DNA from: an uncultured SAR86 cluster bacterium
Lineage (GTDB): Bacteria > Pseudomonadota > Gammaproteobacteria > Magnimaribacterales > Magnimaribacteraceae
Length of the DNA stretch: 64,000 nt
Direction: 5' to 3'
Assembly (NCBI GenBank): GCA_902594545.1
Contig: CACJMO010000003.1
Location: 1-64,000, forward strand
The position numbers were made by a program, and so were the translations under genes. The stretch's first letter is position 1, and every line of letters starts with the position of its first letter. The notes beneath the pieces are model-generated. The model had not been told where the DNA came from. It made no database searches and was given only the letters and a program-made list of their open reading frames with translations. Positions 1-64,000 of the stretch are shown in pieces.

Positions 1-1
1 A

Positions 2-481
2 TTTGAAAATCCTTATTCTGATTATCTACAAACCGATGCTTCGATAAACAGAGGAAATTCAGGTGGTGCTTTAGTAGACACAAGAGGTAGATTAATTGGA
101 ATTAATACGCTTATAAGATCTTCAAGTGGCGGTTCAGAAGGTATTGGGTTAGCTATACCTTCAACGATTGCTTTAGAGATTGTCAGCGACTTAATTCAAT
201 ATGGTGAAGTCAGAAGAGGCTGGTTAGGTTTCAGCATCGACAGGCTAAGCCTAGCTAGAAAAGGAGAAATCGTTATATCTGAAGTAATCGAGGGTGGTCC
301 AGCTGATATTGGCGGATTAGAAAAACAAGATGTCATAAAGTCTATAAATTTCGAAGAAGCTACTTATGAAAATTTATATAAAACTTTTGCAAGGTCTAAG
401 CCAGGGGAAGAGATAAGATTGGAACTGCAAAGAGGCCTTGAAACAAAAAACCTTTTTTTTGAAGCAGGAAAAGCAGAATAA
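2..481 (+). CDS. DegS/AlgW-type periplasmic serine protease, C-terminal part (5' truncated by window edge)
   Basis: The frame is open from the window edge to a TAA at 479-481. It encodes the end of a trypsin-like HtrA protease: the catalytic serine motif GNSGGAL lies about 20 residues in, followed by the GIGLAIP strand and a single PDZ domain (GWLGFSID, then [18 protein letters not shown]). Only one PDZ domain precedes the stop, which fits the DegS/AlgW branch that senses misfolded outer-membrane proteins and starts the sigma-E response; DegQ/DegP usually carry two. That assignment is inference because the N terminus is missing. It converges on hisD with one base between the stops. In Pseudomonas-like genomes an algW-type gene also sits beside murA-hisG-hisD-hisC. 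Confidence 0.85.
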
Positions 482-482
482 T

Positions 483-1772
483 TTACTTTCTTTTTTCAGC
501 TGCTATTGCATGTGCAGTCAACCCTTCCGCTCTTGCAATATTTGATGTGTGTTTTATGTATTTATCAAAAATATCTGGGTTATTGTTTCGATCTAATGAG
601 ACATAACTGAAACTAACCAGAAAGTCTTCAACCGATAATGGAGAGCTAAATCTAGCTGAGGAGCTTGTAGGCAAGATATGGCTGGGACCTAAAACATAGT
701 CTGATAAGGACACTGCAGAATCTTTTCCCTTGAGAATTAAACCTGCTTTTAAATTCTCCTCCTCTTCAAATCTATCCTCAAATGCTATGTGTAAATGCTC
801 AGGAATTAACTGGTTTATAAGGTTTTCAGCTTCTGAAAGTTTATCGATTTTCACTATCAATCCATTAGACACCAGGGATTCTGTAATTATCTTGGATCTG
901 GATAGAGTATCTATATTCTTGGCTATCAATGATTTAACTTCGCTAATAAGCTCTTCTGAAGTTGAAATTAAGATGGAAGATGCATCAGAATCATGCTCAG
1001 CTTGTGCCATAAGATCCCATGCTACAGTCTCTGGATCAGAGGTTTCATTACATAAAATAACAATCTCTGAAGGTCCAGCTATAGAATCTATACCCACCTC
1101 ACCAAAAAGTTGTTTCTTTGCTTCAGCAACATAAACATTACCTGGGCCAATTATTTTATCTACTTTATCAACCTGCTTGGTTCCTAAGGCCAAGGCTGCT
1201 ATTGCCTGTGCTCCTCCCAACTTATATATCTTTTTAATGCCAGTTACTTTTGCTGCTGCAAGAGTTGCAGAATTAAGAACACCATGCTGAGCTGGTGAGC
1301 TCAAGGATATCTCTTCGACACCACAAGCAATTGCAGGAGCTGCGCCCATTAAAACTGTTGAGGGATAAGAAGCTTTGCCTCCTGGAACATACATGCCGAC
1401 GGAATCGAGAACTCTAAACTTTCTGGTAATTTGTTCATTAGAGTTGTTTAGGTCCAGAGAATTAAAACACGATATTTGATATTCCAATAATTGTTCAAAA
1501 GCAAACTCAAAAGAATTTAACAATTCTTTGTCAAAACTTTTTAAGGCTGTATTGATTTCAGTTTCTGTAACTTGAAATGTTGGGCAATCAAATTCATCTA
1601 ACCTTTTTGTGATTTTCCTTAAAGCTTGATCTCCATCTTCTCTTACTTCATTAATTATTTTATTTACGATCACACCTATTTCATTGGATATCTTATTTCT
1701 AGAATTTAAAAAAGAGGAAAACTTGCTTTCAAAGTTCTCTTGATTTTTTTCTAGTTCTCTAATTTCCAGCAT
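483..1772 (-). CDS. hisD: Histidinol dehydrogenase
   Basis: This 429-residue protein has the usual HisD length. It catalyses the last two steps of histidine synthesis, oxidising L-histidinol to histidine with 2 NAD+, using a zinc ion in the cytoplasm. Visible family motifs are YVPGGKASYPSTV (about 128-140), IIGPGNVYV (207-215), AGPSEI (232-237) and AQAEHDSD (256-263), whose Gln and His should bind zinc together with the Asp of SDYVLGPSH and the C-terminal His of LTAHAIA. The start overlaps the end of hisG by 14 bp, so the two are translationally close in a murA-hisG-hisD operon. The hisC that often follows is absent; the next gene is a convergent protease. Confidence 0.97.
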   Translation of the reverse strand: MLEIRELEKNQENFESKFSSFLNSRNKISNEIGVIVNKIINEVREDGDQALRKITKRLDEFDCPTFQVTETEINTALKSFDKELLNSFEFAFEQLLEYQISCFNSLDLNNSNEQITRKFRVLDSVGMYVPGGKASYPSTVLMGAAPAIACGVEEISLSSPAQHGVLNSATLAAAKVTGIKKIYKLGGAQAIAALALGTKQVDKVDKIIGPGNVYVAEAKKQLFGEVGIDSIAGPSEIVILCNETSDPETVAWDLMAQAEHDSDASSILISTSEELISEVKSLIAKNIDTLSRSKIITESLVSNGLIVKIDKLSEAENLINQLIPEHLHIAFEDRFEEEENLKAGLILKGKDSAVSLSDYVLGPSHILPTSSSARFSSPLSVEDFLVSFSYVSLDRNNNPDIFDKYIKHTSNIARAEGLTAHAIAAEKRK

Positions 1773-2394
1773 TTTTAAGAGAATCTATTATTTCATTCAT
1801 AAGGTTAGATCGAGTTTTAATTGAAGCCTTATTAGCTATCAATCTCGTCGAGATATTGGCTATAACCTCAATTTCCTTTAAGCCGTTTTCTTTCAATGTC
1901 TTGCCAGAATCAACAAGATCAATAATGGCATCGGATAAGCCCAAAACAGGTGCGATCTCTTGAGAGCCATTGAGATATATTATCTCCGCTTGGATCCCTA
2001 AAGAACCCATATAGTTTATCGCACTTTTGGGGTATTTAGTTGCCACTTTAAGCCTGCTCGAACCGGAAATAATAGAATTTTGTCCAGCTAAAGATAATCT
2101 GCACTTCCCCAACCCAAGATCCAACAACTCGATAAACTCATCTTCATCCTTTTCCATGAGTATATCCTTCCCCACAACTCCCAGATGGGCTGCTCCTGAG
2201 GTAATATAAGTTGGTATGTCCCACCCTCTAACTATAAGCACCTTTAGATGTTCACTATAAGTATCCAGAAGCATTTTTCGTGACTTCTTAGGATCGTCTC
2301 TTAAGGCGAAATCTGTCTCTTGAAGAAGTGGACTAAAATCTTCAAACACCCTTCCTTTAGGAAGAGCCAATATTAAGGGATTGGTGGTATTCAT
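1759..2394 (-). CDS. hisG: ATP phosphoribosyltransferase, short (HisG-S) form
   Basis: HisG makes phosphoribosyl-ATP from ATP and PRPP, the first step of histidine synthesis. The 211-residue product starts LILALPKGRVFEDFSPLL after a short lead and lacks the ~80-residue C-terminal regulatory domain of the long form. It is therefore the short HisG-S type, which in known systems needs the HisZ subunit; hisZ is not in this window. I chose the ATG at 2394, 8 bp after the murA stop. A TTG at 2406 overlapping the murA TGA would add four residues. The PRPP-loop region LVDSGKTLKENGL is present near residue 160. Confidence 0.95.
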   Translation of the reverse strand: MNTTNPLILALPKGRVFEDFSPLLQETDFALRDDPKKSRKMLLDTYSEHLKVLIVRGWDIPTYITSGAAHLGVVGKDILMEKDEDEFIELLDLGLGKCRLSLAGQNSIISGSSRLKVATKYPKSAINYMGSLGIQAEIIYLNGSQEIAPVLGLSDAIIDLVDSGKTLKENGLKEIEVIANISTRLIANKASIKTRSNLMNEIIDSLKNAGN

Positions 2395-2402
2395 ACTTTC
2401 AA

Positions 2403-3662
<1,260 letters not shown>

Positions 3663-4271
3663 TTAAACTGAGGCTACCCATTTTTGGATTACTAAATCAA
3701 TATCTTCAGAATTTTTTTCCATTAGCGAATAAAACTGGTTTCTAAAAATTTTTCCAAGGTTCATGCCGTTGATTTCGATATTTATAATCTTCCATTTGCC
3801 TTCTTTATCGAGATACATGCTATACCTTCCGGGATATGTATTACTTGAGGTCACAATTTCAATACTCACTCTGGCCTTATTAGGAGAAGCTTGAGGCTTA
3901 GATGGAGGCAGAACGTTAATCTTTTCATCTTTAAATTCTATCAAGGTACTGGAATAAGTCTCCAATAGACTATTTTCAAATGCATCTGAAAAGTCCCTCA
4001 TTTGTTGATCTGTGGCAGATTTTGCATACTTACCCATTACATTCCTGGCTATTCTCTGGAAATCTACAATCGGGCTGAAAGCATCACTGATTTCTTTTTC
4101 GAAAAGATCAGGCCTCTCAAGAAATAATTGATTTTTAGTCTGGATAATCTCGATAATTTGATCATGTGTTTGAGCGGCATACTCATGGGGAGAAAGCTGC
4201 TCGGAAACTAATTGGAAGCTAAATAAAAACGTAAAAATTATGAAGGTAATCTTTTTTTGTGTAACTTTCAT
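3663..4271 (-). CDS. mlaC: MlaC-like periplasmic phospholipid-shuttle protein
   Basis: I chose the ATG at 4271, giving 202 residues, close to the usual MlaC size. It opens with a signal peptide (MKVTQKK, then a hydrophobic stretch ending near VSEQ). A longer frame back to 4550 would put unrelated residues before the signal and run over yrbG. The mature part carries the Tol-tolerance/Ttg2D fold pattern: DAFSPIVDFQRIARNVMGKY, then FSDAFENSLLETYSSTL, and GKWKIINIEINGMNL near the end. MlaC carries phospholipids between the outer-membrane MlaA complex and the inner-membrane MlaFEDB transporter. Here it abuts murA as in E. coli, but mlaF, mlaE, mlaD and mlaB are not beside it. Confidence 0.88.
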   Translation of the reverse strand: MKVTQKKITFIIFTFLFSFQLVSEQLSPHEYAAQTHDQIIEIIQTKNQLFLERPDLFEKEISDAFSPIVDFQRIARNVMGKYAKSATDQQMRDFSDAFENSLLETYSSTLIEFKDEKINVLPPSKPQASPNKARVSIEIVTSSNTYPGRYSMYLDKEGKWKIINIEINGMNLGKIFRNQFYSLMEKNSEDIDLVIQKWVASV

Positions 4272-4305
4272 GAGAGATTTATATGAATTGATAACTTTTG
4301 GCTCT

Positions 4306-4314
4306 ATTATAGCA
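4306..4314 (-). promoter_or_regulatory. Extended -10 promoter for mlaC-murA-hisGD
   Basis: Read on the minus strand, this is TGCTATAAT: a perfect TATAAT with the extended-10 TGn, about 35 bp upstream of the mlaC ATG. No good -35 hexamer lies 17 bp further upstream, which is usual for extended -10 promoters. It lies in the 76-bp gap between divergent mlaC and yrbG and would serve the mlaC-murA-hisG-hisD operon. Confidence 0.55.
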
Positions 4315-4347
4315 TTTGGTGATAGCCTTCTATAAAACAAAAATAAT

Positions 4348-5298
4348 ATGATTATCGCTACATTGGCTATAGCTGCAGGAATTGCTCTGATATGGGTGAG
4401 TGCAGAAAAATTAGAAAAGTATTCAGTACTGACAGCCAAAAAGTTTGGCTTTTCTTCTTTTTTTATCGGGTCAACTGTCATAGCTTTTGGAACATCTGCT
4501 CCCGAGATGCTAACTACCTTCTTTGTTTCTTTGGAAAGCAAGGGGTCCATGGTAATTGGTAATGTAATTGGTTCTAATGTTGCTAACTTGTCTCTGGTAT
4601 TTGGAGCTATGCTTTTAGTGGTTGCACTTAGGAAGCTAAAAATCCAACAAGATCAGAGCATCCAAAAAAACTTATTAATCCTTTTAAGCTCAAGTGTTTT
4701 AGTTTGGGTAATTATAGCAATTGACCCATTTAATTTTATTTCCTCACTAGTACTCTTGATATCTCTTGTTTTGGTAATTATGTTTTGGTACAAAAATGGA
4801 ACCTCTGAAGATATTCAAGATGAAGTGGCAACTGATACTAATAAAGTATCGCTTAAGCTCTTTACCTCTTTAGTATTTCTAGTTTTTGCTGCCTGGTTGA
4901 TAACATATGGGGCCAACTTAATACTCAACAAGTTTAGTTTAGGTCAACTATTTATAGGTTATACAGTTCTGGCAATAGGCACTAGCTTGCCAGAAATAGC
5001 AGCGTCAGTTTCTTTAGCTCTCAAAGGTCGTTACGAAACTGTTTCAGGCACCCTCATTGGCTCAAATATATTTAATGGCTTATGTGTTCTAGCAATACCC
5101 GGTTTGTTTAGAGATAATGAGATGTCATCTGGATGGTCATATTCTGAATGGTCACCTCTCCTCTTAATACTTTTCTTCATAACATTCATATTCGCCGCTT
5201 ATATTTTTGCTTTGTCTAAGAAAGAAAGAAAAGCCAGCCTATTCCTAAGTTTTATCTTTCTTAGTTCCTACTTTATTTCACTTTACTTCGCGTATTAG
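4348..5298 (+). CDS. yrbG: YrbG/CaxA-type Na+/Ca2+ exchanger family membrane protein
   Basis: This 316-residue integral membrane protein has about ten hydrophobic segments. The two alpha-repeat signatures of the cation/Ca2+ exchanger superfamily are clear: GTSAPE at 48-53 with GNVIGSN at 71-77, and GTSLPE at about 211-216 with GTLIGSNIFNG after it. The two halves are inverted repeats separated by a charged loop. YrbG-type proteins are inner-membrane cation exchangers; the physiological ion is uncertain. It stands before kdsD with 13 bp between, the same neighbour as in the E. coli yrb-lpt cluster. Confidence 0.93.
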   Translation: MIIATLAIAAGIALIWVSAEKLEKYSVLTAKKFGFSSFFIGSTVIAFGTSAPEMLTTFFVSLESKGSMVIGNVIGSNVANLSLVFGAMLLVVALRKLKIQQDQSIQKNLLILLSSSVLVWVIIAIDPFNFISSLVLLISLVLVIMFWYKNGTSEDIQDEVATDTNKVSLKLFTSLVFLVFAAWLITYGANLILNKFSLGQLFIGYTVLAIGTSLPEIAASVSLALKGRYETVSGTLIGSNIFNGLCVLAIPGLFRDNEMSSGWSYSEWSPLLLILFFITFIFAAYIFALSKKERKASLFLSFIFLSSYFISLYFAY

Positions 5299-5311
5299 AT
5301 AAATTGACTCT

Positions 5312-6280
5312 ATGAAAAAAATAAACCACCTGTTGTCTGCACGAAAAACCCTAAAGATAGAAGCAAAGGGTATAGAAAACTTATCAAAAAATTTATCAAA
5401 AGAGTTTAATGAGGTTTGCGACAGCTTACTCAAAGCTAAAGGTAAAATATTTACTTTGGGGATTGGTAAATCAGGGCACATTGCAAAAAAAATATCAGCC
5501 ACTCTTTCCAGCACAGGGTCGCCTTCTAGTTTTATCAATGCAGGAGAAGCACTACACGGAGATATTGGTGCAATAACAAAAAAAGATAAGGTCTTAATCT
5601 TCTCTCATTCTGGACAGAGCGAAGAGATTATCCATTTAATTCCTTATTTAAAATCTGTAGGTTGTGAATATTTTTCAATTACTGGGTCAAGAAACTCTCA
5701 CATTGCACTTAACTCGATGATCAACCTAGATACAGGAGTGTCTGAAGAGGCCTGTCCTCTTGATCTGGCGCCAACAACTAGCACCACTGCAGCACTTGCT
5801 TTAGGCGATGCAATAGCTGTCGCGTTACTTGAAGCGAAGGGTTTTCAATCTGAAGATTTCGCTAAATCGCACCCAGGTGGCAAGTTGGGCAAAAGACTGA
5901 TAACTAAAGTTCAAGATTTAATGAAGCAAGGCAAAGAACTGCCAATAGTTTCATCGAATACCACTTTGTCTGAAACTTTAATTGAAATAAGCACCAAAGG
6001 TTTAGGAGTTGCCTTGGTAGTAGATAAAGAAAAATTAAAGGGTATCTTCACTGATGGAGATCTCAGAAGAACCTTGAATGAAGAAGAAGATCCATTAAGA
6101 AAGCATGTATCGAAATACATGACAAAAGATACAAAAACAATTTCCAAAGATTGTTTGGCGATAGAAGCATTGGAAATAATGCAAAATAATAAAATCTACT
6201 CGATTGCCGTTACCGATCAAAAAAACTTACCTGTGGGCATTATTAGAATGCATGATCTCATAGAAGCCGGACTGGTTTGA
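5312..6280 (+). CDS. kdsD: D-arabinose 5-phosphate isomerase
   Basis: KdsD interconverts ribulose 5-phosphate and arabinose 5-phosphate for Kdo synthesis, hence for LPS. It has 322 residues with an N-terminal SIS sugar-isomerase domain (GIGKSGHIAKKISATLSSTG; FSHSGQSEEI), the KSHPGGKLGKR motif near residue 185, and two C-terminal CBS domains (about 205-320). Its TGA overlaps the next ATG by one base. The Kdo-8-phosphate phosphatase gene kdsC, which normally sits between kdsD and lptC, is missing from this position. Confidence 0.96.
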   Translation: MKKINHLLSARKTLKIEAKGIENLSKNLSKEFNEVCDSLLKAKGKIFTLGIGKSGHIAKKISATLSSTGSPSSFINAGEALHGDIGAITKKDKVLIFSHSGQSEEIIHLIPYLKSVGCEYFSITGSRNSHIALNSMINLDTGVSEEACPLDLAPTTSTTAALALGDAIAVALLEAKGFQSEDFAKSHPGGKLGKRLITKVQDLMKQGKELPIVSSNTTLSETLIEISTKGLGVALVVDKEKLKGIFTDGDLRRTLNEEEDPLRKHVSKYMTKDTKTISKDCLAIEALEIMQNNKIYSIAVTDQKNLPVGIIRMHDLIEAGLV

Positions 6281-6963
6281 TGCCAAAAACTAAGATTGTT
6301 TACCTGGCCCTTTTAATGGTAATCGCCAATTTTGTTAGCGCACAGTCTAAGACTTTGATTGAGATTAATAATCCCTTCATCAACCTGTCCTATCCAGATA
6401 AATCAATTGCAATAAAGGCTTTAAGTACAAAAAACATTGAAGGTAATAGATTTATCTTGGAAGGACCTATAGTAGAGATTAAGGGCCAAGGCTTTACTTT
6501 AGATTTAAAATCGGCAGTGGCTCTCTTTGATAAAACAAAGAATATCTTGGAACTAAACAGAGAAGCTAAACTATTATCAGGTAAAGAATACAATCAAATA
6601 CGAATAGCTTCTGATGAATTAGTTTTCGATATTGAAGACATGTTGCTGACTAGTGTTAAAGAAGTTGAGACTAATATTGACAATATAAAGATTATTTCTT
6701 TAGGGATGCGAGTCATGCAGAATAGTTCTGGAATTAATGCACAATTTAATAAAGGAAATGTATCTATAAAAATCAAAGAAAAATTAAGTCTAGGATATGC
6801 AGAAAAGGTGAAGGTTATTGTCGATAAAAAAGAATTGATTTTAGAAGGTGCGGCTTACTTAAATCATAACGATCTGATAATTGAGTCGGACCTGATTCAC
6901 TTTAGCTACGCCAATAATGAGATAACCAAATCCTTAAATGCAAAAATAAGAAATAACTCATGA
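6280..6963 (+). CDS. OstA-like LPS transport protein, apparent LptC/LptA merger
   Basis: This 227-residue protein occupies the slot where separate lptC and lptA genes normally lie, between kdsD and lptB. The ATG at 6280 overlaps the kdsD TGA. An N-terminal hydrophobic segment ends in FVSAQS, so it is either a cleaved signal or an anchor. Residues ~25-160 follow the LptC beta-jellyroll pattern, including a segment like ASDELVFDIEDMLLTS followed by MQNSSGINAQF, comparable to the end of E. coli LptC. Residues ~165-227 (YAEKVKVIVDKKELILEGAAY, then SDLIHFSYANNEI) resemble the second half of LptA. I infer a condensed LptC-LptA bridge carrying LPS from the LptBFG transporter. A second possibility is LptC alone with lptA elsewhere. 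Confidence 0.75.
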   Translation: MPKTKIVYLALLMVIANFVSAQSKTLIEINNPFINLSYPDKSIAIKALSTKNIEGNRFILEGPIVEIKGQGFTLDLKSAVALFDKTKNILELNREAKLLSGKEYNQIRIASDELVFDIEDMLLTSVKEVETNIDNIKIISLGMRVMQNSSGINAQFNKGNVSIKIKEKLSLGYAEKVKVIVDKKELILEGAAYLNHNDLIIESDLIHFSYANNEITKSLNAKIRNNS

Positions 6964-7685
6964 GACTCGCCGTATCTGAAATTACAAAAAGCTATAAAGA
7001 CAAAATTGTTCTAAAGGGAATAACTTTCGAAATGAACAAAGGTCAGACTGTAGGTATTTTGGGGCCTAATGGAGCTGGAAAAACTACACTTTTTTATATC
7101 ATTGCAGGCTTACTTAAATGTGATGCAGGAAAAATTACATTGGCTGATTCAGAAATAAATCATAAATCTATTTCTGAAAGAACTTCTTTGGGCCTTGCTT
7201 ATTTGCCCCAAGAATCTTCAATTTTCAAAGGTTTAACAGTAAAGGAAAACATTCTCTCAGCATTACAACAAAATAGACAAATTTCTAAATCAGAACTAAA
7301 TTCGGAGTTAAATCTTTTATTGGAAGAGTTTAAACTTCTAGAATTCTCGGAGACTCTTGGTATTAAACTATCCGGTGGGGAAAGGAGAAGAACAGAGATA
7401 GCCAGAGCTCTAGCCCTAAACCCTAAGTTTATTCTGTTAGATGAACCTTTTGCTGGAATTGATCCTATAGCTGTATCTGATCTAAAACAAACAATAAATC
7501 AACTGAATCGGAAGGACATAGGTGTATTAATCAGTGATCACAATGTAAGAGATACTATGAATATATGTTCGAAAGTACTTGTGGTGAATCAAGGCAAGAT
7601 CATCGCTGATGGCGAACCCTCGAAAATAGCACAAGACTCGTTGGTAAAAGAAGTATATTTAGGACAAGATTTCCAAACAAATTAG
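6960..7685 (+). CDS. lptB: LPS export ABC transporter ATPase LptB
   Basis: LptB is the cytoplasmic ATPase that powers LPS extraction by LptF-LptG. In 241 residues it has the Walker A GPNGAGKTT (about 35-43), a Q-loop (LPQESSIFKGLTV), the signature LSGGERRR (about 137), Walker B FILLDEPFAGIDP and the switch histidine in ISDHNVRDT. The start overlaps the preceding stop as ATGA, and its TAG overlaps the rpoN GTG. Its partners LptF and LptG are encoded at 58.4-60.4 kb in this window. Confidence 0.97.
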   Translation: MRLAVSEITKSYKDKIVLKGITFEMNKGQTVGILGPNGAGKTTLFYIIAGLLKCDAGKITLADSEINHKSISERTSLGLAYLPQESSIFKGLTVKENILSALQQNRQISKSELNSELNLLLEEFKLLEFSETLGIKLSGGERRRTEIARALALNPKFILLDEPFAGIDPIAVSDLKQTINQLNRKDIGVLISDHNVRDTMNICSKVLVVNQGKIIADGEPSKIAQDSLVKEVYLGQDFQTN

Positions 7686-8959
7686 TGAAGCAAAGTTTAA
7701 AACAAAAGCAGAAGTTAAGCTTAAATATCACTGCAACCCTCAGCAAACAAATTGGTCTACTCTCCCTCAGTGGTTTTGAGATAAGCAAAAGGTTAAATGA
7801 CTTAATTGATCAATATTATGAAGAGGGTGACAAGACAGTTAGATACTTCAAAGAACAGTATCTCGTTGATAAATACAAATATGCCCTCAGGTTTGAAATA
7901 AAGGACCACATGGACCAATCAGATGATGAAACATCTGATTTAAGACAAAATCTTTTGAATCAGCTTGAAATTTCACCTTTAGATTCCATTGAGAACTTAG
8001 TTGGAGAATTTTTGATTGATTCAGTAGAGGATAATGGCAGGCTTGATCCTGATTTAGATTACCAAGATATTAAACGAATAGTCTTCGAAGACTTTGATTT
8101 TAAAATAACTGACCAAGAAATAGATAAAGTCCTGAAAATTATTCAAAATTTTGATCCACCAGGTTGTGCGTATAGAAATATTCAAGAATCGATGGACATT
8201 CAAATCGATAACTTGGACTTAAGCTCGCAACAAAAAGAAAATTTAAGACTTAATCTAAAAGATATTTTAGAGGAGAAAATTTCTTTAGATATGCTTACTC
8301 AAGAACTTAGAGATAATCTATCAAAACTGACGCTACATCCCGCAAGTAGTTTTGGTGATATAGATTCCAATTATGTCAGACCTGATGTTGTTGCTCGGCC
8401 AAATGGATCCAACTGGATAATAATGTTGAATGATGACTTAATCTCTAAGGAGTTTCTTGAAAAAATAAAGACAAAGGTTGAAGGGGAAAATATAAAAAAT
8501 GAGGAAGCAAAGTCCTTCTTGAACGGCCTTGAGAGAAGACAACAGACCCTTTTAATGGTTAGTGAATATATCGTCGAAGCACAAAAAGAATACCTAAGAA
8601 GTGCTTCTGATAAAAATGCTATCTCAAACAAAGAGATAGCGAATAGATTAGGGATAAGCCCTTCAACTGTCTCTAGAATTGTAAGAAATAAATTCATCCA
8701 ATTTCCTGAAAAGCTCATACCTTTAAGTCAGCTCATGGAAAGAAGGATTAATAAGCATAACGAAGGTACCGATGTGACTGAGGAACGTTTGAAAAGTCTC
8801 ATTCTTGAAATGATAAAAGAAGAAGACAAAAAGAATCCTTTCAGCGATCAGACTCTCTCAAGACTTCTTGGCGAAAATGGAGTGGTCATTTCCAGAAGAA
8901 CAATCAGCAAGTACAGAAATGTTCTCAACATTCCTTCCTCAAGGGTAAGAAAAACTTAG
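7685..8959 (+). CDS. rpoN: RNA polymerase sigma-54 factor
   Basis: Sigma-54 directs RNA polymerase to -24/-12 promoters and requires AAA+ activators. The 424-residue protein is shorter than E. coli RpoN (477), mainly through a reduced acidic region. Region I (LKQKQKLSLNITATLSKQI), the core-binding domain (VGEFLIDSVEDNGRLDPDL), a helix-turn-helix near residue 315 (EIANRLGISPSTVSRIV) and the RpoN box RRTISKYR (about 404-411) are all present, so it looks functional. A GTG start overlaps the lptB TAG by one base. The hpf-ptsN-rapZ genes that usually follow are absent; convergent yhdP comes next. Confidence 0.96.
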   Translation: MKQSLKQKQKLSLNITATLSKQIGLLSLSGFEISKRLNDLIDQYYEEGDKTVRYFKEQYLVDKYKYALRFEIKDHMDQSDDETSDLRQNLLNQLEISPLDSIENLVGEFLIDSVEDNGRLDPDLDYQDIKRIVFEDFDFKITDQEIDKVLKIIQNFDPPGCAYRNIQESMDIQIDNLDLSSQQKENLRLNLKDILEEKISLDMLTQELRDNLSKLTLHPASSFGDIDSNYVRPDVVARPNGSNWIIMLNDDLISKEFLEKIKTKVEGENIKNEEAKSFLNGLERRQQTLLMVSEYIVEAQKEYLRSASDKNAISNKEIANRLGISPSTVSRIVRNKFIQFPEKLIPLSQLMERRINKHNEGTDVTEERLKSLILEMIKEEDKKNPFSDQTLSRLLGENGVVISRRTISKYRNVLNIPSSRVRKT

Positions 8960-8963
8960 CAGA

Positions 8964-11900
8964 TTATTTTTTTATATTCTCAAACCAGCCTTTAAATTCC
9001 GTTTTAGGATCCTCTAGTGTTCCTTTGACAGCCCAAGAGCCTGAACTTAACTTATCAAGATTCCTTTCAAAGGCCTTACCTGCTATGTATACAACACCGG
9101 CCGTAAATGGACCACCTAACAAAAGAGCGTAAGCTGGAAGGTATTCCCTCAAAGGAAGTGTCATAATCATCTCTAAATTAAGCTCTCCTAAAACGCCACT
9201 TTCTTTTCTTTCAATTTCTCCTTTCCAGGAAAATTCGCTGGAACCACTTTTGAATACTAAAGGAGTATTAAAAACAATTTTTTCTTTGAAAAGATCTACC
9301 CTGCCCTTTACAGAGTCAGCACTAAAACCAGATTTATAAAGCTTCCTAAAGTCCAAATTAGTTACTTTTTCAAATGAATCAGTGATATTGAAGATATTTA
9401 CTAGTCTCAAGAGATTATTCTGAGTCTGCAATTCAGTTTGCTCTAGTATTAAAAGTCCTTTTGCATTAATAGATACATCACCCAAAATTGATGGATAATC
9501 AAGCTGCCATGGAAGAGATGGCCAGTTTACTTTCAGTGTGGCTTCAAATGTATCCATCTCAAAATTAGGCTCTATTCCAATTTGTTTAAAAGCTTTCTCA
9601 GGAGAGCCTGAATACACTTTGGCAAGCAATTCACTTTTCCAACCAAGTCTACTTCTTGAAATACTTAACCTCGACAAACCTTCAGATGTTTCTGTTAAAC
9701 CCCACTTTTCGTATTTTCCTTCCAGGTTGTCAAGATATATGGCATTTCCTTCAGGAATTAGGTCGAAAGACCAACTCCCATAATTAACTGAATCCAGCAG
9801 CAATGATTTAGTTTTTAATTTGAGCTTTACATCAAGATTATTAAAAACATTTAAAAAAGTAGACTTAGAATTATCTTGAGATAAGTTTACGTTGATAAAA
9901 TCTAAATCTAGTTCTGGATAAAACTCACCAGTTTTAGGCAATGAAAGCGTTCCTCGCAAGATTTTGTTATCTATATCCAAGATTAAATATTCTTTGGAAT
10001 CGATACTTCTTATTGAAGTTTTAGGCAATCTAAAATCTGATAAAACAATTTCGTCAAAAGATAAATTTTTAATAACTAGATCAAAATTACTGTTATCAGT
10101 TGAAAATTGTAAGTCATCTAATATGTCCAGATTTAGTCTCTCTATTTTTCCTATTACAGAAACAATACCAGCCTCTATGCTGATAGACTGCTTGTCCTTT
10201 CCTGCAATAAAATAACCTTCTGTAACTTTTTGTGACAGATTAAATTTGCCTCTCAATATATTGTCGTACCTGAATTGAACTCTCGAAAAATCATTCTTAA
10301 AAGAAGGGTAAAGGCTTAAGCTCAATGATAAAGCCTCTTTTTTATCCTTATAGAATGGATCTGCAATGCCTATCTCAGTACCAAGTAAGTCTGTTTTAAA
10401 ACTCAGGTACGGATTTCTTACTTCATTGCCTTTTATTAAAGAGGGAATAAAAATTTCTATCAAGGCTTTAGAGGATCCAGTAACTTTTGATTGATAAGCA
10501 TCTGGTAAGAAATTTTGTAACTGAATTATCTCTTCAGCACTAAAGGACACATAACCCTTCTTCTCATGGTTTTTTTCAAGATCAAAAATTAAAGGGATCG
10601 AGTTTGCTTTCATGGAAACGAAGCCATTTTGAAAGCCCTTATTACTATCATAATTAATGTCAAAGAAAATATTATTTAAAAGATATTTTAGATTAGCTAT
10701 CTCTACTTCACCTCTCTTACCTTCGCTACTTACTGACAAATTTGAATCTTTATCTAATAGAGATATTTGTTGTTTCAGGGGAGAATCAAAATTAAATTTA
10801 GTTTGGTGCGAACCACTTGATGATGAATTGACGTAATTTTCGCCCAATAACAATTTAGTTATAGTAGAAAAAGGCCCCTCCGAAGTTCCATTTACATTCA
10901 AGAAGTAGATGCCTTCTTTCAAATATGTTTCAAAATTCGCTTGTATTGAGGATTCCAAGAATTTTCCTTCATCAACCTTGCCTTTTAAAACGAAATTATT
11001 TACTTCAAAATTCGTATTTACATCTTCGATGAAGTAAGAATTAACATCTATACATAACCCCCTACCCTCAGCACTCATTCCAAACGAAGCAGTATTAAAG
11101 CTGTAATTAGCGTCAATTGGGCCTCGATAAGCTACAAAAGCATTTCTGTAACTGCCGCACTCAATGAAATCAGAAAGAAAATCATAAGTACTAGTTAAGT
11201 AAAATGTTTTAGGAAATAATTTCAGGGCTGAAGAGTGGTTCAAATCAACAGATGTAACTTGCAGGCTTATATTTCCTAACCTTGATGTTGGGACAGGATT
11301 CAAAGATACATGCCCTTCAAATCTATCACCATCCAATAGAGAGGAGAACGGAGAACTTAAAATCTTCAAACCGAAAGGAGTATTATGAAAATTAATTTCT
11401 GATTTAAAGTCGTTAAGGTGAAGATTTTCATAGGAAAAGAGATCTGAAGTTATTTTTAGTAGAGGACTGAATAAAGTGACTTCACCTTCATTGTCATTAA
11501 AAGAGATCTTGCCGCTTAAACCTTCAAATTGAATAAGTTTATGTTTCACATTTATCTCTTGGAATATAGAGCTTAAGAGCTGCTGATTTGAGAATAAATT
11601 AATTCTCGTATCAAGCAAGAGACCGTTCAGATCGGTATTATTTGTCACCAATTGTATAAAAGAATTAACAACACGATCCTCACTAAGATTGATAAAAGGT
11701 ATGTTGATGTTAATGCCATCATTAAATTCAATGAGAAAATTGGGTAATTTATTAGAAGTATCTTGATTTAGATAAGAGCTAAATTGTATTGCGACATCAG
11801 TGGAATCTTGAAGCTTGAAACTCGAATTTATATTATTGAGCCCGTAGGTGTTTCCATCTAAGACAAGATCTAGATTGCCTTTTATGTCTATTAGCTTCCA

Positions 11901-12578
11901 ATCTAGAAAGCGGAACGTACTATCAGCCTTAAATAAAACCTGAGAGTTACAGCTTTCACAAATCAAATTTAGAATTATTTCATTAACCTTAAATTTTTCA
12001 GTATGAATGAAACCCCTAAAAAGACCGCCGCTTAAATTTTGATCAGGAATAATTCTTAATTCAAGTTTATTTCTATTTTCATCAAAAAGATTAGCATTAA
12101 CGTTAGGTCCTGCTGAAGAAAATGAAGAGTTTAAGTCCAAGGTAACAAAAACCTTATTTTCTTCATTTAACAACCTCAAATCTTCTATAGTTAAAAAGTC
12201 TATTCCATACAAAAAATTAATAGGTTCAAAGGATAATTCACTTCCATTCTTTTGCTGATTAAAATAATAAGAGACTCCAGAGAGACTTACATTGGAAATC
12301 ATTTCTCCAATCAAGAATTTCAACAAAGAAAATTCAATGACAATTTCTTCTATATTGGAAATACCTTCTTTAGATTCTGACTTGAAATCTTTGATGGTTA
12401 ATGAAGGATTGGTTGGATGCCAGTTTGATTCGTGTATGGAGAATCTAACTTGAGGGTCAACATTGTTAGCAAAAATGTATGAGTAAAAATCCTTTTGCAA
12501 CAGTAAGATAGAAAGAACCAAAACAACTCCAAGATAAATTGATATTATCCAGATAAGAAAAGTTATAGATTTCTTCAT
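8964..12578 (-). CDS. yhdP: YhdP family AsmA-like intermembrane phospholipid transport protein
   Basis: This 1204-residue protein is close to the E. coli YhdP size (1266). One N-terminal transmembrane helix (about 5-28) is followed by a very long beta-rich periplasmic region. The C terminus has the AsmA-like end (YAPAY-type segment LREYLPAYALLLGGPFTAG, then a short amphipathic tail GTLEDPKTEFKGWFENIKK). Family members such as YhdP, TamB and YdbH form hydrophobic grooves bridging inner and outer membranes and carry phospholipids outward. It follows mreD after 7 bp, as in gammaproteobacteria where yhdP lies downstream of mreBCD. No intact Mla system is visible here, so this protein could be a main lipid bridge (inference). 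Confidence 0.88.
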   Translation of the reverse strand: MKKSITFLIWIISIYLGVVLVLSILLLQKDFYSYIFANNVDPQVRFSIHESNWHPTNPSLTIKDFKSESKEGISNIEEIVIEFSLLKFLIGEMISNVSLSGVSYYFNQQKNGSELSFEPINFLYGIDFLTIEDLRLLNEENKVFVTLDLNSSFSSAGPNVNANLFDENRNKLELRIIPDQNLSGGLFRGFIHTEKFKVNEIILNLICESCNSQVLFKADSTFRFLDWKLIDIKGNLDLVLDGNTYGLNNINSSFKLQDSTDVAIQFSSYLNQDTSNKLPNFLIEFNDGININIPFINLSEDRVVNSFIQLVTNNTDLNGLLLDTRINLFSNQQLLSSIFQEINVKHKLIQFEGLSGKISFNDNEGEVTLFSPLLKITSDLFSYENLHLNDFKSEINFHNTPFGLKILSSPFSSLLDGDRFEGHVSLNPVPTSRLGNISLQVTSVDLNHSSALKLFPKTFYLTSTYDFLSDFIECGSYRNAFVAYRGPIDANYSFNTASFGMSAEGRGLCIDVNSYFIEDVNTNFEVNNFVLKGKVDEGKFLESSIQANFETYLKEGIYFLNVNGTSEGPFSTITKLLLGENYVNSSSSGSHQTKFNFDSPLKQQISLLDKDSNLSVSSEGKRGEVEIANLKYLLNNIFFDINYDSNKGFQNGFVSMKANSIPLIFDLEKNHEKKGYVSFSAEEIIQLQNFLPDAYQSKVTGSSKALIEIFIPSLIKGNEVRNPYLSFKTDLLGTEIGIADPFYKDKKEALSLSLSLYPSFKNDFSRVQFRYDNILRGKFNLSQKVTEGYFIAGKDKQSISIEAGIVSVIGKIERLNLDILDDLQFSTDNSNFDLVIKNLSFDEIVLSDFRLPKTSIRSIDSKEYLILDIDNKILRGTLSLPKTGEFYPELDLDFINVNLSQDNSKSTFLNVFNNLDVKLKLKTKSLLLDSVNYGSWSFDLIPEGNAIYLDNLEGKYEKWGLTETSEGLSRLSISRSRLGWKSELLAKVYSGSPEKAFKQIGIEPNFEMDTFEATLKVNWPSLPWQLDYPSILGDVSINAKGLLILEQTELQTQNNLLRLVNIFNITDSFEKVTNLDFRKLYKSGFSADSVKGRVDLFKEKIVFNTPLVFKSGSSEFSWKGEIERKESGVLGELNLEMIMTLPLREYLPAYALLLGGPFTAGVVYIAGKAFERNLDKLSSGSWAVKGTLEDPKTEFKGWFENIKK

Positions 12579-12585
12579 ACAAAGA

Positions 12586-13086
12586 CTAAGTTGCTATTTT
12601 TTTTCTTCTTAACTCTCTTAAGACATAAACAGTTGGAGGCCAACACAATGATGAAATAAGTGCAAAAAGAATTGCACTTGATATGTAGGGTAGATCTGAG
12701 ACATTCATTCCTGAAGTTACATTTAAGAAGTCGAAGGTAAAAACCATCTTAAATATGAAGAATAAGAAAAATAAGATTACTGATTGCTGCCAAAGTGGCG
12801 ATACTCTAAATTGATAAAAGAAACGTTGACATGCATAGGTAAAGCATACAAACAACAAAGCATGCAAGCCAAGCAAAGAGCCAGTATATAAATCTAGTAA
12901 AAGACCGAAAAGCATTGCTTCTGTAATTCCTACTTTATCAGGTAGTGCCATATTCCAGTATATTAAACATAAGAGTGTTAATAACGGTTTCCAGTGCATA
13001 ATCATTTCAGGAGAAAAGATATCTAATGCAATCGATATGATTAAAGTTAAATAGATCCAGAGTTTATTTTTTGTATTAATTCTCAT
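12586..13086 (-). CDS. mreD: Rod shape-determining protein MreD
   Basis: MreD is an inner-membrane partner of MreB and MreC in the elongasome. With the ATG at 13086 (MRINTKNKLW) the protein has 166 residues, like E. coli MreD (162), and about five hydrophobic segments. The start overlaps the mreC end by 11 bp. Another ATG at 13110 would add eight residues inside mreC; I preferred the shorter form because the extension has no family match. The motif FGLLLDLYTGSLLGLHAL near residue 60 is typical of MreD. Confidence 0.93.
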   Translation of the reverse strand: MRINTKNKLWIYLTLIISIALDIFSPEMIMHWKPLLTLLCLIYWNMALPDKVGITEAMLFGLLLDLYTGSLLGLHALLFVCFTYACQRFFYQFRVSPLWQQSVILFFLFFIFKMVFTFDFLNVTSGMNVSDLPYISSAILFALISSLCWPPTVYVLRELRRKKIAT

Positions 13087-13933
13087 TTTTGTACACCAAA
13101 AAATATTCATGGTTCAAGGGTGTTGAATTAAAGCTAATTTCAACTTTCAAGAACTCACTATCAACAGGATCAGAGATCGAAGATATCTTTCCAATTGGTA
13201 GGCCTTTTGGATAAATTCCTCCCAAGCCTGAGGTGAAAATCTTTTCACCCTTTTTAAAATTAGCAGTTTTTTTTATGAACTGCAGCTCGCCTTTTCTATC
13301 CAAACCCTTTCCATTCAATATTCCGTGCAGAGATGACTCTTCTGAAATGATTGGTACGGAAGATCTTATATCTTGCAATAAAAGGACTTCTGCTGTTAAA
13401 AAGCCTATATTATTAATTCTTCCTACCAGTCCTTGTTCGGAAATTACTGGGCTATTTTTTTCTATTTCTTTTGGATCTTGAATAGTTAAAACTAACATGG
13501 GCTGAAAAGTATTGGATGATAAAAAGTTTTTTTCAGAGATCACAAATCTATCCTTTTGAATATCAATAGAAGACCACAAGGTGTTCAATTTAGACAAGTC
13601 TATAGATAGCTTTTGAAGATATTCATTAGAAACTTTCAATTTCAGATTCTCTTCTTCTAAAGCATCAACCTTTCTTTGTAAATTTTGCTTCGAAGAAAGG
13701 TTGTCGAAGACTTCCTCCGAAATCTGCATGGGGAGCTCTATGATTAGATTTACAGGTTTAAGTAGATCTAAGGCAAAAGAACGAACGATAACTGAACTGT
13801 TATAGGTTATATCGCTCAACATAAAAGCAAAACAAAGGCTTATGGCAATTACCACTCTGTAAGGTTTCATAGCAGGTATTGCAAAAATAGCTTCGCTACT
13901 TATATTGGATACCTTGTGTTCACGCCTGAGCAT
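13076..13933 (-). CDS. mreC: Rod shape-determining protein MreC
   Basis: MreC is a bitopic membrane protein that activates the PBP2-RodA elongation synthase. The 285 residues contain one transmembrane helix (about 27-45), a coiled coil (about 85-120; KVDALEEENLKLKVSNEYL) and the C-terminal double beta-barrel with SPVISEQGLVGRI and IFTSGLGGIYPKGLPIGKI, the latter being the most conserved MreC motif. It sits between mreB (45 bp upstream) and mreD. Confidence 0.96.
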   Translation of the reverse strand: MLRREHKVSNISSEAIFAIPAMKPYRVVIAISLCFAFMLSDITYNSSVIVRSFALDLLKPVNLIIELPMQISEEVFDNLSSKQNLQRKVDALEEENLKLKVSNEYLQKLSIDLSKLNTLWSSIDIQKDRFVISEKNFLSSNTFQPMLVLTIQDPKEIEKNSPVISEQGLVGRINNIGFLTAEVLLLQDIRSSVPIISEESSLHGILNGKGLDRKGELQFIKKTANFKKGEKIFTSGLGGIYPKGLPIGKISSISDPVDSEFLKVEISFNSTPLNHEYFLVYKNEN

Positions 13934-13978
13934 CTCTTAATGATACTCAGAGTATTGAAAGAAATATATCTTAAAATG

Positions 13979-15016
13979 CTATTCTGTAGAAAGGAGGTCT
14001 ATGTCGTATTTATCCATGATTTCAAGTGCACTTCCTCCTCCTTTTGCTACACAAGTTAATGGATCCTCTGCCACAATTACTGGTAATCCTGTTTGACTCG
14101 AAATAAGCACGTCTAAGTCTCTCAACATTGCTCCACCGCCAGTTAGCACAATTCCTCTTTCGCTTATGTCTGCACTTAATTCGGGAGGTGAAGCCTCGAG
14201 AGCTGTTCTTATTGCCTGAATAATAGCTGACAAAGGCTCTAGCATGGCGTCATAAGCTTGCTTGCTATTCATTGTGAAAGTAATAGGTATTCCTTCTGCA
14301 AGGTTCCTTCCCCTTACCTCCATTTCAATTACTTCAGAATCTGGTGACGCTGTGCCTATTATATGCTTTACTTTCTCTGCAGTTGCGTCACCTAAAAGCA
14401 CGCCTTGATTTCTTCTGACATAAGAAATTATTGATTCATCAAGTTTGTCTCCTCCCACTTTCAGGGAGTGTGCATAAACAACCCCGTTCAAAGCTAAAAT
14501 AGCCACTTCGGTTGTGCCACCCCCTATATCTACAACCATTGATCCGCTGGCTTCTTCAACAGGTAAGCCTGCCCCTATGGCTGCAGCCATAGGTTCTTCT
14601 ATGAGACGCACCTCTCTAGCGCCAGCTTTAAGGACAGATTCTCTAATAGCTCTTCTTTCAACTTGAGTAGACTCACAAGGGACACATACTAATATTCTAG
14701 GGCTCGGTCTTACAAAACTGTCTTCATGCACTCTTTGCACAAAGTGTTTTAGCATTTCCTCAGTAACCTGAAAGTCTGCAATTACCCCATCTTTTAAAGG
14801 CCTGATAGCTGTAATATTTCCAGGTGTTCTTCCAAGCATTTTTTTTGCCTCTGCCCCTACCGCAACAACAGTTCTTTGCCCTGCATTAGTTCTAATGGCA
14901 ACTACCGATGGTTCATCTAGTATGATTCCTTTCTCTTTGACATAAACCAATGTATTGGCCGTTCCAAGGTCAATGGATAAATCATTTGAGAATAAGCCCC
15001 TTAATTGTTTTAACAT
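13979..15016 (-). CDS. mreB: Rod shape-determining actin homologue MreB
   Basis: MreB forms membrane-bound filaments that steer cell-wall elongation. At 345 residues it is full length. It has the actin-fold phosphate loops (LGTANTLVY near 18; [12 protein letters not shown] near 170), the [12 protein letters not shown] hinge and [17 protein letters not shown] near the C terminus. Its presence implies rod or elongated cells. It is the first gene of mreB-mreC-mreD-yhdP and is divergent from gatC. Confidence 0.98.
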
Positions 15017-15093
15017 TTAATGCTTTCTGAGAATGCTTTGTAAAATAAAGTACTAACTCTAGCAATAGCATTGTTTTTGAGCAAGCCACAATA

Positions 15094-15102
15094 TGCTACA
15101 TT
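15094..15102 (+). promoter_or_regulatory. Possible extended -10 promoter for gatCAB
   Basis: In the 116-bp gap between divergent mreB and gatC, TGCTACATT (extended -10) lies about 30 bp upstream of the gatC ATG. A T-rich TTTTGA sits about 16 bp upstream as a weak -35. The opposite strand of the same gap must also hold the mreB promoter, but I could not choose a convincing one. Confidence 0.35.
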
Positions 15103-15132
15103 ACGCATCTTTTATTTAATAAAGCCAGAAAT

Positions 15133-15429
15133 ATGTCATTAAGCGACCAAGAATTGAAAGAAATTGCTTACTTAGCCAGAATAAATGTTAAGGACGAGTC
15201 TTTAAGCGCATTAAAGGTTGAGCTTGAAGAAATCCTTAAACTTTTTGAAGAATTAAACGAAGCTGATACCTCAGAGGTTGACGCTATGTCACATCCTCTT
15301 GATCTGTCTCAACCAGTTAGAAAAGATGAGGTAACGGAAAAGAATGAAAGAGAAGAGCTATTAAAAAACGCTCCCTCTGCTAAATCTGGTTTATTTTTGG
15401 TACCTAAAGTGATAGAAGGAGAAGGCTAG
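15133..15429 (+). CDS. gatC: Asp-tRNA(Asn)/Glu-tRNA(Gln) amidotransferase subunit C
   Basis: GatC (98 residues) is the small subunit that clamps GatA and GatB together. It begins with the family pattern [17 protein letters not shown] and ends with the [14 protein letters not shown] segment. Its TAG overlaps the gatA GTG by one base, so gatC-gatA-gatB form one operon. The operon corrects mischarged Glu-tRNA(Gln) and/or Asp-tRNA(Asn). Confidence 0.96.
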
Positions 15430-16883
15430 TGGAGCTAAACAAACTTTCCCTTTCTGAGATAAAAATTGGTTTAGAAAAAGGAGATTTCACTTCTACAGAG
15501 CTTACTTCTCATTACCTAGAAAGGATTGATAAACATGACGAGCAACTTAATTCTTTTATATCTGTCACATCCGATCATGCTTTAGAGCAAGCAAAAGCTG
15601 CTGACCAAAGATACAAAAATGAAGATGCACTTCCATTAGATGGTATTCCGATAGCCCACAAAGACATATTCTGTACTAAAGGAATATTAACAACATGTGG
15701 CTCTCGTATGTTATCCAACTTTGAGTCCCCTTACTCTGCTACGGTATACGAAAAGCTGGATAAACAAGGAATGGTAATGTTGGGTAAGACAAACATGGAT
15801 GAATTTGCCATGGGCTCTTCTAACGAAACAAGTTTTTTTGGAAAAGTAAAAAATCCCTGGAATCAAGATTATGTGCCGGGAGGCTCCTCAGGTGGATCAG
15901 CTGCCTGTGTATCTGCTGAACTTGCCCCAGTTGCTACCGCAACCGATACAGGAGGATCAATAAGACAACCCGCTTCTCTTTGTGGACTTACGGGAATCAA
16001 GCCTACTTACGGAAGAGTATCAAGATATGGCATGATTGCTTTTGCATCGAGTTTAGATCAAGGTGGAGTAATTGCAAGATCCGCTGAAGATGCAGCTCTG
16101 GTATTGGAGGCCATGTCTGGTCACGATCCGAAAGACTCTACAAGCCTTAATTTGGATGCACCAGATTTAACTGCTAATCTAAATGATTCAATAAAGGGAA
16201 TGAAAATAGGTCTTCCAAAGGAGTTTTTTGATAGGGAGATTCCTTCCTTCGTTGAAAACTCTATCGAGGAGGCTATTGCAGTATATAAGGATTTAGGAGC
16301 TGAAATAGTAGAAGTGTCACTCAAGAATATAAATCTTTCTCTTCCGGTTTATTACATAATTGCGCCTGCAGAATGTTCTGCAAATCTTTCACGTTACGAT
16401 GGTGTGAGATATGGCTACAGATGTGAAGATCCTGAAAATATTGAAGATCTATTTATGAGGACAAGAGAAGAAGGATTTGGTGCAGAAGTAAAGCGAAGAA
16501 TATTAATTGGGACATATGCACTTTCAGCCGGATATTATGATGCCTATTATTTGAAAGCCCAAAAATGTAGGCAGCTTGTTGCCAATGATTTCAATGAGGC
16601 ATTTAAGAATGTTGATGTTATCCTATCTCCAACTACTCCAGGAACATCATTCAAAGCGGGAGAAAAAACAAATGACCCTATTGAAATGTATCTGCAAGAT
16701 ATTTTTACTATCCCAGCTAACTTAGCTGGCCTTCCAGGCCTGTCGATACCTTGCGGCGAACATAATGGACTGCCTCTTGGTATGCAATTAGTTGGCAATT
16801 CACTGGAAGAAGCGAAATTACTTCAATTCGCCCATTCCTTTCAATCCAATACAAACTGGCATAAAAAAATGCCTAATATTTGA
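15429..16883 (+). CDS. gatA: Asp-tRNA(Asn)/Glu-tRNA(Gln) amidotransferase subunit A
   Basis: GatA is the amidase that releases ammonia from glutamine for transamidation on GatB. In 484 residues the amidase-signature catalytic triad is visible: Lys78 (AHKD), the cis-Ser near 153 in [10 protein letters not shown], and the nucleophile Ser177 in [11 protein letters not shown]. The start is a GTG overlapping the gatC stop. The stop is followed one base later by the gatB ATG. Confidence 0.97.
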
Positions 16884-16884
16884 T

Positions 16885-18330
16885 ATGAGCGTAAATTTAG
16901 ATAATTGGGAAGCTGTTATAGGACTTGAAATTCACGTCCAACTCTCAACAAAATCAAAGTTATTTTCTGGAGCAAGTACAGATTTTGGAGCATTACCCAA
17001 TACTCAAGCCTGCAATATTGACCTGGCGCTTCCGGGTGTTTTACCGGTTCTTAATGAAGAGGTACTAAAAATGGCTATCAAATTGGGTAAAGCACTCAAT
17101 GCAGAAATAAATAGTCCTACAAGTTTTGCAAGGAAAAATTATTTTTATCCTGATTCTCCAAAAGGCTATCAGATTAGCCAGATGGATAAACCAATTGTCG
17201 AAACTGGATATTTGGATATAGAAACTGAAGAGGGAAAGAAAAGAATTGGAGTGACGAGGGCACACCTTGAAGAGGATGCTGGAAAATCTCTTCATGATGA
17301 TTTTGAAGGGCAATCAGGAATTGACTTAAATAGAGCCGGTACCCCTCTCTTAGAAATAGTTTCGGAACCAGAGATTAATTCGCCGCAAGAAGCAGTGGCA
17401 TATTTGAAGTCTATACATTCAATTATTCGATATCTCGATATATCTGATGGCAACATGGCCGAGGGTTCTATGCGATGTGATGCTAATGTTTCCGTTAGAA
17501 AGAAAGGTGAAAAAGATCTAGGAATAAGAACAGAAACAAAAAATGTTAATTCCTTTAGATTTGTCGAAAAAGCAATTCAATATGAAATAGAGAGACAAAT
17601 ACATGAAATAGAGTCAGGAAATAAAATAACACAAGAAACACGTTTATATGATTCACAAACAAATACAACTCGTCCTATGAGATCTAAAGAGTTTGCTAAT
17701 GATTATAGATACTTTCCGGAACCAGACTTGTTGCCTATTAATCTTGATAAGAGTTTTATAGACGAGGTAATGGCTACTATGCCGGAAATGCCTTCAGAAA
17801 AGAAAGAAAGATTTATCTCTGAATTTGGTCTTAGCGCATATGACGCCGAACTCTTAGCAGCTGATAAAGATTTAGCAGACTTTTTTGAAGATGTTAATGC
17901 TGTTTCTAAATCGCCAAAATTAAGTGCTAATTGGATAATGGGTGAACTATCAGCTGAATTAAATAATGAAAACTTAACTATCCGGGAGTCAAAAGTTACT
18001 TCGAATAAACTTGGTCAATTGATCTTGAGAATAGAAGACGGAACTATCTCAGGAAAAATAGCAAAAGAAATATTTGAAAAATTATGGTCTTCCGACAATG
18101 AAGTGGACGAAATAATTCAAAGCGAAGGACTAGAGCAGGTTACTGACGATAAAGAAATAGAAAGTATGATTGATGAAGTAATAAACAGTAATCCTGAACA
18201 ACTTGAACAATATAGATCAGGTAAAGATAGGCTTTTTGGTTTTTTTGTTGGTCAAGTAATGAAGGCCTCCCAAGGCAAGGCAAACCCAAAGCAAGTCAAC
18301 GATATCCTAAGGAAAAAGTTAGAAAAATAG
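16885..18330 (+). CDS. gatB: Asp-tRNA(Asn)/Glu-tRNA(Gln) amidotransferase subunit B
   Basis: GatB activates the misacylated tRNA with ATP and transfers ammonia to it. I start it at the ATG at 16885 ([20 protein letters not shown]), giving 481 residues; the frame is open further upstream but that part lies inside gatA. The cradle domain motifs [28 protein letters not shown] and [13 protein letters not shown] are present, and the C-terminal YqeY-like tail domain ends in [19 protein letters not shown]. Its end overlaps a convergent TetR-like gene by 12 bp. Confidence 0.97.
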
Positions 18331-18903
18331 TCTGTCCTGTAAGTGAAGGTTGATCATATTGTTAAAGTCTTTAAGGATAGCTTTCCTTTCTCTCTTGCCC
18401 ACTGTCGCGCAATATTCATAGAAACCATATGCAGAAAGAAGAACTAGATCTGTCTGTCTATCCAAGACTGCGTCGATTTTACCCGGCCAGCCCTTCTTGA
18501 TTATTTTTCTAAAGACTTGCTTGTAGTATTTTTTTGCTCGGTTTCTTTCCTCAATACATTTAGGAAGATAAAAAGACGCTGAAAATACTAAATCACTATA
18601 ATCTGGTAAAAGTTCTATGAAGGTTAGAAAAACTGTTTCAAGAAGTTCTTTTGCATCGTTGGCTGTCTTTGCTTTCTTTAATCCAGTTTCAAGAAAGTTT
18701 TCGATCTTTCTATTAACTCTTTTTTGCTCGTTAAGAAAGATATCTTCAACACTCAAGAAAAATTCTGTTATCTCATTCAAGGGGATATCCAATTCTTGTG
18801 CAAGTCTTGGAAAGGCAATAGTGTGAAGAGTTTTATCTGACTTCCTAATAGACTCCATAGCCTTTTGGATAATTTTTACCTTCTTTTGAACATTAACTTT
18901 CAT
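18319..18903 (-). CDS. TetR-like regulator paralogue 1 of a tandem pair
   Basis: This 194-residue protein has an N-terminal three-helix DNA-binding pattern of TetR type ([26 protein letters not shown] at about 30-55) followed by an all-helical ligand/dimer region. It is a clear paralogue of the next gene upstream. Shared signatures include [25 protein letters not shown] and the extreme C terminus NLHLQDR(L/K)FF. The family is not one I can name, and target and ligand are unknown. It is the last gene of the run that begins at prfA, and its end overlaps gatB by 12 bp. Confidence 0.7.
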
Positions 18904-18904
18904 T

Positions 18905-19489
18905 TTAAAAAAACTTCCTATCCTGAAGATGTAAATTAAGCATATTTCTAAAATCTCGTAGGATCTTGGTTCTTTCTATTTTAGGTATATGGACAACGTG
19001 ATCCACAAAACCATAGAACAGGACTGTTACAAGCTCTGTTTGCCTTTCTAAAACTTTTTCATCTTTTCCAGGCCAACCTCTTTTGATAAGCTTTTTAAAC
19101 TTTTGTTTTACTCTTTCTCTATTCTTTTCTCTATATTTTATGCATTTAGGTAAGTAGCACGATAATTCCAATCTCAAATCAGCATCATCACTTAGGGTTT
19201 CAACAAATCTTTCGAAGAAAATCTCAAAGGCATTTTTAAAATCACCTGGAGTTTTAGATTTTTTTATGTGTCTATCCCAATATCTATGCAGTGACTCCCA
19301 ATCTTTCTTCTGTGCCTCTAAGAAAATGTCCTCAGTGGTGGTATAGAATGCTTGAATCTCATCCACCCTTACATTCAATTCATTGGCAATTGCAAAGAAA
19401 CTAAGCTGCTCAATTCTTTTGCTCTTCCTAAGAGAATTAACAGCTCTTTTGACTACCTTATCCTTAAGATTAATGGTAGATGTATTCAT
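18905..19489 (-). CDS. TetR-like regulator paralogue 2 of a tandem pair
   Basis: Also 194 residues, separated from paralogue 1 by a single base. The DNA-binding part reads IANELNVRVDEIQAFYTTTEDIF (about 30-52), the normal TetR helix-turn-helix spacing. The remainder is basic and helical, with YLPKCI, KRGWPGK, VLERQTELV and LNLHLQDRKFF. Equal length, colinear motifs and adjacency point to a tandem duplication now clearly diverged. It lies 5 bp after a MaoC hydratase gene and downstream of an acyl-CoA ligase, so a fatty-acid-responsive regulator is a reasonable guess (inference). Confidence 0.72.
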   Translation of the reverse strand: MNTSTINLKDKVVKRAVNSLRKSKRIEQLSFFAIANELNVRVDEIQAFYTTTEDIFLEAQKKDWESLHRYWDRHIKKSKTPGDFKNAFEIFFERFVETLSDDADLRLELSCYLPKCIKYREKNRERVKQKFKKLIKRGWPGKDEKVLERQTELVTVLFYGFVDHVVHIPKIERTKILRDFRNMLNLHLQDRKFF

Positions 19490-19494
19490 GAAGA

Positions 19495-19950
19495 TTAGGT
19501 GACAAACATTGATAAAGTTTCCGCAACATATGCAGGCTTATCAACACCTTCGATCTCCATTGTAACTTCTGTTTTCATAAGATACCTACCATCACCCTTA
19601 TCATCTACAGATACACACTTACTATGTGTCCTTACTTTTGACCCTACATTAACAGGGTTAATGAACCTAACTTTATCTAGTCCATAATTGAAAACCATTT
19701 TTAAATTCTCAGGTGCCAATACTGCTTGAGAGGTTAGATGAGGCACCAAAGATAATGATAAAAACCCATGTGCTATAGTTGAGCCAAATAGAGGAGTAGC
19801 CTTTTCAGTGTCTACATGTATGAACTGATGATCCAAAGTTGCATCAGCAAACATATCAATTCTATCTTGATCTACTTCAAACCAATCTGATGATCCTATT
19901 TCTTGGCCTACATAATCTACTAAGTTTTCTGCTGGTACTAATCCAATCAT
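19495..19950 (-). CDS. MaoC-like (R)-specific enoyl-CoA hydratase, NodN type
   Basis: The 151-residue hot-dog-fold protein carries the hydratase signature: ATLDHQFIHVD with its Asp and His, then FGSTIAHGFLSLSL. These correspond to the catalytic Asp/His pair of R-hydratases. Such enzymes hydrate trans-2-enoyl-CoA to (R)-3-hydroxyacyl-CoA. It is 8 bp downstream of an acyl-CoA ligase and 5 bp upstream of the TetR pair, so it probably acts on the CoA thioester made by that ligase (inference). Confidence 0.88.
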   Translation of the reverse strand: MIGLVPAENLVDYVGQEIGSSDWFEVDQDRIDMFADATLDHQFIHVDTEKATPLFGSTIAHGFLSLSLVPHLTSQAVLAPENLKMVFNYGLDKVRFINPVNVGSKVRTHSKCVSVDDKGDGRYLMKTEVTMEIEGVDKPAYVAETLSMFVT

Positions 19951-19958
19951 ATCTTCTC

Positions 19959-21581
19959 CTACTTATCTAATAAATGGTTCTTAAAATCTTCTCTTAAACC
20001 AGTTTTTAAAAGCTTTCCAGTAGCAGTATGTGGTAACTCCTCTACGAATACAATATCGTCGGGTAACCACCATTTAGCAACCTTATCTTCAAGAAAGGAA
20101 ATAATATCCTCTTTCGTTGGATCTTGTCCTGGTGATTTAACGATTAGTAATAAAGGTCTTTCGTCCCACTTTGCATGTAGAACACCTATAACGCATGCTT
20201 CGGCAACTTCTGGATGACCTACAGCAGCATTTTCAAGATCTATTGAGCTTATCCATTCTCCACCTGACTTAATAACATCTTTGCTTCTATCAACGATCTC
20301 CATATAACCTTCTGGATGTATTTTTGCCACATCTCCTGTATCAAACCATCCTTTATCATCCATAGCACTTTCTTCTGCTTTGTAATAACGTTCCACGATA
20401 GTGGGGCCCTTTACTAATAGCCTACCGAAAGCTACTCCATCATGAGGAAGTTCATTGCCATCATCATCGGCTATAGTCATATCAACTCCGAAAAAGGCTT
20501 TACCTTGTTTTTGCTGAAGGTCATATCGTTTTTCAATATCCATGTCTTCCATTTCTTTAGTTCTGCTTGTTGCTGTTCCAAGTGGACTCATTTCAGTCAT
20601 GCCCCATCCATGCATTAAAAAAACATCATGCTTTTCTTCAAATTCTTGAATCATCGCCCTTGGAGCAGCAGAACCACCGACTAATGCAGTTTCAACGCAA
20701 TCTAAAGTTTGATTAGTTTCATTGAGATGCTGAAGTAAACCTAACCAAACGGTAGGAACACCCATTAAAAGGTCAGGTTTTTCATTATCTATTAGTTCGT
20801 ACACAGATGCGCCATCTAAGGCCGGTCCAGGGAATACTAATTTGGCTCCAAACATAGCCCCAGCATATGGAATACCCCATGCATTAACATGAAACATTGG
20901 AACCACTGGCAAAATGCAAGAAGAGCTAGAGACTTTGGCAACATTTCCAGAACTAACTATCCATGCGTGCAAAATAGTTGATCTATGAGAGTACAATACG
21001 CCTTTAGGATTGCCGGTCGTACCAGAAGTGTAACAGAGGCTTGAAGCAGTGTTTTCGTCAAACTCAGGCCAATCAAATTCATCAGATTCACCGGAAATTA
21101 AATCTTCATAACACATAGCATTATTTAGTTTTGTGTCTGGCATATTGTCTTTATCAGTGAGAATCACGTAACCTTTAACTCCTTCTAAATCAGGTTCTAA
21201 GGATTCAACAAGCTCGACAAATGATAAATCAATAAACAGGTACTGGTTTTCTGCGTGATTAATTATGTAAGTAAGTTGCTCTGGGAACAGTCTGGGATTA
21301 ACTGTATTAACAACACACCCTATTCCAGATACACCGAAATATAATTCAAAATGCCTAAAGGTATTCCAAGCAAGAGTTCCAACTGTATCTCCTTCTTTCA
21401 GGCCAAGATTCGTGAGGGCATTAGCTAGCTGTCTAGATCGTTTTGCAGCATCAGAATACGTATATTTATGAATAGGCCCTTCAACTGTTCTAGATACAAT
21501 TTCTGCATCGCTGTGATATTTCTCTGCGTGCTCTATTAGGCCAGATATCAAAAGCTGACCACTCATCATATTTCCTAACAT
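19959..21581 (-). CDS. Fatty-acyl-CoA ligase (AMP-forming), AlkK/DmdB-like
   Basis: In 540 residues all adenylation core motifs are present: YTSGTTGNPKG (about 184-194), GWGMTEMSPLGT (~325), GWFDTGDVAKI (~415), DRSKDVIKSGGEWIS (~435) and the C-terminal catalytic lysine region TATGKLLKTGLR. It would convert a carboxylic acid to its CoA thioester via acyl-AMP in the cytoplasm. The overall pattern resembles medium/long-chain ligases of the AlkK type, a group that includes the methylmercaptopropionate ligase DmdB; substrate cannot be fixed from sequence. The ATG at 21581 is preceded by TTAGGAG six bases away. It follows the GH84 gene by 8 bp. Confidence 0.92.
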   Translation of the reverse strand: MLGNMMSGQLLISGLIEHAEKYHSDAEIVSRTVEGPIHKYTYSDAAKRSRQLANALTNLGLKEGDTVGTLAWNTFRHFELYFGVSGIGCVVNTVNPRLFPEQLTYIINHAENQYLFIDLSFVELVESLEPDLEGVKGYVILTDKDNMPDTKLNNAMCYEDLISGESDEFDWPEFDENTASSLCYTSGTTGNPKGVLYSHRSTILHAWIVSSGNVAKVSSSSCILPVVPMFHVNAWGIPYAGAMFGAKLVFPGPALDGASVYELIDNEKPDLLMGVPTVWLGLLQHLNETNQTLDCVETALVGGSAAPRAMIQEFEEKHDVFLMHGWGMTEMSPLGTATSRTKEMEDMDIEKRYDLQQKQGKAFFGVDMTIADDDGNELPHDGVAFGRLLVKGPTIVERYYKAEESAMDDKGWFDTGDVAKIHPEGYMEIVDRSKDVIKSGGEWISSIDLENAAVGHPEVAEACVIGVLHAKWDERPLLLIVKSPGQDPTKEDIISFLEDKVAKWWLPDDIVFVEELPHTATGKLLKTGLREDFKNHLLDK

Positions 21582-21589
21582 TTTTGCTC

Positions 21590-22699
21590 CTAATTTTTCA
21601 GTATTGTCTTTCTGAGAGGATCAGAATATCTTCGCTTTATCCACTCTTCAAGATTAAATTTAGTATCTTTTTGAGTCATTTTTTTTAATAAGATTAAATC
21701 CAAGTAAAATTTCCATAAAAATGGTGCCCATTCAAGTTGTAAATTACTTTTCCATTGAATGCACAAGCTATATTGGGTATCTAAAAGTTTATCAATTTTT
21801 GCTAAAGTCAAAGGAGGCATCTCTTTAAATGGGTTTTGGAAATAAGGCATAATTCTTCTAAAATCTTGAGGAATTTCATATTTCTTGAGTACCTCATTAT
21901 CTTTTAGGCCGAGTACAAATCTATCTAAACAAATAGAATCTGTTAGAACTAATCCTGTTGGATTAATGCCGACACCTTCAACTTGATTCTTAATGCCACC
22001 CCTTTTTTGATAAGATCCAATAAAATACCTGGTCGGACAGTAATCATTAGCATAATAGTTATCCCATATGATTATGGGATTCGAAAATAGACCTTTAAGC
22101 TCAACTATCCCTTTTGATTTGATGGACTCACTCACCACCTCATCTCCTGTCCACAAAAACTTTATTTTTGGGTCGATATTCTTTGCCAGTGTTTTTAAGT
22201 ATTTATTATCAATTAAACTTCCCTTAGCAAAACTCTTACAATATACAGTTGGACAAATCCATAAGTCATTTGCTGGAATATTAAAACTTGAAACAAGTTC
22301 GAGAATTTCAAGATGTTTGGTTGCTAATCCTTCATCTCTTTTATGGTCAATATCATCAAAAAAGATGGCAAATTCTTCAAAACCAAGTCTTTTAGCCTGC
22401 TTGATTTTAATAGCTAAGAATTTACGATAATGGGCGGTAGATTTGTTTCCTTCTAAACCGGGTGAAATTGCGAAGACGGGACGGATCTTGTTTTTTTTTG
22501 ATTGCTTTACAAAGTCTTCTAAAACCTTCTCATATTTTGATGGATAGGGCTTTTCCCAAAGCACTCTATGATAAGGATCTTCTTTGGGGCCGTATAAGTA
22601 AAAGTCCATCTTAAGCTTACCCATGTGCCTCAAAAGAAGAGATCTTTCTTCTTGTGAAAAAAGCCTTCCGTAATAGCCTTCTATGTAACCTTTTAACAT
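21590..22699 (-). CDS. Cytosolic GH84-type beta-N-acetylglucosaminidase (O-GlcNAcase-like)
   Basis: With the ATG at 22699 the protein has 369 residues and no signal peptide. It follows the GH84 catalytic domain closely: IEGYYGRLFSQEER (6-19), YLYGPKEDPYHR (34-45), AISPGLE, then the catalytic pair Asp115-Asp116 in FAIFFDDIDH, CPTVYC with Tyr153, FLWTGDEVVS and IWDNYYANDY with Asn214 and Asp219. These correspond to the Asp pair, Tyr, Asn and Asp of human OGA, with the same five-residue Asn-Asp spacing. GH84 uses substrate-assisted catalysis to remove beta-linked GlcNAc. No stalk, carbohydrate-binding or transferase domains are attached, and the target is unknown. The start overlaps the prmC end by 7 bp. 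Confidence 0.88.
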   Translation of the reverse strand: MLKGYIEGYYGRLFSQEERSLLLRHMGKLKMDFYLYGPKEDPYHRVLWEKPYPSKYEKVLEDFVKQSKKNKIRPVFAISPGLEGNKSTAHYRKFLAIKIKQAKRLGFEEFAIFFDDIDHKRDEGLATKHLEILELVSSFNIPANDLWICPTVYCKSFAKGSLIDNKYLKTLAKNIDPKIKFLWTGDEVVSESIKSKGIVELKGLFSNPIIIWDNYYANDYCPTRYFIGSYQKRGGIKNQVEGVGINPTGLVLTDSICLDRFVLGLKDNEVLKKYEIPQDFRRIMPYFQNPFKEMPPLTLAKIDKLLDTQYSLCIQWKSNLQLEWAPFLWKFYLDLILLKKMTQKDTKFNLEEWIKRRYSDPLRKTILKN

Positions 22700-23526
22700 T
22701 TTGTTATTTTGCCTGAACAAAACCTTTCATCACCATTTAAATCTTTGTATAAATTTATTTCAGAATACCCATTTTTTTTGAATAGTGAAACAACCTTTCT
22801 TGTTTGATCATTACCAAATTCAACAAATAAAGAACCTTTAACAGCTAACAGTTTTGCACTATTAACAATGATTTCCTCTATATCTTTAAGACCATGATTT
22901 TCTGCAGCCAAAGCTTTTAAGGGTTCATGCCTTAATCCATCTGAAAAGATATTAGGATCATCGAAGCTTAGATAAGGAGGGTTTGAAACAATAATATCAA
23001 AACGACCTTCAACGAAAGAATCGAGCCAGCAAGCATTTACTATTTGGACCTTCAGCAAATTCTTTTTCATGTTTCTTCGAGCAACTGATAATGCCTGTGG
23101 GCATAAGTCGGAACAAACAATATTCCATAGAGGTCTTTCGGAACATAACGCCAAACCAATAGCTCCTGATCCCGTTCCTAGATCAAGTACATTTAATTTT
23201 TTTGAATTAAAATTCTCTAAAATTCTTTCCACTAAAACTTCAGTTTCAGGTCTTGGCACTAAAACTCGTTGATCGATATGCAAATCCAAATTCCAAAAAC
23301 CTATCTTTTCTCTTATATAGGCTAGAGGCTCGCCCTTTTCTCTTCTATCAATAAGCTTCAAAAGCCTATCTTGTTGATCTTGACTCAGTAAAGGGTTATC
23401 TCTGTAGAGATCATTCTTGCTGATTTTCAAAATGTCCAATACGAGTAGTTCAATGTCTAACTGCGAGCATAATTCTAGGTTTTGGTTACGAAGTTTTATC
23501 TGACTTAGTGCAGAATTAAGGTCCAT
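22693..23526 (-). CDS. prmC: Release factor glutamine methyltransferase
   Basis: PrmC methylates the glutamine of the GGQ motif of release factors RF1 and RF2. I chose the ATG at 23526 (MDLNSALSQIKLRNQ), four bases after the prfA stop, giving 277 residues as in E. coli; a TTG at 23541 would overlap prfA. The SAM-binding motif LDLGTGSGAIGLAL and the catalytic NPPY (IIVSNPPYLSFDD) are present, along with the N-terminal helical release-factor-binding domain. Confidence 0.96.
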   Translation of the reverse strand: MDLNSALSQIKLRNQNLELCSQLDIELLVLDILKISKNDLYRDNPLLSQDQQDRLLKLIDRREKGEPLAYIREKIGFWNLDLHIDQRVLVPRPETEVLVERILENFNSKKLNVLDLGTGSGAIGLALCSERPLWNIVCSDLCPQALSVARRNMKKNLLKVQIVNACWLDSFVEGRFDIIVSNPPYLSFDDPNIFSDGLRHEPLKALAAENHGLKDIEEIIVNSAKLLAVKGSLFVEFGNDQTRKVVSLFKKNGYSEINLYKDLNGDERFCSGKITKC

Positions 23527-23530
23527 TGAT

Positions 23531-24613
23531 TTAAGATTCAAGATTTGCCAGAGCTCGTGCCTGGTTTTCCTCCAATAACGCTGTGATCATTGTCTCCATA
23601 TCTCCATCAAGGAAACCAGGTAAATTATGTACAGAAAATTCTATTCTGTGATCAGTGATTCTATTTTGAGGAAAATTATAAGTTCTAATTTTTTCCGATC
23701 TATCTCCCGAACCAACCATGACTCTCCTATTTTCTGCCTTTTCAGATTCAGCTTTTTCCTTTTCAGCATCTTGTAATTTTGATTGTAAGAGCGAAAGAGC
23801 TTTCTCTTTGTTTTTATGTTGAGAGCGACCGTCTTGGCATTCAACAACAATGCCTGTTGGAATGTGAGTTAACCTTACAGCCGAGTCAGTTTTATTAACA
23901 TGTTGACCACCTGCTCCTGAAGCCCGAAATGTATCAACTCTCAAATCATTTTTATCTATATTTATATCCGTAAGAGCATCTTGTTCTGGAAGAACTGCTA
24001 CCGAACAAGCAGAAGTATGAACCCTTCCTTGTGATTCAGTAGTTGGTACCCTTTGGACTCTATGAACACCAGCTTCAAATTTTAGCTGTTTATAAACGTC
24101 TGAACCTTGAATCCTGGCTACAAGTTCCTTAAATCCGCCATGATCTCCTTCTCTAATACTCACAATTTCCATATTCCAATTATTTCTCTCAGATAGTCGT
24201 GAATACATTCTATAAAGATCGCCAGAGAACAAAGCTGCTTCATCCCCTCCTGTTCCAGCCCTTATCTCCAGAAAGACATCCTTAGAGTCGTCAGGATCCT
24301 TAGGCAATAGGAGTTTCTTTAGATCATTTTCAAGGTCTTCAATATCTTTTTTTAGAGAATCAAATTCCATCTCAGCCATTTCTTTAATATCAGGATCAGT
24401 ATCTTTCATTAATATCTTTGCTTCCTCTATACCCTTTTCTGCATTTTTAAACGCTGAAAAAGCTAATACTACAGGTGATAAATCAGCATATTCTTTGGAA
24501 AGTTTTATATATTCCTCTTGATTAGAAGTTACATCAGGCTGACTTAGCAAAGCCTCTATCTCTTCATATCTCAAAGAGACATCTTCTAATTTGTTCAAAA
24601 TACTATCTATCAT
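23531..24613 (-). CDS. prfA: Peptide chain release factor 1
   Basis: RF1 terminates translation at UAA and UAG. The 360-residue protein has the anticodon-like tripeptide region (VQRVPTTESQGRVHTS, the PxT motif of RF1), and the peptidyl-hydrolysis motif GGQ in ASGAGGQHVNKTDSAVRL near residue 232. It is the first gene of prfA-prmC-GH84-ligase-maoC-TetR-TetR on the minus strand. Only 21 bp separate its start from divergent lolB, so the promoters must overlap coding sequence. The hemA gene that normally precedes prfA is absent here. Confidence 0.98.
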   Translation of the reverse strand: MIDSILNKLEDVSLRYEEIEALLSQPDVTSNQEEYIKLSKEYADLSPVVLAFSAFKNAEKGIEEAKILMKDTDPDIKEMAEMEFDSLKKDIEDLENDLKKLLLPKDPDDSKDVFLEIRAGTGGDEAALFSGDLYRMYSRLSERNNWNMEIVSIREGDHGGFKELVARIQGSDVYKQLKFEAGVHRVQRVPTTESQGRVHTSACSVAVLPEQDALTDINIDKNDLRVDTFRASGAGGQHVNKTDSAVRLTHIPTGIVVECQDGRSQHKNKEKALSLLQSKLQDAEKEKAESEKAENRRVMVGSGDRSEKIRTYNFPQNRITDHRIEFSVHNLPGFLDGDMETMITALLEENQARALANLES

Positions 24614-24634
24614 TAATTTAAACTTGGCCTGATA

Positions 24635-25156
24635 ATGTTAAGAATGGATATTAGGACATTTACCCATTACAAAAATTTTTTTTCACTTTTCATACTACTG
24701 TTGACTATTTCTTGCTCCACCGTAACAGTTGAAAGCACTTATTCGAAGGGAAACTCTCCAATCCAAAAAAGTCAAATTATAGAAGGTAAGTTTAAGCTTT
24801 CGTATCTGGATAGCAAGGAAACTGGATACTTTATAATCAATAAAACACTTAATACTGTTAACTTAACCTTAGGAAAAAATTTTCTCTTACCTGAAGAAGT
24901 TTTAGTTTTTGACGCCAGAGAATCAATTAGCATTAACCAATTTGTCGACTTTGAAATAGAGCCTAGTAGGGACGTATCTTTTAGCATAGAAGATTTTCTT
25001 GGTCTTTTTTCTGGTATCAAATCAAGAAATTTTCAAAAGAAAGGGATTTCAATAAATTTTGAATTTAACTCATCAATCAACGAGCCGTCCAAAGTGGAGC
25101 TAAAAGGTCCAGAGTTTGAGCTCAACGTGGTAGTGCGTAAAAATGAAAGAAATTAG
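24635..25156 (+). CDS. lolB: Outer-membrane lipoprotein receptor LolB, divergent and short
   Basis: The product has 173 residues, an N-terminal hydrophobic segment and a lipobox LTISC (cysteine near residue 27). LolB accepts lipoproteins from LolA and inserts them into the outer membrane. Sequence match is weak but its position between prfA and ispE is the canonical lolB slot, and the order of strands fits: IEGKFKLSYL after the linker, and a final KVELKGPEFELNVVVRK like the end of E. coli LolB. It is about 35 residues shorter than E. coli LolB. It overlaps ispE by 14 bp. Confidence 0.75.
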   Translation: MLRMDIRTFTHYKNFFSLFILLLTISCSTVTVESTYSKGNSPIQKSQIIEGKFKLSYLDSKETGYFIINKTLNTVNLTLGKNFLLPEEVLVFDARESISINQFVDFEIEPSRDVSFSIEDFLGLFSGIKSRNFQKKGISINFEFNSSINEPSKVELKGPEFELNVVVRKNERN

Positions 25157-25955
25157 AATTAAGGCTCCAGCTAAATTAAATTTGCATCTTCAGGTTCTAA
25201 ATAAGAGATCAGATGGATATCATAATATTTCATCACTTTTTACTATTATTGATTTCTGCGACTCGATTACCCTTAAAAAAAATGAAAAAACAATAGAATT
25301 GGAGGAATCATCACCCATTAAAGATAATATTGTTTTAAAAGCAGCAAATTTATTAAAAGAGCAATTTTCTGTAGATGAAGGCGTATCAATAACCCTAACG
25401 AAAAATATTCCTGATCAGAAAGGTCTTGGAGGGGGAAGCTCTGATGCAGCATCTGTTTTGATTGGGCTAAATAAAATTTGGGAATTAGGTTTATCTAAAA
25501 ATGAACTGTCTGTTTTGGCTCTTGAATTAGGCTCAGATGTTCCTTTTTTTATTCATGGTAAAACAAGCTGGGCTGAAGGAAGAGGTGAGATTTTAAGCAA
25601 CTATCCATACAAAGAAAGATTCTTTTTATTATCATTTCCGGATTTAAAAATGAGTACTAAACAGGCTTTTGAAAGCCTGCCATTAAAAAAAGTAAAAGCA
25701 CTAAAACAATCAGATTACACAGACAATAAGTCTTTCAATAGCTTTGAAAGCTGGATTAGAGAAACCAACGCTGAAATGGAAAAACAATTTAGAAAACTTT
25801 CCACCTTAGGCAAACCTAGATTATCAGGAACAGGCTCAACAATCTTCATAGAATTTAATGAAGAGAATTCAGCTAAGGAAGTTTTAGAAAAATTTCCACA
25901 TTTAGTTTTTACAAAAAGCTTAGAACGTTCCCCCTTAATGCAAATAATAGAATAG
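25143..25955 (+). CDS. ispE: 4-diphosphocytidyl-2-C-methyl-D-erythritol kinase
   Basis: IspE phosphorylates CDP-methylerythritol in the MEP pathway to isoprenoids. The 270-residue GHMP kinase has APAKLNLHLQVLNKRSDGYH at its start, the ATP-binding glycine-rich motif GLGGGSSDAAS (about 93-103) and a late SGTGSTIF loop. It overlaps lolB by 14 bp and is followed by tRNA-Gln and prs, the usual gammaproteobacterial order. Confidence 0.97.
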   Translation: MKEIRIKAPAKLNLHLQVLNKRSDGYHNISSLFTIIDFCDSITLKKNEKTIELEESSPIKDNIVLKAANLLKEQFSVDEGVSITLTKNIPDQKGLGGGSSDAASVLIGLNKIWELGLSKNELSVLALELGSDVPFFIHGKTSWAEGRGEILSNYPYKERFFLLSFPDLKMSTKQAFESLPLKKVKALKQSDYTDNKSFNSFESWIRETNAEMEKQFRKLSTLGKPRLSGTGSTIFIEFNEENSAKEVLEKFPHLVFTKSLERSPLMQIIE

Positions 25956-25973
25956 AATACGCAAAATATTGTT

Positions 25974-26048
25974 TGGGGTGTGGCCAAGCGGTAAGGCAGC
26001 GGCTTTTGATGCCGCCATGCGCTGGTTCGAATCCAGCCACCCCAGCCA
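25974..26048 (+). tRNA. tRNA-Gln (anticodon TTG)
   Basis: 75 nt including an encoded CCA. The acceptor arm TGGGGTG pairs with CACCCCA (26038-26044). The anticodon stem GCGGC/GCCGC encloses the loop TTTTGAT, giving anticodon TTG. The T-arm has GGTTCGAATCC. It lies 18 bp after ispE and 16 bp before prs. With gatCAB also encoded, this tRNA could be charged by direct or indirect routes. Confidence 0.96.
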
Positions 26049-26064
26049 CTTTTAGAGAAAAAAA

Positions 26065-27024
26065 ATGATTAATTCTTCACGATCCGGCTTAGTTCTTTTC
26101 TCAGGTAATGGTAATCCTGACTTATCAAATGAAATTGCAAAGCAGCTTGGAGTAAGACTAGGCCAAGCAAACGTAACAACCTTTAGTGATGGAGAGATCA
26201 GTATTAGCATCGAAGAGAATGTGCGAGGTAAGGATGTCTTTCTCATACAGCCAACCTGTGCTCCTGCTGGAGATAACCTTTTAGAATTGATAATCATGGT
26301 AGATGCGCTTAGAAGATCTTCAGCCGGAAGAATAACTGCAGTCATTCCATATTATGGCTATGCTCGTCAAGACAGGAGAGTCAGGTCAGAAAGAGTTCCT
26401 ATAAGCGCCAAAGTTATGGCAGACATTTTAGAAAGATCTGGAATAGACAGAGTTTTAACTGTTGAGCTGCACTCTGAACAGATTCAAGGTTTTTTCGATA
26501 TTCCTGTTGATAATGTATATGGCACCAAAGTCATGAGAGATGACATAATGAAGAACAACTCTAAAAATAATCTTGTGGTCTCTCCTGATGTGGGAGGAGT
26601 TGTAAGATCAAGAGCACTAGCTAAAGTTCTCGGTCTTTCGGATCTGGCAATCATTGATAAAAGACGAGACGAAGCTAACAAGTCTGAAGTTATGAATGTC
26701 ATAGGAGAAGTAAATGGAAAGGACTGTATTATCGTTGATGATATTGCAGATACTGCAGGGACTTTATGCAATGCAGCTGATGCTCTAAAAGAACAAGGTG
26801 CATCAAAAGTTTACGCATACATCGTTCATCCTGTGCTTTCAGGTAACGCAATTGAAAAAATTTCGCAATCAAAGCTTGATCAATTGGTTGTAACAGATAC
26901 TATACCGCTCTCAGAAGAGGCTCAGAAGTGCAAAAAAATAAGAATTGTAACTATGGCGCCTACTTTGGCAGAAGCAATTAGAAGAGTAAATAACGAGGAA
27001 TCTATAAGTGCTATGTTCTTATAG
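26065..27024 (+). CDS. prs: Ribose-phosphate pyrophosphokinase
   Basis: Prs makes PRPP from ribose 5-phosphate and ATP for purine, pyrimidine, histidine and NAD synthesis. The 319 residues include the [16 protein letters not shown] start, the catalytic flexible loop [10 protein letters not shown] (about 94-103) and the PRPP-binding loop [10 protein letters not shown] (about 225). PRPP feeds HisG, encoded in the same window. Confidence 0.98.
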
Positions 27025-27035
27025 AGGAGAAAAAA

Positions 27036-27734
27036 ATGGCAGAACAAGTAGTTTTAAATGCAAATAACAGGGATTCTGAAGGAAAATCTTCGAATCGTCA
27101 GTTAAGAAGAGCTGGTTCAGTACCGGCTGTAATTTATGGAGGAGAGCAAGAACCAATTAGAATTTCTATTCTAGAGAAAGATATAGCTAAAGCGTCTGAA
27201 GTCCCTGGATTCACAACACAAATACTAAATGTGAATCTTTCTGGGGAAGAACAAAGTGTTATTGTAAAAGAATTACAAAGGCACCCTGCTACGCAACGAG
27301 TTCTTCACGCTGATCTTCAAAGAGTTAATCCCGATACTAAGATCAGCATTACTGTTCCAGTTAGATTCATTAATGAAGACAAATGCTTAGGAGTAAAGAT
27401 GCATGGTGGTGTTATATCTCGCCTGATCAATAACATAGATATCTCTTGTCTTGCTTCAAATTTGCCTGAATATCTTGAAGTTGATGTTGCTGAGCTTGAT
27501 GTTGGTGATTCAATTTTTCTCTCTGGCCTTCAGCTACCAGAAGGTGTAGAAATACCAGCACTGGCATTAGGGGAAGACAGAGACCAGGCGGTAGTTTCTG
27601 TAACCGAAGCTAAAGTCCTCAGTGTAGAGCCTGAAGTTTCTGAAGTCGAAGGTGACGAAGAAGAAGGCGAAGAAGGATCTTCAGAGAGTGCTGCGGAAGA
27701 GTCAGCTGGCGGTGAAGAAGAAGCCGCCGAATAG
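27036..27734 (+). CDS. rplY: Large ribosomal subunit protein bL25, CTC form
   Basis: The 232-residue protein is the long general-stress (CTC/TL5) type of bL25. It has the N-terminal 5S rRNA-binding domain (LNANNRDSEGKSSNRQLRRAG, with the conserved VPAVIYGG) and the C-terminal beta domain. It ends in a strongly acidic tail of Glu and Ser/Ala (last ~30 residues). An AGGAG precedes the ATG. The prs-rplY-pth-ychF order is standard. Confidence 0.96.
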   Translation: MAEQVVLNANNRDSEGKSSNRQLRRAGSVPAVIYGGEQEPIRISILEKDIAKASEVPGFTTQILNVNLSGEEQSVIVKELQRHPATQRVLHADLQRVNPDTKISITVPVRFINEDKCLGVKMHGGVISRLINNIDISCLASNLPEYLEVDVAELDVGDSIFLSGLQLPEGVEIPALALGEDRDQAVVSVTEAKVLSVEPEVSEVEGDEEEGEEGSSESAAEESAGGEEEAAE

Positions 27735-27746
27735 TTATCTAGCTAA

Positions 27747-28346
27747 ATGGAACCTCTATTAATCGCAGGGCTGGGGAACCCTGGAGATGAATACGACAAT
27801 ACTAGACACAATGCAGGAACAGACTTCATTGATCTTTTATGTGAAAAATACTCTGTTACCCTAAAAAAACAAAAAAAAATATATGCTCATTCGGCTGAGG
27901 TGGTCTTTGATGGTTACAAACTTATATTCCTTAAGCCCTCTCTATATATGAATGAAAGTGGGCTTAGTATTGCCAAAGCTAAGCAATTCTATAATCTGAA
28001 TTGTTCTCAAATGTTGATTATTCACGATGAATTGGACTTACCCAATGCGACTATTCGACTAAAGGAATCAGGTGGTCATGGTGGACACAACGGCATTAGA
28101 AGCATTATTGATCATCTAAATGGAGATAATTCATTCAAAAGATTGAGAGTTGGTATTGGCCATCCAGGAAAGGGCAAAGACATTATTACCTACGTGCTAA
28201 AAAAAGCCTCATCTGAACAAAAAAAAGAATTATTTAAAAGCATGAATCATTTTTTAGAAATTGGGGAAAAAATCATGATAGATGGATGGCAAAAAACTGT
28301 TATGTTTTATCATTCAGGTAATGAAGAGGAATTAGATGAGTCTTAA
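27747..28346 (+). CDS. pth: Peptidyl-tRNA hydrolase
   Basis: Pth releases tRNA from peptidyl-tRNA that has dropped off the ribosome. In 199 residues it has the catalytic His21 in NTRHNAG, the [14 protein letters not shown] strand, and [27 protein letters not shown], which forms the active site. Its end overlaps ychF by 11 bp. Confidence 0.97.
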
Positions 28347-29424
28347 ATGTGGCATAGTAGGTCTACCGAATGTTGGAAAGTCCACACTGTTCAACGCTTT
28401 AACAGCTGCAGGAATAGAAGCACAAAACTTTCCTTTCTGCACTATAGAGCCCAATAAGGGTATTGTTCCTGTTCCTGATCCTAGACTCAATGCTATAGCA
28501 GAAATAGTAAATCCGGAAAAAGTTATACCTACTACTACAGAATTTGTGGATATAGCTGGCCTAGTTAAAGGTGCTTCAGAGGGAGAAGGTTTGGGTAATA
28601 AATTTCTTTCCCATATTAGAGAAACGCAAGCCATTATTCACGTAGTGAGGTGCTTTGAAAATCCTGATATCACCCATGTTCATGATCAAGTTGATCCTAT
28701 AGTTGATCTGGAGACTGTGGAAACAGAGCTACTGCTTGCTGATTTAGAAAGTATCAATAATTCAATCATCAGACTAGAAAAGAGTTCGCGAACTGGAGAT
28801 AAGGAAATAATAAGTCAGCTTGAAAACTATCAAGCATTATCATCAGATCTTAGCAGTGGACTACTTGCGAGAAACTCTGAGACATTCTTAAAAAATCCCG
28901 ATAGCTTTAAAGAATTAAATCTAATCACTGCCAAGCCTTGCTTATATGTTGGCAATGTAGAAGATTTAGATGCAGAAAATGAACTCTTAAATCAGTTGAT
29001 AAGTTATGCAAAAGAAAAAGAGTCGATAGTTCTTCCCATGTGTAATCAACTTGAAGCTGAAATAGCAGAACTAGAAAAAGAAGAAGGTTTAGAGTTTCTA
29101 AAAGATATGGGCCTAGAAGAACCTGGATTGAATAAGCTTATTAGGGAAAGTTACAAAATGCTTTCTTTGATAACTTATTTTACAGCAGGTGAGAAAGAAG
29201 CCAGAGCATGGACAGTTAAAAATGGATCTACAGCACCGCAAGCCGCTGGAGTAATACATTCGGATTTCGAAAGAGGTTTCATTAGGGCAGAAACAACTTC
29301 TTATGATGACTACATAAGTAATAACGGGGAATCTGGAGCAAAAGAAGCTGGAAAACTTCGTTCAGAGGGAAGCGAATATATAGTCAAAGATGGGGACATC
29401 ATGCATTTTCGATTTAATGTTTAA
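28336..29424 (+). CDS. ychF: Redox-regulated OBG-family ATPase YchF
   Basis: YchF binds the ribosome and prefers ATP over GTP. In 362 residues it has the P-loop [11 protein letters not shown] (8-18), [17 protein letters not shown] (switch II), a coiled-coil insert (about 130-190) and the C-terminal TGS domain ending in [10 protein letters not shown]. It overlaps pth by 11 bp. Confidence 0.98.
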
Positions 29425-29431
29425 GAGTTTC

Positions 29432-29460
29432 TCGACTTTAGTCGATCAGATCACTAAAAT
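29432..29460 (+). promoter_or_regulatory. Candidate sigma-70 promoter for tRNA-Met
   Basis: TCGACT, a 17-base spacer and TAAAAT end 9 bases before the tRNA. The discriminator TCGCACC is G/C-rich, as expected for a stringently controlled stable-RNA promoter. The hexamers match consensus at 4 of 6 and 5 of 6 positions. Confidence 0.4.
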
Positions 29461-29469
29461 TCGCACCAC

Positions 29470-29546
29470 GGTTGTGTAGCTCAGCTGGTTAGAGCGCGGC
29501 ATTCATAATGCCGAGGTCGGTGGTTCAAGCCCACCCACAACCACCA
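29470..29546 (+). tRNA. tRNA-Met (anticodon CAT), probably elongator
   Basis: 77 nt with encoded CCA. The acceptor arm GGTTGTG pairs with CACAACC (29536-29542), the anticodon stem CGGCA/TGCCG encloses TTCATAA, and the T-arm has GGTTCAAGCC. It has a normal G1-C72 pair and lacks the three G-C pairs of initiator stems. Elongator Met is the likeliest identity; tRNA-Ile2 with a lysidine-modified CAT cannot be excluded from sequence alone. Confidence 0.9.
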
Positions 29547-29554
29547 TTCTTCTC

Positions 29555-30349
29555 TTATAAATATTTGTTAAAGAATAAATTCTGAATAGCGGCCACAGAC
29601 CTTCCATAACCACTTTGCGAGTCAAAGGCATGTTCTTCCTCTGAATATATATGTAATTCAGCAGGAACATTCAACTCACTCAACTTTGAGTATAAATCGG
29701 TGCTATCACTCAAAGCCACTACGGTATCGGACGAACCATGAATGAGTGCAGTTGGTGGGAAGTCAGCTTCTATTTGCAATAGTGGACTGGCGAGATCATA
29801 GTCATCTTTTTGAGCATCTTTGCCCATTAATGCTTTATAAGCATCGAAAATAGGATCTGTATTATCGTACTTTCTAATTTGTGCTGGAGGATAAATGGCG
29901 CATATCGCTTTAACTTCAGAGCTTTCAAGATTATTACCCCCTTCTCCTTCAAAAACTTTATCAAAGCTTTTAAGCCCAGCCATGAGGGCTAGGTGACCTC
30001 CGGCAGAATTACCTGAAACACCTATTCGTTTAGGATCAAAGTGTAGTGCAGTTGCATTTGCTTTTAAGTAACGAATAGCACACTTAACATCTTGTATTTG
30101 AGCGGGCCATATGGCTTCTTGAGATAATCTATAGGAGGTACAGAGGCAAACAAAACCTTCTCGAGCAAGCAAGATGCCATATCCTCTTAGTTGTTCTTTT
30201 TCACCCTCTCTCCAACCACCTCCATGAACCAGGAGAATTGCTCTATCATTAGACTCTCCTTCAGGTGGGAGAAATAAATCTGCTAGGAGATCTCGAGAAC
30301 CTGCACTTCCTATTACGATATCATCTTTGATTTGTACTAACTTATCCAT
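29555..30349 (-). CDS. Alpha/beta-hydrolase esterase, carboxylesterase/BD-FAE-like
   Basis: This 264-residue cytoplasmic hydrolase of the HSL-like group has the oxyanion-hole motif HGGGWREGE (about 42-50), the nucleophile elbow GNSAGGHLAL (about 115-124), the acidic residue in HGSSDTVVALSDS and the catalytic His in SEEEHAFDS. The natural ester is unknown. The ATG at 30349 sits only about four bases after a terminator and has no Shine-Dalgarno sequence, so expression may depend on read-through or on an unusual start. It converges on tRNA-Met. Confidence 0.85.
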   Translation of the reverse strand: MDKLVQIKDDIVIGSAGSRDLLADLFLPPEGESNDRAILLVHGGGWREGEKEQLRGYGILLAREGFVCLCTSYRLSQEAIWPAQIQDVKCAIRYLKANATALHFDPKRIGVSGNSAGGHLALMAGLKSFDKVFEGEGGNNLESSEVKAICAIYPPAQIRKYDNTDPIFDAYKALMGKDAQKDDYDLASPLLQIEADFPPTALIHGSSDTVVALSDSTDLYSKLSELNVPAELHIYSEEEHAFDSQSGYGRSVAAIQNLFFNKYL

Positions 30350-30352
30350 AAT

Positions 30353-30383
30353 AAAAAAGGCATCTTTTAAGATGCCTTTTTAT
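30353..30383 (-). terminator. Rho-independent terminator after the 77-residue membrane protein gene
   Basis: Inverted arms AAGGCATCTT and AAGATGCCTT are closed by a short A/T loop and flanked by T tracts on both strands, so it could also act on the plus strand. On the minus strand it follows the gene ending at 30395 and directly precedes the esterase ATG. Confidence 0.8.
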
Positions 30384-30394
30384 AAAATTCCTTT

Positions 30395-30628
30395 TTAACT
30401 AGATCTAGAGTTCCACACACTTAATATAATTATTATTGCGATGATGAGACCTAAACCTTCTGATCCGAGAGTTTCAACAACAATTCTAGTATTTTCAAGT
30501 ATTCCTCCAAAAAAAGGTACGTTGTTACCAAAAAGGGTTGAAATCAATATGGCTACAGCCACAATTAAAGCCAAGAATTTAGTGAACTCCCACAAAATTC
30601 TAGATACTCTGTTTATTGCGTCTAACAT
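30395..30628 (-). CDS. Small membrane protein, paralogue A (77 residues)
   Basis: I do not recognise a named family. The protein has two hydrophobic helices (about 17-36 and 57-72) flanking a glycine-rich segment NVPFFGGILEN and TLGSEGLGL. The same pattern VPFxGGxLxN...VxTLGxxGL occurs in the neighbour at 30706-30924, so the two are paralogues. A GGGGG Shine-Dalgarno sequence precedes the ATG by about 7 bases. It lies between two terminators. Confidence 0.72.
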   Translation of the reverse strand: MLDAINRVSRILWEFTKFLALIVAVAILISTLFGNNVPFFGGILENTRIVVETLGSEGLGLIIAIIIILSVWNSRSS

Positions 30629-30649
30629 ATTTCCCCCTTTATTCTGCTT

Positions 30650-30684
30650 AAAAAAAGAAAGGGGTACCTTAGAGGCCCCCTTTC
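30650..30684 (-). terminator. Rho-independent terminator after the 72-residue membrane protein gene
   Basis: GAAAGGGG (30657-30664) pairs with CCCCTTTC (30677-30684), and on the minus strand the hairpin is followed by seven Ts (30650-30656). It ends the gene at 30706-30924, only about 20 bases before the start of paralogue A. Confidence 0.85.
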
Positions 30685-30705
30685 AGATGATAGCTAAGAA
30701 GAGAC

Positions 30706-30924
30706 TTATCTATACATTTCAAGTAGAACCGCTAGAACAATAAGTCCTACTAAACCGTTAGCACCTAAAGTGTTAACAAGATCAAGTAGATTGTCTAGTA
30801 CTCCACCTACAAAAGGAACCCCAGAACCAAACACCACTCCAGCTGCAACTCCCAATGCAATTAGAGAAACGATGATCCCAGTTAAAGATCCAATTAAGTC
30901 TCTTACGTTATTTAAAGCATTCAT
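30706..30924 (-). CDS. Small membrane protein, paralogue B (72 residues)
   Basis: The family is unnamed to me. Two hydrophobic helices (about 14-34 and 55-70) flank GSGVPFVGGVLDN and VNTLGANGLVGLIV, aligning without gaps to paralogue A over about 45 residues. There is no signal cleavage site, so both ends probably lie on the same side of the inner membrane. A GGGTGA Shine-Dalgarno sequence precedes the ATG. It is the first gene after the pnp terminator. Start, SD, length and duplication together make it a convincing real gene. Confidence 0.72.
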   Translation of the reverse strand: MNALNNVRDLIGSLTGIIVSLIALGVAAGVVFGSGVPFVGGVLDNLLDLVNTLGANGLVGLIVLAVLLEMYR

Positions 30925-30943
30925 ATTTCACCCATTTATTAGC

Positions 30944-30971
30944 TAAACAAAAGCCCAGATAAATCTGGACT
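30944..30971 (-). terminator. Probable terminator after pnp
   Basis: On the minus strand, arms AGTCCAGAT and ATCTGGGCT (one G-T pair) form a hairpin followed by TTTTGTTT. It lies about 70 bases after the pnp stop. The stretch 30972-31041 between it and pnp shows a weak promoter-like pair on the minus strand (TTGTGC, 17 bases, TAATCT) that could serve the small membrane protein genes. Confidence 0.6.
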
Positions 30972-31041
30972 ATTAAAATTTAACAGGATGAATGAGATTA
31001 AAACAAATGACCAGCTAGCACAAAATTATAGAAATTACAAA

Positions 31042-33126
31042 TTAATCTTCTAGTCCTTTCATGGTTAGTCTGATTTTACCTTGCTTATCTACTTCGAGAA
31101 CTTTAACTTTAACTTCTTCGCCTTCAACAAAATAATCTGAAACATTTTCAACTCTTTCCTCTGAGATTTCAGATACATGCACTAATCCATCTCTACCAGG
31201 CATAATGGTTACAAAAGCTCCAAAGTCCTTAATATTCGCTACAGTACCTGTGTACACTTTGTTAACTTCAGGTTCAGCAGTTATTTCTTCAATTCTCTTT
31301 TGAGCGCTTTCTCTTGATTCTGGAGTATCTCCGTAAATGGTAACCTTTCCACTATCTTCTACTTCTATTATCGCTCCTGTCTCTTCGGTAAGTGATCGGA
31401 TAGTCTCTCCTCCCTTTCCTATAACATCTCGAATTTTCTTGGTATTAATTTGAATCACGACTGCTTGAGGAGCTTTATCAGATAACTTTTCTCTAGATTC
31501 CGATATTACTTCATTCATACTAGATAAAATATGCGCCCTAGCCACTTGTGCTTTTTCCAAAGCAACTTCAAATATCTCTTCAGTAATACCATCAATTTTT
31601 ATATCCATTTGCAATGCAGTTATACCTTCAGATGTTCCTGCAACTTTGAAATCCATATCACCTAGATGATCTTCATCACCGAGGATGTCTGTAATAACAG
31701 CAAACCCTTGGTCTTCTTTAACTAAACCCATAGCAATTCCAGCAACCGCTGCTTTGAGAGGTATACCAGCATCCATGAGAGCTAAGCTAGAACCACAAAC
31801 ACTTGCCATGGAGCTAGAGCCATTTGATTCTGTTATTTCAGATACTACTCGAATGGTGTAAGGGAAATCATCTGGAGAAGGCAGTACTGCCTCTAACGCT
31901 CTTCTTGCTAGTTTTCCATGTCCAATTTCCCTTCTTTTAGGACCTGACATAAAACCAGCCTCTCCTACAGAATAAGGAGGAAAATTATAATGCAGCATGA
32001 ATTGATCTTTGAATTCTCCTTCCAAGGCATCAATTAGCTGAGCTTGTCTTGGTGACCCTAAAGTTGAGGTTACAAGTGCTTGCGTTTCACCCCTTGTAAA
32101 TAAGGCTGAGCCATGAGTGTTCTTTAATACACCAGTCTCTATAAATAGCGGTCTGACTGTATCCAAATCTCTTCCGTCAATTCTAGGCTGACCATCAATT
32201 AGCTTTGTTCTGACAATTTGCTTTTCTATTTTCTTAAATGCATCTAATAGATCGGCAGCTTTGTAAGAATCTTCTTCATCAGTAACTAGTTCTTCTAATA
32301 TTTCTTCCTTGATAGCTGATAAGGCCTGCACTCTATCTTGTTTAATTTCTATTGCATAAGCTTCTGTTATTGCAGAAGAATATTTCTCTTTAACTAAATC
32401 AATCACCTCAGTACTTAGAACCTTTGGCTCATACTCAAAGTCTGGCTTTCCAATATCAGCTGCCATTTCTTTGATAGCTTCTATTGCTACTTGCATTTCT
32501 TGATGAGCGAATAAAATACCACCTAGCATCTGATCTTCAGTCAACTCTTTTGCTTCGGATTCAACCATAATTACAGCAGAATCACTCCCCGCTATAACCA
32601 TATCAAGATGTGAATTTTCTAGTTCACTCCTTGTTGGATTAACGCAATAATTTCCATCTATAAAGCCGACTCTAATCGCTCCTAAAGGCCCATTAAAAGG
32701 CAGCCCAGAAATAGCGACTGCTGCAGATGCAGCCAGAAATGAAAGAATATCTGGATCAACATCTTTATCTGAAGAAATGACTGTGCAGATAACTTGAACT
32801 TCATATAAGAAATCGTCGTTGAAGAGAGGCCTCAGAGGTCTATCGATAAGCCTTGATGTGAGTGTTTCTTTTTCTGTTGGTCTACCCTCTCTTTTGAAGA
32901 ATCCTCCAGGTATTTTTCCAGTAGCGTAAGTCTTTTCTTGATAATTAACTGTAAGCGGGAAAAAATCTTGATGCTCACCAGGAGCTTTTCCTACTACAAC
33001 AGTTGCTAAAACTTGTGTATCTCCACTGGAAGCAATCACCGCTCCTGTAGCTTGTCTTGCTACTTTTCCTGATTCAAGAGTAATTTCGTTTTCGCCCAAT
33101 TTAAAGGTCTTTTTATAACTTTCCAT
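31042..33126 (-). CDS. pnp: Polyribonucleotide nucleotidyltransferase (PNPase)
   Basis: PNPase degrades RNA 3'-to-5' with phosphate and can add tails. The 694-residue protein has two RNase PH cores (the second with [15 protein letters not shown] and [15 protein letters not shown]), a KH domain with [16 protein letters not shown] (about 565-580) and a C-terminal S1 domain ([21 protein letters not shown]). It follows rpsO after a 66-bp gap containing a hairpin, the arrangement in which PNPase and RNase III autoregulate pnp in enteric bacteria. Confidence 0.98.
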
Positions 33127-33143
33127 TTTTATTTCCTATATTC

Positions 33144-33163
33144 TCTGAGCCCTGTTGCTCAGA
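33144..33163 (-). promoter_or_regulatory. rpsO-pnp intergenic hairpin, possible RNase III/autoregulatory site
   Basis: TCTGAGC and GCTCAGA form a perfect 7-bp stem with a 6-nt loop in the pnp 5' leader. No T tract follows, so it is not a standard terminator. In E. coli a leader stem cut by RNase III mediates pnp autoregulation; this one is shorter, so the same role is inference. Confidence 0.55.
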
Positions 33164-33192
33164 CATAAACGATTAGATGATATGGGATTTGA

Positions 33193-33462
33193 TTATCTTC
33201 TTAAGCCTAGATCAGATATCAACTTTGTATAAGTATCTGGTTTTGAAGATTTAATGTAATCAAGCAATTTTCTTCGCTGATTTACCATACGGATAAGGCC
33301 TGTCCTAGAGTGATGATCTTTGGCGTTAGCCTTAAAATGAGATTGTAATGCGTCAATATTTGCTGAGAGCAAAGCTACTTGCACTTCCGGTGAACCTGTA
33401 TCCTTTTCAGTTCTTGCGAACTTAGAAACTATTTCTTTTTTTTCTGTATTACTTAATGCCAA
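33193..33462 (-). CDS. rpsO: Small ribosomal subunit protein uS15
   Basis: The 89-residue protein has exactly the usual length and the family pattern [21 protein letters not shown], then [29 protein letters not shown]. It binds the 16S rRNA central domain. It lies between truB and pnp as in most gammaproteobacteria. Confidence 0.99.
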
Positions 33463-33473
33463 TTTTATTTCCT

Positions 33474-34349
33474 CTATAACGAACCATTCGTTGAAAGCAA
33501 TCTTTTAGGTATCAATTTGTCTGTTGTTACCTCGCCTAAACCAATAAATAGCTCTTTATCTGTGTATATTCTTACTAATCTTTTAATTTTGTGGTGCGCA
33601 TTATAGTCTATTGATTGGCCATTTCTAACTTTTTTTGTATCTTCAGGATTTATATAGACCTTTTTTAATTCTTCAAGCAATGCGTCGCAAGGCAAAAGCT
33701 TGGATAATATGGATGTTTTTGATTCGTTAAGAGAGCAAGACTCTTCTTTGATAAAGGAATTTCCAACGCTAATTCTTCTGAGGCTTGATACAGTGGCATA
33801 GCAATTTAAATTTCTGCCTAAAGATTCTACAAGGGTTCTTATATAGGTACCTTTTGAGCACTCAACTTTGATAAGTGCGGAATTTTGGTCATTTTGGATT
33901 AAATTAATGCTCTTAATTTCTATCTCTCTTGGATTTCTGAAGATATAAACCCCTTTTCGAGCCCAGTAGTAGAGCGGCCTTCCATTAACCTTTATAGCTG
34001 AAAACATTGGAGGCAATTGTTTTTGCTTGCCCTCAAATATTGAAAGCTTTTGTATTAAATTACTAGGAAGCGTAAATGTATCTTTTCTTGAAACCACTTC
34101 TCCAGTGATATCACCAGTGTTTGTTTCTAAACCGAACTCAATTCCTACTTCGTAGGTTTTATCTTGATTAAGAAGGTAGTTACTAAACTTAGTTGCCTCT
34201 CCTATACATACTGGAAGCAGACCTGTAGCTAGTGGATCTAAAGTTCCACAGTGTCCAATTCTCTTTGTGCCGAGAATACTTCTTAATTTATATACACAAT
34301 CGGCTGAAGTCAGGCCTTCAGGTTTATCAAGTAATAAAACTCCATCCAC
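33474..34349 (-). CDS. truB: tRNA pseudouridine-55 synthase
   Basis: TruB converts U55 in the T-loop of tRNAs to pseudouridine. The 291-residue protein has the catalytic Asp in [19 protein letters not shown] (about 33-51), the RNA-gripping thumb region and a shortened C-terminal PUA-like part. It is 11 bp from rpsO. Confidence 0.97.
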
Positions 34350-34352
34350 GAA

Positions 34353-34664
34353 TTAGAATAGGTTCTCAAATTTGAAGAAAATCTCAGGTGTTCTTCTTAA
34401 TTCTAAATTTTGGCTTAGTTTTCTTCTAATAAACCCTTTAGCTTTTTCTAGGCCCTGTTTTAATTCATCTTCTTTAATGTTAGTAAAACTGTTGCTGAGG
34501 CTGATATAAATATCAGCTTTTTTCATATCTGGAGTTAGGTTAACTGCTAAAACAGTTGTTCCTTGGACACGAGGGTCTTTAACGGCTGTACTTAAAATTT
34601 GGGATATTTCTACTTTAATAAGATCAGCTATGCGATCAGAGCGTTTAAATTCTTGAGACGGCAT
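34353..34664 (-). CDS. rbfA: Ribosome-binding factor A
   Basis: RbfA (103 residues) binds 30S precursors during 16S 5'-end maturation and cold adaptation. It shows the type-2 KH-like pattern SDRIADLIKVEISQIL, DPRVQGTTVLAVNLTPDMKKA and a C-terminal LELRRTPEIFFKF. It is shorter than E. coli RbfA (133) by its dispensable tail. It begins directly after infB. Confidence 0.96.
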   Translation of the reverse strand: MPSQEFKRSDRIADLIKVEISQILSTAVKDPRVQGTTVLAVNLTPDMKKADIYISLSNSFTNIKEDELKQGLEKAKGFIRRKLSQNLELRRTPEIFFKFENLF

Positions 34665-37019
34665 CTAATCGAGTGTTCTCTTAACTTCTATTCTATCGAA
34701 GACCTCAATTTTATCGCCAATCTTTACATCCCTATAGTTAGCAACACCAATACCGCATTCTGTACCCATAGGCACTTCACTTGCATCGTCTTTGAATCTT
34801 TTCAATGAGTCCAGTTCACCTTCAAAAATCACTATGTCATCTCTGAGTACTCTGATTGGTTTATTTCTTTTGATCGTTCCTTCAATGACAATTGAACCTG
34901 CAATCAATCCAAATTTTGGGGATTTGAATATATCTTTAACTTCGGCGGTTCCTAATATTTCTTCTTTAACTTCAGGTGCTAAATGACCTTCTACAGATGC
35001 TTTTATACCATCAATCAAGTCGTAAATTATGCTGTAATAAAGTATTTCAATACCTTCCTTTTCTGAAAGAGATTTAGCTGCATTGTCTGCTCTAACGTTG
35101 AAGCCCATTACAAATGCATTAGTAGTCAAAGCAAGGTTTACATCATTGGCATTAATTGATCCTACAGATTCATGGACTAAATTAATTTTTACTTCTTCAT
35201 TTTCGACATTTTTTAAAGAGCCGATAATCGCCTCTAAAGATCCATGAGTATCAGCTTTAAGTACAATATTTAGAATTGTATGATTGCCTAATTCTGAATC
35301 GAATAACATCTCTAAATTAGAGATTTGATTTCTGGCTAACCTTTCCTCTCGTGCTTTCTCAGCTCTTTCATTAGAAATTTCTTTTGCCATTTTTTCACTG
35401 GTAACAACAACAAATTCCTCTCCCGCTTTTGGCGGTACGTCTAAACCAGTTATAGAAGCTGGAACTGACGGTCCTGCCTCTACTAAGGCTTGTCCATTTT
35501 CATCAACTAAACTTCTTACTCTTTTTGTTTGCTCTCCAACTAAAATCATGTCACCCTTCTTAAGGGTGCCCTTTTGAACCAGAACCGTTGCCACAGCACC
35601 TTTTCCTACTTCAGTTGTTGAGTCTAATACAACACCGAATGCAGGCCCTTTATGATGGGCCTTAAGCTCAAGAACTTCTGCTTCTAGAGAGACTGCCTCC
35701 AAAAGCTCAGTAATACCATCTCCTTTAAGAGCGGATATAGGAAGGAATTGGGTTTGACCTCCCCAATCTTCTGGTATGAGCTCCTTATTGGATAATTCAG
35801 TTTTGACCTTTTCCAAATCAGCTTCTTCACGATCCATTTTATTCACAGCCACAACTATAGGAACTCCAGCAGCTTTGGCATGACTTATTGCTTCTTCAGT
35901 CTGTGGTTGAAGACCATCATCTGCAGCAACAACGAGTATGACAATATCTGTAGAATTAGCACCTCTAGCTCTAACTTCTGAAAAAGCTGCGTGGCCGGGT
36001 GTATCGATAAAAGCTATTGTTCCTTGCTCTGTACTGGCTTGATAGGCTCCGATTTTTTGCGTGATACCGCCATCTTCTCCGGCAGCTACATTTGCCTTTC
36101 TTATGAAATCTAGAAGAGTTGTTTTTCCATGATCAACATGACCCAAGACAGATACAACAGGATTCCTCGGCTCTTCTTCACCTTCATAAGTAACCAATTC
36201 CATTAGTTGATCTTCAACTTCAACCTTTACTGCAGGCTCTCCTTTATGGCCTAGCTCCTCTGTTACCAGGATGGCTGTGTCTTGATCTAAGGGTTGGTTT
36301 AATGTGGCCATGACACCCATTGACATAAGCTGCTTAACTACTTCAGCTCCTTTGACCGAGAGATTTTGCGCTAACTCACTAACAGTGATTGTTTCAGGAA
36401 TTTGAATAGTCTTAGTAACAAATTCGGTAGGTTTCTCAAATTCTTGTTTTTCTACATTTGATAAAAAACTCTCTCCCTCTAATTCTCTTTGTTCTTTCTT
36501 GGACAGTTCTTTTCTAACCGGCTTAACTGGCTTTTTGTCTGTCTGGATATTTCTTTTTGGTTCAACTATCTTTATAGGAGTTTCACCTGTTTTAGCTTTT
36601 CTTCTTGTAACTAGTGTTTTTTGCTCCAGATCTTTTTTTCTTTGCTCTTCTTCTGCTTTTTTATTTGCCTCTCCTGCTTGCCTCTTTTTTTCTATTTCAT
36701 CAAAATTTATTGTCGATGAAGTTCTCTTCGTATCAGTAGCCTTAGATTCTGAGATCTCTCTAGAAATCGTTTTTCGCGTAATTGATACCGTACCAGTTGG
36801 CACTGGATCTGCTTTAGAAGTTTTTTTATTTAAAGATATTGTTTTTGTTGATTTTGTTTGCTGATTTTTTAAAAATTCAAGTAAGGTTTTTTTATCTTGA
36901 TCAGTTACTTCATCACTGATATCTGTGTGAGAAAGACCAGCCTCTTTCATTTGAGAAAGAAGTGCTCCGCTTTCTGAGCCAATCATTTTGGCTAAATTTT
37001 CTACAGTGACTGTTGGCAT
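34665..37019 (-). CDS. infB: Translation initiation factor IF-2
   Basis: IF2 brings fMet-tRNA to the 30S subunit. The 784-residue protein has an N-terminal IF2N domain, a lysine/glutamate-rich linker (about 55-190), a second IF2N copy (ITVSELAQNLSVKGAEVVKQL), then the GTPase domain with GHVDHGKTT (about 290), DTPGHAAF and NKMD. Domains II-IV follow, ending in the fMet-tRNA-binding barrel. Compared with E. coli (890) the shortening is in the linker. Confidence 0.98.
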   Translation of the reverse strand: MPTVTVENLAKMIGSESGALLSQMKEAGLSHTDISDEVTDQDKKTLLEFLKNQQTKSTKTISLNKKTSKADPVPTGTVSITRKTISREISESKATDTKRTSSTINFDEIEKKRQAGEANKKAEEEQRKKDLEQKTLVTRRKAKTGETPIKIVEPKRNIQTDKKPVKPVRKELSKKEQRELEGESFLSNVEKQEFEKPTEFVTKTIQIPETITVSELAQNLSVKGAEVVKQLMSMGVMATLNQPLDQDTAILVTEELGHKGEPAVKVEVEDQLMELVTYEGEEEPRNPVVSVLGHVDHGKTTLLDFIRKANVAAGEDGGITQKIGAYQASTEQGTIAFIDTPGHAAFSEVRARGANSTDIVILVVAADDGLQPQTEEAISHAKAAGVPIVVAVNKMDREEADLEKVKTELSNKELIPEDWGGQTQFLPISALKGDGITELLEAVSLEAEVLELKAHHKGPAFGVVLDSTTEVGKGAVATVLVQKGTLKKGDMILVGEQTKRVRSLVDENGQALVEAGPSVPASITGLDVPPKAGEEFVVVTSEKMAKEISNERAEKAREERLARNQISNLEMLFDSELGNHTILNIVLKADTHGSLEAIIGSLKNVENEEVKINLVHESVGSINANDVNLALTTNAFVMGFNVRADNAAKSLSEKEGIEILYYSIIYDLIDGIKASVEGHLAPEVKEEILGTAEVKDIFKSPKFGLIAGSIVIEGTIKRNKPIRVLRDDIVIFEGELDSLKRFKDDASEVPMGTECGIGVANYRDVKIGDKIEVFDRIEVKRTLD

Positions 37020-37024
37020 AAACT

Positions 37025-38482
37025 TTAGTCCTCAAACCAATGAGCTCTGGCTCTCATTATTAAATCTCCTGCATCTTCCTCAGAAATATCAATGATACTT
37101 GTCAATTCTTCAATAGATTGTTCTGCTAAATCTTCTCTGTCATTAATGCCTTTCTGCGACAGTTCAAGAGCTAGCGCCATCTCCATGCCTTCAACAGACA
37201 TTAGATCTCCCGAATCTCCTTCGTCTGTAGATATCTCCATAGCCATAGTGATTAGAACTTCTTTAGCTCTATTAATTAAAAGATCACTAATATCATCATC
37301 AAAACCTTCAATAGATGAAAGGTCTTCGACTGCCGAGGATGAAATTGACTCTAATGAATTAAAACCATTGGCAATTAAAGTTTCTGCAAGATCAGCGTCT
37401 ACGTCGAGTCTATCCATAAGAACTGTTGAAATACTCTCAGACTTTTCTTGGCTCTGTTCATCTGCAGTTTCTTGATCTAATACATTTAGTTTCCAACCAG
37501 TGATCTGACTGCTGAGTCGAACATTTTGTCCACTTTTTCCTATGGCTTGAGCTAAAGTGTCTTGAGTGACAACTACATCCATAGAGCCTTTTGCTTCATC
37601 TAAAATAATTGAAGTAATTTCGACAGGCCCCATTGAGTTGATAAGGAGCTGGGCGGGATCATCATCCCAAATCACTATATCCAGTCTTTCATTGCCTAAC
37701 TCGTTAGAAACGGCCTGAACTCTAGAGCCTCTCATGCCGACACAAGCCCCTACAGGATCTATTCTGTTATCGTTTGTTTTGACTGCAATCTTAGTTCTAG
37801 AGCCTGGGTCTCTGGCAATAGCCTTGATTTCAATTACTTGCTCAGAGATTTCAGGCACTTCAAGTTTAAAGAGCTCTCCTACCATCTCAGGGCACTTCCT
37901 ACTTAGAGCCAGTTGCGGTCCTCTATTTTCTCTCTCCTCTTCTTGTAGCACAGCTCTCAATCTATCCCCTATTCTAAAGACTTCTCCTGGAATCAGTTCA
38001 TTTCGAGAAAGAATAGCTTCTGCTCCCTCTCCAAGATCAATGATCAAGAATTCTCTTGTTACCTTTTTAACTGTTCCGTTTACTAGCTCTCCTAGTACGG
38101 ATCTATATTTTTCAACTACCTGAGCTCTTTCCGCTTCTCTTACTTTTTGAACAATCACTTGCTTTGCAGCTTGAGCTGCTATTCTTCCAAATTCTATATT
38201 TTCTACCTGTTCTCTTTTGATTGATCCTAGCTCATTATTTTCGTCTTGAATTATTTGAACACCCGCGTCTTCAAAATCTTCCTCCGCAACATACTCCCAC
38301 ACTCTGAAAGTTTCATAGTCTCCAGTGTTATGATCAATTACGACCTCTATGTTTGAGTTATCTTCATAACGCTTCTTCGTAGCTGTAGCTAAAGCTTGCT
38401 CTATAGCTTCAAAAATAGCCTCTTGAGGCAAACCCTTTTCACCCGAAACAGCTTCGGCTACTAATAAAATCTCTTTTTGCAT
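37025..38482 (-). CDS. nusA: Transcription termination/antitermination factor NusA
   Basis: NusA couples to RNA polymerase at pauses and terminators. In 485 residues it shows the N-terminal polymerase-binding domain, an S1 domain (ELVNGTVKKVTREFLIIDLGEGAEAIL), two KH domains (DPVGACVGMRGSRVQAVSNEL; IGKSGQNVRLSSQITGW) and two acidic C-terminal repeats (about 355-420 and 430-485). It follows rimP and precedes infB in the conserved operon. Confidence 0.98.
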   Translation of the reverse strand: MQKEILLVAEAVSGEKGLPQEAIFEAIEQALATATKKRYEDNSNIEVVIDHNTGDYETFRVWEYVAEEDFEDAGVQIIQDENNELGSIKREQVENIEFGRIAAQAAKQVIVQKVREAERAQVVEKYRSVLGELVNGTVKKVTREFLIIDLGEGAEAILSRNELIPGEVFRIGDRLRAVLQEEERENRGPQLALSRKCPEMVGELFKLEVPEISEQVIEIKAIARDPGSRTKIAVKTNDNRIDPVGACVGMRGSRVQAVSNELGNERLDIVIWDDDPAQLLINSMGPVEITSIILDEAKGSMDVVVTQDTLAQAIGKSGQNVRLSSQITGWKLNVLDQETADEQSQEKSESISTVLMDRLDVDADLAETLIANGFNSLESISSSAVEDLSSIEGFDDDISDLLINRAKEVLITMAMEISTDEGDSGDLMSVEGMEMALALELSQKGINDREDLAEQSIEELTSIIDISEEDAGDLIMRARAHWFED

Positions 38483-38493
38483 AATTTTGCCCC

Positions 38494-38934
38494 TTAGATT
38501 ATAAGATTTGCTTGAATAATTGAAGAAAAAGGAACTTCCTGGATTTCTTGTTCCAAATCAATTTGGATGCCATGAGGGGTTACTTTACGTAAGATGCCTC
38601 GGACTGTTTTTTTGTTATCAGTATCAAAAAAACTAACTTTTAGCTCTTCACCAAGGTAATCTTGGTATTGATCTTCATAAAAGAATTTACGATCAAATCC
38701 TGGAGATGATACTTCTAGTATATAATTTTCAGAAAAATCGTTTTCCACATCTAGGACTTTGCTCACATGCTTGCTTACTGCCTCACAGTCTTCAACACTT
38801 ATCCCATCTTCCTTATCTATATAAATTCTCAAGGTTTGATTAGACTTTCTACCAAAAAGTTCTAGGCCCCAAACTTCACAGCCTAGGCTTTGTATATCCA
38901 TCTCTATAGCTTTCTTAATATAACTAGTATCCAT
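38494..38934 (-). CDS. rimP: Ribosome maturation factor RimP
   Basis: RimP (146 residues) assists 30S assembly. It has the family pattern GCEVWGLELFGRKSNQTLRIYIDKEDGI, then DCEAVSKHVSKVLDVED-like and LEVSSPGFDR, with a C-terminal Sm-like barrel. It starts the rimP-nusA-infB-rbfA-truB-rpsO-pnp run just below a terminator that separates it from tRNA-fMet. Confidence 0.96.
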   Translation of the reverse strand: MDTSYIKKAIEMDIQSLGCEVWGLELFGRKSNQTLRIYIDKEDGISVEDCEAVSKHVSKVLDVENDFSENYILEVSSPGFDRKFFYEDQYQDYLGEELKVSFFDTDNKKTVRGILRKVTPHGIQIDLEQEIQEVPFSSIIQANLII

Positions 38935-38945
38935 CTTTTACCTAC

Positions 38946-38967
38946 AAAAAAAGCCCATAAAGGGCTT
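38946..38967 (-). terminator. Terminator between tRNA-fMet and rimP
   Basis: AAGCCC and GGGCTT (38951-38956/38962-38967) form a short stem with a 5-nt loop followed on the minus strand by seven Ts. It ends tRNA-fMet transcripts just upstream of rimP, implying partial read-through into rimP-nusA. Confidence 0.75.
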
Positions 38968-38971
38968 ACTT

Positions 38972-39048
<77 letters not shown>

Positions 39049-39061
39049 ACAAAGGGTTCGC

Positions 39062-39090
39062 AGTATAGTTAGATGGGACAAAAGAATCAA
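39062..39090 (-). promoter_or_regulatory. Sigma-70 promoter for tRNA-fMet
   Basis: On the minus strand TTGATT, a 17-base spacer and TATACT lie in the 50-bp gap between tRNA-Leu and tRNA-fMet. The -10 ends about 13 bases before the mature tRNA. This is the best sigma-70 promoter match in the window. Confidence 0.75.
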
Positions 39091-39098
39091 GAAAGTAT

Positions 39099-39184
39099 TG
39101 GTGCCGAAGAGAGGATTCGAACCTCCACGAGCAATGCTCACTACCCCCTCAAGGTAGCGTGTCTACCAGTTCCACCACTTCGGC
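39099..39184 (-). tRNA. tRNA-Leu (anticodon GAG)
   Basis: 86 nt with encoded CCA and a long variable arm (GTGAGCATTGCTCGT region). The acceptor GCCGAAG pairs with CTTCGGC, the anticodon stem CTACC/GGTAG encloses TTGAGGG giving GAG, and the T-arm has GGTTCGAATCC. It follows secG by 10 bp, the position also seen in Pseudomonas. Confidence 0.96.
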
Positions 39185-39194
39185 ATATATTTCT

Positions 39195-39494
39195 TTAGTT
39201 ATCTTCAGGAAGTATTCCAGATTCCTCAACTTCTAATTCTAAAGTTGGTTCTTCTTGGTTTAAGTTAGAGCGAGATAAATAAGTTATTGATAAGCTTAGT
39301 ATTAGAAATATTGCAGCTAAAACAGCAGTTACTTTAGTTAGCGGATTTGAAGTACTGCTGGAGCCAAACATTGTGTTACTAGATCCACCCCCGAATGCAC
39401 TCCCAATATCAGATCCTTTACCTTGTTGTAAAAGTATTATCAGGATAAGAGATATAGAAATCAGAATATAAAAAAATATGAGTAAATTTTCCAT
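39195..39494 (-). CDS. secG: Preprotein translocase subunit SecG
   Basis: SecG (99 residues) aids SecYE-mediated export. Two hydrophobic helices flank the signature LLQQGKGSDIGSAFGGGSSNTMFGS. The C terminus is acidic. The start overlaps the tpiA stop by one base. Confidence 0.96.
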   Translation of the reverse strand: MENLLIFFYILISISLILIILLQQGKGSDIGSAFGGGSSNTMFGSSSTSNPLTKVTAVLAAIFLILSLSITYLSRSNLNQEEPTLELEVEESGILPEDN

Positions 39495-40222
39495 TAGCTT
39501 AAATTATAAATATTAGAAAAATTGTCTGGGTTCAAGGAGGCACCTCCAATCAACAGACCATCAACGTGACTAGAGGACAAAATTTCTTCTGCATTATCTA
39601 ATTTTACACTACCTCCATAAACAACAGAAATATTCTCTTTCAAATTTAGATCAGTTGCACAGTAATCTTTAATAAATTGATGCACCTCTTCGATATATCT
39701 CCTCTCAGCATTTAAGCCTGTACCAATTGCCCATACGGGCTCATAGGCTATAGTTACGTTGTCTAAATTTAGACCTTTTAAAATTTCTAGTTGAGTCGCT
39801 AAAAAATTATTTGTGCCGTTTTGTTTTTGAACATCCAATGGTTCTCCAATACAAAAAATAATGGATAAACCTGCATCGATCGAGTTTTGCATTTTATTTG
39901 AAGTCTGGTTTGCTTGCTCATTGAAAAATGTTCGTTGTTCAGAGTGACCTATAAGAACATAATCAGTTGAAAAGTCGCTTAACATCAAAGAATTGAGGCC
40001 TCCAGTGAGAGCAGTGCCATCTTCTGCATTTACAAGTTGCGAGCCTAGTTTAATTTCGCTTGATAGGTCATCAATTAGTTTTCTAGAAAAATCAATATAC
40101 AAAGAAGGTGGACAGAAAACACATGGAACCTTTGGATTTGGCTTGATGCACTTAGAGACTGTATTTATCCAGTCATGAATAGAGGCTTTGCTGCCATTCA
40201 TTTTCCAGTTAGCAACAATCAT
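39494..40222 (-). CDS. tpiA: Triosephosphate isomerase
   Basis: TpiA interconverts dihydroxyacetone phosphate and glyceraldehyde 3-phosphate. The 242-residue barrel starts VANWKMNGSK (catalytic Asn/Lys), has the catalytic His in LIGHSEQRTFF, the catalytic Glu in IAYEPVWAIGTG and the phosphate-binding GGSV and LIGGASL. It overlaps glmM by 4 bp (ATGA). Confidence 0.98.
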   Translation of the reverse strand: MIVANWKMNGSKASIHDWINTVSKCIKPNPKVPCVFCPPSLYIDFSRKLIDDLSSEIKLGSQLVNAEDGTALTGGLNSLMLSDFSTDYVLIGHSEQRTFFNEQANQTSNKMQNSIDAGLSIIFCIGEPLDVQKQNGTNNFLATQLEILKGLNLDNVTIAYEPVWAIGTGLNAERRYIEEVHQFIKDYCATDLNLKENISVVYGGSVKLDNAEEILSSSHVDGLLIGGASLNPDNFSNIYNLS

Positions 40223-41574
40223 ATTTTTAAAGCTAACTCTGCTAGAGAATTACAGAGATTTTCAGATTTAGTTGAGTCTTCAGATTCAACCATAATTCTT
40301 ATCAGAGGCTCGGTTCCTGATGGTCTTATTAGAACTCTGCCTGTTTCTCCTAAGCTCGATTCAACATCAGTTACCTTTGACCAAAAGCTATCATTGATAA
40401 TGATTTTATTAGGATTATCTACTTTTAGATTGATCAAAGTTTGTGGAAATTTTCTGAAACCCTCTAGAGATTTTTTAACTGAAAATTCCTGATTTTTAAT
40501 TGCACTCAAGAACTTTAATGCAGCAATAATTGCATCTCCTGTAGGGGAAGTATCTAAACATATTATGTGTCCTGAAGGCTCTCCACCTAGCTGCCAAGAA
40601 TTATCTAATAGTTCTTGAAGAACATATTTATCTCCTACATCTGCTCTCTTGAACTGTATTCCAAGATTCTTGAAATGTATTTCAAGTGATTTATTCGTCA
40701 TAAGAGTACCGACTACGCCTGCATCTTCTTTTAATTCACTAGAAAGAACATACAGAATATCATCTCCGTCTAAAACCTCACCGTCGGAGGACACGATAAG
40801 GATTCTGTCTCCATCACCATCAAAAGCAATTCCAAGATCATAATCATCACCAGACATAGCTTCTTTTAAATTGTCTGGATTTGTTGAGCCACAATTTTGA
40901 TTTATATTTATACCATCTGGGGAGGCAGAAATAGTTTTTACTGCAGCTCCTAGCTCTTCAAAAACCTTGGGGGCTACTGAATATGTAGCCCCATTGGCGC
41001 AATCAAGAAGAATTGACAAACCATTAAGGTCTAGATCAGTGAAGGAAGATTTACAAAATTCGATATATCTGCCTTGTGCGTCATTTAATCTTGATGCTTT
41101 ACCTAGATTAATTGAATCAACAGCTGTCATTTCTTCAGTTAGTTTACTTTCAATCCTCTTTTCAAGTTCTTCTGAAAATTTCTGACCATCCTTATTAAAG
41201 AATTTGATTCCGTTATCCTCAAAAAGATTATGTGAGGCACTTATTACAAGACCAACTTGATTATTGGAATTAGCAAGGTAGGAAACTCCAGGTGTTGGCA
41301 TAGGCCCTAGAAGAGTTACATCCATGCCAGAGGATATGAAACCTGCCTGCAAAGCAGACTCAAACATATATCCAGAAATGCGTGTGTCTTTTCCTATGAG
41401 AACTTTGGTAATACCCTCTTCTTTCAGGACACAGCCTGCAGCCCAACCTAACTTTGTGACAAACAAAGGGTTCATGGTTGAAGTTACAGGTCCTCTTATA
41501 CCATCAGTACCAAACTTTCGGTCGTTTCTAAGAGCTGATATTTCTTTTTTTCTGAGGGGCGCTACTTTACTCAT
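40219..41574 (-). CDS. glmM: Phosphoglucosamine mutase
   Basis: GlmM converts glucosamine 6-phosphate to the 1-phosphate for UDP-GlcNAc, which feeds MurA and LPS. The 451-residue protein has FGTDGIRGPV, the phosphoserine loop ISASHNLFEDNGIKFF (about 107-122), the Mg site DGDGDR and the C-terminal RPSGTEPLIRIM. The N terminus is about 16 residues longer than usual (MSKVAPLRKKEISALRNDRK); no in-frame start lies closer. folP, normally between ftsH and glmM, is absent. Confidence 0.97.
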   Translation of the reverse strand: MSKVAPLRKKEISALRNDRKFGTDGIRGPVTSTMNPLFVTKLGWAAGCVLKEEGITKVLIGKDTRISGYMFESALQAGFISSGMDVTLLGPMPTPGVSYLANSNNQVGLVISASHNLFEDNGIKFFNKDGQKFSEELEKRIESKLTEEMTAVDSINLGKASRLNDAQGRYIEFCKSSFTDLDLNGLSILLDCANGATYSVAPKVFEELGAAVKTISASPDGININQNCGSTNPDNLKEAMSGDDYDLGIAFDGDGDRILIVSSDGEVLDGDDILYVLSSELKEDAGVVGTLMTNKSLEIHFKNLGIQFKRADVGDKYVLQELLDNSWQLGGEPSGHIICLDTSPTGDAIIAALKFLSAIKNQEFSVKKSLEGFRKFPQTLINLKVDNPNKIIINDSFWSKVTDVESSLGETGRVLIRPSGTEPLIRIMVESEDSTKSENLCNSLAELALKI

Positions 41575-41581
41575 GAAGTAA

Positions 41582-41610
41582 ATTCTAGACTAAAGCCTTT
41601 AGATCAACAA
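41582..41610 (-). promoter_or_regulatory. Candidate promoter for glmM-tpiA-secG
   Basis: TTGTTG, 17 bases and TAGAAT fill the 41-bp ftsH-glmM gap. The -10 ends about 8 bases before the glmM ATG, so a transcript from it would be nearly leaderless. Confidence 0.45.
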
Positions 41611-41615
41611 AATTA

Positions 41616-43517
41616 CTAGCTTTGTTCTGCAGCATCGCCTACTTTGGACTCATCCTCAGGATTGTGAGGCTTGGAGTCTTCATGTGATTTGGGTGCTCTT
41701 GGCTCTCCACCGGCCATAATGTCATCTATTTGATCAACATCTAAGGTTTCGTAATCCATTAGAGCTTTTGACATAGCATGTAATGCATCTAAATTTTCAG
41801 TCAAAATATCTTTAGCGATTTGATAACAACTGGAAAGTATATCTTTCACTTCGTTGTCAATTTCATGAGCTGTATCATCTGAAATACCTTGTTTTGATGT
41901 CCCTGCTGATCTGCCTAGGAACGGTTCATCAGTTTCATCACCGTACTTTATAGGTCCTAATTTTGAAGACAAACCCCACTTAGTAACCATATTGTGGGCC
42001 AACTCAGTCGCACGCTCTATGTCATTGGATGCACCCGTAGTAACACCCTTTTCTCCATAGATTAATTCTTCAGCAATCCTTCCGCCGTAAAGGCCGCATA
42101 TTCTGTCTAAGATACTTTGATGGCTATAACTATATTTATCTTCTTCTGGAAGGAACATAGTGACTCCCAGAGCTCTTCCTCTTGGGATAATGGTTACTTT
42201 ATAAACAGGGTCATGCTCCTCTAAACACCTTCCTACAATGGCATGACCAGACTCATGATATGCGGTCTTGAGTTTCTCTTCATCAGACATCACCATCGAT
42301 CTTCTTTCAGTACCCATCATGACTTTATCTTTTGCAAATTCTAGCTGCTCCATTCCGACTAATTTCTTAGAAGTTCTTGCTGCAACAAGTGCTGCTTCGT
42401 TAACTAAGTTAGCTAGATCAGCCCCAGAAAACCCAGGGGTTCCTCTAGCTATTAAAGAAGGTTCTACATCTTGTGCAACTGGTACTTTTCTTAAGTGGAC
42501 TTTAAGAATCTGTTCTCTACCTCTTATATCAGGCAATGGAACCACAACTTGACGGTCAAATCTTCCTGGTCTCAGTAGTGCAGGGTCTAGAACATCAGGT
42601 CTGTTAGTAGCCGCAATGATGATGATGGCTTGATTATCTTCAAATCCATCCATCTCAACTAGCAATTGATTGAGTGTCTGCTCTCTCTCGTCATGGCCGC
42701 CACCCATACCTGCTCCTCTGTGTCTGCCCACGGCATCTATTTCGTCAATAAAGACAATACATGGTGCCTGCCTTTTTGCTTGGTCGAACATATCTCTCAC
42801 TCGAGAAGCTCCTACACCAACAAACATCTCAACAAAATCAGAGCCTGAAATACTAAAAAAGGGAACTCCTGCTTCACCAGCAATTGCTTTAGCTAGAAGT
42901 GTTTTACCTGTTCCAGGGGACCCAGTCATTAAAATACCCGTAGGTATCTTGCCTCCTAACTTTTGAAATTTAGTAGGATCCCTTAAGAAATCAACCACCT
43001 CTTGAACCTCTTCTTTTGCTTCCTCAACACCAGCAACATCAGCAAAAGATGTTTTGACTTTTCCTCCTTCGAGCATCTTAGCCTTACTCTTACCGAAACT
43101 CATAGGACCAGATTTACCACCCAAACCACCTTGCATTTGTCTCATGAAGAAAATGAAAACAGCTAAGATTATTAGAATTGGGAAACTGGCTATTAATAGT
43201 TGTTTGAGGATAGATTGTTCTTCCGGTCTCTCTCCAGTAACAGCTACTCTGTGGTCTGTAAGTATTTCACTCAAATCATCTTGAAGAAAAGGTGGTCTAA
43301 CGGTTTCGAAAGATTCTCCATTTACTGTCTTACCTTTTAAAGTGTAATTATCTGACGAGAATTCAACACTCAAAACCTGATCGCTCTCTACTTGGGATAT
43401 AAATTCCGAATAAGAAAGTTCTTGGACAGAAGTTTCGGTATTGAAGTTATTGAAAACAGAAAAGACTGTAATAGCAATAAATAGCCACATTAATAAATTT
43501 TTAAGAAGTTCACTCAT
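41616..43517 (-). CDS. ftsH: ATP-dependent inner-membrane zinc protease FtsH
   Basis: FtsH degrades membrane and regulatory proteins, including LpxC in enterics. The 633-residue protein has two transmembrane helices (about 6-24 and 107-127), an AAA+ module with Walker A GSPGTGKT (~203), [15 protein letters not shown] and the second region of homology, then the zinc motif HESGH (~420). An acidic C-terminal tail follows. It overlaps rlmE by 8 bp. Confidence 0.98.
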
Positions 43518-44115
43518 ATTTTTTTAATTCCTTTCCAATTATGTAGATTTCTTTTGAGTTAGACCTAGAAGCTTTAGGTTTAGAAATCTTTACTTTATTG
43601 AATCTAACGCTGAGGGCATCTCTAGTATAATCCAAACTTTCGCCTTGGAATACCTTTATCAGGGTCGATCCCTTCGTTTTTAGTAGCTCGTCTACAACTT
43701 GCAATGTTTTGTCTACTAGCTCCATCATAAGAGCGTCATCTCGATCCCTTATACCACTTATATTGGGGGCCATGTCTGATAAAACAAGATCAAAAGGCAA
43801 AAAATCTTTTATTTCTTCAAAATCTATTTCAGATACTTCTTCAATTGACTTTTTTAAGAAAAAACAACCTTCAATATGTTCCATAGACTGAATATCGATA
43901 GCTGCAACTTTTCCTGATTTCCCAACAATTTCTGAAGCTACTTGGGACCAACCACCTGGAAAAGATCCAAGGTCTAATACTGAGTCTCCCTTTAGTAATT
44001 GTATATCTGTTTGCAGCAGCTCTTTCAACTTGTAGGAAGCTCTAGATCTATAACCCTCTTTTTTTGATCTTCTAGTAAAAGAATCGCCATCCCTGTAATT
44101 TGATTTGAGAGACAT
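43510..44115 (-). CDS. rlmE: 23S rRNA 2'-O-ribose U2552 methyltransferase
   Basis: RlmE (RrmJ, FtsJ) methylates U2552 of 23S rRNA late in 50S assembly. The 201 residues include the start [13 protein letters not shown] with catalytic Lys, the SAM motif [15 protein letters not shown], the catalytic Asp in [16 protein letters not shown] and the Lys in [11 protein letters not shown]. It is followed by ftsH as in most gammaproteobacteria; the small yhbY gene is absent. Confidence 0.97.
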
Positions 44116-44121
44116 TTAGGC

Positions 44122-44592
44122 TTAGAGGTATTCTACCTTTTCAATCTCATACTCAGTAAAACCGCTTGGAGTTTCAAGCTTGAAGGTGTCACCCTCAAAT
44201 TTTCCAATTAAGTTCTTGGCAAGAGGAGAGGCATATGAGATTTTGCCAACATTAGCATCGGCTTCATCTTCACCAACAATTTTATATTGTATGGACTTTT
44301 CTAATTCAGAGTTGAAGACAGTTACTGTTGTTCCGAAAATGACCTTATCTGACGCCTCAATATTTTTTATGTCTATTATTTGAGAATTGGAAAGTTTAGA
44401 TTCAATATCTCTTATTCGAGCTTCAGTAAGGCTCTGTTGCTCTTTAGCAGCGTGATACTCAGCATTTTCTTTCAGATCACCAAACTCTCTTGCAGTTGCT
44501 ATAGCATCAATAATTCGAGGCCTGTCCTCTGACTTAAGTTTTTTTAGTTCTTCTCTAAGAAGGACCTCTCCCTCTTTGGTGATTGGATTCAT
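44122..44592 (-). CDS. greA: Transcription elongation factor GreA
   Basis: GreA (156 residues) rescues backtracked RNA polymerase by stimulating transcript cleavage. The N-terminal coiled coil carries the acidic tip in [20 protein letters not shown] and the C-terminal FKBP-like domain has [18 protein letters not shown]. It overlaps the carB stop by one base, so it lies in the pyrF-carAB transcription unit. Confidence 0.98.
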
Positions 44593-47500
44593 TAATTAAT
44601 TTTAGCATGAAGATCCTGTAATCTTTCAACAGACCAAAGCTCCTTATTTCTTAATACTGCACAAACTGCACGACCGCCTTCAAGAGTAGTTGTGCAGTAG
44701 ATTTTTTCCTCCAAGGCTGTTCTTCTTATTGAAGCCGAGTCAAGTATGGATTGTCGACCTTCTGTTGTATTAACAATCAAGTTAACTTCAGAGTTTTTCA
44801 TAGCATCCACTACATGAGGCCTTCCTTCAGCCACTTTTTTTATAATTTCTACAGGAATATTTTCTTCAGCTATATGTCTTGCAGTGCCCTTTGTTGCTAC
44901 AATTTTAAAACCCAACTCATAAAATTCTCTGGCTAAATCTGCAATAAAAGGTCTGTCAGAATCTCTGACACTAAGGAATACTGAGCCTTTTTGAGGTATG
45001 GATTCTCCAGCACCTAATTGAGCTTTAGCATAGGCCTCTGAAAAAGTAGATCCTACTCCCATGACTTCACCTGTTGATTTCATTTCAGGTCCCAAGATGG
45101 GGTCAACGCCAAGAAATTTATTAAAGGGAAACACAGCTTCTTTTACTGAAAAATATTCTGGAACTATCTCTTTATTGAATTTCTGCGCTTCAAGACTTAT
45201 ACCTGCCATACATAAAGCACCAACTTTTGCTAGAGACCTCCCAATACACTTTGAGACGAAAGGAATAGTTCTTGAGGCTCTAGGATTCACTTCAAGCAAA
45301 TATAGTTCGTTTTTATAATAAGCCAACTGAACATTAATTAGCCCAATAGCACCAATCTCCAAAGCAATTTTCTTTACCATTATGGTAATTTCTTCAATCA
45401 AATCTTCAGATAGGCTATAGGGCGGTAAAGAGCATGCTGAGTCACCTGAATGTATGCCTGCCTGTTCAATATGCTGAAGTATTCCCCCGATGACTACATT
45501 TTTACCATCGCAAACAGCTTCGATGTCCATCTCTGTGGCCTGATTCAAAAAACCATCAAGCAAAACAGGACTCTTAGAGCTCGCCTGTACAGCTTCAACA
45601 AGATAGTTTTCTAAGTCAGATTTTTTATAAACTACCTCCATTGCACGACCTCCAAGAACATAAGAGGGTCTTACAACAAGAGGGAATCCAACCTCTTCTG
45701 AAACTTTCATCGCCTCCTCTACGCTGGAAGCTATACCATTAGGTGGTTGCTTGAGGTTATGTTTATTTACAAACTCTTGAAACCTTCCTCTGTCCTCCGC
45801 TAAATCAATAGAGTCAGGGGAAGTTCCTAAAATAGGGACACCATTCTTTTCAAGCTCTTCAGCTATTTTGAGAGGTGTCTGTCCCCCATATTGAACAATT
45901 ACTCCTTCAGGCTTCTCAATATCGGTTATAGACAAAACATCTTCAACCGTAATAGGCTCGAAATACAGTCTATCGGAAGTATCAAAGTCAGTTGAAACCG
46001 TTTCAGGATTGCAATTGACCATAATAGTTTCGTACCCCTCTTCTCGAAGACCCAGAGAAGCATGAACACAACAATAATCAAATTCAATACCTTGGCCTAT
46101 TCGATTTGGTCCTCCGCCCAAGACCATAATTTTTTTATTTTGGGTAACGTTGGCTTCGCACTCCTCTTCATAGGTTGAATACATATAAGCTGTTGATGAT
46201 TCAAATTCTGCAGCACAAGTATCTACCCTCTTAAAAACTGGCCTGATCCCCAAGTCACTTCTTAAATTTCTGACCTCTTCCTCTGTAGCTTGGATTATTG
46301 AAGCTATTCTGGAGTCAGAAAACCCCTTTCTTTTTAGATCATAAAGTTGTTGTTGGTCTAAATCGGATAAAGTTTTATTTTCAATTATTTTTTCTTGATC
46401 AACTAAATCTTTAATTTGTACCAAAAACCAAGGATCAATCTTGGAAAACTCAAATATCTCATCAACTGTAAGACCCTTTCTAAATCCGTCAGCAACAAAC
46501 CAAAGTCTATCTGGACTGGGTATGCTAATTTTTTGTTTAAGGGTTTCAAATTCATCTTCGTCATTGAATATTGGATTTAGTCCATCTCTTCCCGTCTCTA
46601 GGCCCCTGATAGCTTTTTGAAGAGATTCTTGAAAGGTTCGACCAATGGCCATCACCTCTCCAACTGATTTCATCTGGGTGGATAAAACCGGCTCTGTTTG
46701 AATGAACTTTTCAAAGTTGAATCTAGGAATTTTTGTGACTACATAATCAATAGATGGTTCAAATGATGCAGGAATTACTCCTCCAGTAATATCGTTGCTA
46801 AGCTCATCTAGCGTGTATCCGACAGCTAACTTTGCAGCTACTTTTGCTATTGGGAAACCTGTTGCTTTTGATGCCAAAGCTGAAGACCTAGATACTCTTG
46901 GGTTCATTTCTATTATCAACATCTCGCCATCTTCAGGGTTTATAGTGAACTGAACATTAGATCCACCTGTTTCAACACCTATCTCACGAAGAATATCTAT
47001 AGATGCATTTCGCATTATTTGATATTCCTTATCAGTGAGAGTTTGCGAAGGTGCTACCGTAATAGAATCCCCTGTGTGGACTCCCATGGGATCAAGATTT
47101 TCAATACTGCAGACAATGATACAATTATCATTTTTATCTCGAACGACTTCCATTTCATATTCTTTCCAACCTCCTAGGAATTTATCTATGAAAATCTCTG
47201 ATGTAGGAGAGAGTTCGAGCCCTCTTTTGCAAATTTGATCAAATTCTTCAAGATTATAAGCTATTCCACCACCCGAACCTCCCATGGTGAAGTTTGGTCT
47301 CAAAACACATGGGAAACCTATCTTGTTTAGCAAAACATGAGCCTCTTCTAAATTATGAGCTAGCCCTGATTCAGGAACCTTTAATCCTATTTTTTCCATT
47401 GAAGCTGCAAATAATTCCCTATCTTCAGCCTTATCTATTGCTTCTTTGGTAGCACCTATCATCTCTACATTATGTTTCTTTAAGATCCCTCTGCTGTCTA

Positions 47501-47804
47501 AATCCAGAGCAGCATTTAATGCAGTTTGTCCACCCATAGTAGGAAGCAAGGCATCGGGTTTTTCTTTTTCAATAATCTTTTCAATGGTCTCCCAGTGAAT
47601 AGGTTCGATGTAAGTTGCATCGGACATACTAGGATCTGTCATGATTGTAGCTGGATTGGAATTTATTAAGATTACTCTGAAGCCATCTTCTTTTAATGCC
47701 TTACAAGCTTGTGCTCCAGAATAGTCAAACTCACAGGCTTGACCAATAACAATAGGACCTGCTCCAATGATTAGAACTGAGTTTATATCTTTTCTTCTAG
47801 GCAT
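44592..47804 (-). CDS. carB: Carbamoyl-phosphate synthase large subunit
   Basis: CarB (1070 residues, full length) makes carbamoyl phosphate from bicarbonate, ammonia and 2 ATP for pyrimidines and arginine. Both ATP-grasp halves are present, with [10 protein letters not shown] and [12 protein letters not shown] loops, an oligomerisation region between, and a C-terminal MGS-type allosteric domain ([18 protein letters not shown] onwards), where UMP and ornithine act in E. coli. It overlaps carA by 8 bp. Confidence 0.99.
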
Positions 47805-48912
47805 TTGCTTTCATGTTTTCTTCGAATCTGTCAAATAAGTATTTAAGATCATGGGGTCCGGGGCTGGCTTCCGGATGACCTTGAAAACTAAAAAATGGTT
47901 TAGTTGCATGCTCTATTCCTTGTATGGAGCCGTCAAATAGTGACTTATGAGTAATTCTCAATTCTTCAGGAAGAGTATCTTCGTCAACAGTGAAGCCATG
48001 ATTCTGGGAACTAACAGCTACCTTTTGTGTTTTTAGATCCTGAACAGGATGGTTGGCTCCGTGATGACCGAACTTCATTTTTGATGTCTGTCCGCCTAAT
48101 GACAAAGCCAATAATTGATGACCAAGGCAGATACCAAACAAAGGCATACCTCTTTCTGTCAATTTTGTGATTGTATCAATAGCGTAATCACAAGGTTCAG
48201 GGTCACCAGGCCCATTTGATAAAAAAACTCCATCAGGATTAATAGAGATTAATTCTTCAAATTCTGTTTTGGCTGGAAAGATTCTTAATTCATATCCTCT
48301 ATCGGCTAAGATTCTAAGAATATTTTTTTTAATTCCAAAATCAAGAACAGCTACTTTGAATTTAGTATTTGCTTTTTTTCCTCTCCAAGTACCCTCTGTC
48401 CAATCATAAGGGGTTTTAGTAGTCACTTCTTTGGCTAAATCTAGTCCATTCAGCCCTTGAAATTCTCTAGCCAAACTTACTGCAGAGTCTTCTTCTATAT
48501 CTTCTCCGGCAATTATTGCAGCAGACTGAGAACCCTCATTTCTTATGATTCTTGTTAGTTTTCTAGTATCAATATCCGAGATGCCTAAAATATTATTTCT
48601 TTGTAAATAATCAGATAGATTTTCTTCATTTCTCCAATTACTTTCGGTCTGAGATAGAGATCTTATAACTAATCCTGAGCACCATATCTTCTCTGATTCA
48701 GTATCTTCAAAATTGGTTCCGGTGTTTCCAATATGTGGATAAGTGAGAGTAACAATTTGCCTTGCATAAGATGGATCAGTAAGTATTTCTTGATAGCCAC
48801 TCATTGAAGTATTGAAAACAATTTCTCCATTGACTTGACCTTCAGCTCCAATGCTTTTTCCTTTAAAGATAGTTCCATTTGCGAGAGCTAAAATTGCAGT
48901 AGATTCTTTCAA
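47797..48912 (-). CDS. carA: Carbamoyl-phosphate synthase small (glutaminase) subunit
   Basis: CarA supplies ammonia from glutamine to CarB. The 371-residue protein has the class-I amidotransferase triad: nucleophilic Cys in [13 protein letters not shown], and His/Glu in [10 protein letters not shown]. The start is a TTG at 48912, supported by a strong Shine-Dalgarno AAGGAGG five bases upstream and by the lack of another in-frame start nearby; this TTG overlaps the pyrF TGA (TTGA). Confidence 0.97.
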
Positions 48913-49592
48913 GAAACCTCCTTATAGATGTTTTCTAAAGCATTTGTGGGGTCTTCAGAGCCTGTAATTGGCCTTCCTATTACTAGAAAGTCTGAACCAT
49001 TTGCTATGGCCTCTTTAGGAGTAGAAGTCCTGCTTTGATCATTTAAATCTGCATCTCTTGGTCTAATTCCTGGTGTAACTGTCAAGAAGGATTCGCCGCA
49101 AGTTTGTTTTACTTTTGAAGCATCCGAAGCAGCACACACAACACCATCCAACCCACTCCTTTCGGCCAGCTTTGTTAATCGCATGACCTGCTTATCCAAA
49201 TTGTTGAAGCCAATTTCTGTCAAAATTTCTTCTGAGATACTAGTCAGAATAGTAACCCCTACTAACAGAGGAGGTTTATCAAATCCTTCAAGAGCCTTTT
49301 TCGAAGCATCCAGCATTTTTGAACCACCTGAGGCATGAACATTTATCATCCATACCCCTAAGTTAGCTGCCGACCTGACTGATTCATAGACTGTATTTGG
49401 AATATCATGGAATTTAAGGTCCAAGAAAATTTCAAACCCCTTATCATGCAGCGTCTTTACGATTTTTGGGCCCGAAGAAGTAAATAATTGATTACCTACC
49501 TTTAATCTACAAATATTAGGATCAAGTTTGTCAGCAATACTAACTGCTGAAGTATATTCCATATCTAAAGGTATAATTATCCTATTTGTCAT
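48909..49592 (-). CDS. pyrF: Orotidine 5'-phosphate decarboxylase
   Basis: PyrF makes UMP from OMP. With the ATG at 49592 ([11 protein letters not shown]) the protein has 227 residues. The catalytic Asp-Lys-Asp network is in [13 protein letters not shown] (Asp58, Lys60, Asp63), and the C-terminal phosphate loop is in VTPGIRP and [17 protein letters not shown] start at 49616 is possible but has no support. It heads pyrF-carA-carB-greA and its ATG lies inside the last codons of an upstream leader frame with no strong Shine-Dalgarno sequence, which suggests translational coupling. Confidence 0.97.
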
Positions 49593-49689
49593 GAAGGTGG
49601 ACTGAAGAATCTCCAAATTTAGATGAAAAAAAAGCGAACCAGAAAGAGTTCTGAAGTTCGCTATTTTGTATTTTAAGGCCTGTTGGCAT
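49582..49689 (-). CDS. Putative 35-residue leader peptide of the pyrF-carAB attenuator
   Basis: An uninterrupted frame starts at ATG 49689 and stops at TAG 49582-49584. It crosses the whole terminator hairpin and its U tract, which it translates as SFWFAFFSS, and its last codons overlap the pyrF ATG by 11 bp. The product would be MPTGLKIQNS... ending VHLHDK. It has no Shine-Dalgarno sequence and would begin about 6 bases from the predicted transcript start; an in-frame GTG at 49698 is an alternative. The layout parallels the pyrBI leader of enteric bacteria, where leader translation opens the terminator when UTP is scarce. Function is inferred. Confidence 0.5.
   Translation of the reverse strand: MPTGLKIQNSELQNSFWFAFFSSKFGDSSVHLHDK
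49626..49662 (-). terminator. Attenuator-type terminator upstream of pyrF
   Basis: On the minus strand AGCGAAC (49662-49656) pairs with GTTCGCT (49639-49633). After a two-base bulge, CAGAA (49653-49649) pairs with TTCTG (49644-49640), closing a CTCT loop. Eight Ts follow (49633-49626). It is upstream of pyrF and about 35 bases before its ATG, so it can only act on transcripts heading into pyrF-carAB, because map runs the other way. Confidence 0.85.
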
Positions 49690-49701
49690 TAAAACCACAC
49701 T

Positions 49702-49731
49702 ATAATAAATCATGGATATTGTGTCCATCAA
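49702..49731 (-). promoter_or_regulatory. Predicted promoter of the pyrF-carAB leader
   Basis: TTGATG (49731-49726), an 18-base spacer and TATTAT (49707-49702). Transcription would begin near 49695, giving an initial sequence of GUUUUAAUG. A G followed by a run of U is the context in which UTP-dependent slippage is known at the E. coli carAB promoter. On the opposite strand a perfect TATAAT (49701-49706) overlaps this -10, and may serve map. Confidence 0.6.
49712..49728. promoter_or_regulatory. Near-perfect palindrome in the pyrF promoter spacer (possible operator)
   Basis: ATGGATA-TTG-TGTCCAT: 7-base arms with one mismatch and a 3-base centre. It lies between the -35 and -10 of the predicted pyrF promoter and overlaps the end of the -35. 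The placement suits a repressor site, but I do not recognise the regulator. Confidence 0.4.
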
Positions 49732-49754
49732 AACCTTATAAAAAGTAGTAAAAA

Positions 49755-50513
49755 GTGTTAAAAAATTTAGAAGAACTTAATGGCATGAGAGAAGCTGGAA
49801 GGCTTGCTGCTGAAGTATTAGAAATGATTAGTGATCATGTCAGGCCTGGTATATCCACTGGAGAATTAGACAAAATATGTCATGACTACATTATTGAAGA
49901 GCAAAAGGCTATTCCCGCCAATGTGGGTTATCGGGGTTTTGAAAAAACATTATGTACAAGTATTAATCAAGTAATTTGCCATGGAATTCCCGACTTCAAT
50001 CGCATCTTGAAGAGTGGAGATATTATGAATATCGATGTCACCGTCATCAAGGATGGTTGGCATGGTGATACTTCTAAAATGTTTCTTGTTGGGAAAACCC
50101 AATCTCATAACGAAAGATTGGTCAAGATAACTCAGGAGTGTCTTTACAAGGGCATTGAAGCTGTCAGACCGGGAGCAAGGTTAGGAGATATTGGACATGC
50201 CATTCAGGTTCATGCCGAAAAAAATCATTACTCCGTAGTGGAAGAATATTGCGGGCATGGCATTGGTAAAATTTATCACGATGAACCTCAAGTTCTTCAT
50301 TATGGAATGGCTGGTACTGGTCTAGAAATATTAGAAGGTATGTGTTTCACAATAGAGCCGATGATTAATCTGGGTTCAAAATCCACCAAACTTCTTGCGG
50401 ACGGATGGACAGTTGAAACACAAGATGGAAGGAATTCTGCGCAATGGGAACATACCATTTACGTAAATAAAGACGGAGCTGAGATCTTAACTTTAAGAAA
50501 AGAAGAAAGATAA
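49755..50513 (+). CDS. map: Methionine aminopeptidase, type I
   Basis: Map removes initiator Met from nascent proteins. The 252-residue protein aligns with E. coli Map from MREAGRLAAEVLEM; metal ligands lie in NIDVTVIKDGWHGDTSKMF (two Asp), EYCGHGIG (His), TIEPMI (Glu) and QWEHTI (Glu). The start is a GTG at 49755, chosen because the ten residues before MREAGR match the family's N-terminal helix; there is no clear Shine-Dalgarno sequence. It is divergent from pyrF and 6 bp before glnD. Confidence 0.96.
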   Translation: MLKNLEELNGMREAGRLAAEVLEMISDHVRPGISTGELDKICHDYIIEEQKAIPANVGYRGFEKTLCTSINQVICHGIPDFNRILKSGDIMNIDVTVIKDGWHGDTSKMFLVGKTQSHNERLVKITQECLYKGIEAVRPGARLGDIGHAIQVHAEKNHYSVVEEYCGHGIGKIYHDEPQVLHYGMAGTGLEILEGMCFTIEPMINLGSKSTKLLADGWTVETQDGRNSAQWEHTIYVNKDGAEILTLRKEER

Positions 50514-50519
50514 AAACTA

Positions 50520-53105
50520 ATGCTTGAAGAGCTACAGAAGCAAAAAAATAACGACATTAGCTCTCTTTCAAAACAATTTGAAAGCTGGCTATACAGAGAC
50601 AGAGGTAGGCAAGTAAGAGGTATTGAATATTTTCTGAATAAAAGATCTGAGAATATCGATAACCTCATAATGGCTGCATCTGAAAAGAGTGGTTTAAGTT
50701 CCATTAACAAGTTAGGAATCTTTGCCGTGGGAGGATATGGCAGGGGTGAATTACATCCTTTCTCTGATATAGACCTGCTCTTGCTAACAACGAGCGAGCT
50801 ATCTCCAACTGAAAACCAAAAAATAGAAACCTTTGTTAGTGTTTTATGGGATTTAGGTTTAGACATTGGTCATAGCGTTAGGACACTTAAGCAAGCCAAA
50901 GACCAAGCTCGAGAGGATGTTGTCACAATGACAAACATGTTGGAATTTAGAAAGCTCATAGGCGATGAAGATCTACACCTAGAGTATTTAAGAATATTGG
51001 ATACGAAAAACTTGTGGCGAAATAATTCTTTCATCAAAGAAAAAATACAAGAGCAGCTGGATCGACATTCAAGTTTCAACAACACTTCATACAATCTAGA
51101 ACCGGATATAAAATCTTCTCCAGGTGGGTTAAGAGATATTCATACAATTGATTGGTTATTAAAAAACTCAAATAGATACCAGACAAACATAACTAATATC
51201 GCATCACTTCTTACCTATGAGGAAAGAAAGGAATTAAATAAAGCTAAGTATTGGCTATGGGTAATTAGGTTCTTACTCCATAAACAGGCAAATAGAGAAG
51301 AGGATCGACTTCTCTTTGAACACCAAATAAGTGTTGCTGAGAAGTTATTTCCATCCATACAAAACCCTAATCAAGCCGCAGAAAAGTTGATGCATAGATT
51401 CTACAGATCTTCTCTAAGCGTCTCAGAAATTAACGCCACATTCTTACAAGGTATCAAAGAAAGCAATGGTCTCACAAAATTCTCGCGCAGAAAGAGGATA
51501 GATGGAAACTTTTTCTCTAAAAATCATTTAATTCATCTTTATGATCTGAATGGTTTTAAGCAAAATCCAAGTCTTATGCTGGATTTGTTCATAAAACTTA
51601 GCGAAAACCCAAATATAGAAGGAATTGGTTCAGAAACATTAAGAGCGCTAAAAAAAGATAGGAGTCTGATAAATGCTGATTTTAGAAGTAAGAAAAAAAA
51701 TATAAATCTATTTCTAAAGCTTCTTAAATCAAAAAGGTTGGTTGTTACTCAACTCGAGAATATGAAAGATCTAGGTATTTTGGGAAGATATTTACCTGAG
51801 TTTGGAAGAATAACTGGCCAAATGCAATATGACTTGTTCCATATTTACACTGTAGACGCACATACTCTTGAAGTTTTGAGGAATATGAGATGGATGATGC
51901 TTGGTAAATCTAAAGAAAAATTCCCGCTGGCCTCGTCATTGATTAAAAAACTTCCCAAGCTTGAGATACTCTATATTTCAGGACTTTATCATGATATTGG
52001 AAAAGGAAGAGGAGCAGATCATTCGGATCTTGGTAAATCAATTGCTCAAAATTTCTGCAAAAAACACCTATTCTCTGAAGAAGACACCAAAAAAATAGGT
52101 TGGCTAGTAGAAAATCATTTAATCATGTCCGTGACCTCCCAAAAAAAAGATTTAACGGATTCAAAAGTAATAAAAGATTTTGCTGAAAAGGTTGGAGATC
52201 TTGAGACATTAAACTACCTTTACTGCTTAACAGTAGCAGATGTGAGTGCAACTAATCCTAATCTATGGAATTCTTGGAATGCCTCACTTCTTAGACAGCT
52301 GTATGAAAGAACAAAGCTATATTTTTTAGACGCAGTACTTATAAAAAAATCAATTGACGAGGAAAGAAGAAAAGCTACAGCTGGATTAAGTAGTTATAAA
52401 GCTGGCGAAATCAAATCTCTTTGGAATAAATATTATCCTGATTATTTTGAAGCATCTGATCATTTAGATCTTATAGAACATGCAGAATTGATATTGCAAT
52501 CAAAAGAAGAATCTGTCGTAAAAATTATTAATCGAGAAGATGACACACCCTCCTCGGTTTTCATACACACAAAGGATAGACCCAAGCTGTTCGCAACAAT
52601 CATTGGTGTTTTAGATTCTGAAAATATTAACTTTCTTGACGCTAAGCTGTATGGAATGAAAGACGGCTTCTGTACTGATCTTATAGCTATCAGTGATAAT
52701 GAAAAAAAGGTCAAACCTGACTCAACAAAAGGCAGAGAACTGGTAGATAAGATTAGTGAAGCAATAAATCAAAAAACACTAAAACCCAAGATAGTGCAGA
52801 GAAGACTTCCTAGACATCTGAAACATTTCCAAAAAAATACAGAAATAAATATTCACCATGATATGAAAAATAGATGGTCTGACATAGAAATCAAAACTAA
52901 TGACAGGCCGGGGCTTCTAGCTGCAATATGCCAAGTTTTCTTAAAACATGGAGCTCTGATTAAAAAAGCAAGGATTGCCACTTATGGAGAAAGAGCTGAG
53001 GACAGGTTTAGCATCACCTCCAAACAGGACACCCCCTTCATAAAAAAGAAAGAGCTTGATGGCTTGTTGCTTGATCTTCAAAATTCATTAAATGGAGAAA
53101 ATTAA
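50520..53105 (+). CDS. glnD: PII uridylyltransferase/uridylyl-removing enzyme
   Basis: GlnD senses glutamine and uridylylates or deuridylylates PII. The 861-residue protein has the nucleotidyltransferase motif GGYGRGELHPFSDIDLLLL (about 71-89), a central HD hydrolase domain (GLYHDIGKGRGADHSDLG, about 487-504) and two C-terminal ACT domains (from about 680 and 790). It indicates an intact nitrogen-signalling input; rpoN in this window may share that network (inference). Its TAA overlaps the dapC ATG. Confidence 0.98.
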   Translation: MLEELQKQKNNDISSLSKQFESWLYRDRGRQVRGIEYFLNKRSENIDNLIMAASEKSGLSSINKLGIFAVGGYGRGELHPFSDIDLLLLTTSELSPTENQKIETFVSVLWDLGLDIGHSVRTLKQAKDQAREDVVTMTNMLEFRKLIGDEDLHLEYLRILDTKNLWRNNSFIKEKIQEQLDRHSSFNNTSYNLEPDIKSSPGGLRDIHTIDWLLKNSNRYQTNITNIASLLTYEERKELNKAKYWLWVIRFLLHKQANREEDRLLFEHQISVAEKLFPSIQNPNQAAEKLMHRFYRSSLSVSEINATFLQGIKESNGLTKFSRRKRIDGNFFSKNHLIHLYDLNGFKQNPSLMLDLFIKLSENPNIEGIGSETLRALKKDRSLINADFRSKKKNINLFLKLLKSKRLVVTQLENMKDLGILGRYLPEFGRITGQMQYDLFHIYTVDAHTLEVLRNMRWMMLGKSKEKFPLASSLIKKLPKLEILYISGLYHDIGKGRGADHSDLGKSIAQNFCKKHLFSEEDTKKIGWLVENHLIMSVTSQKKDLTDSKVIKDFAEKVGDLETLNYLYCLTVADVSATNPNLWNSWNASLLRQLYERTKLYFLDAVLIKKSIDEERRKATAGLSSYKAGEIKSLWNKYYPDYFEASDHLDLIEHAELILQSKEESVVKIINREDDTPSSVFIHTKDRPKLFATIIGVLDSENINFLDAKLYGMKDGFCTDLIAISDNEKKVKPDSTKGRELVDKISEAINQKTLKPKIVQRRLPRHLKHFQKNTEINIHHDMKNRWSDIEIKTNDRPGLLAAICQVFLKHGALIKKARIATYGERAEDRFSITSKQDTPFIKKKELDGLLLDLQNSLNGEN

Positions 53106-54292
53106 TGAATAAATATTTACTATCTCTTACAGAATATCCATTTCAATATCTTTCTCAACTGCTCAAAGATATAAATAAAGATCCAAAAGAGGTTATTGGA
53201 CTTCACATAGGAGAACCTAAAAGTGATGCACCATCAGAAGCTCTAAAGATAATCAATGAAAATGCCGGTAAATACTCTAACTATCCAACATCCAAAGGAC
53301 AGATCGGTCTGAGACAGGCTTACTGCGAATGGACAGAAAGAAGATTCGGAATAAGCTCATTGGACCCTGAAAAGAACGTACTTCCTGTGTCAGGATCAAG
53401 GGAAGGTATATTTTCTTTTATACAAGTTGCAATAGATGCAGATCAAAAAAGACCAATTGTAATTATACCTAACCCTTTTTATAAAATTTATGAAGGTGCA
53501 GCAATTATGGCTGGAGCTGAACCCTATTATCTCAACTCTCTTGAAGAAAATAATTTTAAGCCTGATTTCAAAAGCATTCCGAATGAAATTTGGGAAAACT
53601 GCCAACTATTTATCTTATGCTCTCCTTCTAATCCAACAGGGTACTGTCTAAGCAAAGATGACTATCAATTTATCTTAAATAAGGCTTCTGAAAATGATTT
53701 TCTAGTCTGCTCAGATGAGTGCTATACAGATATTTATGAGAGTACCTCCTCTGCACCGACTGGCATTCTTGAATGTGATAATCTGAGTCAAAACGAATCC
53801 AGAGCTGTTGTATTTCATAGCCTCTCAAAAAGATCTAATTTGGCAGGCTTAAGATCTGGATTTGTAGCAGCAAATGAAAAAATAATAAGCAAACTTGAAC
53901 TATACAGAACATATCATGGTGTAACTCTTTCTGTTCCTACTCAAGAAGCGAGCGAATGGGCGTGGAAAGATGATGATCATGTCCAAAAAAATAGGTTAGA
54001 GTATGATTTAAAATTCCAGGTAGCGAAAGAATGCCTTGATTCCTCAATTGAAATAGAGAGGCCAAACGGAGGTTTTTATTATTGGTTAAAGTTACCTTGC
54101 AATGATGAAAATTTTGTAAAAACTCTGTATCAAAAAGAGTCTGTTTTAACTTTACCAGGAACTTATCTAAGTAAAGAAGAGAAAGGGATAAATCCTGGAA
54201 AAGGTTATGTAAGGCTGGCCGTAGTTCACGATGCTGATACAATTGAGAGAGCGTTTACTGCCATTAACCGTACTTTGATGGATTTTAAATAA
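53105..54292 (+). CDS. dapC: Succinyldiaminopimelate transaminase
   Basis: DapC is the aminotransferase of the succinylase branch of the diaminopimelate/lysine pathway. The 395-residue fold-type I PLP enzyme has SPSNPTGYCLSKDD, CSDECYTDIYES, and the PLP lysine in HSLSKRSNLAGLRSGF (about 238-253). It lies in glnD-dapC-dapD-dapE, which supports DapC over other class I aminotransferases. Confidence 0.95.
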   Translation: MNKYLLSLTEYPFQYLSQLLKDINKDPKEVIGLHIGEPKSDAPSEALKIINENAGKYSNYPTSKGQIGLRQAYCEWTERRFGISSLDPEKNVLPVSGSREGIFSFIQVAIDADQKRPIVIIPNPFYKIYEGAAIMAGAEPYYLNSLEENNFKPDFKSIPNEIWENCQLFILCSPSNPTGYCLSKDDYQFILNKASENDFLVCSDECYTDIYESTSSAPTGILECDNLSQNESRAVVFHSLSKRSNLAGLRSGFVAANEKIISKLELYRTYHGVTLSVPTQEASEWAWKDDDHVQKNRLEYDLKFQVAKECLDSSIEIERPNGGFYYWLKLPCNDENFVKTLYQKESVLTLPGTYLSKEEKGINPGKGYVRLAVVHDADTIERAFTAINRTLMDFK

Positions 54293-54327
54293 TCTTTGGT
54301 TCCAGGTTTCTAGAAAATACAAAATAT

Positions 54328-55317
54328 ATGAATACTTATCCACTTATAGCAATAGGAGTAACATCACTCAATTCTAAAAAACAACAACTAGATGTTAGAT
54401 ATCTATTGATAGTCAACAAAGATAGTCAAATCTTAAATCCTCTTAATTTAGATCATCCTGGATATCATGAATTGCAAACTCTAATTGAGAATGAAAAAGA
54501 TATTGAAGGTTACAAAAATGTCCTAAAAAGCTCATTGGACCTAAAGGAGAATCAGGAAGTAATTCTCCACCAAATGAAAGAAGACAGATCTATATCGTGT
54601 ATCAATGACGCTTATTTGAAGCTCTTTCTTCTCTCATTGAGGCATTGCAAACCAAATGAACAAAATTTAGAAGGAATTTTTGATGCCTTACCAAATGTTG
54701 CGTGGACTAATTTAGGACCTGTAGATCCCACAGAAATAGAGAGTTTTAGAGCTAAAAAGGTAAACGTAACGGTGAGATCGGTAGACAAGTTTCCTTGCAT
54801 GTTGGACTACGTTGTTCCATCAGGAGTAAGAATTGCTGACGGATCTCGAGTAAGACTAGGAGCATATTTATCAGAGGGAACAACAATTATGCATGAGGGA
54901 TTTGTAAACTTTAATGCTGGAACGTTGGGCCCTACTATGATTGAAGGCCGAATCTCGGCAGGAGTGATTGTGGGAAAAAACTCAGACTTGGGAGGTGGTT
55001 GCTCCACTATGGGAACTTTATCTGGAGGGAATGATGTAAAAATTTCTGTAGGTGAAGATTGCTTGTTAGGTGCCAACTCTGGTTTAGGAATTCCTATTGG
55101 CGATCGATGTATCGTTGAGGCAGGTTTGTATCTCACAGCTGGAACAAAAGTTGAAATGGTAAACTCTGATGGAAAAGTTTTTGATGCAGTAAAAGCTTCC
55201 GAGCTCTCCGGAAAACACGATCTACTGTTTATTAGAAATTCTCTCTCTGGTGCGGTGCAATGCATACCAAATACAAAAAATGTTAAATTGAATGAGACCC
55301 TCCATAAGAATGTTTAA
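54328..55317 (+). CDS. dapD: Tetrahydrodipicolinate N-succinyltransferase, long type
   Basis: DapD succinylates tetrahydrodipicolinate. The 329-residue protein is the longer DapD type found in Pseudomonas (E. coli has 274). The C-terminal half is a left-handed beta-helix of hexapeptide repeats (VPSGVRIADGSRVRLGAYL, then GTLGPTMIEGRISAGVIVG and GEDCLLGANSGLGIPIGD). It is 35 bp after dapC and 6 bp before dapE. Confidence 0.96.
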   Translation: MNTYPLIAIGVTSLNSKKQQLDVRYLLIVNKDSQILNPLNLDHPGYHELQTLIENEKDIEGYKNVLKSSLDLKENQEVILHQMKEDRSISCINDAYLKLFLLSLRHCKPNEQNLEGIFDALPNVAWTNLGPVDPTEIESFRAKKVNVTVRSVDKFPCMLDYVVPSGVRIADGSRVRLGAYLSEGTTIMHEGFVNFNAGTLGPTMIEGRISAGVIVGKNSDLGGGCSTMGTLSGGNDVKISVGEDCLLGANSGLGIPIGDRCIVEAGLYLTAGTKVEMVNSDGKVFDAVKASELSGKHDLLFIRNSLSGAVQCIPNTKNVKLNETLHKNV

Positions 55318-55323
55318 TCAAAA

Positions 55324-56448
55324 ATGAGTGAAACACTAAATCTTACAAAAGAACTCATTGCGAAGGAATCTGTTACTCCAAATGATGCAGGTTGTCAGGA
55401 ACTTGTAGCAGAGAGACTTAAGAAACAAGGGTTTAAAATTAAAAATCTCAAATTTGGAGAGGTAGACAATTTATGGGCAACTTTAGGTGATAGTGGACCC
55501 CTCTTTACTTTTCTTGGGCATACAGATGTTGTACCGGCTGGTCCCTTAGAAGACTGGGATAGCAATCCATTTATCCCAACTGAAAGTGGTAATCTACTTG
55601 TAGGTAGAGGTGCGGCTGATATGAAAGGAAGTGTTGCTGCATTTGTAACTTCCATTGAAGCTTTTCTTGAAAAAAAATCAAAATTTGATGGAAGAATTGC
55701 AGTTCTACTAACTAGCGATGAAGAAGGTCCTGCAATAGACGGAGTTAGAAGAGTAATGGACTATCTTGAAGAAAAAGGAGAAAAAATTAAATGGTGTCTT
55801 GTTGGTGAGCCAACCTCAAACTCTTCGCTTGGTGATGTTTATAAAATTGGAAGAAGAGGTTCTGTTTCGGCAAAAATAAAGGTTATAGGATCGCAAGGTC
55901 ACGTAGCCTATCCCGACAAAGCAGTGAATCCAATTCATGTTTTCTCACTAGCCTTAAGTAAATTAACTGGAATGAGCTGGAAAGATTCAACTGGTAATTT
56001 TCAAGATAGCGTGCTTCAAATCTCTAATTTAAATTCAGGTACAGGAGCAACAAACGTTATACCAGGGAGTCTTACTTTGGACCTGAATGTTCGCCATTCT
56101 CCGACCACCTCAGCTGAAAGAATAATGTCTGATGTAGAAAAGGTATTAACCGATCATTCGATAAAATATGAAGTTGAATGGGAGATAGGTGGCAAGCCAT
56201 TTCTTACTGAAGAAACACAACTGATTAACGCAGTAAGAGATTCAATTGAAGAGATAACTGGCATCATGCCAATCAGCTCAACAGATGGCGGGACATCAGA
56301 TGGAAGATTTGTAGCTCCGACTGGAGCTCAAGTTGTTGAATTAGGTCCAGGCAATGCCTCTATCCACAAAATAAATGAATGTGTGGTGATGGAGCACTTA
56401 GAGCAATTGAGTAAAGTATATACCTCTATCCTAATGAAGCTCCTTTGA
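55324..56448 (+). CDS. dapE: Succinyl-diaminopimelate desuccinylase
   Basis: DapE is the zinc M20 hydrolase that releases LL-diaminopimelate. The 374 residues include the metal/catalytic motifs FLGHTDVVPAG (His, Asp), GRGAADMKGSVAAF (Asp), TSDEEGPAIDG (catalytic Glu and metal Glu), and a late His in NASIHKINE. It completes the dapC-D-E run feeding both lysine and peptidoglycan. Confidence 0.97.
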   Translation: MSETLNLTKELIAKESVTPNDAGCQELVAERLKKQGFKIKNLKFGEVDNLWATLGDSGPLFTFLGHTDVVPAGPLEDWDSNPFIPTESGNLLVGRGAADMKGSVAAFVTSIEAFLEKKSKFDGRIAVLLTSDEEGPAIDGVRRVMDYLEEKGEKIKWCLVGEPTSNSSLGDVYKIGRRGSVSAKIKVIGSQGHVAYPDKAVNPIHVFSLALSKLTGMSWKDSTGNFQDSVLQISNLNSGTGATNVIPGSLTLDLNVRHSPTTSAERIMSDVEKVLTDHSIKYEVEWEIGGKPFLTEETQLINAVRDSIEEITGIMPISSTDGGTSDGRFVAPTGAQVVELGPGNASIHKINECVVMEHLEQLSKVYTSILMKLL

Positions 56449-56450
56449 AC

Positions 56451-57938
56451 CTATTTCTCATTATCTAATGGAGTTGCTTTGACAAATTTATTTGCTACCA
56501 GAAGTAAAATACCCACAACCACAAGAGCGATTATTATCTGATTAAATAAACCTGGCATAGAAGGCAATCCTGATTCCAAAGATTTACTTGCTAGCAAACC
56601 TGCAAGGCCAGCTGCCAAAGAGCTTGATAAGAACCAAATACCCATCATTTGACCTCTATATCTAGAGGGGGAATATTTTGCAGTTGCAGAAAGTCCAACG
56701 GGGCTTAAACACAACTCTCCTAAGGTGTGAAATAAATAAGTAATTAATAAAAATCTTACACCAGCCTTTTCATTTTCTAATGCCGCTTCCACTCCAAAAA
56801 TTATTACAAAAAACCCAATAGCCATCAAAAAGCATCCTAAAGCAAATTTTTGTGGAGTATCCGGATCTAAATTTCGCTTCCCAAGATAAATCCAAAAGGA
56901 AGCAAAAAAAGGAGCAAAGATGACTACCATAAGCGGGTTGGCTACTTGAAGAAAAGTTGCAGGCATTTCCCAACCAAAAATGAAGAGGTCCGTATAGTCT
57001 TTAGCAAATAAATTTAAAGAAGAACCACCTTGATCAAAACCTGCCCAAAACAGCACAGATCCAAAGAATAATAGGAGCAACATCTTTATGTTATTTTTTT
57101 CTGTTTGATTAAGTCCTGCGAAGAAAAATAAGTAAACGAAATAAGCGAGTGCAACTATAAAGATAAGATTGACTAAGAGTTGATTGAGTAGAGCTGGTTC
57201 GATTGTCCAGAACCCAAAAAAGCCTGTTATTACTATCAAACCAAGAACAGCTGATGTCCATTTAAAAATTGTTAGGTACCTTGTTTGATCTTCATTTTCT
57301 GATAATTTTGATTCTTTTCCAGCATTACCCAGATCCTTTCTGGTGAATATGTATTGTAAAACTCCAAAAGTCATACCCACTCCAGCCGCGCCAAATCCCC
57401 AGTGCCAACCTACCTTTTCCCCTAAATAACCGCAGACAAGGAAACCCAACATACTTCCAATGTTTATAGACATATAAAAAATTGTATATCCGGAATCAAT
57501 CCTGAGGTCTCCGGGTTTATACAACTCTCCAACTATTGTAGAAATATTTGGCTTTAATAGACCAGTGCCAATAGATACCAATACTAAGCCTAAAAAGAAA
57601 GTCTTATCATAGGGGATAGCAAGGACATAGTGACCTAAGGTAATAATGATTGCGCCATAAAGGACAGTTCTTTGGGCGCCAAAGAGCTTGTCTGCTACCC
57701 AACCACCTGGAACACAAAGAAAGTAAACCGAAGCTCCATAGATGCCATATATTGCCATTGCTTCAGGAGCGCTCATATTCATGCCCCCGTCAACTATTTC
57801 TCTAGTCATAAATAGAACTAGCAGGCCCCTCATTCCATAGTAGGACATTCTTTCCCACATTTCAGTAAGAAACAGAGTAACAAGACCTTTTGGATGACCT
57901 ACAAAATATGTATCCGTTGACTTAGTAATTTCATTCAT
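56451..57938 (-). CDS. Proton-dependent oligopeptide transporter (POT/PTR family)
   Basis: This 495-residue major-facilitator protein has about 12-14 membrane helices. The POT signature EMWERMSYYGMRGLLVLFM (about 26-44) corresponds to the ExxERxxYY proton-coupling motif. Further family signs are GGWVADKLFGAQRT and LGELCLSPVGLS. It imports di- and tripeptides with protons at the inner membrane. It converges with dapE with two bases between the stops. Confidence 0.94.
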   Translation of the reverse strand: MNEITKSTDTYFVGHPKGLVTLFLTEMWERMSYYGMRGLLVLFMTREIVDGGMNMSAPEAMAIYGIYGASVYFLCVPGGWVADKLFGAQRTVLYGAIIITLGHYVLAIPYDKTFFLGLVLVSIGTGLLKPNISTIVGELYKPGDLRIDSGYTIFYMSINIGSMLGFLVCGYLGEKVGWHWGFGAAGVGMTFGVLQYIFTRKDLGNAGKESKLSENEDQTRYLTIFKWTSAVLGLIVITGFFGFWTIEPALLNQLLVNLIFIVALAYFVYLFFFAGLNQTEKNNIKMLLLLFFGSVLFWAGFDQGGSSLNLFAKDYTDLFIFGWEMPATFLQVANPLMVVIFAPFFASFWIYLGKRNLDPDTPQKFALGCFLMAIGFFVIIFGVEAALENEKAGVRFLLITYLFHTLGELCLSPVGLSATAKYSPSRYRGQMMGIWFLSSSLAAGLAGLLASKSLESGLPSMPGLFNQIIIALVVVGILLLVANKFVKATPLDNEK

Positions 57939-57995
57939 ATTAACTTCCTAATGTTCGTATAGAATAATCAAAAAAAATATCATATCCAGAAAATT

Positions 57996-58406
57996 ATGGA
58001 AAATGCAGGTTTCTTTAGAAGAATTTTTTCTCTTATCTATGATTCATTTGCTGTTCTTGGGATTATTTTATCTTTTACTTTACTGTTGGTCTTAGTAAAT
58101 GGAGAGGCACCAAAAAGCGGAGGTTTTGTTGATTTTTTGCAACTTTGTATCACCTTACTATCTGGTCCAGTTTTTTATTCATACTTTTGGATAGCAAATA
58201 AAGGTCAAACTTTAGGTATGCAAGCTTGGAAAATTAAGCTTATTTCAGAAGAGAATCTTACAGTTAGAGTTTGTATTCTAAGGTGCGCCTTTTCTACGTT
58301 CTCATTTTTGTTTTTTGGAATAGGTTACTTTCTTATCTTTCTTAGAAAAGATAATAAATCTTTAGCAGATTTAGCTACCAAGACCAGAATTGTCAGGGTT
58401 AGCTAG
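57996..58406 (+). CDS. RDD family membrane protein
   Basis: The 136-residue protein has three or four hydrophobic helices and the RDD pattern: FFRRIFSLIYDSFAV at the start, GQTLGMQAWKIKL in the middle and SLADLATKTRIV at the end. The function of small RDD proteins is poorly known; ion transport has been proposed for some. It is divergent from the POT transporter (57 bp) and overlaps lptG tail to tail by 8 bp. The same neighbour beside pepA/lptFG is common in gammaproteobacteria. Confidence 0.9.
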   Translation: MENAGFFRRIFSLIYDSFAVLGIILSFTLLLVLVNGEAPKSGGFVDFLQLCITLLSGPVFYSYFWIANKGQTLGMQAWKIKLISEENLTVRVCILRCAFSTFSFLFFGIGYFLIFLRKDNKSLADLATKTRIVRVS

Positions 58407-59457
58407 ACTTGAGCTTCCAAAAATAGACTGTTACAAAAATTGTAAAAACTAAAGGTATGACAACAGCATTAAAAGGATTTAAAAGAGAAACTGCTGCCAT
58501 GCTCTCAAATAAGTTTCGGAGAATATTGAGACTGAAGGCAAACAGGATACCGAAGAGAATTCTTTTCCCAAGGCTATCATCCCTAATATTTCCAAAAACA
58601 AAAGAAGCTGCTAGAAGAATCAAGAGAACAGTTGAAAAAGGATGAAATATTTTTCTCCAGAATTCTAAAAGGAGATTATTAGCTCGATATTCAGAAATTT
58701 CTTCTTTTAATGCACCTCTAAGTTCATTTAAGGAGAAATACCTCGGCGAAAGGACTCTCTTCATATCGCTTGGACTGGGTCCTTCAAGCCAGATTTCAGA
58801 GTTCTTGTAAGAAATCTGTTTCTTTCCAAGATCATTGATCATCAGTTCGTGCATAATCCACTGGTCATCATTGAACTCAGCAAATTTTGAACTAATAATT
58901 CTTTTAATTTGTTGTTGATTAGAGGTTTCATATATTGTTATCTCATCTACACGGTTTCTCTCAGGTGATGACCTAAAATAATTAAACGCTGAGGGTGAAG
59001 CGAACCAGTAACCTTCATCTAAAGCTATTTTATTCTGCTTAATTAGTCTTGATTCTTCGTTACTTTGAGAGATCTTGGGCAATGCGGCTTCTTGAAAGAT
59101 AAGTCCAACTAAAATGATCAGAAACACAGGCCTTAATGCAGCAAACACTATATTCAAGTTTGATTTTCCTAAGGTCCTTGATGCTATCAACTCTCCCTCT
59201 TCTTTCATGTTGCCAAGTCCAAGCAGAACACCCAAAAGACATATATAAGAGAGATACTCATAAATTGATATAGGAATTGAATAAAGGCTATAAAAGAAAG
59301 CATCAGAAAGTAGATAAGAATTTGTAATATCAGGAATTTCAGCTAAAAAAGTAAATAGAAAATCTAATACTGAAATTGCAACCGTAACAAGAGCTATACC
59401 CAGTAGTATTTTTCTAGAGATATTCCTCTCTACAATGTCGCCTGTCAAATAAATCAC
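58399..59457 (-). CDS. lptG: LPS export permease LptG
   Basis: LptG pairs with LptF and LptB to extract LPS from the inner membrane. The 352 residues form six membrane helices split by a central beta-jellyroll periplasmic domain (about 130-260). The start is a GTG overlapping the lptF TAG (TAGTG). The cytoplasmic coupling region near GELIASRTLG is present. Confidence 0.95.
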   Translation of the reverse strand: MIYLTGDIVERNISRKILLGIALVTVAISVLDFLFTFLAEIPDITNSYLLSDAFFYSLYSIPISIYEYLSYICLLGVLLGLGNMKEEGELIASRTLGKSNLNIVFAALRPVFLIILVGLIFQEAALPKISQSNEESRLIKQNKIALDEGYWFASPSAFNYFRSSPERNRVDEITIYETSNQQQIKRIISSKFAEFNDDQWIMHELMINDLGKKQISYKNSEIWLEGPSPSDMKRVLSPRYFSLNELRGALKEEISEYRANNLLLEFWRKIFHPFSTVLLILLAASFVFGNIRDDSLGKRILFGILFAFSLNILRNLFESMAAVSLLNPFNAVVIPLVFTIFVTVYFWKLKSS

Positions 59458-60446
59458 TAGGCCAACCTCTTGCTATTGAAATTGAGAAACAGAGCTGCCA
59501 ATAAGAAGATTATATGTATGACGGAGAAAGAGAAGGTATTAGACTCTTCTTCACCTTTAAAACTGAGCAATAGACCAATATAAATAGAAAATAAAAGTAA
59601 GGCTGGCAATACTCTTGAATATCTACCTTTTCTTGGATTAATTTTGCTAATTGGAAGTGCTATAAAAACACTTATGAATATCAACATGACTAAAGAAATA
59701 GACCAAATAGATGAGTTAGTACCCTTCTCAATCTCAGCTGAAGAAATAGCAGCTCTAACCTCTGAATGATTATTCACAATAGTTGAGTTGGTAAATTCAA
59801 TAACCTCAAGTTTCTCCAAATCTGATATCGAGTACGCTATACCATTCTTTAATATTAAATCTTGTTTATTGTCTGAAAGTTTTATGGTCTTAGCTTTGAT
59901 TATCTTTTCTGCATCTCCATCTTTCTGAAGTGTAAATACTTCTTGCAGACCTTTATCATCCTTGTTTCTCGCAAATACTATAAAACCCCCTACTTTGTGA
60001 AATTGTCCTGGTGTGATGGTGTTGAAAGAATCTTGAATGGATTCAGATTCAAGAAGGCTTTTTGCTTTTGCATCAAGACCAGGACTTAAGACCATGGAGA
60101 AATAAATTAAAATTATCGATATTAAAGTTGCAGGTATCAGCAAGAGGTAATAAGTTTTTAGGGCACTGAGACCTGCCTGCTCCATAATTACAAATTCACT
60201 ATCTGCCCTTAATCTGCCTATTGTTAGAACTATAGAAAGAAAAAATCCCAAAGGTAAAATTAGCTCAAGGAATTCGGGCAATCTCAAGAGCACAACAGTA
60301 AATACAACCTCGGCATTAATTTCTCCTCTAGAGGCCTGTTCAAGATATTGAATAGTTCTTGACGAAACTATTAACAAAATAAAGATCAAGCTAATGGATA
60401 AAGTATATGAGAAAATACTCTTCAGAAAATAACGATTTAAAATCAT
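59457..60446 (-). CDS. lptF: LPS export permease LptF
   Basis: LptF (329 residues) has the same architecture as LptG: six membrane helices around a periplasmic jellyroll (about 125-245) with the cytoplasmic motif DSEFVIMEQAGLSALKTY that contacts LptB. lptF-lptG is divergent from pepA, the standard gammaproteobacterial arrangement. The 125-bp gap to pepA is AT-rich and must hold both promoters, but I could not select one with confidence. Confidence 0.96.
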   Translation of the reverse strand: MILNRYFLKSIFSYTLSISLIFILLIVSSRTIQYLEQASRGEINAEVVFTVVLLRLPEFLELILPLGFFLSIVLTIGRLRADSEFVIMEQAGLSALKTYYLLLIPATLISIILIYFSMVLSPGLDAKAKSLLESESIQDSFNTITPGQFHKVGGFIVFARNKDDKGLQEVFTLQKDGDAEKIIKAKTIKLSDNKQDLILKNGIAYSISDLEKLEVIEFTNSTIVNNHSEVRAAISSAEIEKGTNSSIWSISLVMLIFISVFIALPISKINPRKGRYSRVLPALLLFSIYIGLLLSFKGEEESNTFSFSVIHIIFLLAALFLNFNSKRLA

Positions 60447-60571
60447 AAAACTTTTTCGATGCTCTTATTAACTAATCCTAACCTGAATTAGACTAATATT
60501 CTCTACCAAAGTTTACTTTAAATTTTTTGTTAAAATAGTCATTACTTTTAATATATCAACTAGGAGATAAA

Positions 60572-62089
60572 ATGAAAAAAAGACTCACACTAACTCTCAA
60601 TCCTGAGCTCTCAAAGAATCTTGTCAAAACAAAAACAGATTGTTTGGTCTTAGGTGTTAATGACGGTGGTGCCCTAAATACTTTTGCTTCAGATATAGAT
60701 AAAGCGACAAAAGGTATCATTGGAAAGCTTAGAAAAAGAGGAGAATTCGAGGCTAAAGTTGGTCAAACGGCCTACATTGCAACAAATGATGGGACATCAG
60801 CCGAAAGGATTTTCTTAGTAGGTCTGGGAAAATCTTCTAAGAAACTTTCTGCTGAAGACCTTGATAAAATATCTTCGGCTATAACTTCGGGACTCACTGC
60901 AAAGAAATCTTCAAACGGAGTTGTTTGCCTTCCAGATAAAAAATTTGAGTCTGAAAATTCTTCTTTAAATGCCCTTCTTCAAAAACTAGGAACTGCACTT
61001 GAGAGTTCAACCTATACTTATGACGCAAAATTAAACAAAAAAAATAAAAAAGTTAATTACCTCAAAAAGGTATCAGTACTCTTGGAGTCTACTCAAAATA
61101 TCTCAAAACTTAGGAAGAGCTTAAAGACAGGTCAATGCATTGGTCAAGGGATGAATGCAGCGAAAGATCTAGCTAATCTACCTGGAAATGTATGCACACC
61201 TTCTTACTTGGCCAGCACTTCTAGAACAGCTTCAAGAAATTATCAAAACTTGAGTTGCAAGGTTTTTGGTGAAAAAGAAATGAAGAAAATGGGTATGGAC
61301 TGTTTATTATCTGTAGGGAATGGAAGCGCTCAAGAATCTAAACTTATTTCTATGAACTATCAAGGTGGAAAAAAAGGACAAAAGCCTTACGCAATAGTTG
61401 GTAAAGGAATAACTTTTGATACAGGAGGAATTAGTCTTAAACCTCCTGCGACTATGGATGAGATGAAATTTGACATGTGCGGGGCTGCCAGTGTGATAGC
61501 AACAATGCAAGTTGTCGCAGAATTAAAATTACCTATAAACCTGATTGGAGTAGTTGCTAGTGCTGAAAATATGCCTGGTAGTAAAGCAACCAAACCTGGT
61601 GATGTTGTTAAAACAATGTCAGGCAAAACAGTAGAGATATTAAACACTGACGCCGAAGGCCGATTGGTTTTAGCCGATGCTCTGACTTATGTGGAGAGAT
61701 TTAATCCTGTTTCTGTGATAGACATTGCTACTTTGACTGGGGCAGTAATTATGGCACTTGGCTACTCAACCTCAGGTTTAATGAGTAATAATGATGAACT
61801 CGCAAAAAAATTATTGGAAGCTGGTGAAAAGGCCTCTGATAGAGCATGGCAGCTACCTCTTTGGGATGTCTATCAAAAAGATCTAGACAGCAACTTTGCG
61901 GATATTGCAAATATAGGAGGTCGAGCTGGAACCATAACAGCAGCTTGCTTTCTGTCAAGATTTGCCGAGAAGTATCCCTGGGCGCATCTAGACGTTGCTG
62001 GAACAGCAAGCCTTAAAGGTGCTGCAAAAGGAGGTTCAGGTAGGCCTGTTCCTCTTCTAAGCCAATATCTTATTGATATAGCTGGATAA
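60572..62089 (+). CDS. pepA: Leucyl aminopeptidase
   Basis: PepA is an M17 aminopeptidase; in E. coli it also binds DNA as a carAB repressor cofactor. The 505-residue protein has the metal and catalytic motifs VGKGITFDTGGISLKP and NTDAEGRLVLADAL (about 358-371). A TAGGAG Shine-Dalgarno precedes the ATG. Its TAA overlaps the holC ATG. Confidence 0.97.
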   Translation: MKKRLTLTLNPELSKNLVKTKTDCLVLGVNDGGALNTFASDIDKATKGIIGKLRKRGEFEAKVGQTAYIATNDGTSAERIFLVGLGKSSKKLSAEDLDKISSAITSGLTAKKSSNGVVCLPDKKFESENSSLNALLQKLGTALESSTYTYDAKLNKKNKKVNYLKKVSVLLESTQNISKLRKSLKTGQCIGQGMNAAKDLANLPGNVCTPSYLASTSRTASRNYQNLSCKVFGEKEMKKMGMDCLLSVGNGSAQESKLISMNYQGGKKGQKPYAIVGKGITFDTGGISLKPPATMDEMKFDMCGAASVIATMQVVAELKLPINLIGVVASAENMPGSKATKPGDVVKTMSGKTVEILNTDAEGRLVLADALTYVERFNPVSVIDIATLTGAVIMALGYSTSGLMSNNDELAKKLLEAGEKASDRAWQLPLWDVYQKDLDSNFADIANIGGRAGTITAACFLSRFAEKYPWAHLDVAGTASLKGAAKGGSGRPVPLLSQYLIDIAG

Positions 62090-62532
62090 TGACTGAAGCT
62101 ACTTTTTTAGCTTCAGGTAATACTATGATTGAAGCCGTGAATTTCACGGCTGAACTTAGTAACAAGATTCTTCTTAATCAAGACGATGTAGCTCAAGCTG
62201 AAAGGATAGATATATTTTGCAATGATATAGGTGATGCTGAGAAGCTAGATGAAGTTCTCTGGGCTAAACCTAAATACTCAATAATTTCGCACAGTCTAGT
62301 TGATAAAGGCCAAGACGATCTGATAAGAATTGGTTATCCAGGAACAAAATTTAATCTCCTATCAGACTGCCTAATAAATTTATCTCCTGATCTTCCAAAA
62401 AATTTGGATACATATAAATATTATCTCCAATTAGTAATCATGGACGGAGGAGACTTAAGAGCTAGGGCTGCAGATACATGGAGTAAATGTAAAGAACTAG
62501 GTCTAAGTACAAAATTTATAGAAGCGACATGA
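62089..62532 (+). CDS. holC: DNA polymerase III chi subunit
   Basis: HolC (147 residues) links the clamp loader to SSB. Sequence conservation is low but the pepA-holC-valS position and patterns such as [18 protein letters not shown] and [14 protein letters not shown] fit the family. It overlaps valS by 4 bp (ATGA). Confidence 0.9.
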
Positions 62533-64000
62533 AGAAAAACTACGAACCTAAAGATACAGAGGTAGATATTTACTCTAATTGGGAAAAATCAGGCTATTTC
62601 AATGCTAATCCTGATGAGAATAAACAACCCTTCTGCATCATGATCCCTCCTCCCAATGTAACAGGTACTCTGCACATGGGGCATGGATTTCAGAATACTC
62701 TAATGGATGCTCTGATAAGACAGAAAAGAATGTCAGGATTCGATGTTTTATGGCAGGTTGGTGTTGACCATGCTGGAATAGCAACCCAGATGGTTGTTGA
62801 AAGACAGCTTGAAGCTGAAGGCACTTCCAGAGAGCAAATTGGTAGAGATGCTTTTGAAGAAAGAGTCTGGCAATGGAAAGATAAATCGGGCAATAAGATC
62901 ACTCAACAGCTAAGAAGATTGGGGGCTTCTGTAGATTGGACAAGAGAAGCTTTTACCATGAGTGATGACTTAAGTCTTGCTGTAAAGGAAGTCTTCATAA
63001 AGCTACATGAGCAAGGTTTGATCTATAGAGGAGAAAGGCTAGTAAATTGGGATACTGTTCTTAAAACAGCCCTATCGGATCTAGAAGTTTCTTCTGAGGA
63101 GGAGGATGGTAATCTCTGGCATATTGATTATCGCACTACAGATGGAGAATTACTGACAGTGGCCACAACAAGGCCTGAAACTTTGCTTGGTGATACTGCT
63201 TTGGCAGTGAATCCTCAGGATGAAAGATATGTTCACTTAATTGGCAAAAGAGCCATTCTGCCCATTGTTAATAGAGAAATCCCTATCATTGCCGATGATT
63301 ATGTTGAGTCAGAATTTGGGACAGGATGCGTAAAAATTACCCCAGCCCATGATTTTAATGATTTTGAAATTGGAAAGAGACATGATTTAGAAATTATTAA
63401 TATCTTAAATCTTGATGGAAGCTTAAACGAAAATGTTCCAGAGAAATTTCAGGGCCTAAGTATAGATGCAGCCAGAGAATTAACCTTAGAGTCTCTAGAA
63501 GACCTTAAACAGCTTAGAAAAACCGAAGTCTACAAAGTCCAAATACCCAGAAGTGAGAGAAGTAACTCTATTCTTCAACCTCTATTAACAAAACAATGGT
63601 TTGTAGATGTTAAGAAACTTTCTATTGAGGCGATTAGGGTGGTAGAACAGAATGAAACTGAGTTCATTCCCAAAAATTGGGAAAATACATATTTCAATTG
63701 GATGAATGAAATTCAAGATTGGTGTATCAGCAGACAACTTTGGTGGGGACATAGAATTCCTGCTTGGTACGACTCCAAAGGAGAAATTTACGTAGGAAAG
63801 ACTGAAGAAGAGATTAGAGAGAAATTCGATCTGGGAGACCAAAAATTGACTCAAGAGGAGGATGTTCTAGACACATGGTTTTCTTCAGCATTGTGGACCT
63901 TTTCAACACTGGGTTGGCCTAAAGATAACAACTTATTACATAGATATCATCCTACTAGTGTTCTGGTAACCGGATTCGATATTATCTTCTTTTGGGTAGC
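62529..64000 (+). CDS. valS: Valyl-tRNA synthetase, N-terminal part (cut by window edge)
   Basis: About 490 residues are present before the window ends. The class I signature HMGH is at 49-52 ([16 protein letters not shown]), followed by the editing domain with [15 protein letters not shown] and the [21 protein letters not shown] segment of the Rossmann fold. The KMSKS motif lies beyond the edge. ValS charges tRNA-Val in the cytoplasm. Confidence 0.98.

Follow-up and report, generated by a model that had tools for sequence, protein, structure and literature searches.

Between kdsD and lptB most other gammaproteobacteria carry kdsC, lptC and lptA, and the corresponding locus of an uncultured SAR86 cluster bacterium (GCA_902594545.1, contig CACJMO010000003.1) raises the question of how LPS crosses the periplasm when a single gene stands there alone. 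We analysed, entirely by computation, positions 1-64,000 of this contig, hereafter the window, from a genome of 39 contigs and 1.34 Mb that is 71% complete. The first-pass annotation of this DNA had described one 227-residue gene between kdsD and lptB and had placed LptB, LptF and LptG in the same window, and we find all of them there: the bridge gene, whose product we call P0001, begins with an ATG at 6280 and its stop codon ends at 6963 on the plus strand, LptB is matched by TIGR04406, and LptF and LptG are both matched by PF03739. The features of interest are these:

5312-6280, plus strand: kdsD, arabinose-5-phosphate isomerase type (SIS and CBS domains by Pfam/NCBIfam)
6280-6963, plus strand: bridge gene encoding P0001, 227 aa, a predicted composite of LptC and LptA (ORF, profiles, model)
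6397-6774, plus strand: LptC-like part, residues ~40-165 (hhalign slices; superposition on LptC 3my2/4b54)
6586-6960, plus strand: LptA-like part, residues ~103-227, overlapping the LptC-like part (hhalign slice; superposition on 2r19_B)
6960-7685, plus strand: lptB, LPS exporter ATPase (TIGR04406, 318.7 bits, cut-off 240)
7685-8959, plus strand: rpoN (sigma-54), next gene of the same run (Pfam/NCBIfam)
58399-59457, minus strand: lptG (PF03739, 161 bits)
59457-60446, minus strand: lptF (PF03739, 149 bits; top PDB matches are LptF chains)
59835-59837, minus strand: codon 204 of lptF, encoding Ala at the position of Arg212 in E. coli LptF

Reading of the sequence shows that the ATG of the bridge gene overlaps the kdsD stop codon (TGATG) and that its own stop codon overlaps the lptB ATG at 6960. 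At this site, kdsC has no place between kdsD and the bridge gene in SAR86 (window 6277-6280). The N-terminus of P0001 holds a short hydrophobic stretch and is a likely signal peptide comprising residues 1-21 (V19-S-A21), judged by eye and with a crude -3/-1 rule, and the longest uncharged N-terminal run, also a crude measure, is 11 residues in P0001 vs 17-18 in genus g2 and 20-24 in f3, a family introduced below. From these sequences the LptC membrane helix appears to have been replaced by a signal peptide in most of the window's genus; excerpts of PMC4986956 report that deletion of this helix is viable in E. coli.

Taken alone, P0001 is too divergent to reach the family cut-offs: it scores 18.3 bits (cut-off 21) with the LptC family PF06835 at residues 63-147, 16.3 bits (cut-off 38) with the LptC model TIGR04409, 17 bits (cut-off 20.4) with PF03968 (LptA/LptD_N) at residues 109-208, and 21.6 bits (cut-off 71.7) with the LptA model TIGR03002. 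Comparison by hhalign with P0001 as a single sequence is likewise weak (8.5 and 17.4), and a phmmer search of P0001 against the PDB matched no Lpt protein. A profile of the window's family, termed f1, was built from 24 sequences, leaving out G015, where the gene is split, and G020 and G026, where contigs end nearby, and was compared with reference profiles of 116 LptC and 116 LptA proteins from other gammaproteobacterial loci. This f1 profile matches LptC with an hhalign probability of 96.4 and LptA with 97.2, in different parts of the chain, at residues ~39-150 and ~104-222, respectively. For 60 column-shuffled copies of residues 24-227 the maximum scores are 13.5 (LptC) and 15.9 (LptA) vs the observed 57.4 and 73.3. 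One f1 member, L028 (243 aa), exceeds both Pfam cut-offs, with 45.4 bits for PF06835 and 49.4 bits for PF03968, and carries its LptC match at residues 11-164 and its LptA match at 128-230 of one chain.

The first-pass annotation held that the first two-thirds of the protein track LptC and that its end tracks LptA, and proposed a profile-profile comparison of each half. We find both resemblances: slice 24-150 gives probabilities of 96.4 for LptC and 43.5 for LptA, and slice 165-227, the segment whose LptA similarity had been singled out as decisive, gives 97.1 for LptA and 8.6 for LptC and, in the model described below, fits onto the last part of LptA, while a longer slice, 100-227, aligns with LptA 34-153 at 97.6. 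What has to be given up is an end-to-end layout, as the two matches overlap at ~104-150, where the end of LptC resembles the beginning of LptA; because the LptC and LptA profiles are themselves related (probability 89.9), this middle stretch can be assigned to neither.

Structure prediction is consistent with one continuous bridge. AlphaFold2 run with three SAR86 rows gave a poor model (pLDDT 52); with an alignment of 34 rows, to which LptC and LptA proteins from related loci had been added, it gave pLDDT 88.6 and pTM 0.75, and this deeper alignment leans toward those folds, so the model supports the layout without proving it. P0001 is predicted to form an N-terminal helix followed by 17 strands, from residue 33 to 225, that run without a linker as a continuous beta-jellyroll. 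In this model residues 103-227 superpose on LptA (2r19_B, 30-166) with an rmsd of 1.6 over 123 residues (Z 15.1), residues 41-165 on LptC (4b54, Z 14.3; 3my2, Z 14.1; rmsd 2.1-2.5), and residues 33-217 on a long LptD jellyroll (Z 17.1). These superpositions point to one jellyroll about 1.5 times the length of LptA, rather than two domains strung together. Taking the profiles and the model together with the genome, locus and LptF surveys below, we put at roughly three in four the probability that the product of the bridge gene is a single periplasmic LPS bridge standing in for LptC and LptA alike.

The single-gene arrangement is a trait of the whole SAR86 order, and it is composite in f1 only. 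A single ORF lies between kdsD and lptB in 42 of the 43 SAR86-order genomes that hold both flanks (24 f1, 7 f2, 4 f3, 8 f4), the one other gene (G015) being split. Bridges of f1 are 171-243 aa long. Those of f2 (8 sequences) and f4 (8 sequences) are LptA-type only, with 125-150 aa and probabilities of 98.3 and 98.2 for LptA and 11-32 for LptC, and those of f3 (4 sequences) are LptC-type only, with 183-238 aa and probabilities of 95.9 for LptC and 11 for LptA; PF06835 finds no separate LptC gene in f2 and f4 genomes. Among named relatives, this gene order recurs in single-cell and metagenome contigs of the SAR86 cluster. The named contigs L140-L143 repeat f1 and f2, and by sequence L140, L141, L143 and L139 appear to come from the organisms of G008, G007, G050 and G015, respectively. 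In G015 (L013:1164-1875) and L139 (2362-3073) the bridge gene is split into overlapping frames of 115 and 126 codons. The simplified Lpt machine suggested by the first-pass annotation is supported, but as a property of the order rather than of this genome, and the change in LptF that makes such a machine plausible had been missed.

Loss of a separate lptC is also found outside SAR86. Among 74 non-SAR86 loci around kdsD, 68 also hold lptB and 6 are cut off; lptC and lptA are both present in 64 of the 68, lptA only in three (Pseudohaliea rubra and two Halieaceae metagenome genomes) and lptC only in one. The order kdsD-kdsC-lptA-lptB, lacking lptC, is found in the Halieaceae loci L163, L187 and L191 and in L339 (G128). 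For the three Halieaceae a search of the locus finds no lptC, and a genome-wide search of the closed genome G128 returns no LptC match except a 787-aa ORF of LptD size. Across the class, sampled with 114 genomes, 104 have an LptC match above the family cut-off and 108 have such a match to LptA/LptD_N. Trees of KdsD and LptB place G128, Halieaceae and SAR86 apart (SAR86 support 98-99; the placement of G128 is weak), and lptC absence takes four changes on this tree. Three further genomes have unusual bridge genes: in MED641 (L162:4970-5524) a complete LptC stands alone between kdsD and lptB, with lptA absent at the locus; G151 (L338), a small genome, combines a weak LptC with a 224-aa LptA in which two stretches are LptA-like; and G172 (L347), also small, carries an LptC-like gene of 178 aa and lacks an LptA match.

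Excerpts of PMC4986956 and PMC9972910 report that when lptC is deleted in E. coli, with LptA supplied, 11 of 11 independent mutants carry LptF R212C, S or G, and that in such mutants a six-protein bridge forms in which LptF contacts LptA. We chose the lptC-less cases by gene content and read LptF afterwards, prompted by this result. The window LptF has Ala204 at the position equivalent to Arg212. Arginine is found here in 0/50 LptFs of the SAR86 order (of 52 genomes with a match, G026, a fragment, and G046 were left out) vs 62/69 others, namely the 70 best-ranked genomes that belong to the class but not to the order, except G119 and G162, together with G151, which was added because of its odd-looking LptC. 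The residues are S (18), I (3), L (3), V (2) and A (1) in f1; L (3), F (3), V, I and M in f2; I (3), F (3) and L (2) in f3; and L (6) in f4. The lptC-less L163, L187, L191 and L339 have H, N, H and Q, respectively, whereas Pseudohalioglobus, an lptC-bearing relative of the lptC-less Halieaceae, has R, as does MED641 with its complete LptC; in the other 13 LptC-bearing named genomes it is R in nine and Q, Q, Q and S in four. Pooled, Arg212 is present in 0/56 LptFs from SAR86, the three lptC-less Halieaceae and G128, a count that includes two named copies of f1/f2 organisms, vs 72/82 from LptC-bearing genomes. Left out of the pooled counts are G095, G135 and G138, which bear Arg212 and each lack an LptC match, so that their LptC state is unclear; since LptA is found in neither G135 nor G138 and only once, weakly, in G095, these three genomes may lack the lpt locus or hold a diverged one.

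The alternative that survives best is that the bridge shrank by genome streamlining and that Arg212 was lost by drift in a fast-evolving, AT-rich lineage, the two being functionally unlinked. SAR86 is one clade, such that 0/50 may reflect one event, and the number of independent pairs is only 2-3; all the differing ones go in the same, expected direction, but a sign test on so few cannot reach 0.05, and a contingency table of LptF 212 against LptC (p ~1e-28) was rejected as a measure of the link on account of this single clade. Further, 10 of the 82 LptC-bearing LptFs lack Arg, so loss of Arg212 would permit, not force, the loss of LptC; f3 has an LptC-type bridge, yet Arg212 is lost there too. 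Against drift, of 51 LptF columns conserved at ≥75% in 81 LptC-bearing LptFs, only that of Arg212 is lost in every one of the 52 SAR86 rows and of the four other lptC-less rows, and the residues that most often replace it in SAR86 (S, L, I, F) carry no charge. Nor does base composition explain the loss, in that the other lptC-less loci are not AT-rich (GC 0.61-0.70 in Halieaceae, 0.56 in G128) and lose the Arg, while MED641, a small AT-rich genome (locus GC 0.365) with a complete LptC, keeps it. We regard drift as unlikely on this evidence, although it deserves to be taken seriously.

A second alternative is that P0001 is only a divergent lptC (or lptA) product, with a diverged partner encoded elsewhere and two bridge proteins retained. 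SAR86 proteins do diverge fast (congeners are 24-37% identical to P0001), the window's own assembly is 71% complete, and lptA lies away from lptC in a few other gammaproteobacteria, e.g., G150 and G158. In this assembly, however, PF03968 and PF06835 each match in two places, the bridge gene and LptD, and a separate lptA or lptC is found neither there nor in G004, a congener from the same genus assembled as one contig of 1.59 Mb, where the same two places are the only matches; a full lptA elsewhere, which the first-pass annotation had said would speak against its reading, is therefore absent from both genomes as searched. PF03968 detects the LptA-type genes of f2 and f4 (127-150 aa), as well as many LptDs of 700 aa, yet reveals no extra LptA in the window's genus; it finds those short genes so readily that another like them would not have escaped it. 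The composite also matches both families within one protein. These results leave a hidden partner improbable, more so than drift. Collapse of two genes into one by misassembly or a frame error, to which the frame change in G015 and its near-copy L139 might seem to lend weight, is ruled out for practical purposes by the spread of one ORF in the same gene order across independent assemblies (23 of 24 f1 genomes with both flanks, and single-cell contigs).

We therefore return to a single bridge protein, and consider it most likely that the Lpt machine of SAR86 is a rewired one that by nature lacks LptC and has a merged bridge. Adjacent lptC and lptA genes may have been fused by a deletion between strand repeats that are homologous in the two; shared middle strands, with an LptC-like first part and an LptA-like last part, are as expected from such a fusion. 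The LptC-like end would dock on the LptF jellyroll and the LptA-like end on LptD, with LPS sliding along a single groove, so that LptB2FG, LptD and a single kind of bridge protein would make up the machine. Loss of LptF Arg212 would let LPS pass directly from LptF to a bridge of merged or LptA type. On this view only the LptA end would be left in the bridges of f2 and f4, a state like that of the E. coli suppressor strain, and only the LptC end in those of f3. A broader reading makes three claims jointly, that in SAR86 a single gene is what merging or trimming has left of lptC and lptA, that at least two other gammaproteobacterial lineages lost lptC, and that Arg212 is a natural switch that commits LptF to LptC, this last because each lptC-less lineage also lost Arg212; we give this combination slightly better than even odds.

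P0001 can be set against four known systems. Compared with LptC (E. coli, 3my2, 4b54, 6mit_C), residues ~40-165 are alike in profile and predicted fold and the gene is also upstream of lptB, but the C-terminal third is LptA-like and the N-terminus looks like a cleavable signal peptide rather than a long membrane anchor. Compared with LptA (2r19, 2r1a) and P. aeruginosa LptH (4uu4), residues ~103-227 superpose on nearly the whole of LptA, but ~60 extra jellyroll residues of the LptC kind stand in front, and a separate LptC is absent. The jellyroll is comparable in length to the N-terminal one of LptD (9a39, 4q35, 5iv9; Z 14.0-17.1 over 162-170 residues), but that one belongs to a barrel protein, whereas P0001 is separate and its own genome has its LptD. 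Finally, the E. coli six-protein machine, as described in excerpts of PMC4986956 and PMC9972910, shares with SAR86 the lack of a separate LptC and an LptF 212 that is not Arg, with G, S or C in the E. coli suppressors, Ala in the window and Ser in 18/27 of f1; that machine is a laboratory mutant with unchanged LptA in excess, while the SAR86 one is natural and its bridge merged or reshaped.

LptC, LptA, their fold and the six-protein laboratory machine are already known. In open-licence PubMed Central text we find neither a natural Lpt machine without LptC nor a fusion of LptC with LptA described, and no paper that joins SAR86 with LptC or Halieaceae with LptC. A 2022 study regards LptC as kept by all LPS-containing bacteria, and the lineages described here appear to be natural cases without a separate LptC, contrary to that premise. 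The scan of conserved LptF columns singled out the same position as the E. coli selection, which makes of the laboratory suppressor a prediction about evolution, open to test in lineages already available; SAR86, an abundant group of ocean bacteria, now has a cultured member, according to excerpts of PMC11582366. For structural studies of LPS passage through the periplasm, a merged bridge would be a simpler subject, and inhibitors directed against the LptC-LptA joint would find no target in bacteria that have one.

Several observations concern the remainder of the machine and the neighbourhood. LptD is encoded in the window's own genome by a 758-aa ORF on another contig (PF04453), and LptE has no Pfam match there; LptE is matched in 12/61 genomes of the set, and Pfam misses it in most of the SAR86 order, near-complete genomes included. 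Among the f4 genomes (G037, G040, G043, G046, G049, G052, G055 and G058) the LptD barrel has a Pfam match in 0/8, with LptA-type genes present in these genomes and LptF-like genes in seven, and a 730-aa ORF of G043 may be a very divergent LptD. Downstream of rpoN, beside mreBCD-like genes, the window encodes a 1204-aa protein (8964-12578, minus strand) in what we take to be the place occupied by the AsmA-like YhdP in E. coli.

Follow-up and report, generated by a model that had tools for sequence, protein, structure and literature searches.

The carAB operon of SAR86 bacteria is probably controlled by a leader switch that is gated by translation of a short leader open reading frame. The DNA analysed here, a stretch of 64,000 nucleotides referred to below as the window, belongs to a SAR86 genome, as the names of its relatives indicate, and the promoter-leader pattern that it carries is present across the SAR86 order (Gammaproteobacteria). 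A sequence-only reading had described a promoter, a leader ATG, a 35-codon frame and an in-frame hairpin with eight Us upstream of pyrF, all of which are present in the sequence, and had taken them for a pyrBI-like attenuator of pyrF-carA-carB. Our comparison of relatives supports the presence of a terminator inside the leader frame, both in the window and in two families of SAR86 loci (f1 and f3), but the list of features was incomplete: it had overlooked a second hairpin, at 49694-49671, that contains the leader AUG. The features of the window are as follows.

49722 to 49727, minus strand: -35 element TGGACA (consensus T[AG]GAC[ATG] over 73 loci)
49699 to 49704, minus strand: -10 element TATAGT (TATAGT in 47, TAAAGT in 20 and TAGAGT in 6 of 73 loci)
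49689 to 49692, minus strand: predicted start-site region TTAA, from promoter geometry
49671 to 49694, minus strand: 5'-terminal hairpin TTTTAATGCC-N4-GGCCTTAAAA enclosing the leader AUG, from predicted fold and covariation
49582 to 49689, minus strand: leader open reading frame of 35 codons, with its TAG stop at 49584-49582
49626 to 49662, minus strand: intrinsic terminator within the leader frame (7 bp, 2-nt bulge, 5 bp, U8)
48909 to 49592, minus strand: pyrF (OMP decarboxylase), the first structural gene, with its ATG at 49592-49590
47797 to 48912, minus strand: carA, with a TTG start, overlapping the pyrF stop by 4 nt (TTGA)
44592 to 47804, minus strand: carB, with an 8-nt overlap with carA

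Toward pyrF the minus strand reads TGGACA, 17 nt, TATAGT, GTGG, TTTTAATG and the 35-codon frame, and the two promoter elements are separated by the same 17 nt in all 73 loci of our promoter and leader comparison, which come from three families (f1, f2 and f3). From the leader ATG to the terminator stem the distance is about 27 nt. The 5' region folds at -26.1 kcal/mol, compared with -16.5 +/- 3.2 kcal/mol in shuffled sequences (z -3.0). There is no visible Shine-Dalgarno sequence before pyrF and no room for one before the leader frame. The leader stop had been placed on the pyrF ATG; it does overlap the pyrF coding start, but it lies 9-11 nt inside the gene and not on the ATG itself. A known RNA family was rejected as the identity of the leader, as Rfam gave no match at gathering score at this site, its best chance hits falling far below the cut-off. 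The map gene is divergent and no co-directional gene lies upstream of the leader in the window, which excludes the terminator of an upstream operon as an explanation of the hairpin. In the interval 44122-49689, the frames of the leader, pyrF, carA, carB and greA overlap one after another (leader/pyrF 11 nt, pyrF/carA 4 nt, carA/carB 8 nt and carB/greA 1 nt), and translation could be coupled across this whole unit.

A covariance model built from 12 loci of genera g1, g4 and g5 only found a single site in each of 43 genomes, out of 203 of the SAR86 order (E values from 1e-19 to 3e-4 per genome), and the matches include the held-out genera g2, g6 and g7 and the second family f3. Those of the sites that were compared with searches for carA and pyrF all lay directly upstream of one or the other of these genes; judged by the matches of the model, the occurrence of the leader is far beyond chance. 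The leader precedes pyrF-carA in g1 and in part of g4, and it directly precedes carA in g2, g5, g6, g7 and part of g4, all of the same family, as well as in f3; where it directly precedes carA, its other neighbour is the divergent map gene. Elsewhere in the same family, several members have pyrF at a different place, without this leader, and in genome G026 pyrF is placed after an ihfB-gmhA block. In genome G021 the complete pyrF stands behind the car leader, and a remnant of the gene is left at the old site. This decayed copy, on contig 11 (L261:1510-1692), with a lapA-like gene on one side and a cupin gene/uvrC on the other, consists of 71 in-frame codons that join only the first and last parts of the gene. 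From the location of pyrF elsewhere in relatives and the remnant in G021, we infer that the leader is an order-wide SAR86 carAB leader, behind which pyrF was inserted later, in two genera. The remark of the sequence-only reading that pyrF is unusual at the head of a carAB unit is supported. Family f4 (L182-L192) has no leader, its carA ATG lying about 20 nt from a TATAGT-like -10 element, and represents a natural leader-free state of the same operon. In nine SAR86 genomes no similar device was evident by eye before pyrB, pyrC or pyrD, a check that is limited for pyrC, whose gene model matched only weakly and in part.

Several properties of the leader frame suggest that it is translated. Among 29 loci of f1, the stops that lie more than 14 nt before the gene start number 2, 37 and 47 in frames 0, 1 and 2, respectively, and the corresponding numbers among 18 loci of f2 are 0, 39 and 54. 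With the exception of two loci of genus f3-g13, in which it ends at -43, the leader frame ends within -22 to +17 nt of the next start, whether this is the start of pyrF or of carA. The range is -15 to +17 in f1 and -9 to +11 in the f3 genera g9, g12 and g17 (15 of 16 at +8 or +11), while in 19 of the 20 loci of f2 the leader ends at +1 or +4, and leader stop and carA start share nucleotides, in the forms TAATG, TAGTG, TGATG or one similar to ATGA. The distance from leader ATG to gene keeps its phase as its length varies. In 19 of 20 f2 loci it is 83, 86, 95, 98 or 101 nt, which are 2 mod 3 throughout; in f3, with one exception, it is 76, 85, 91 or 94 nt (1 mod 3), and 70 nt in g13. Overlap of leader and gene is found both where carA comes next and where the inserted pyrF does.

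For shuffled f2 tails, the probability of reaching +1 or +4, combined over 12 loci, is about 1e-11, a significance that is overstated because the loci are related. By the looser test of an end within -22 to +17, 27 of 28 representatives of all families pass, compared with 17.2 expected from shuffled tails; f1 alone has a short tail after the terminator, its shuffled tails often pass, and it is of weak significance and contributes little to the total. The strict frame evidence thus comes mainly from f2 and f3. Taken together, the frame statistics, the phase of the distances and the overlap of stop and start strengthen the earlier claim of a translated leader, and the overlap is also consistent with the claim that the leader is coupled to the start of the next gene. 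They also speak against a constitutive terminator that lowers basal expression without regulation and sits in a frame left open by accident. Such a terminator would be in keeping with the terminator-like hairpin found before carA in 22 of 29 other gammaproteobacteria sampled, but the frame properties recur in three families and, with map divergent, there is no co-directional upstream gene and so no other operon to end; we regard this explanation as very improbable.

Substitutions in the leader are spread evenly over first, second and third codon positions, and the terminator hairpin is read in one frame in g1 and in another in g2, yet the frame is kept open, a combination that fits a leader whose translation, and not its product, matters. 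The peptide, which carries no trace of selection, is unconserved, and the open frame is conserved. Attenuation at specific amino-acid codons was rejected, as no run of codons is conserved and the frame of the peptide differs from genus to genus. In genus f3-g13, the leaders of L113 and L160 stop at codon 9, just before the terminator stem, and those of the other members stop inside the stem; this genus is possibly a variant in which the terminating ribosome blocks the 5' arm of the terminator. The sequence-only reading had named a frame preserved across a conserved hairpin in relatives as support for its model, and a broken frame with the hairpin retained as the outcome that would count against it. 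The frame is preserved and the terminator kept in f1 and f3, but f2 lacks the terminator, and a broken frame with a retained hairpin does occur in one genus, f3-g13 (L113 and L160). This weakens a model in which the ribosome reads through the hairpin in every case, but leaves untouched a model in which the hairpin is occupied by a ribosome.

The terminator is a part that f1 and f3 have in common. Family f2 has no terminator but keeps the 5' hairpin, the leader and the exact overlap of leader and carA, which argues that the attenuator is not the conserved core, and that this core consists of the leader with its coupling and the 5' hairpin. The same family bears on pure attenuation of the pyrBI type, in which low UTP would slow RNA polymerase and the leader ribosome would open the terminator, with no sensing role for the 5' hairpin. 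In its favour, the terminator has a U-rich loop and 3' part and is enclosed by a frame that extends to the structural gene. But this explanation leaves unexplained a 5' hairpin that is conserved in three families, as well as the presence of leader and hairpin in f2, which has no terminator, and the leaders of f3-g13 end before the terminator or within it. In pyrBI a U-rich, UTP-sensitive pause tract lies upstream of the terminator. The stretch between ATG and terminator is A-rich, with 5 T among its 28 nt in the window and 5-7 T over the same length in most lineages, unlike the U-rich pyrBI tract. As a full account of the leader, pyrBI-type attenuation seems to us rather unlikely.

The spacing between promoter and leader is constant. 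In all 73 loci the leader ATG lies ten nt after the -10 element, and the sequence TT[TC]TAATG at positions 5-12 after this element is nearly invariant across the three families: one locus has TC at positions 5-6, position 7 is T in 55 loci and C in 18, and positions 8-12 are TAATG in 73 of 73. Positions 7-8 are therefore pyrimidines and positions 9-10 are AA, the last A being the A of the leader ATG, and a pyrimidine at position 7 is combined with a purine at position 9 in every locus. The modal transcription start of bacteria lies 7 bp after the -10 element (PMC5730371), and the usual start in the window is predicted near 49692 (UUAAUG), or at 49690/49689 if a purine is chosen. The start had been placed in GUUUUAAUG; counted from the conserved TATAGT this is position 4, upstream of the expected start, whereas the overlapping TATTAT would put GUUUUAAUG at position 7.

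The run of T at the start site raises the possibility of UTP-sensitive reiterative transcription as the sensor, with terminator and leader secondary. Examples of such control are E. coli carAB P1 (PMC6245113), pyrBI, codBA and upp; the carAB P1 transcript starts GUUUGC and stutters at high UTP (PMC6245113). The TTTT at positions 5-8 of f1 and f2, near the predicted start, is compatible with this, but 18 of the 73 loci, those of f3, have TTCT instead, and in E. coli carAB the effect is lost when the run of T is interrupted (PMC6245113), so reiteration is unlikely as a general mechanism. A start at position 7, moreover, would leave two Us only.

The stretch around the leader ATG pairs with a downstream arm, as TTTTAATGCC/GGCCTTAAAA in g1, TTTTAATGC/GCATTAAAA in g2, TTCTAATGC/GCATTAGAA in f3 and TTTTAATG/CATTAAAA in f2, with a gap between the arms of 4-6 nt in f1 and f3 and of 19 nt in f2. 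The covariation score exceeds those of all 500 shuffles and of all slid controls, double changes occurring at one pair only, that of position 7 (UA 17, CG 10 and UG 2 of 30 distinct sequences). Pairing at positions 7-10 is retained in nearly every locus of all three families; the two outer pairs (positions 5-6) decay in f3, where the pairs from position 7 on are kept, and a boundary at this position is expected if the RNA begins there. With a start at position 7 the AUG is predicted to be mostly paired. As the start is moved to position 10, this pairing falls, and the predicted hairpin weakens stepwise from about -3 to -8 kcal/mol to between 0 and -3.8 kcal/mol. The g1 hairpin, which has a U.C mismatch, retains about -3 kcal/mol even with a start at A10, so the effect of start switching would be modest in this genus. 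On these predictions, the 5' hairpin would depend on an upstream start and would hide a translation start, and this is the start of the leader frame and not that of an enzyme gene.

A near-perfect palindrome at a start site, with compensatory changes, could also be a DNA operator bound by a repressor at +1, the leader frame then serving translational coupling only. A dimer would not tolerate arm gaps of 4-6 nt in f1 and f3 and of 19 nt in f2, however, and it is precisely the outer pairs lying before the expected start of transcription that decay. The palindrome also occurs only once in the genome, and its exact pattern, a narrow one that misses variants and the U.C-mismatched copy of the window itself, was found in 0 of 369 genomes of the class. 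We consider an operator improbable.

The reading that we prefer, a carAB leader switch gated by leader translation, would work as follows. By the geometry of the promoter, RNA polymerase would start 7-10 nt after TATAGT, leaving the leader AUG 0-3 nt from the 5' end, where it would be read without a Shine-Dalgarno sequence. The first 25 nt or so, for which covariation supports a structure, would fold into the AUG-enclosing hairpin and so limit initiation on the leader. In f1 and f3, a ribosome that does initiate would move onto the in-frame terminator hairpin and prevent its formation, and transcription would otherwise stop; in f2, with no terminator, coupling alone would have to suffice. The leader frame overlaps the next gene, and a ribosome terminating there could hand over translation, a handover that the overlapping frames would continue through pyrF, carA and carB. 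Beyond the weak frame signal of f1 and the modest effect of start switching in g1, points against this model are the reported rarity of leaderless translation in enterobacteria (PMC9031893) and the g13 frame, which ends inside or before the terminator.

The signal is the least certain step. By analogy with pyrC and pyrD, a pyrimidine-sensitive choice of start is the likeliest: initiation with a pyrimidine at position 7 or 8 would give the full hairpin (off), and initiation with a purine at A9 or A10 would remove the outer pairs and leave a near-leaderless AUG (on). Pausing of the pyrBI type at low UTP, in the U-rich loop and 3' arm of the terminator, is possible. The complete two-stage nucleotide switch, in which the starting nucleotide decides whether the 5' hairpin hides or frees a leaderless leader start and leader translation then governs termination and coupling, is an idea that we put forward tentatively. 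If true, it would combine start switching of the pyrC type and attenuation by a leader peptide within a leader of about 70 nt and with no protein factor, it would be conserved over most of the SAR86 order, and it would have taken in pyrF by insertion of this gene behind the leader.

SAR86 bacteria are abundant in the surface ocean, largely uncultured and small in genome, and a compact switch built with polymerase and ribosome alone would show how streamlined cells tune their supply of carbamoyl phosphate and pyrimidines. The order offers a natural series, with terminator and leader (f1 and f3), leader only (f2), neither (f4) and the same leader before a new first gene, pyrF, and the parts of the switch are short enough for testing in E. 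coli. We found no description of a SAR86 car leader in the library of open-access papers that was searched, and its closest parallels lie in several known systems.

Like the pyrBI (and pyrE) attenuator of E. coli and Salmonella, the SAR86 leader has a promoter and a leader frame that runs through an intrinsic terminator, before an operon of the pyrimidine pathway; the frame does so except in genus f3-g13, and the terminator lies between promoter and first structural gene in f1 and f3. It differs in that the leader AUG stands at the 5' end inside a hairpin and has no Shine-Dalgarno sequence, in that only the loop and 3' arm of the terminator are U-rich, with no such tract before it, in that the leader stop overlaps the start of the structural gene, and in that one family, f2, lacks the terminator and keeps the rest. 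In pyrC, a pyrimidine stands at position 7 and a purine at position 9 after the -10 element. The SAR86 promoters have the same arrangement, together with a predicted 5' hairpin that hides a translation start; in pyrC and pyrD of E. coli and Salmonella, initiation at an upstream pyrimidine produces a hairpin at the 5' end that obstructs the ribosome (PMC7818426). The hidden start in SAR86 is that of the leader and not of the enzyme gene, and leader translation would in turn control the terminator and coupling.

Among carA leaders, pyrimidine attenuation with a leader peptide has been proposed for Pseudomonas aeruginosa, and a 5' transcript with a mapped 3' end is known from P. syringae (PMC4997734). 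An intrinsic terminator between promoter and carA is common to these and other gammaproteobacterial leaders and SAR86 f1 and f3, but the other leaders sampled have no start-site ATG and no 5' palindrome, and mostly have a GGAGG-like site before carA. Most of these other gammaproteobacteria (L203-L231) carry a CGGGA...TCCCG-T hairpin in the interval from promoter to carA, and in many cases a GGAGG-like site and a TTG start come after it. This is apparently a widespread carA attenuator that has been little described and has no start-site ATG. The carA motif RNA of Polynucleobacter (Betaproteobacteria), a proposed riboswitch candidate, is likewise a structured RNA immediately upstream of carA; it is described as one extended imperfect hairpin, and its description includes no leader frame or terminator (PMC8632094). 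Mycobacterial leaderless uORFs are short frames at the 5' end of the mRNA whose translation controls the next gene and in which cysteine codons are sensed (PMC9031893); the predicted 5' end and the proposed role of the SAR86 leader resemble these, but its peptide is unconserved and has no regulatory codon run. Terminators before carA are common, and leader attenuators of pyrimidine operons are known; what SAR86 would add to them is a leader attenuator whose own leader start is gated by a hairpin at the start site.
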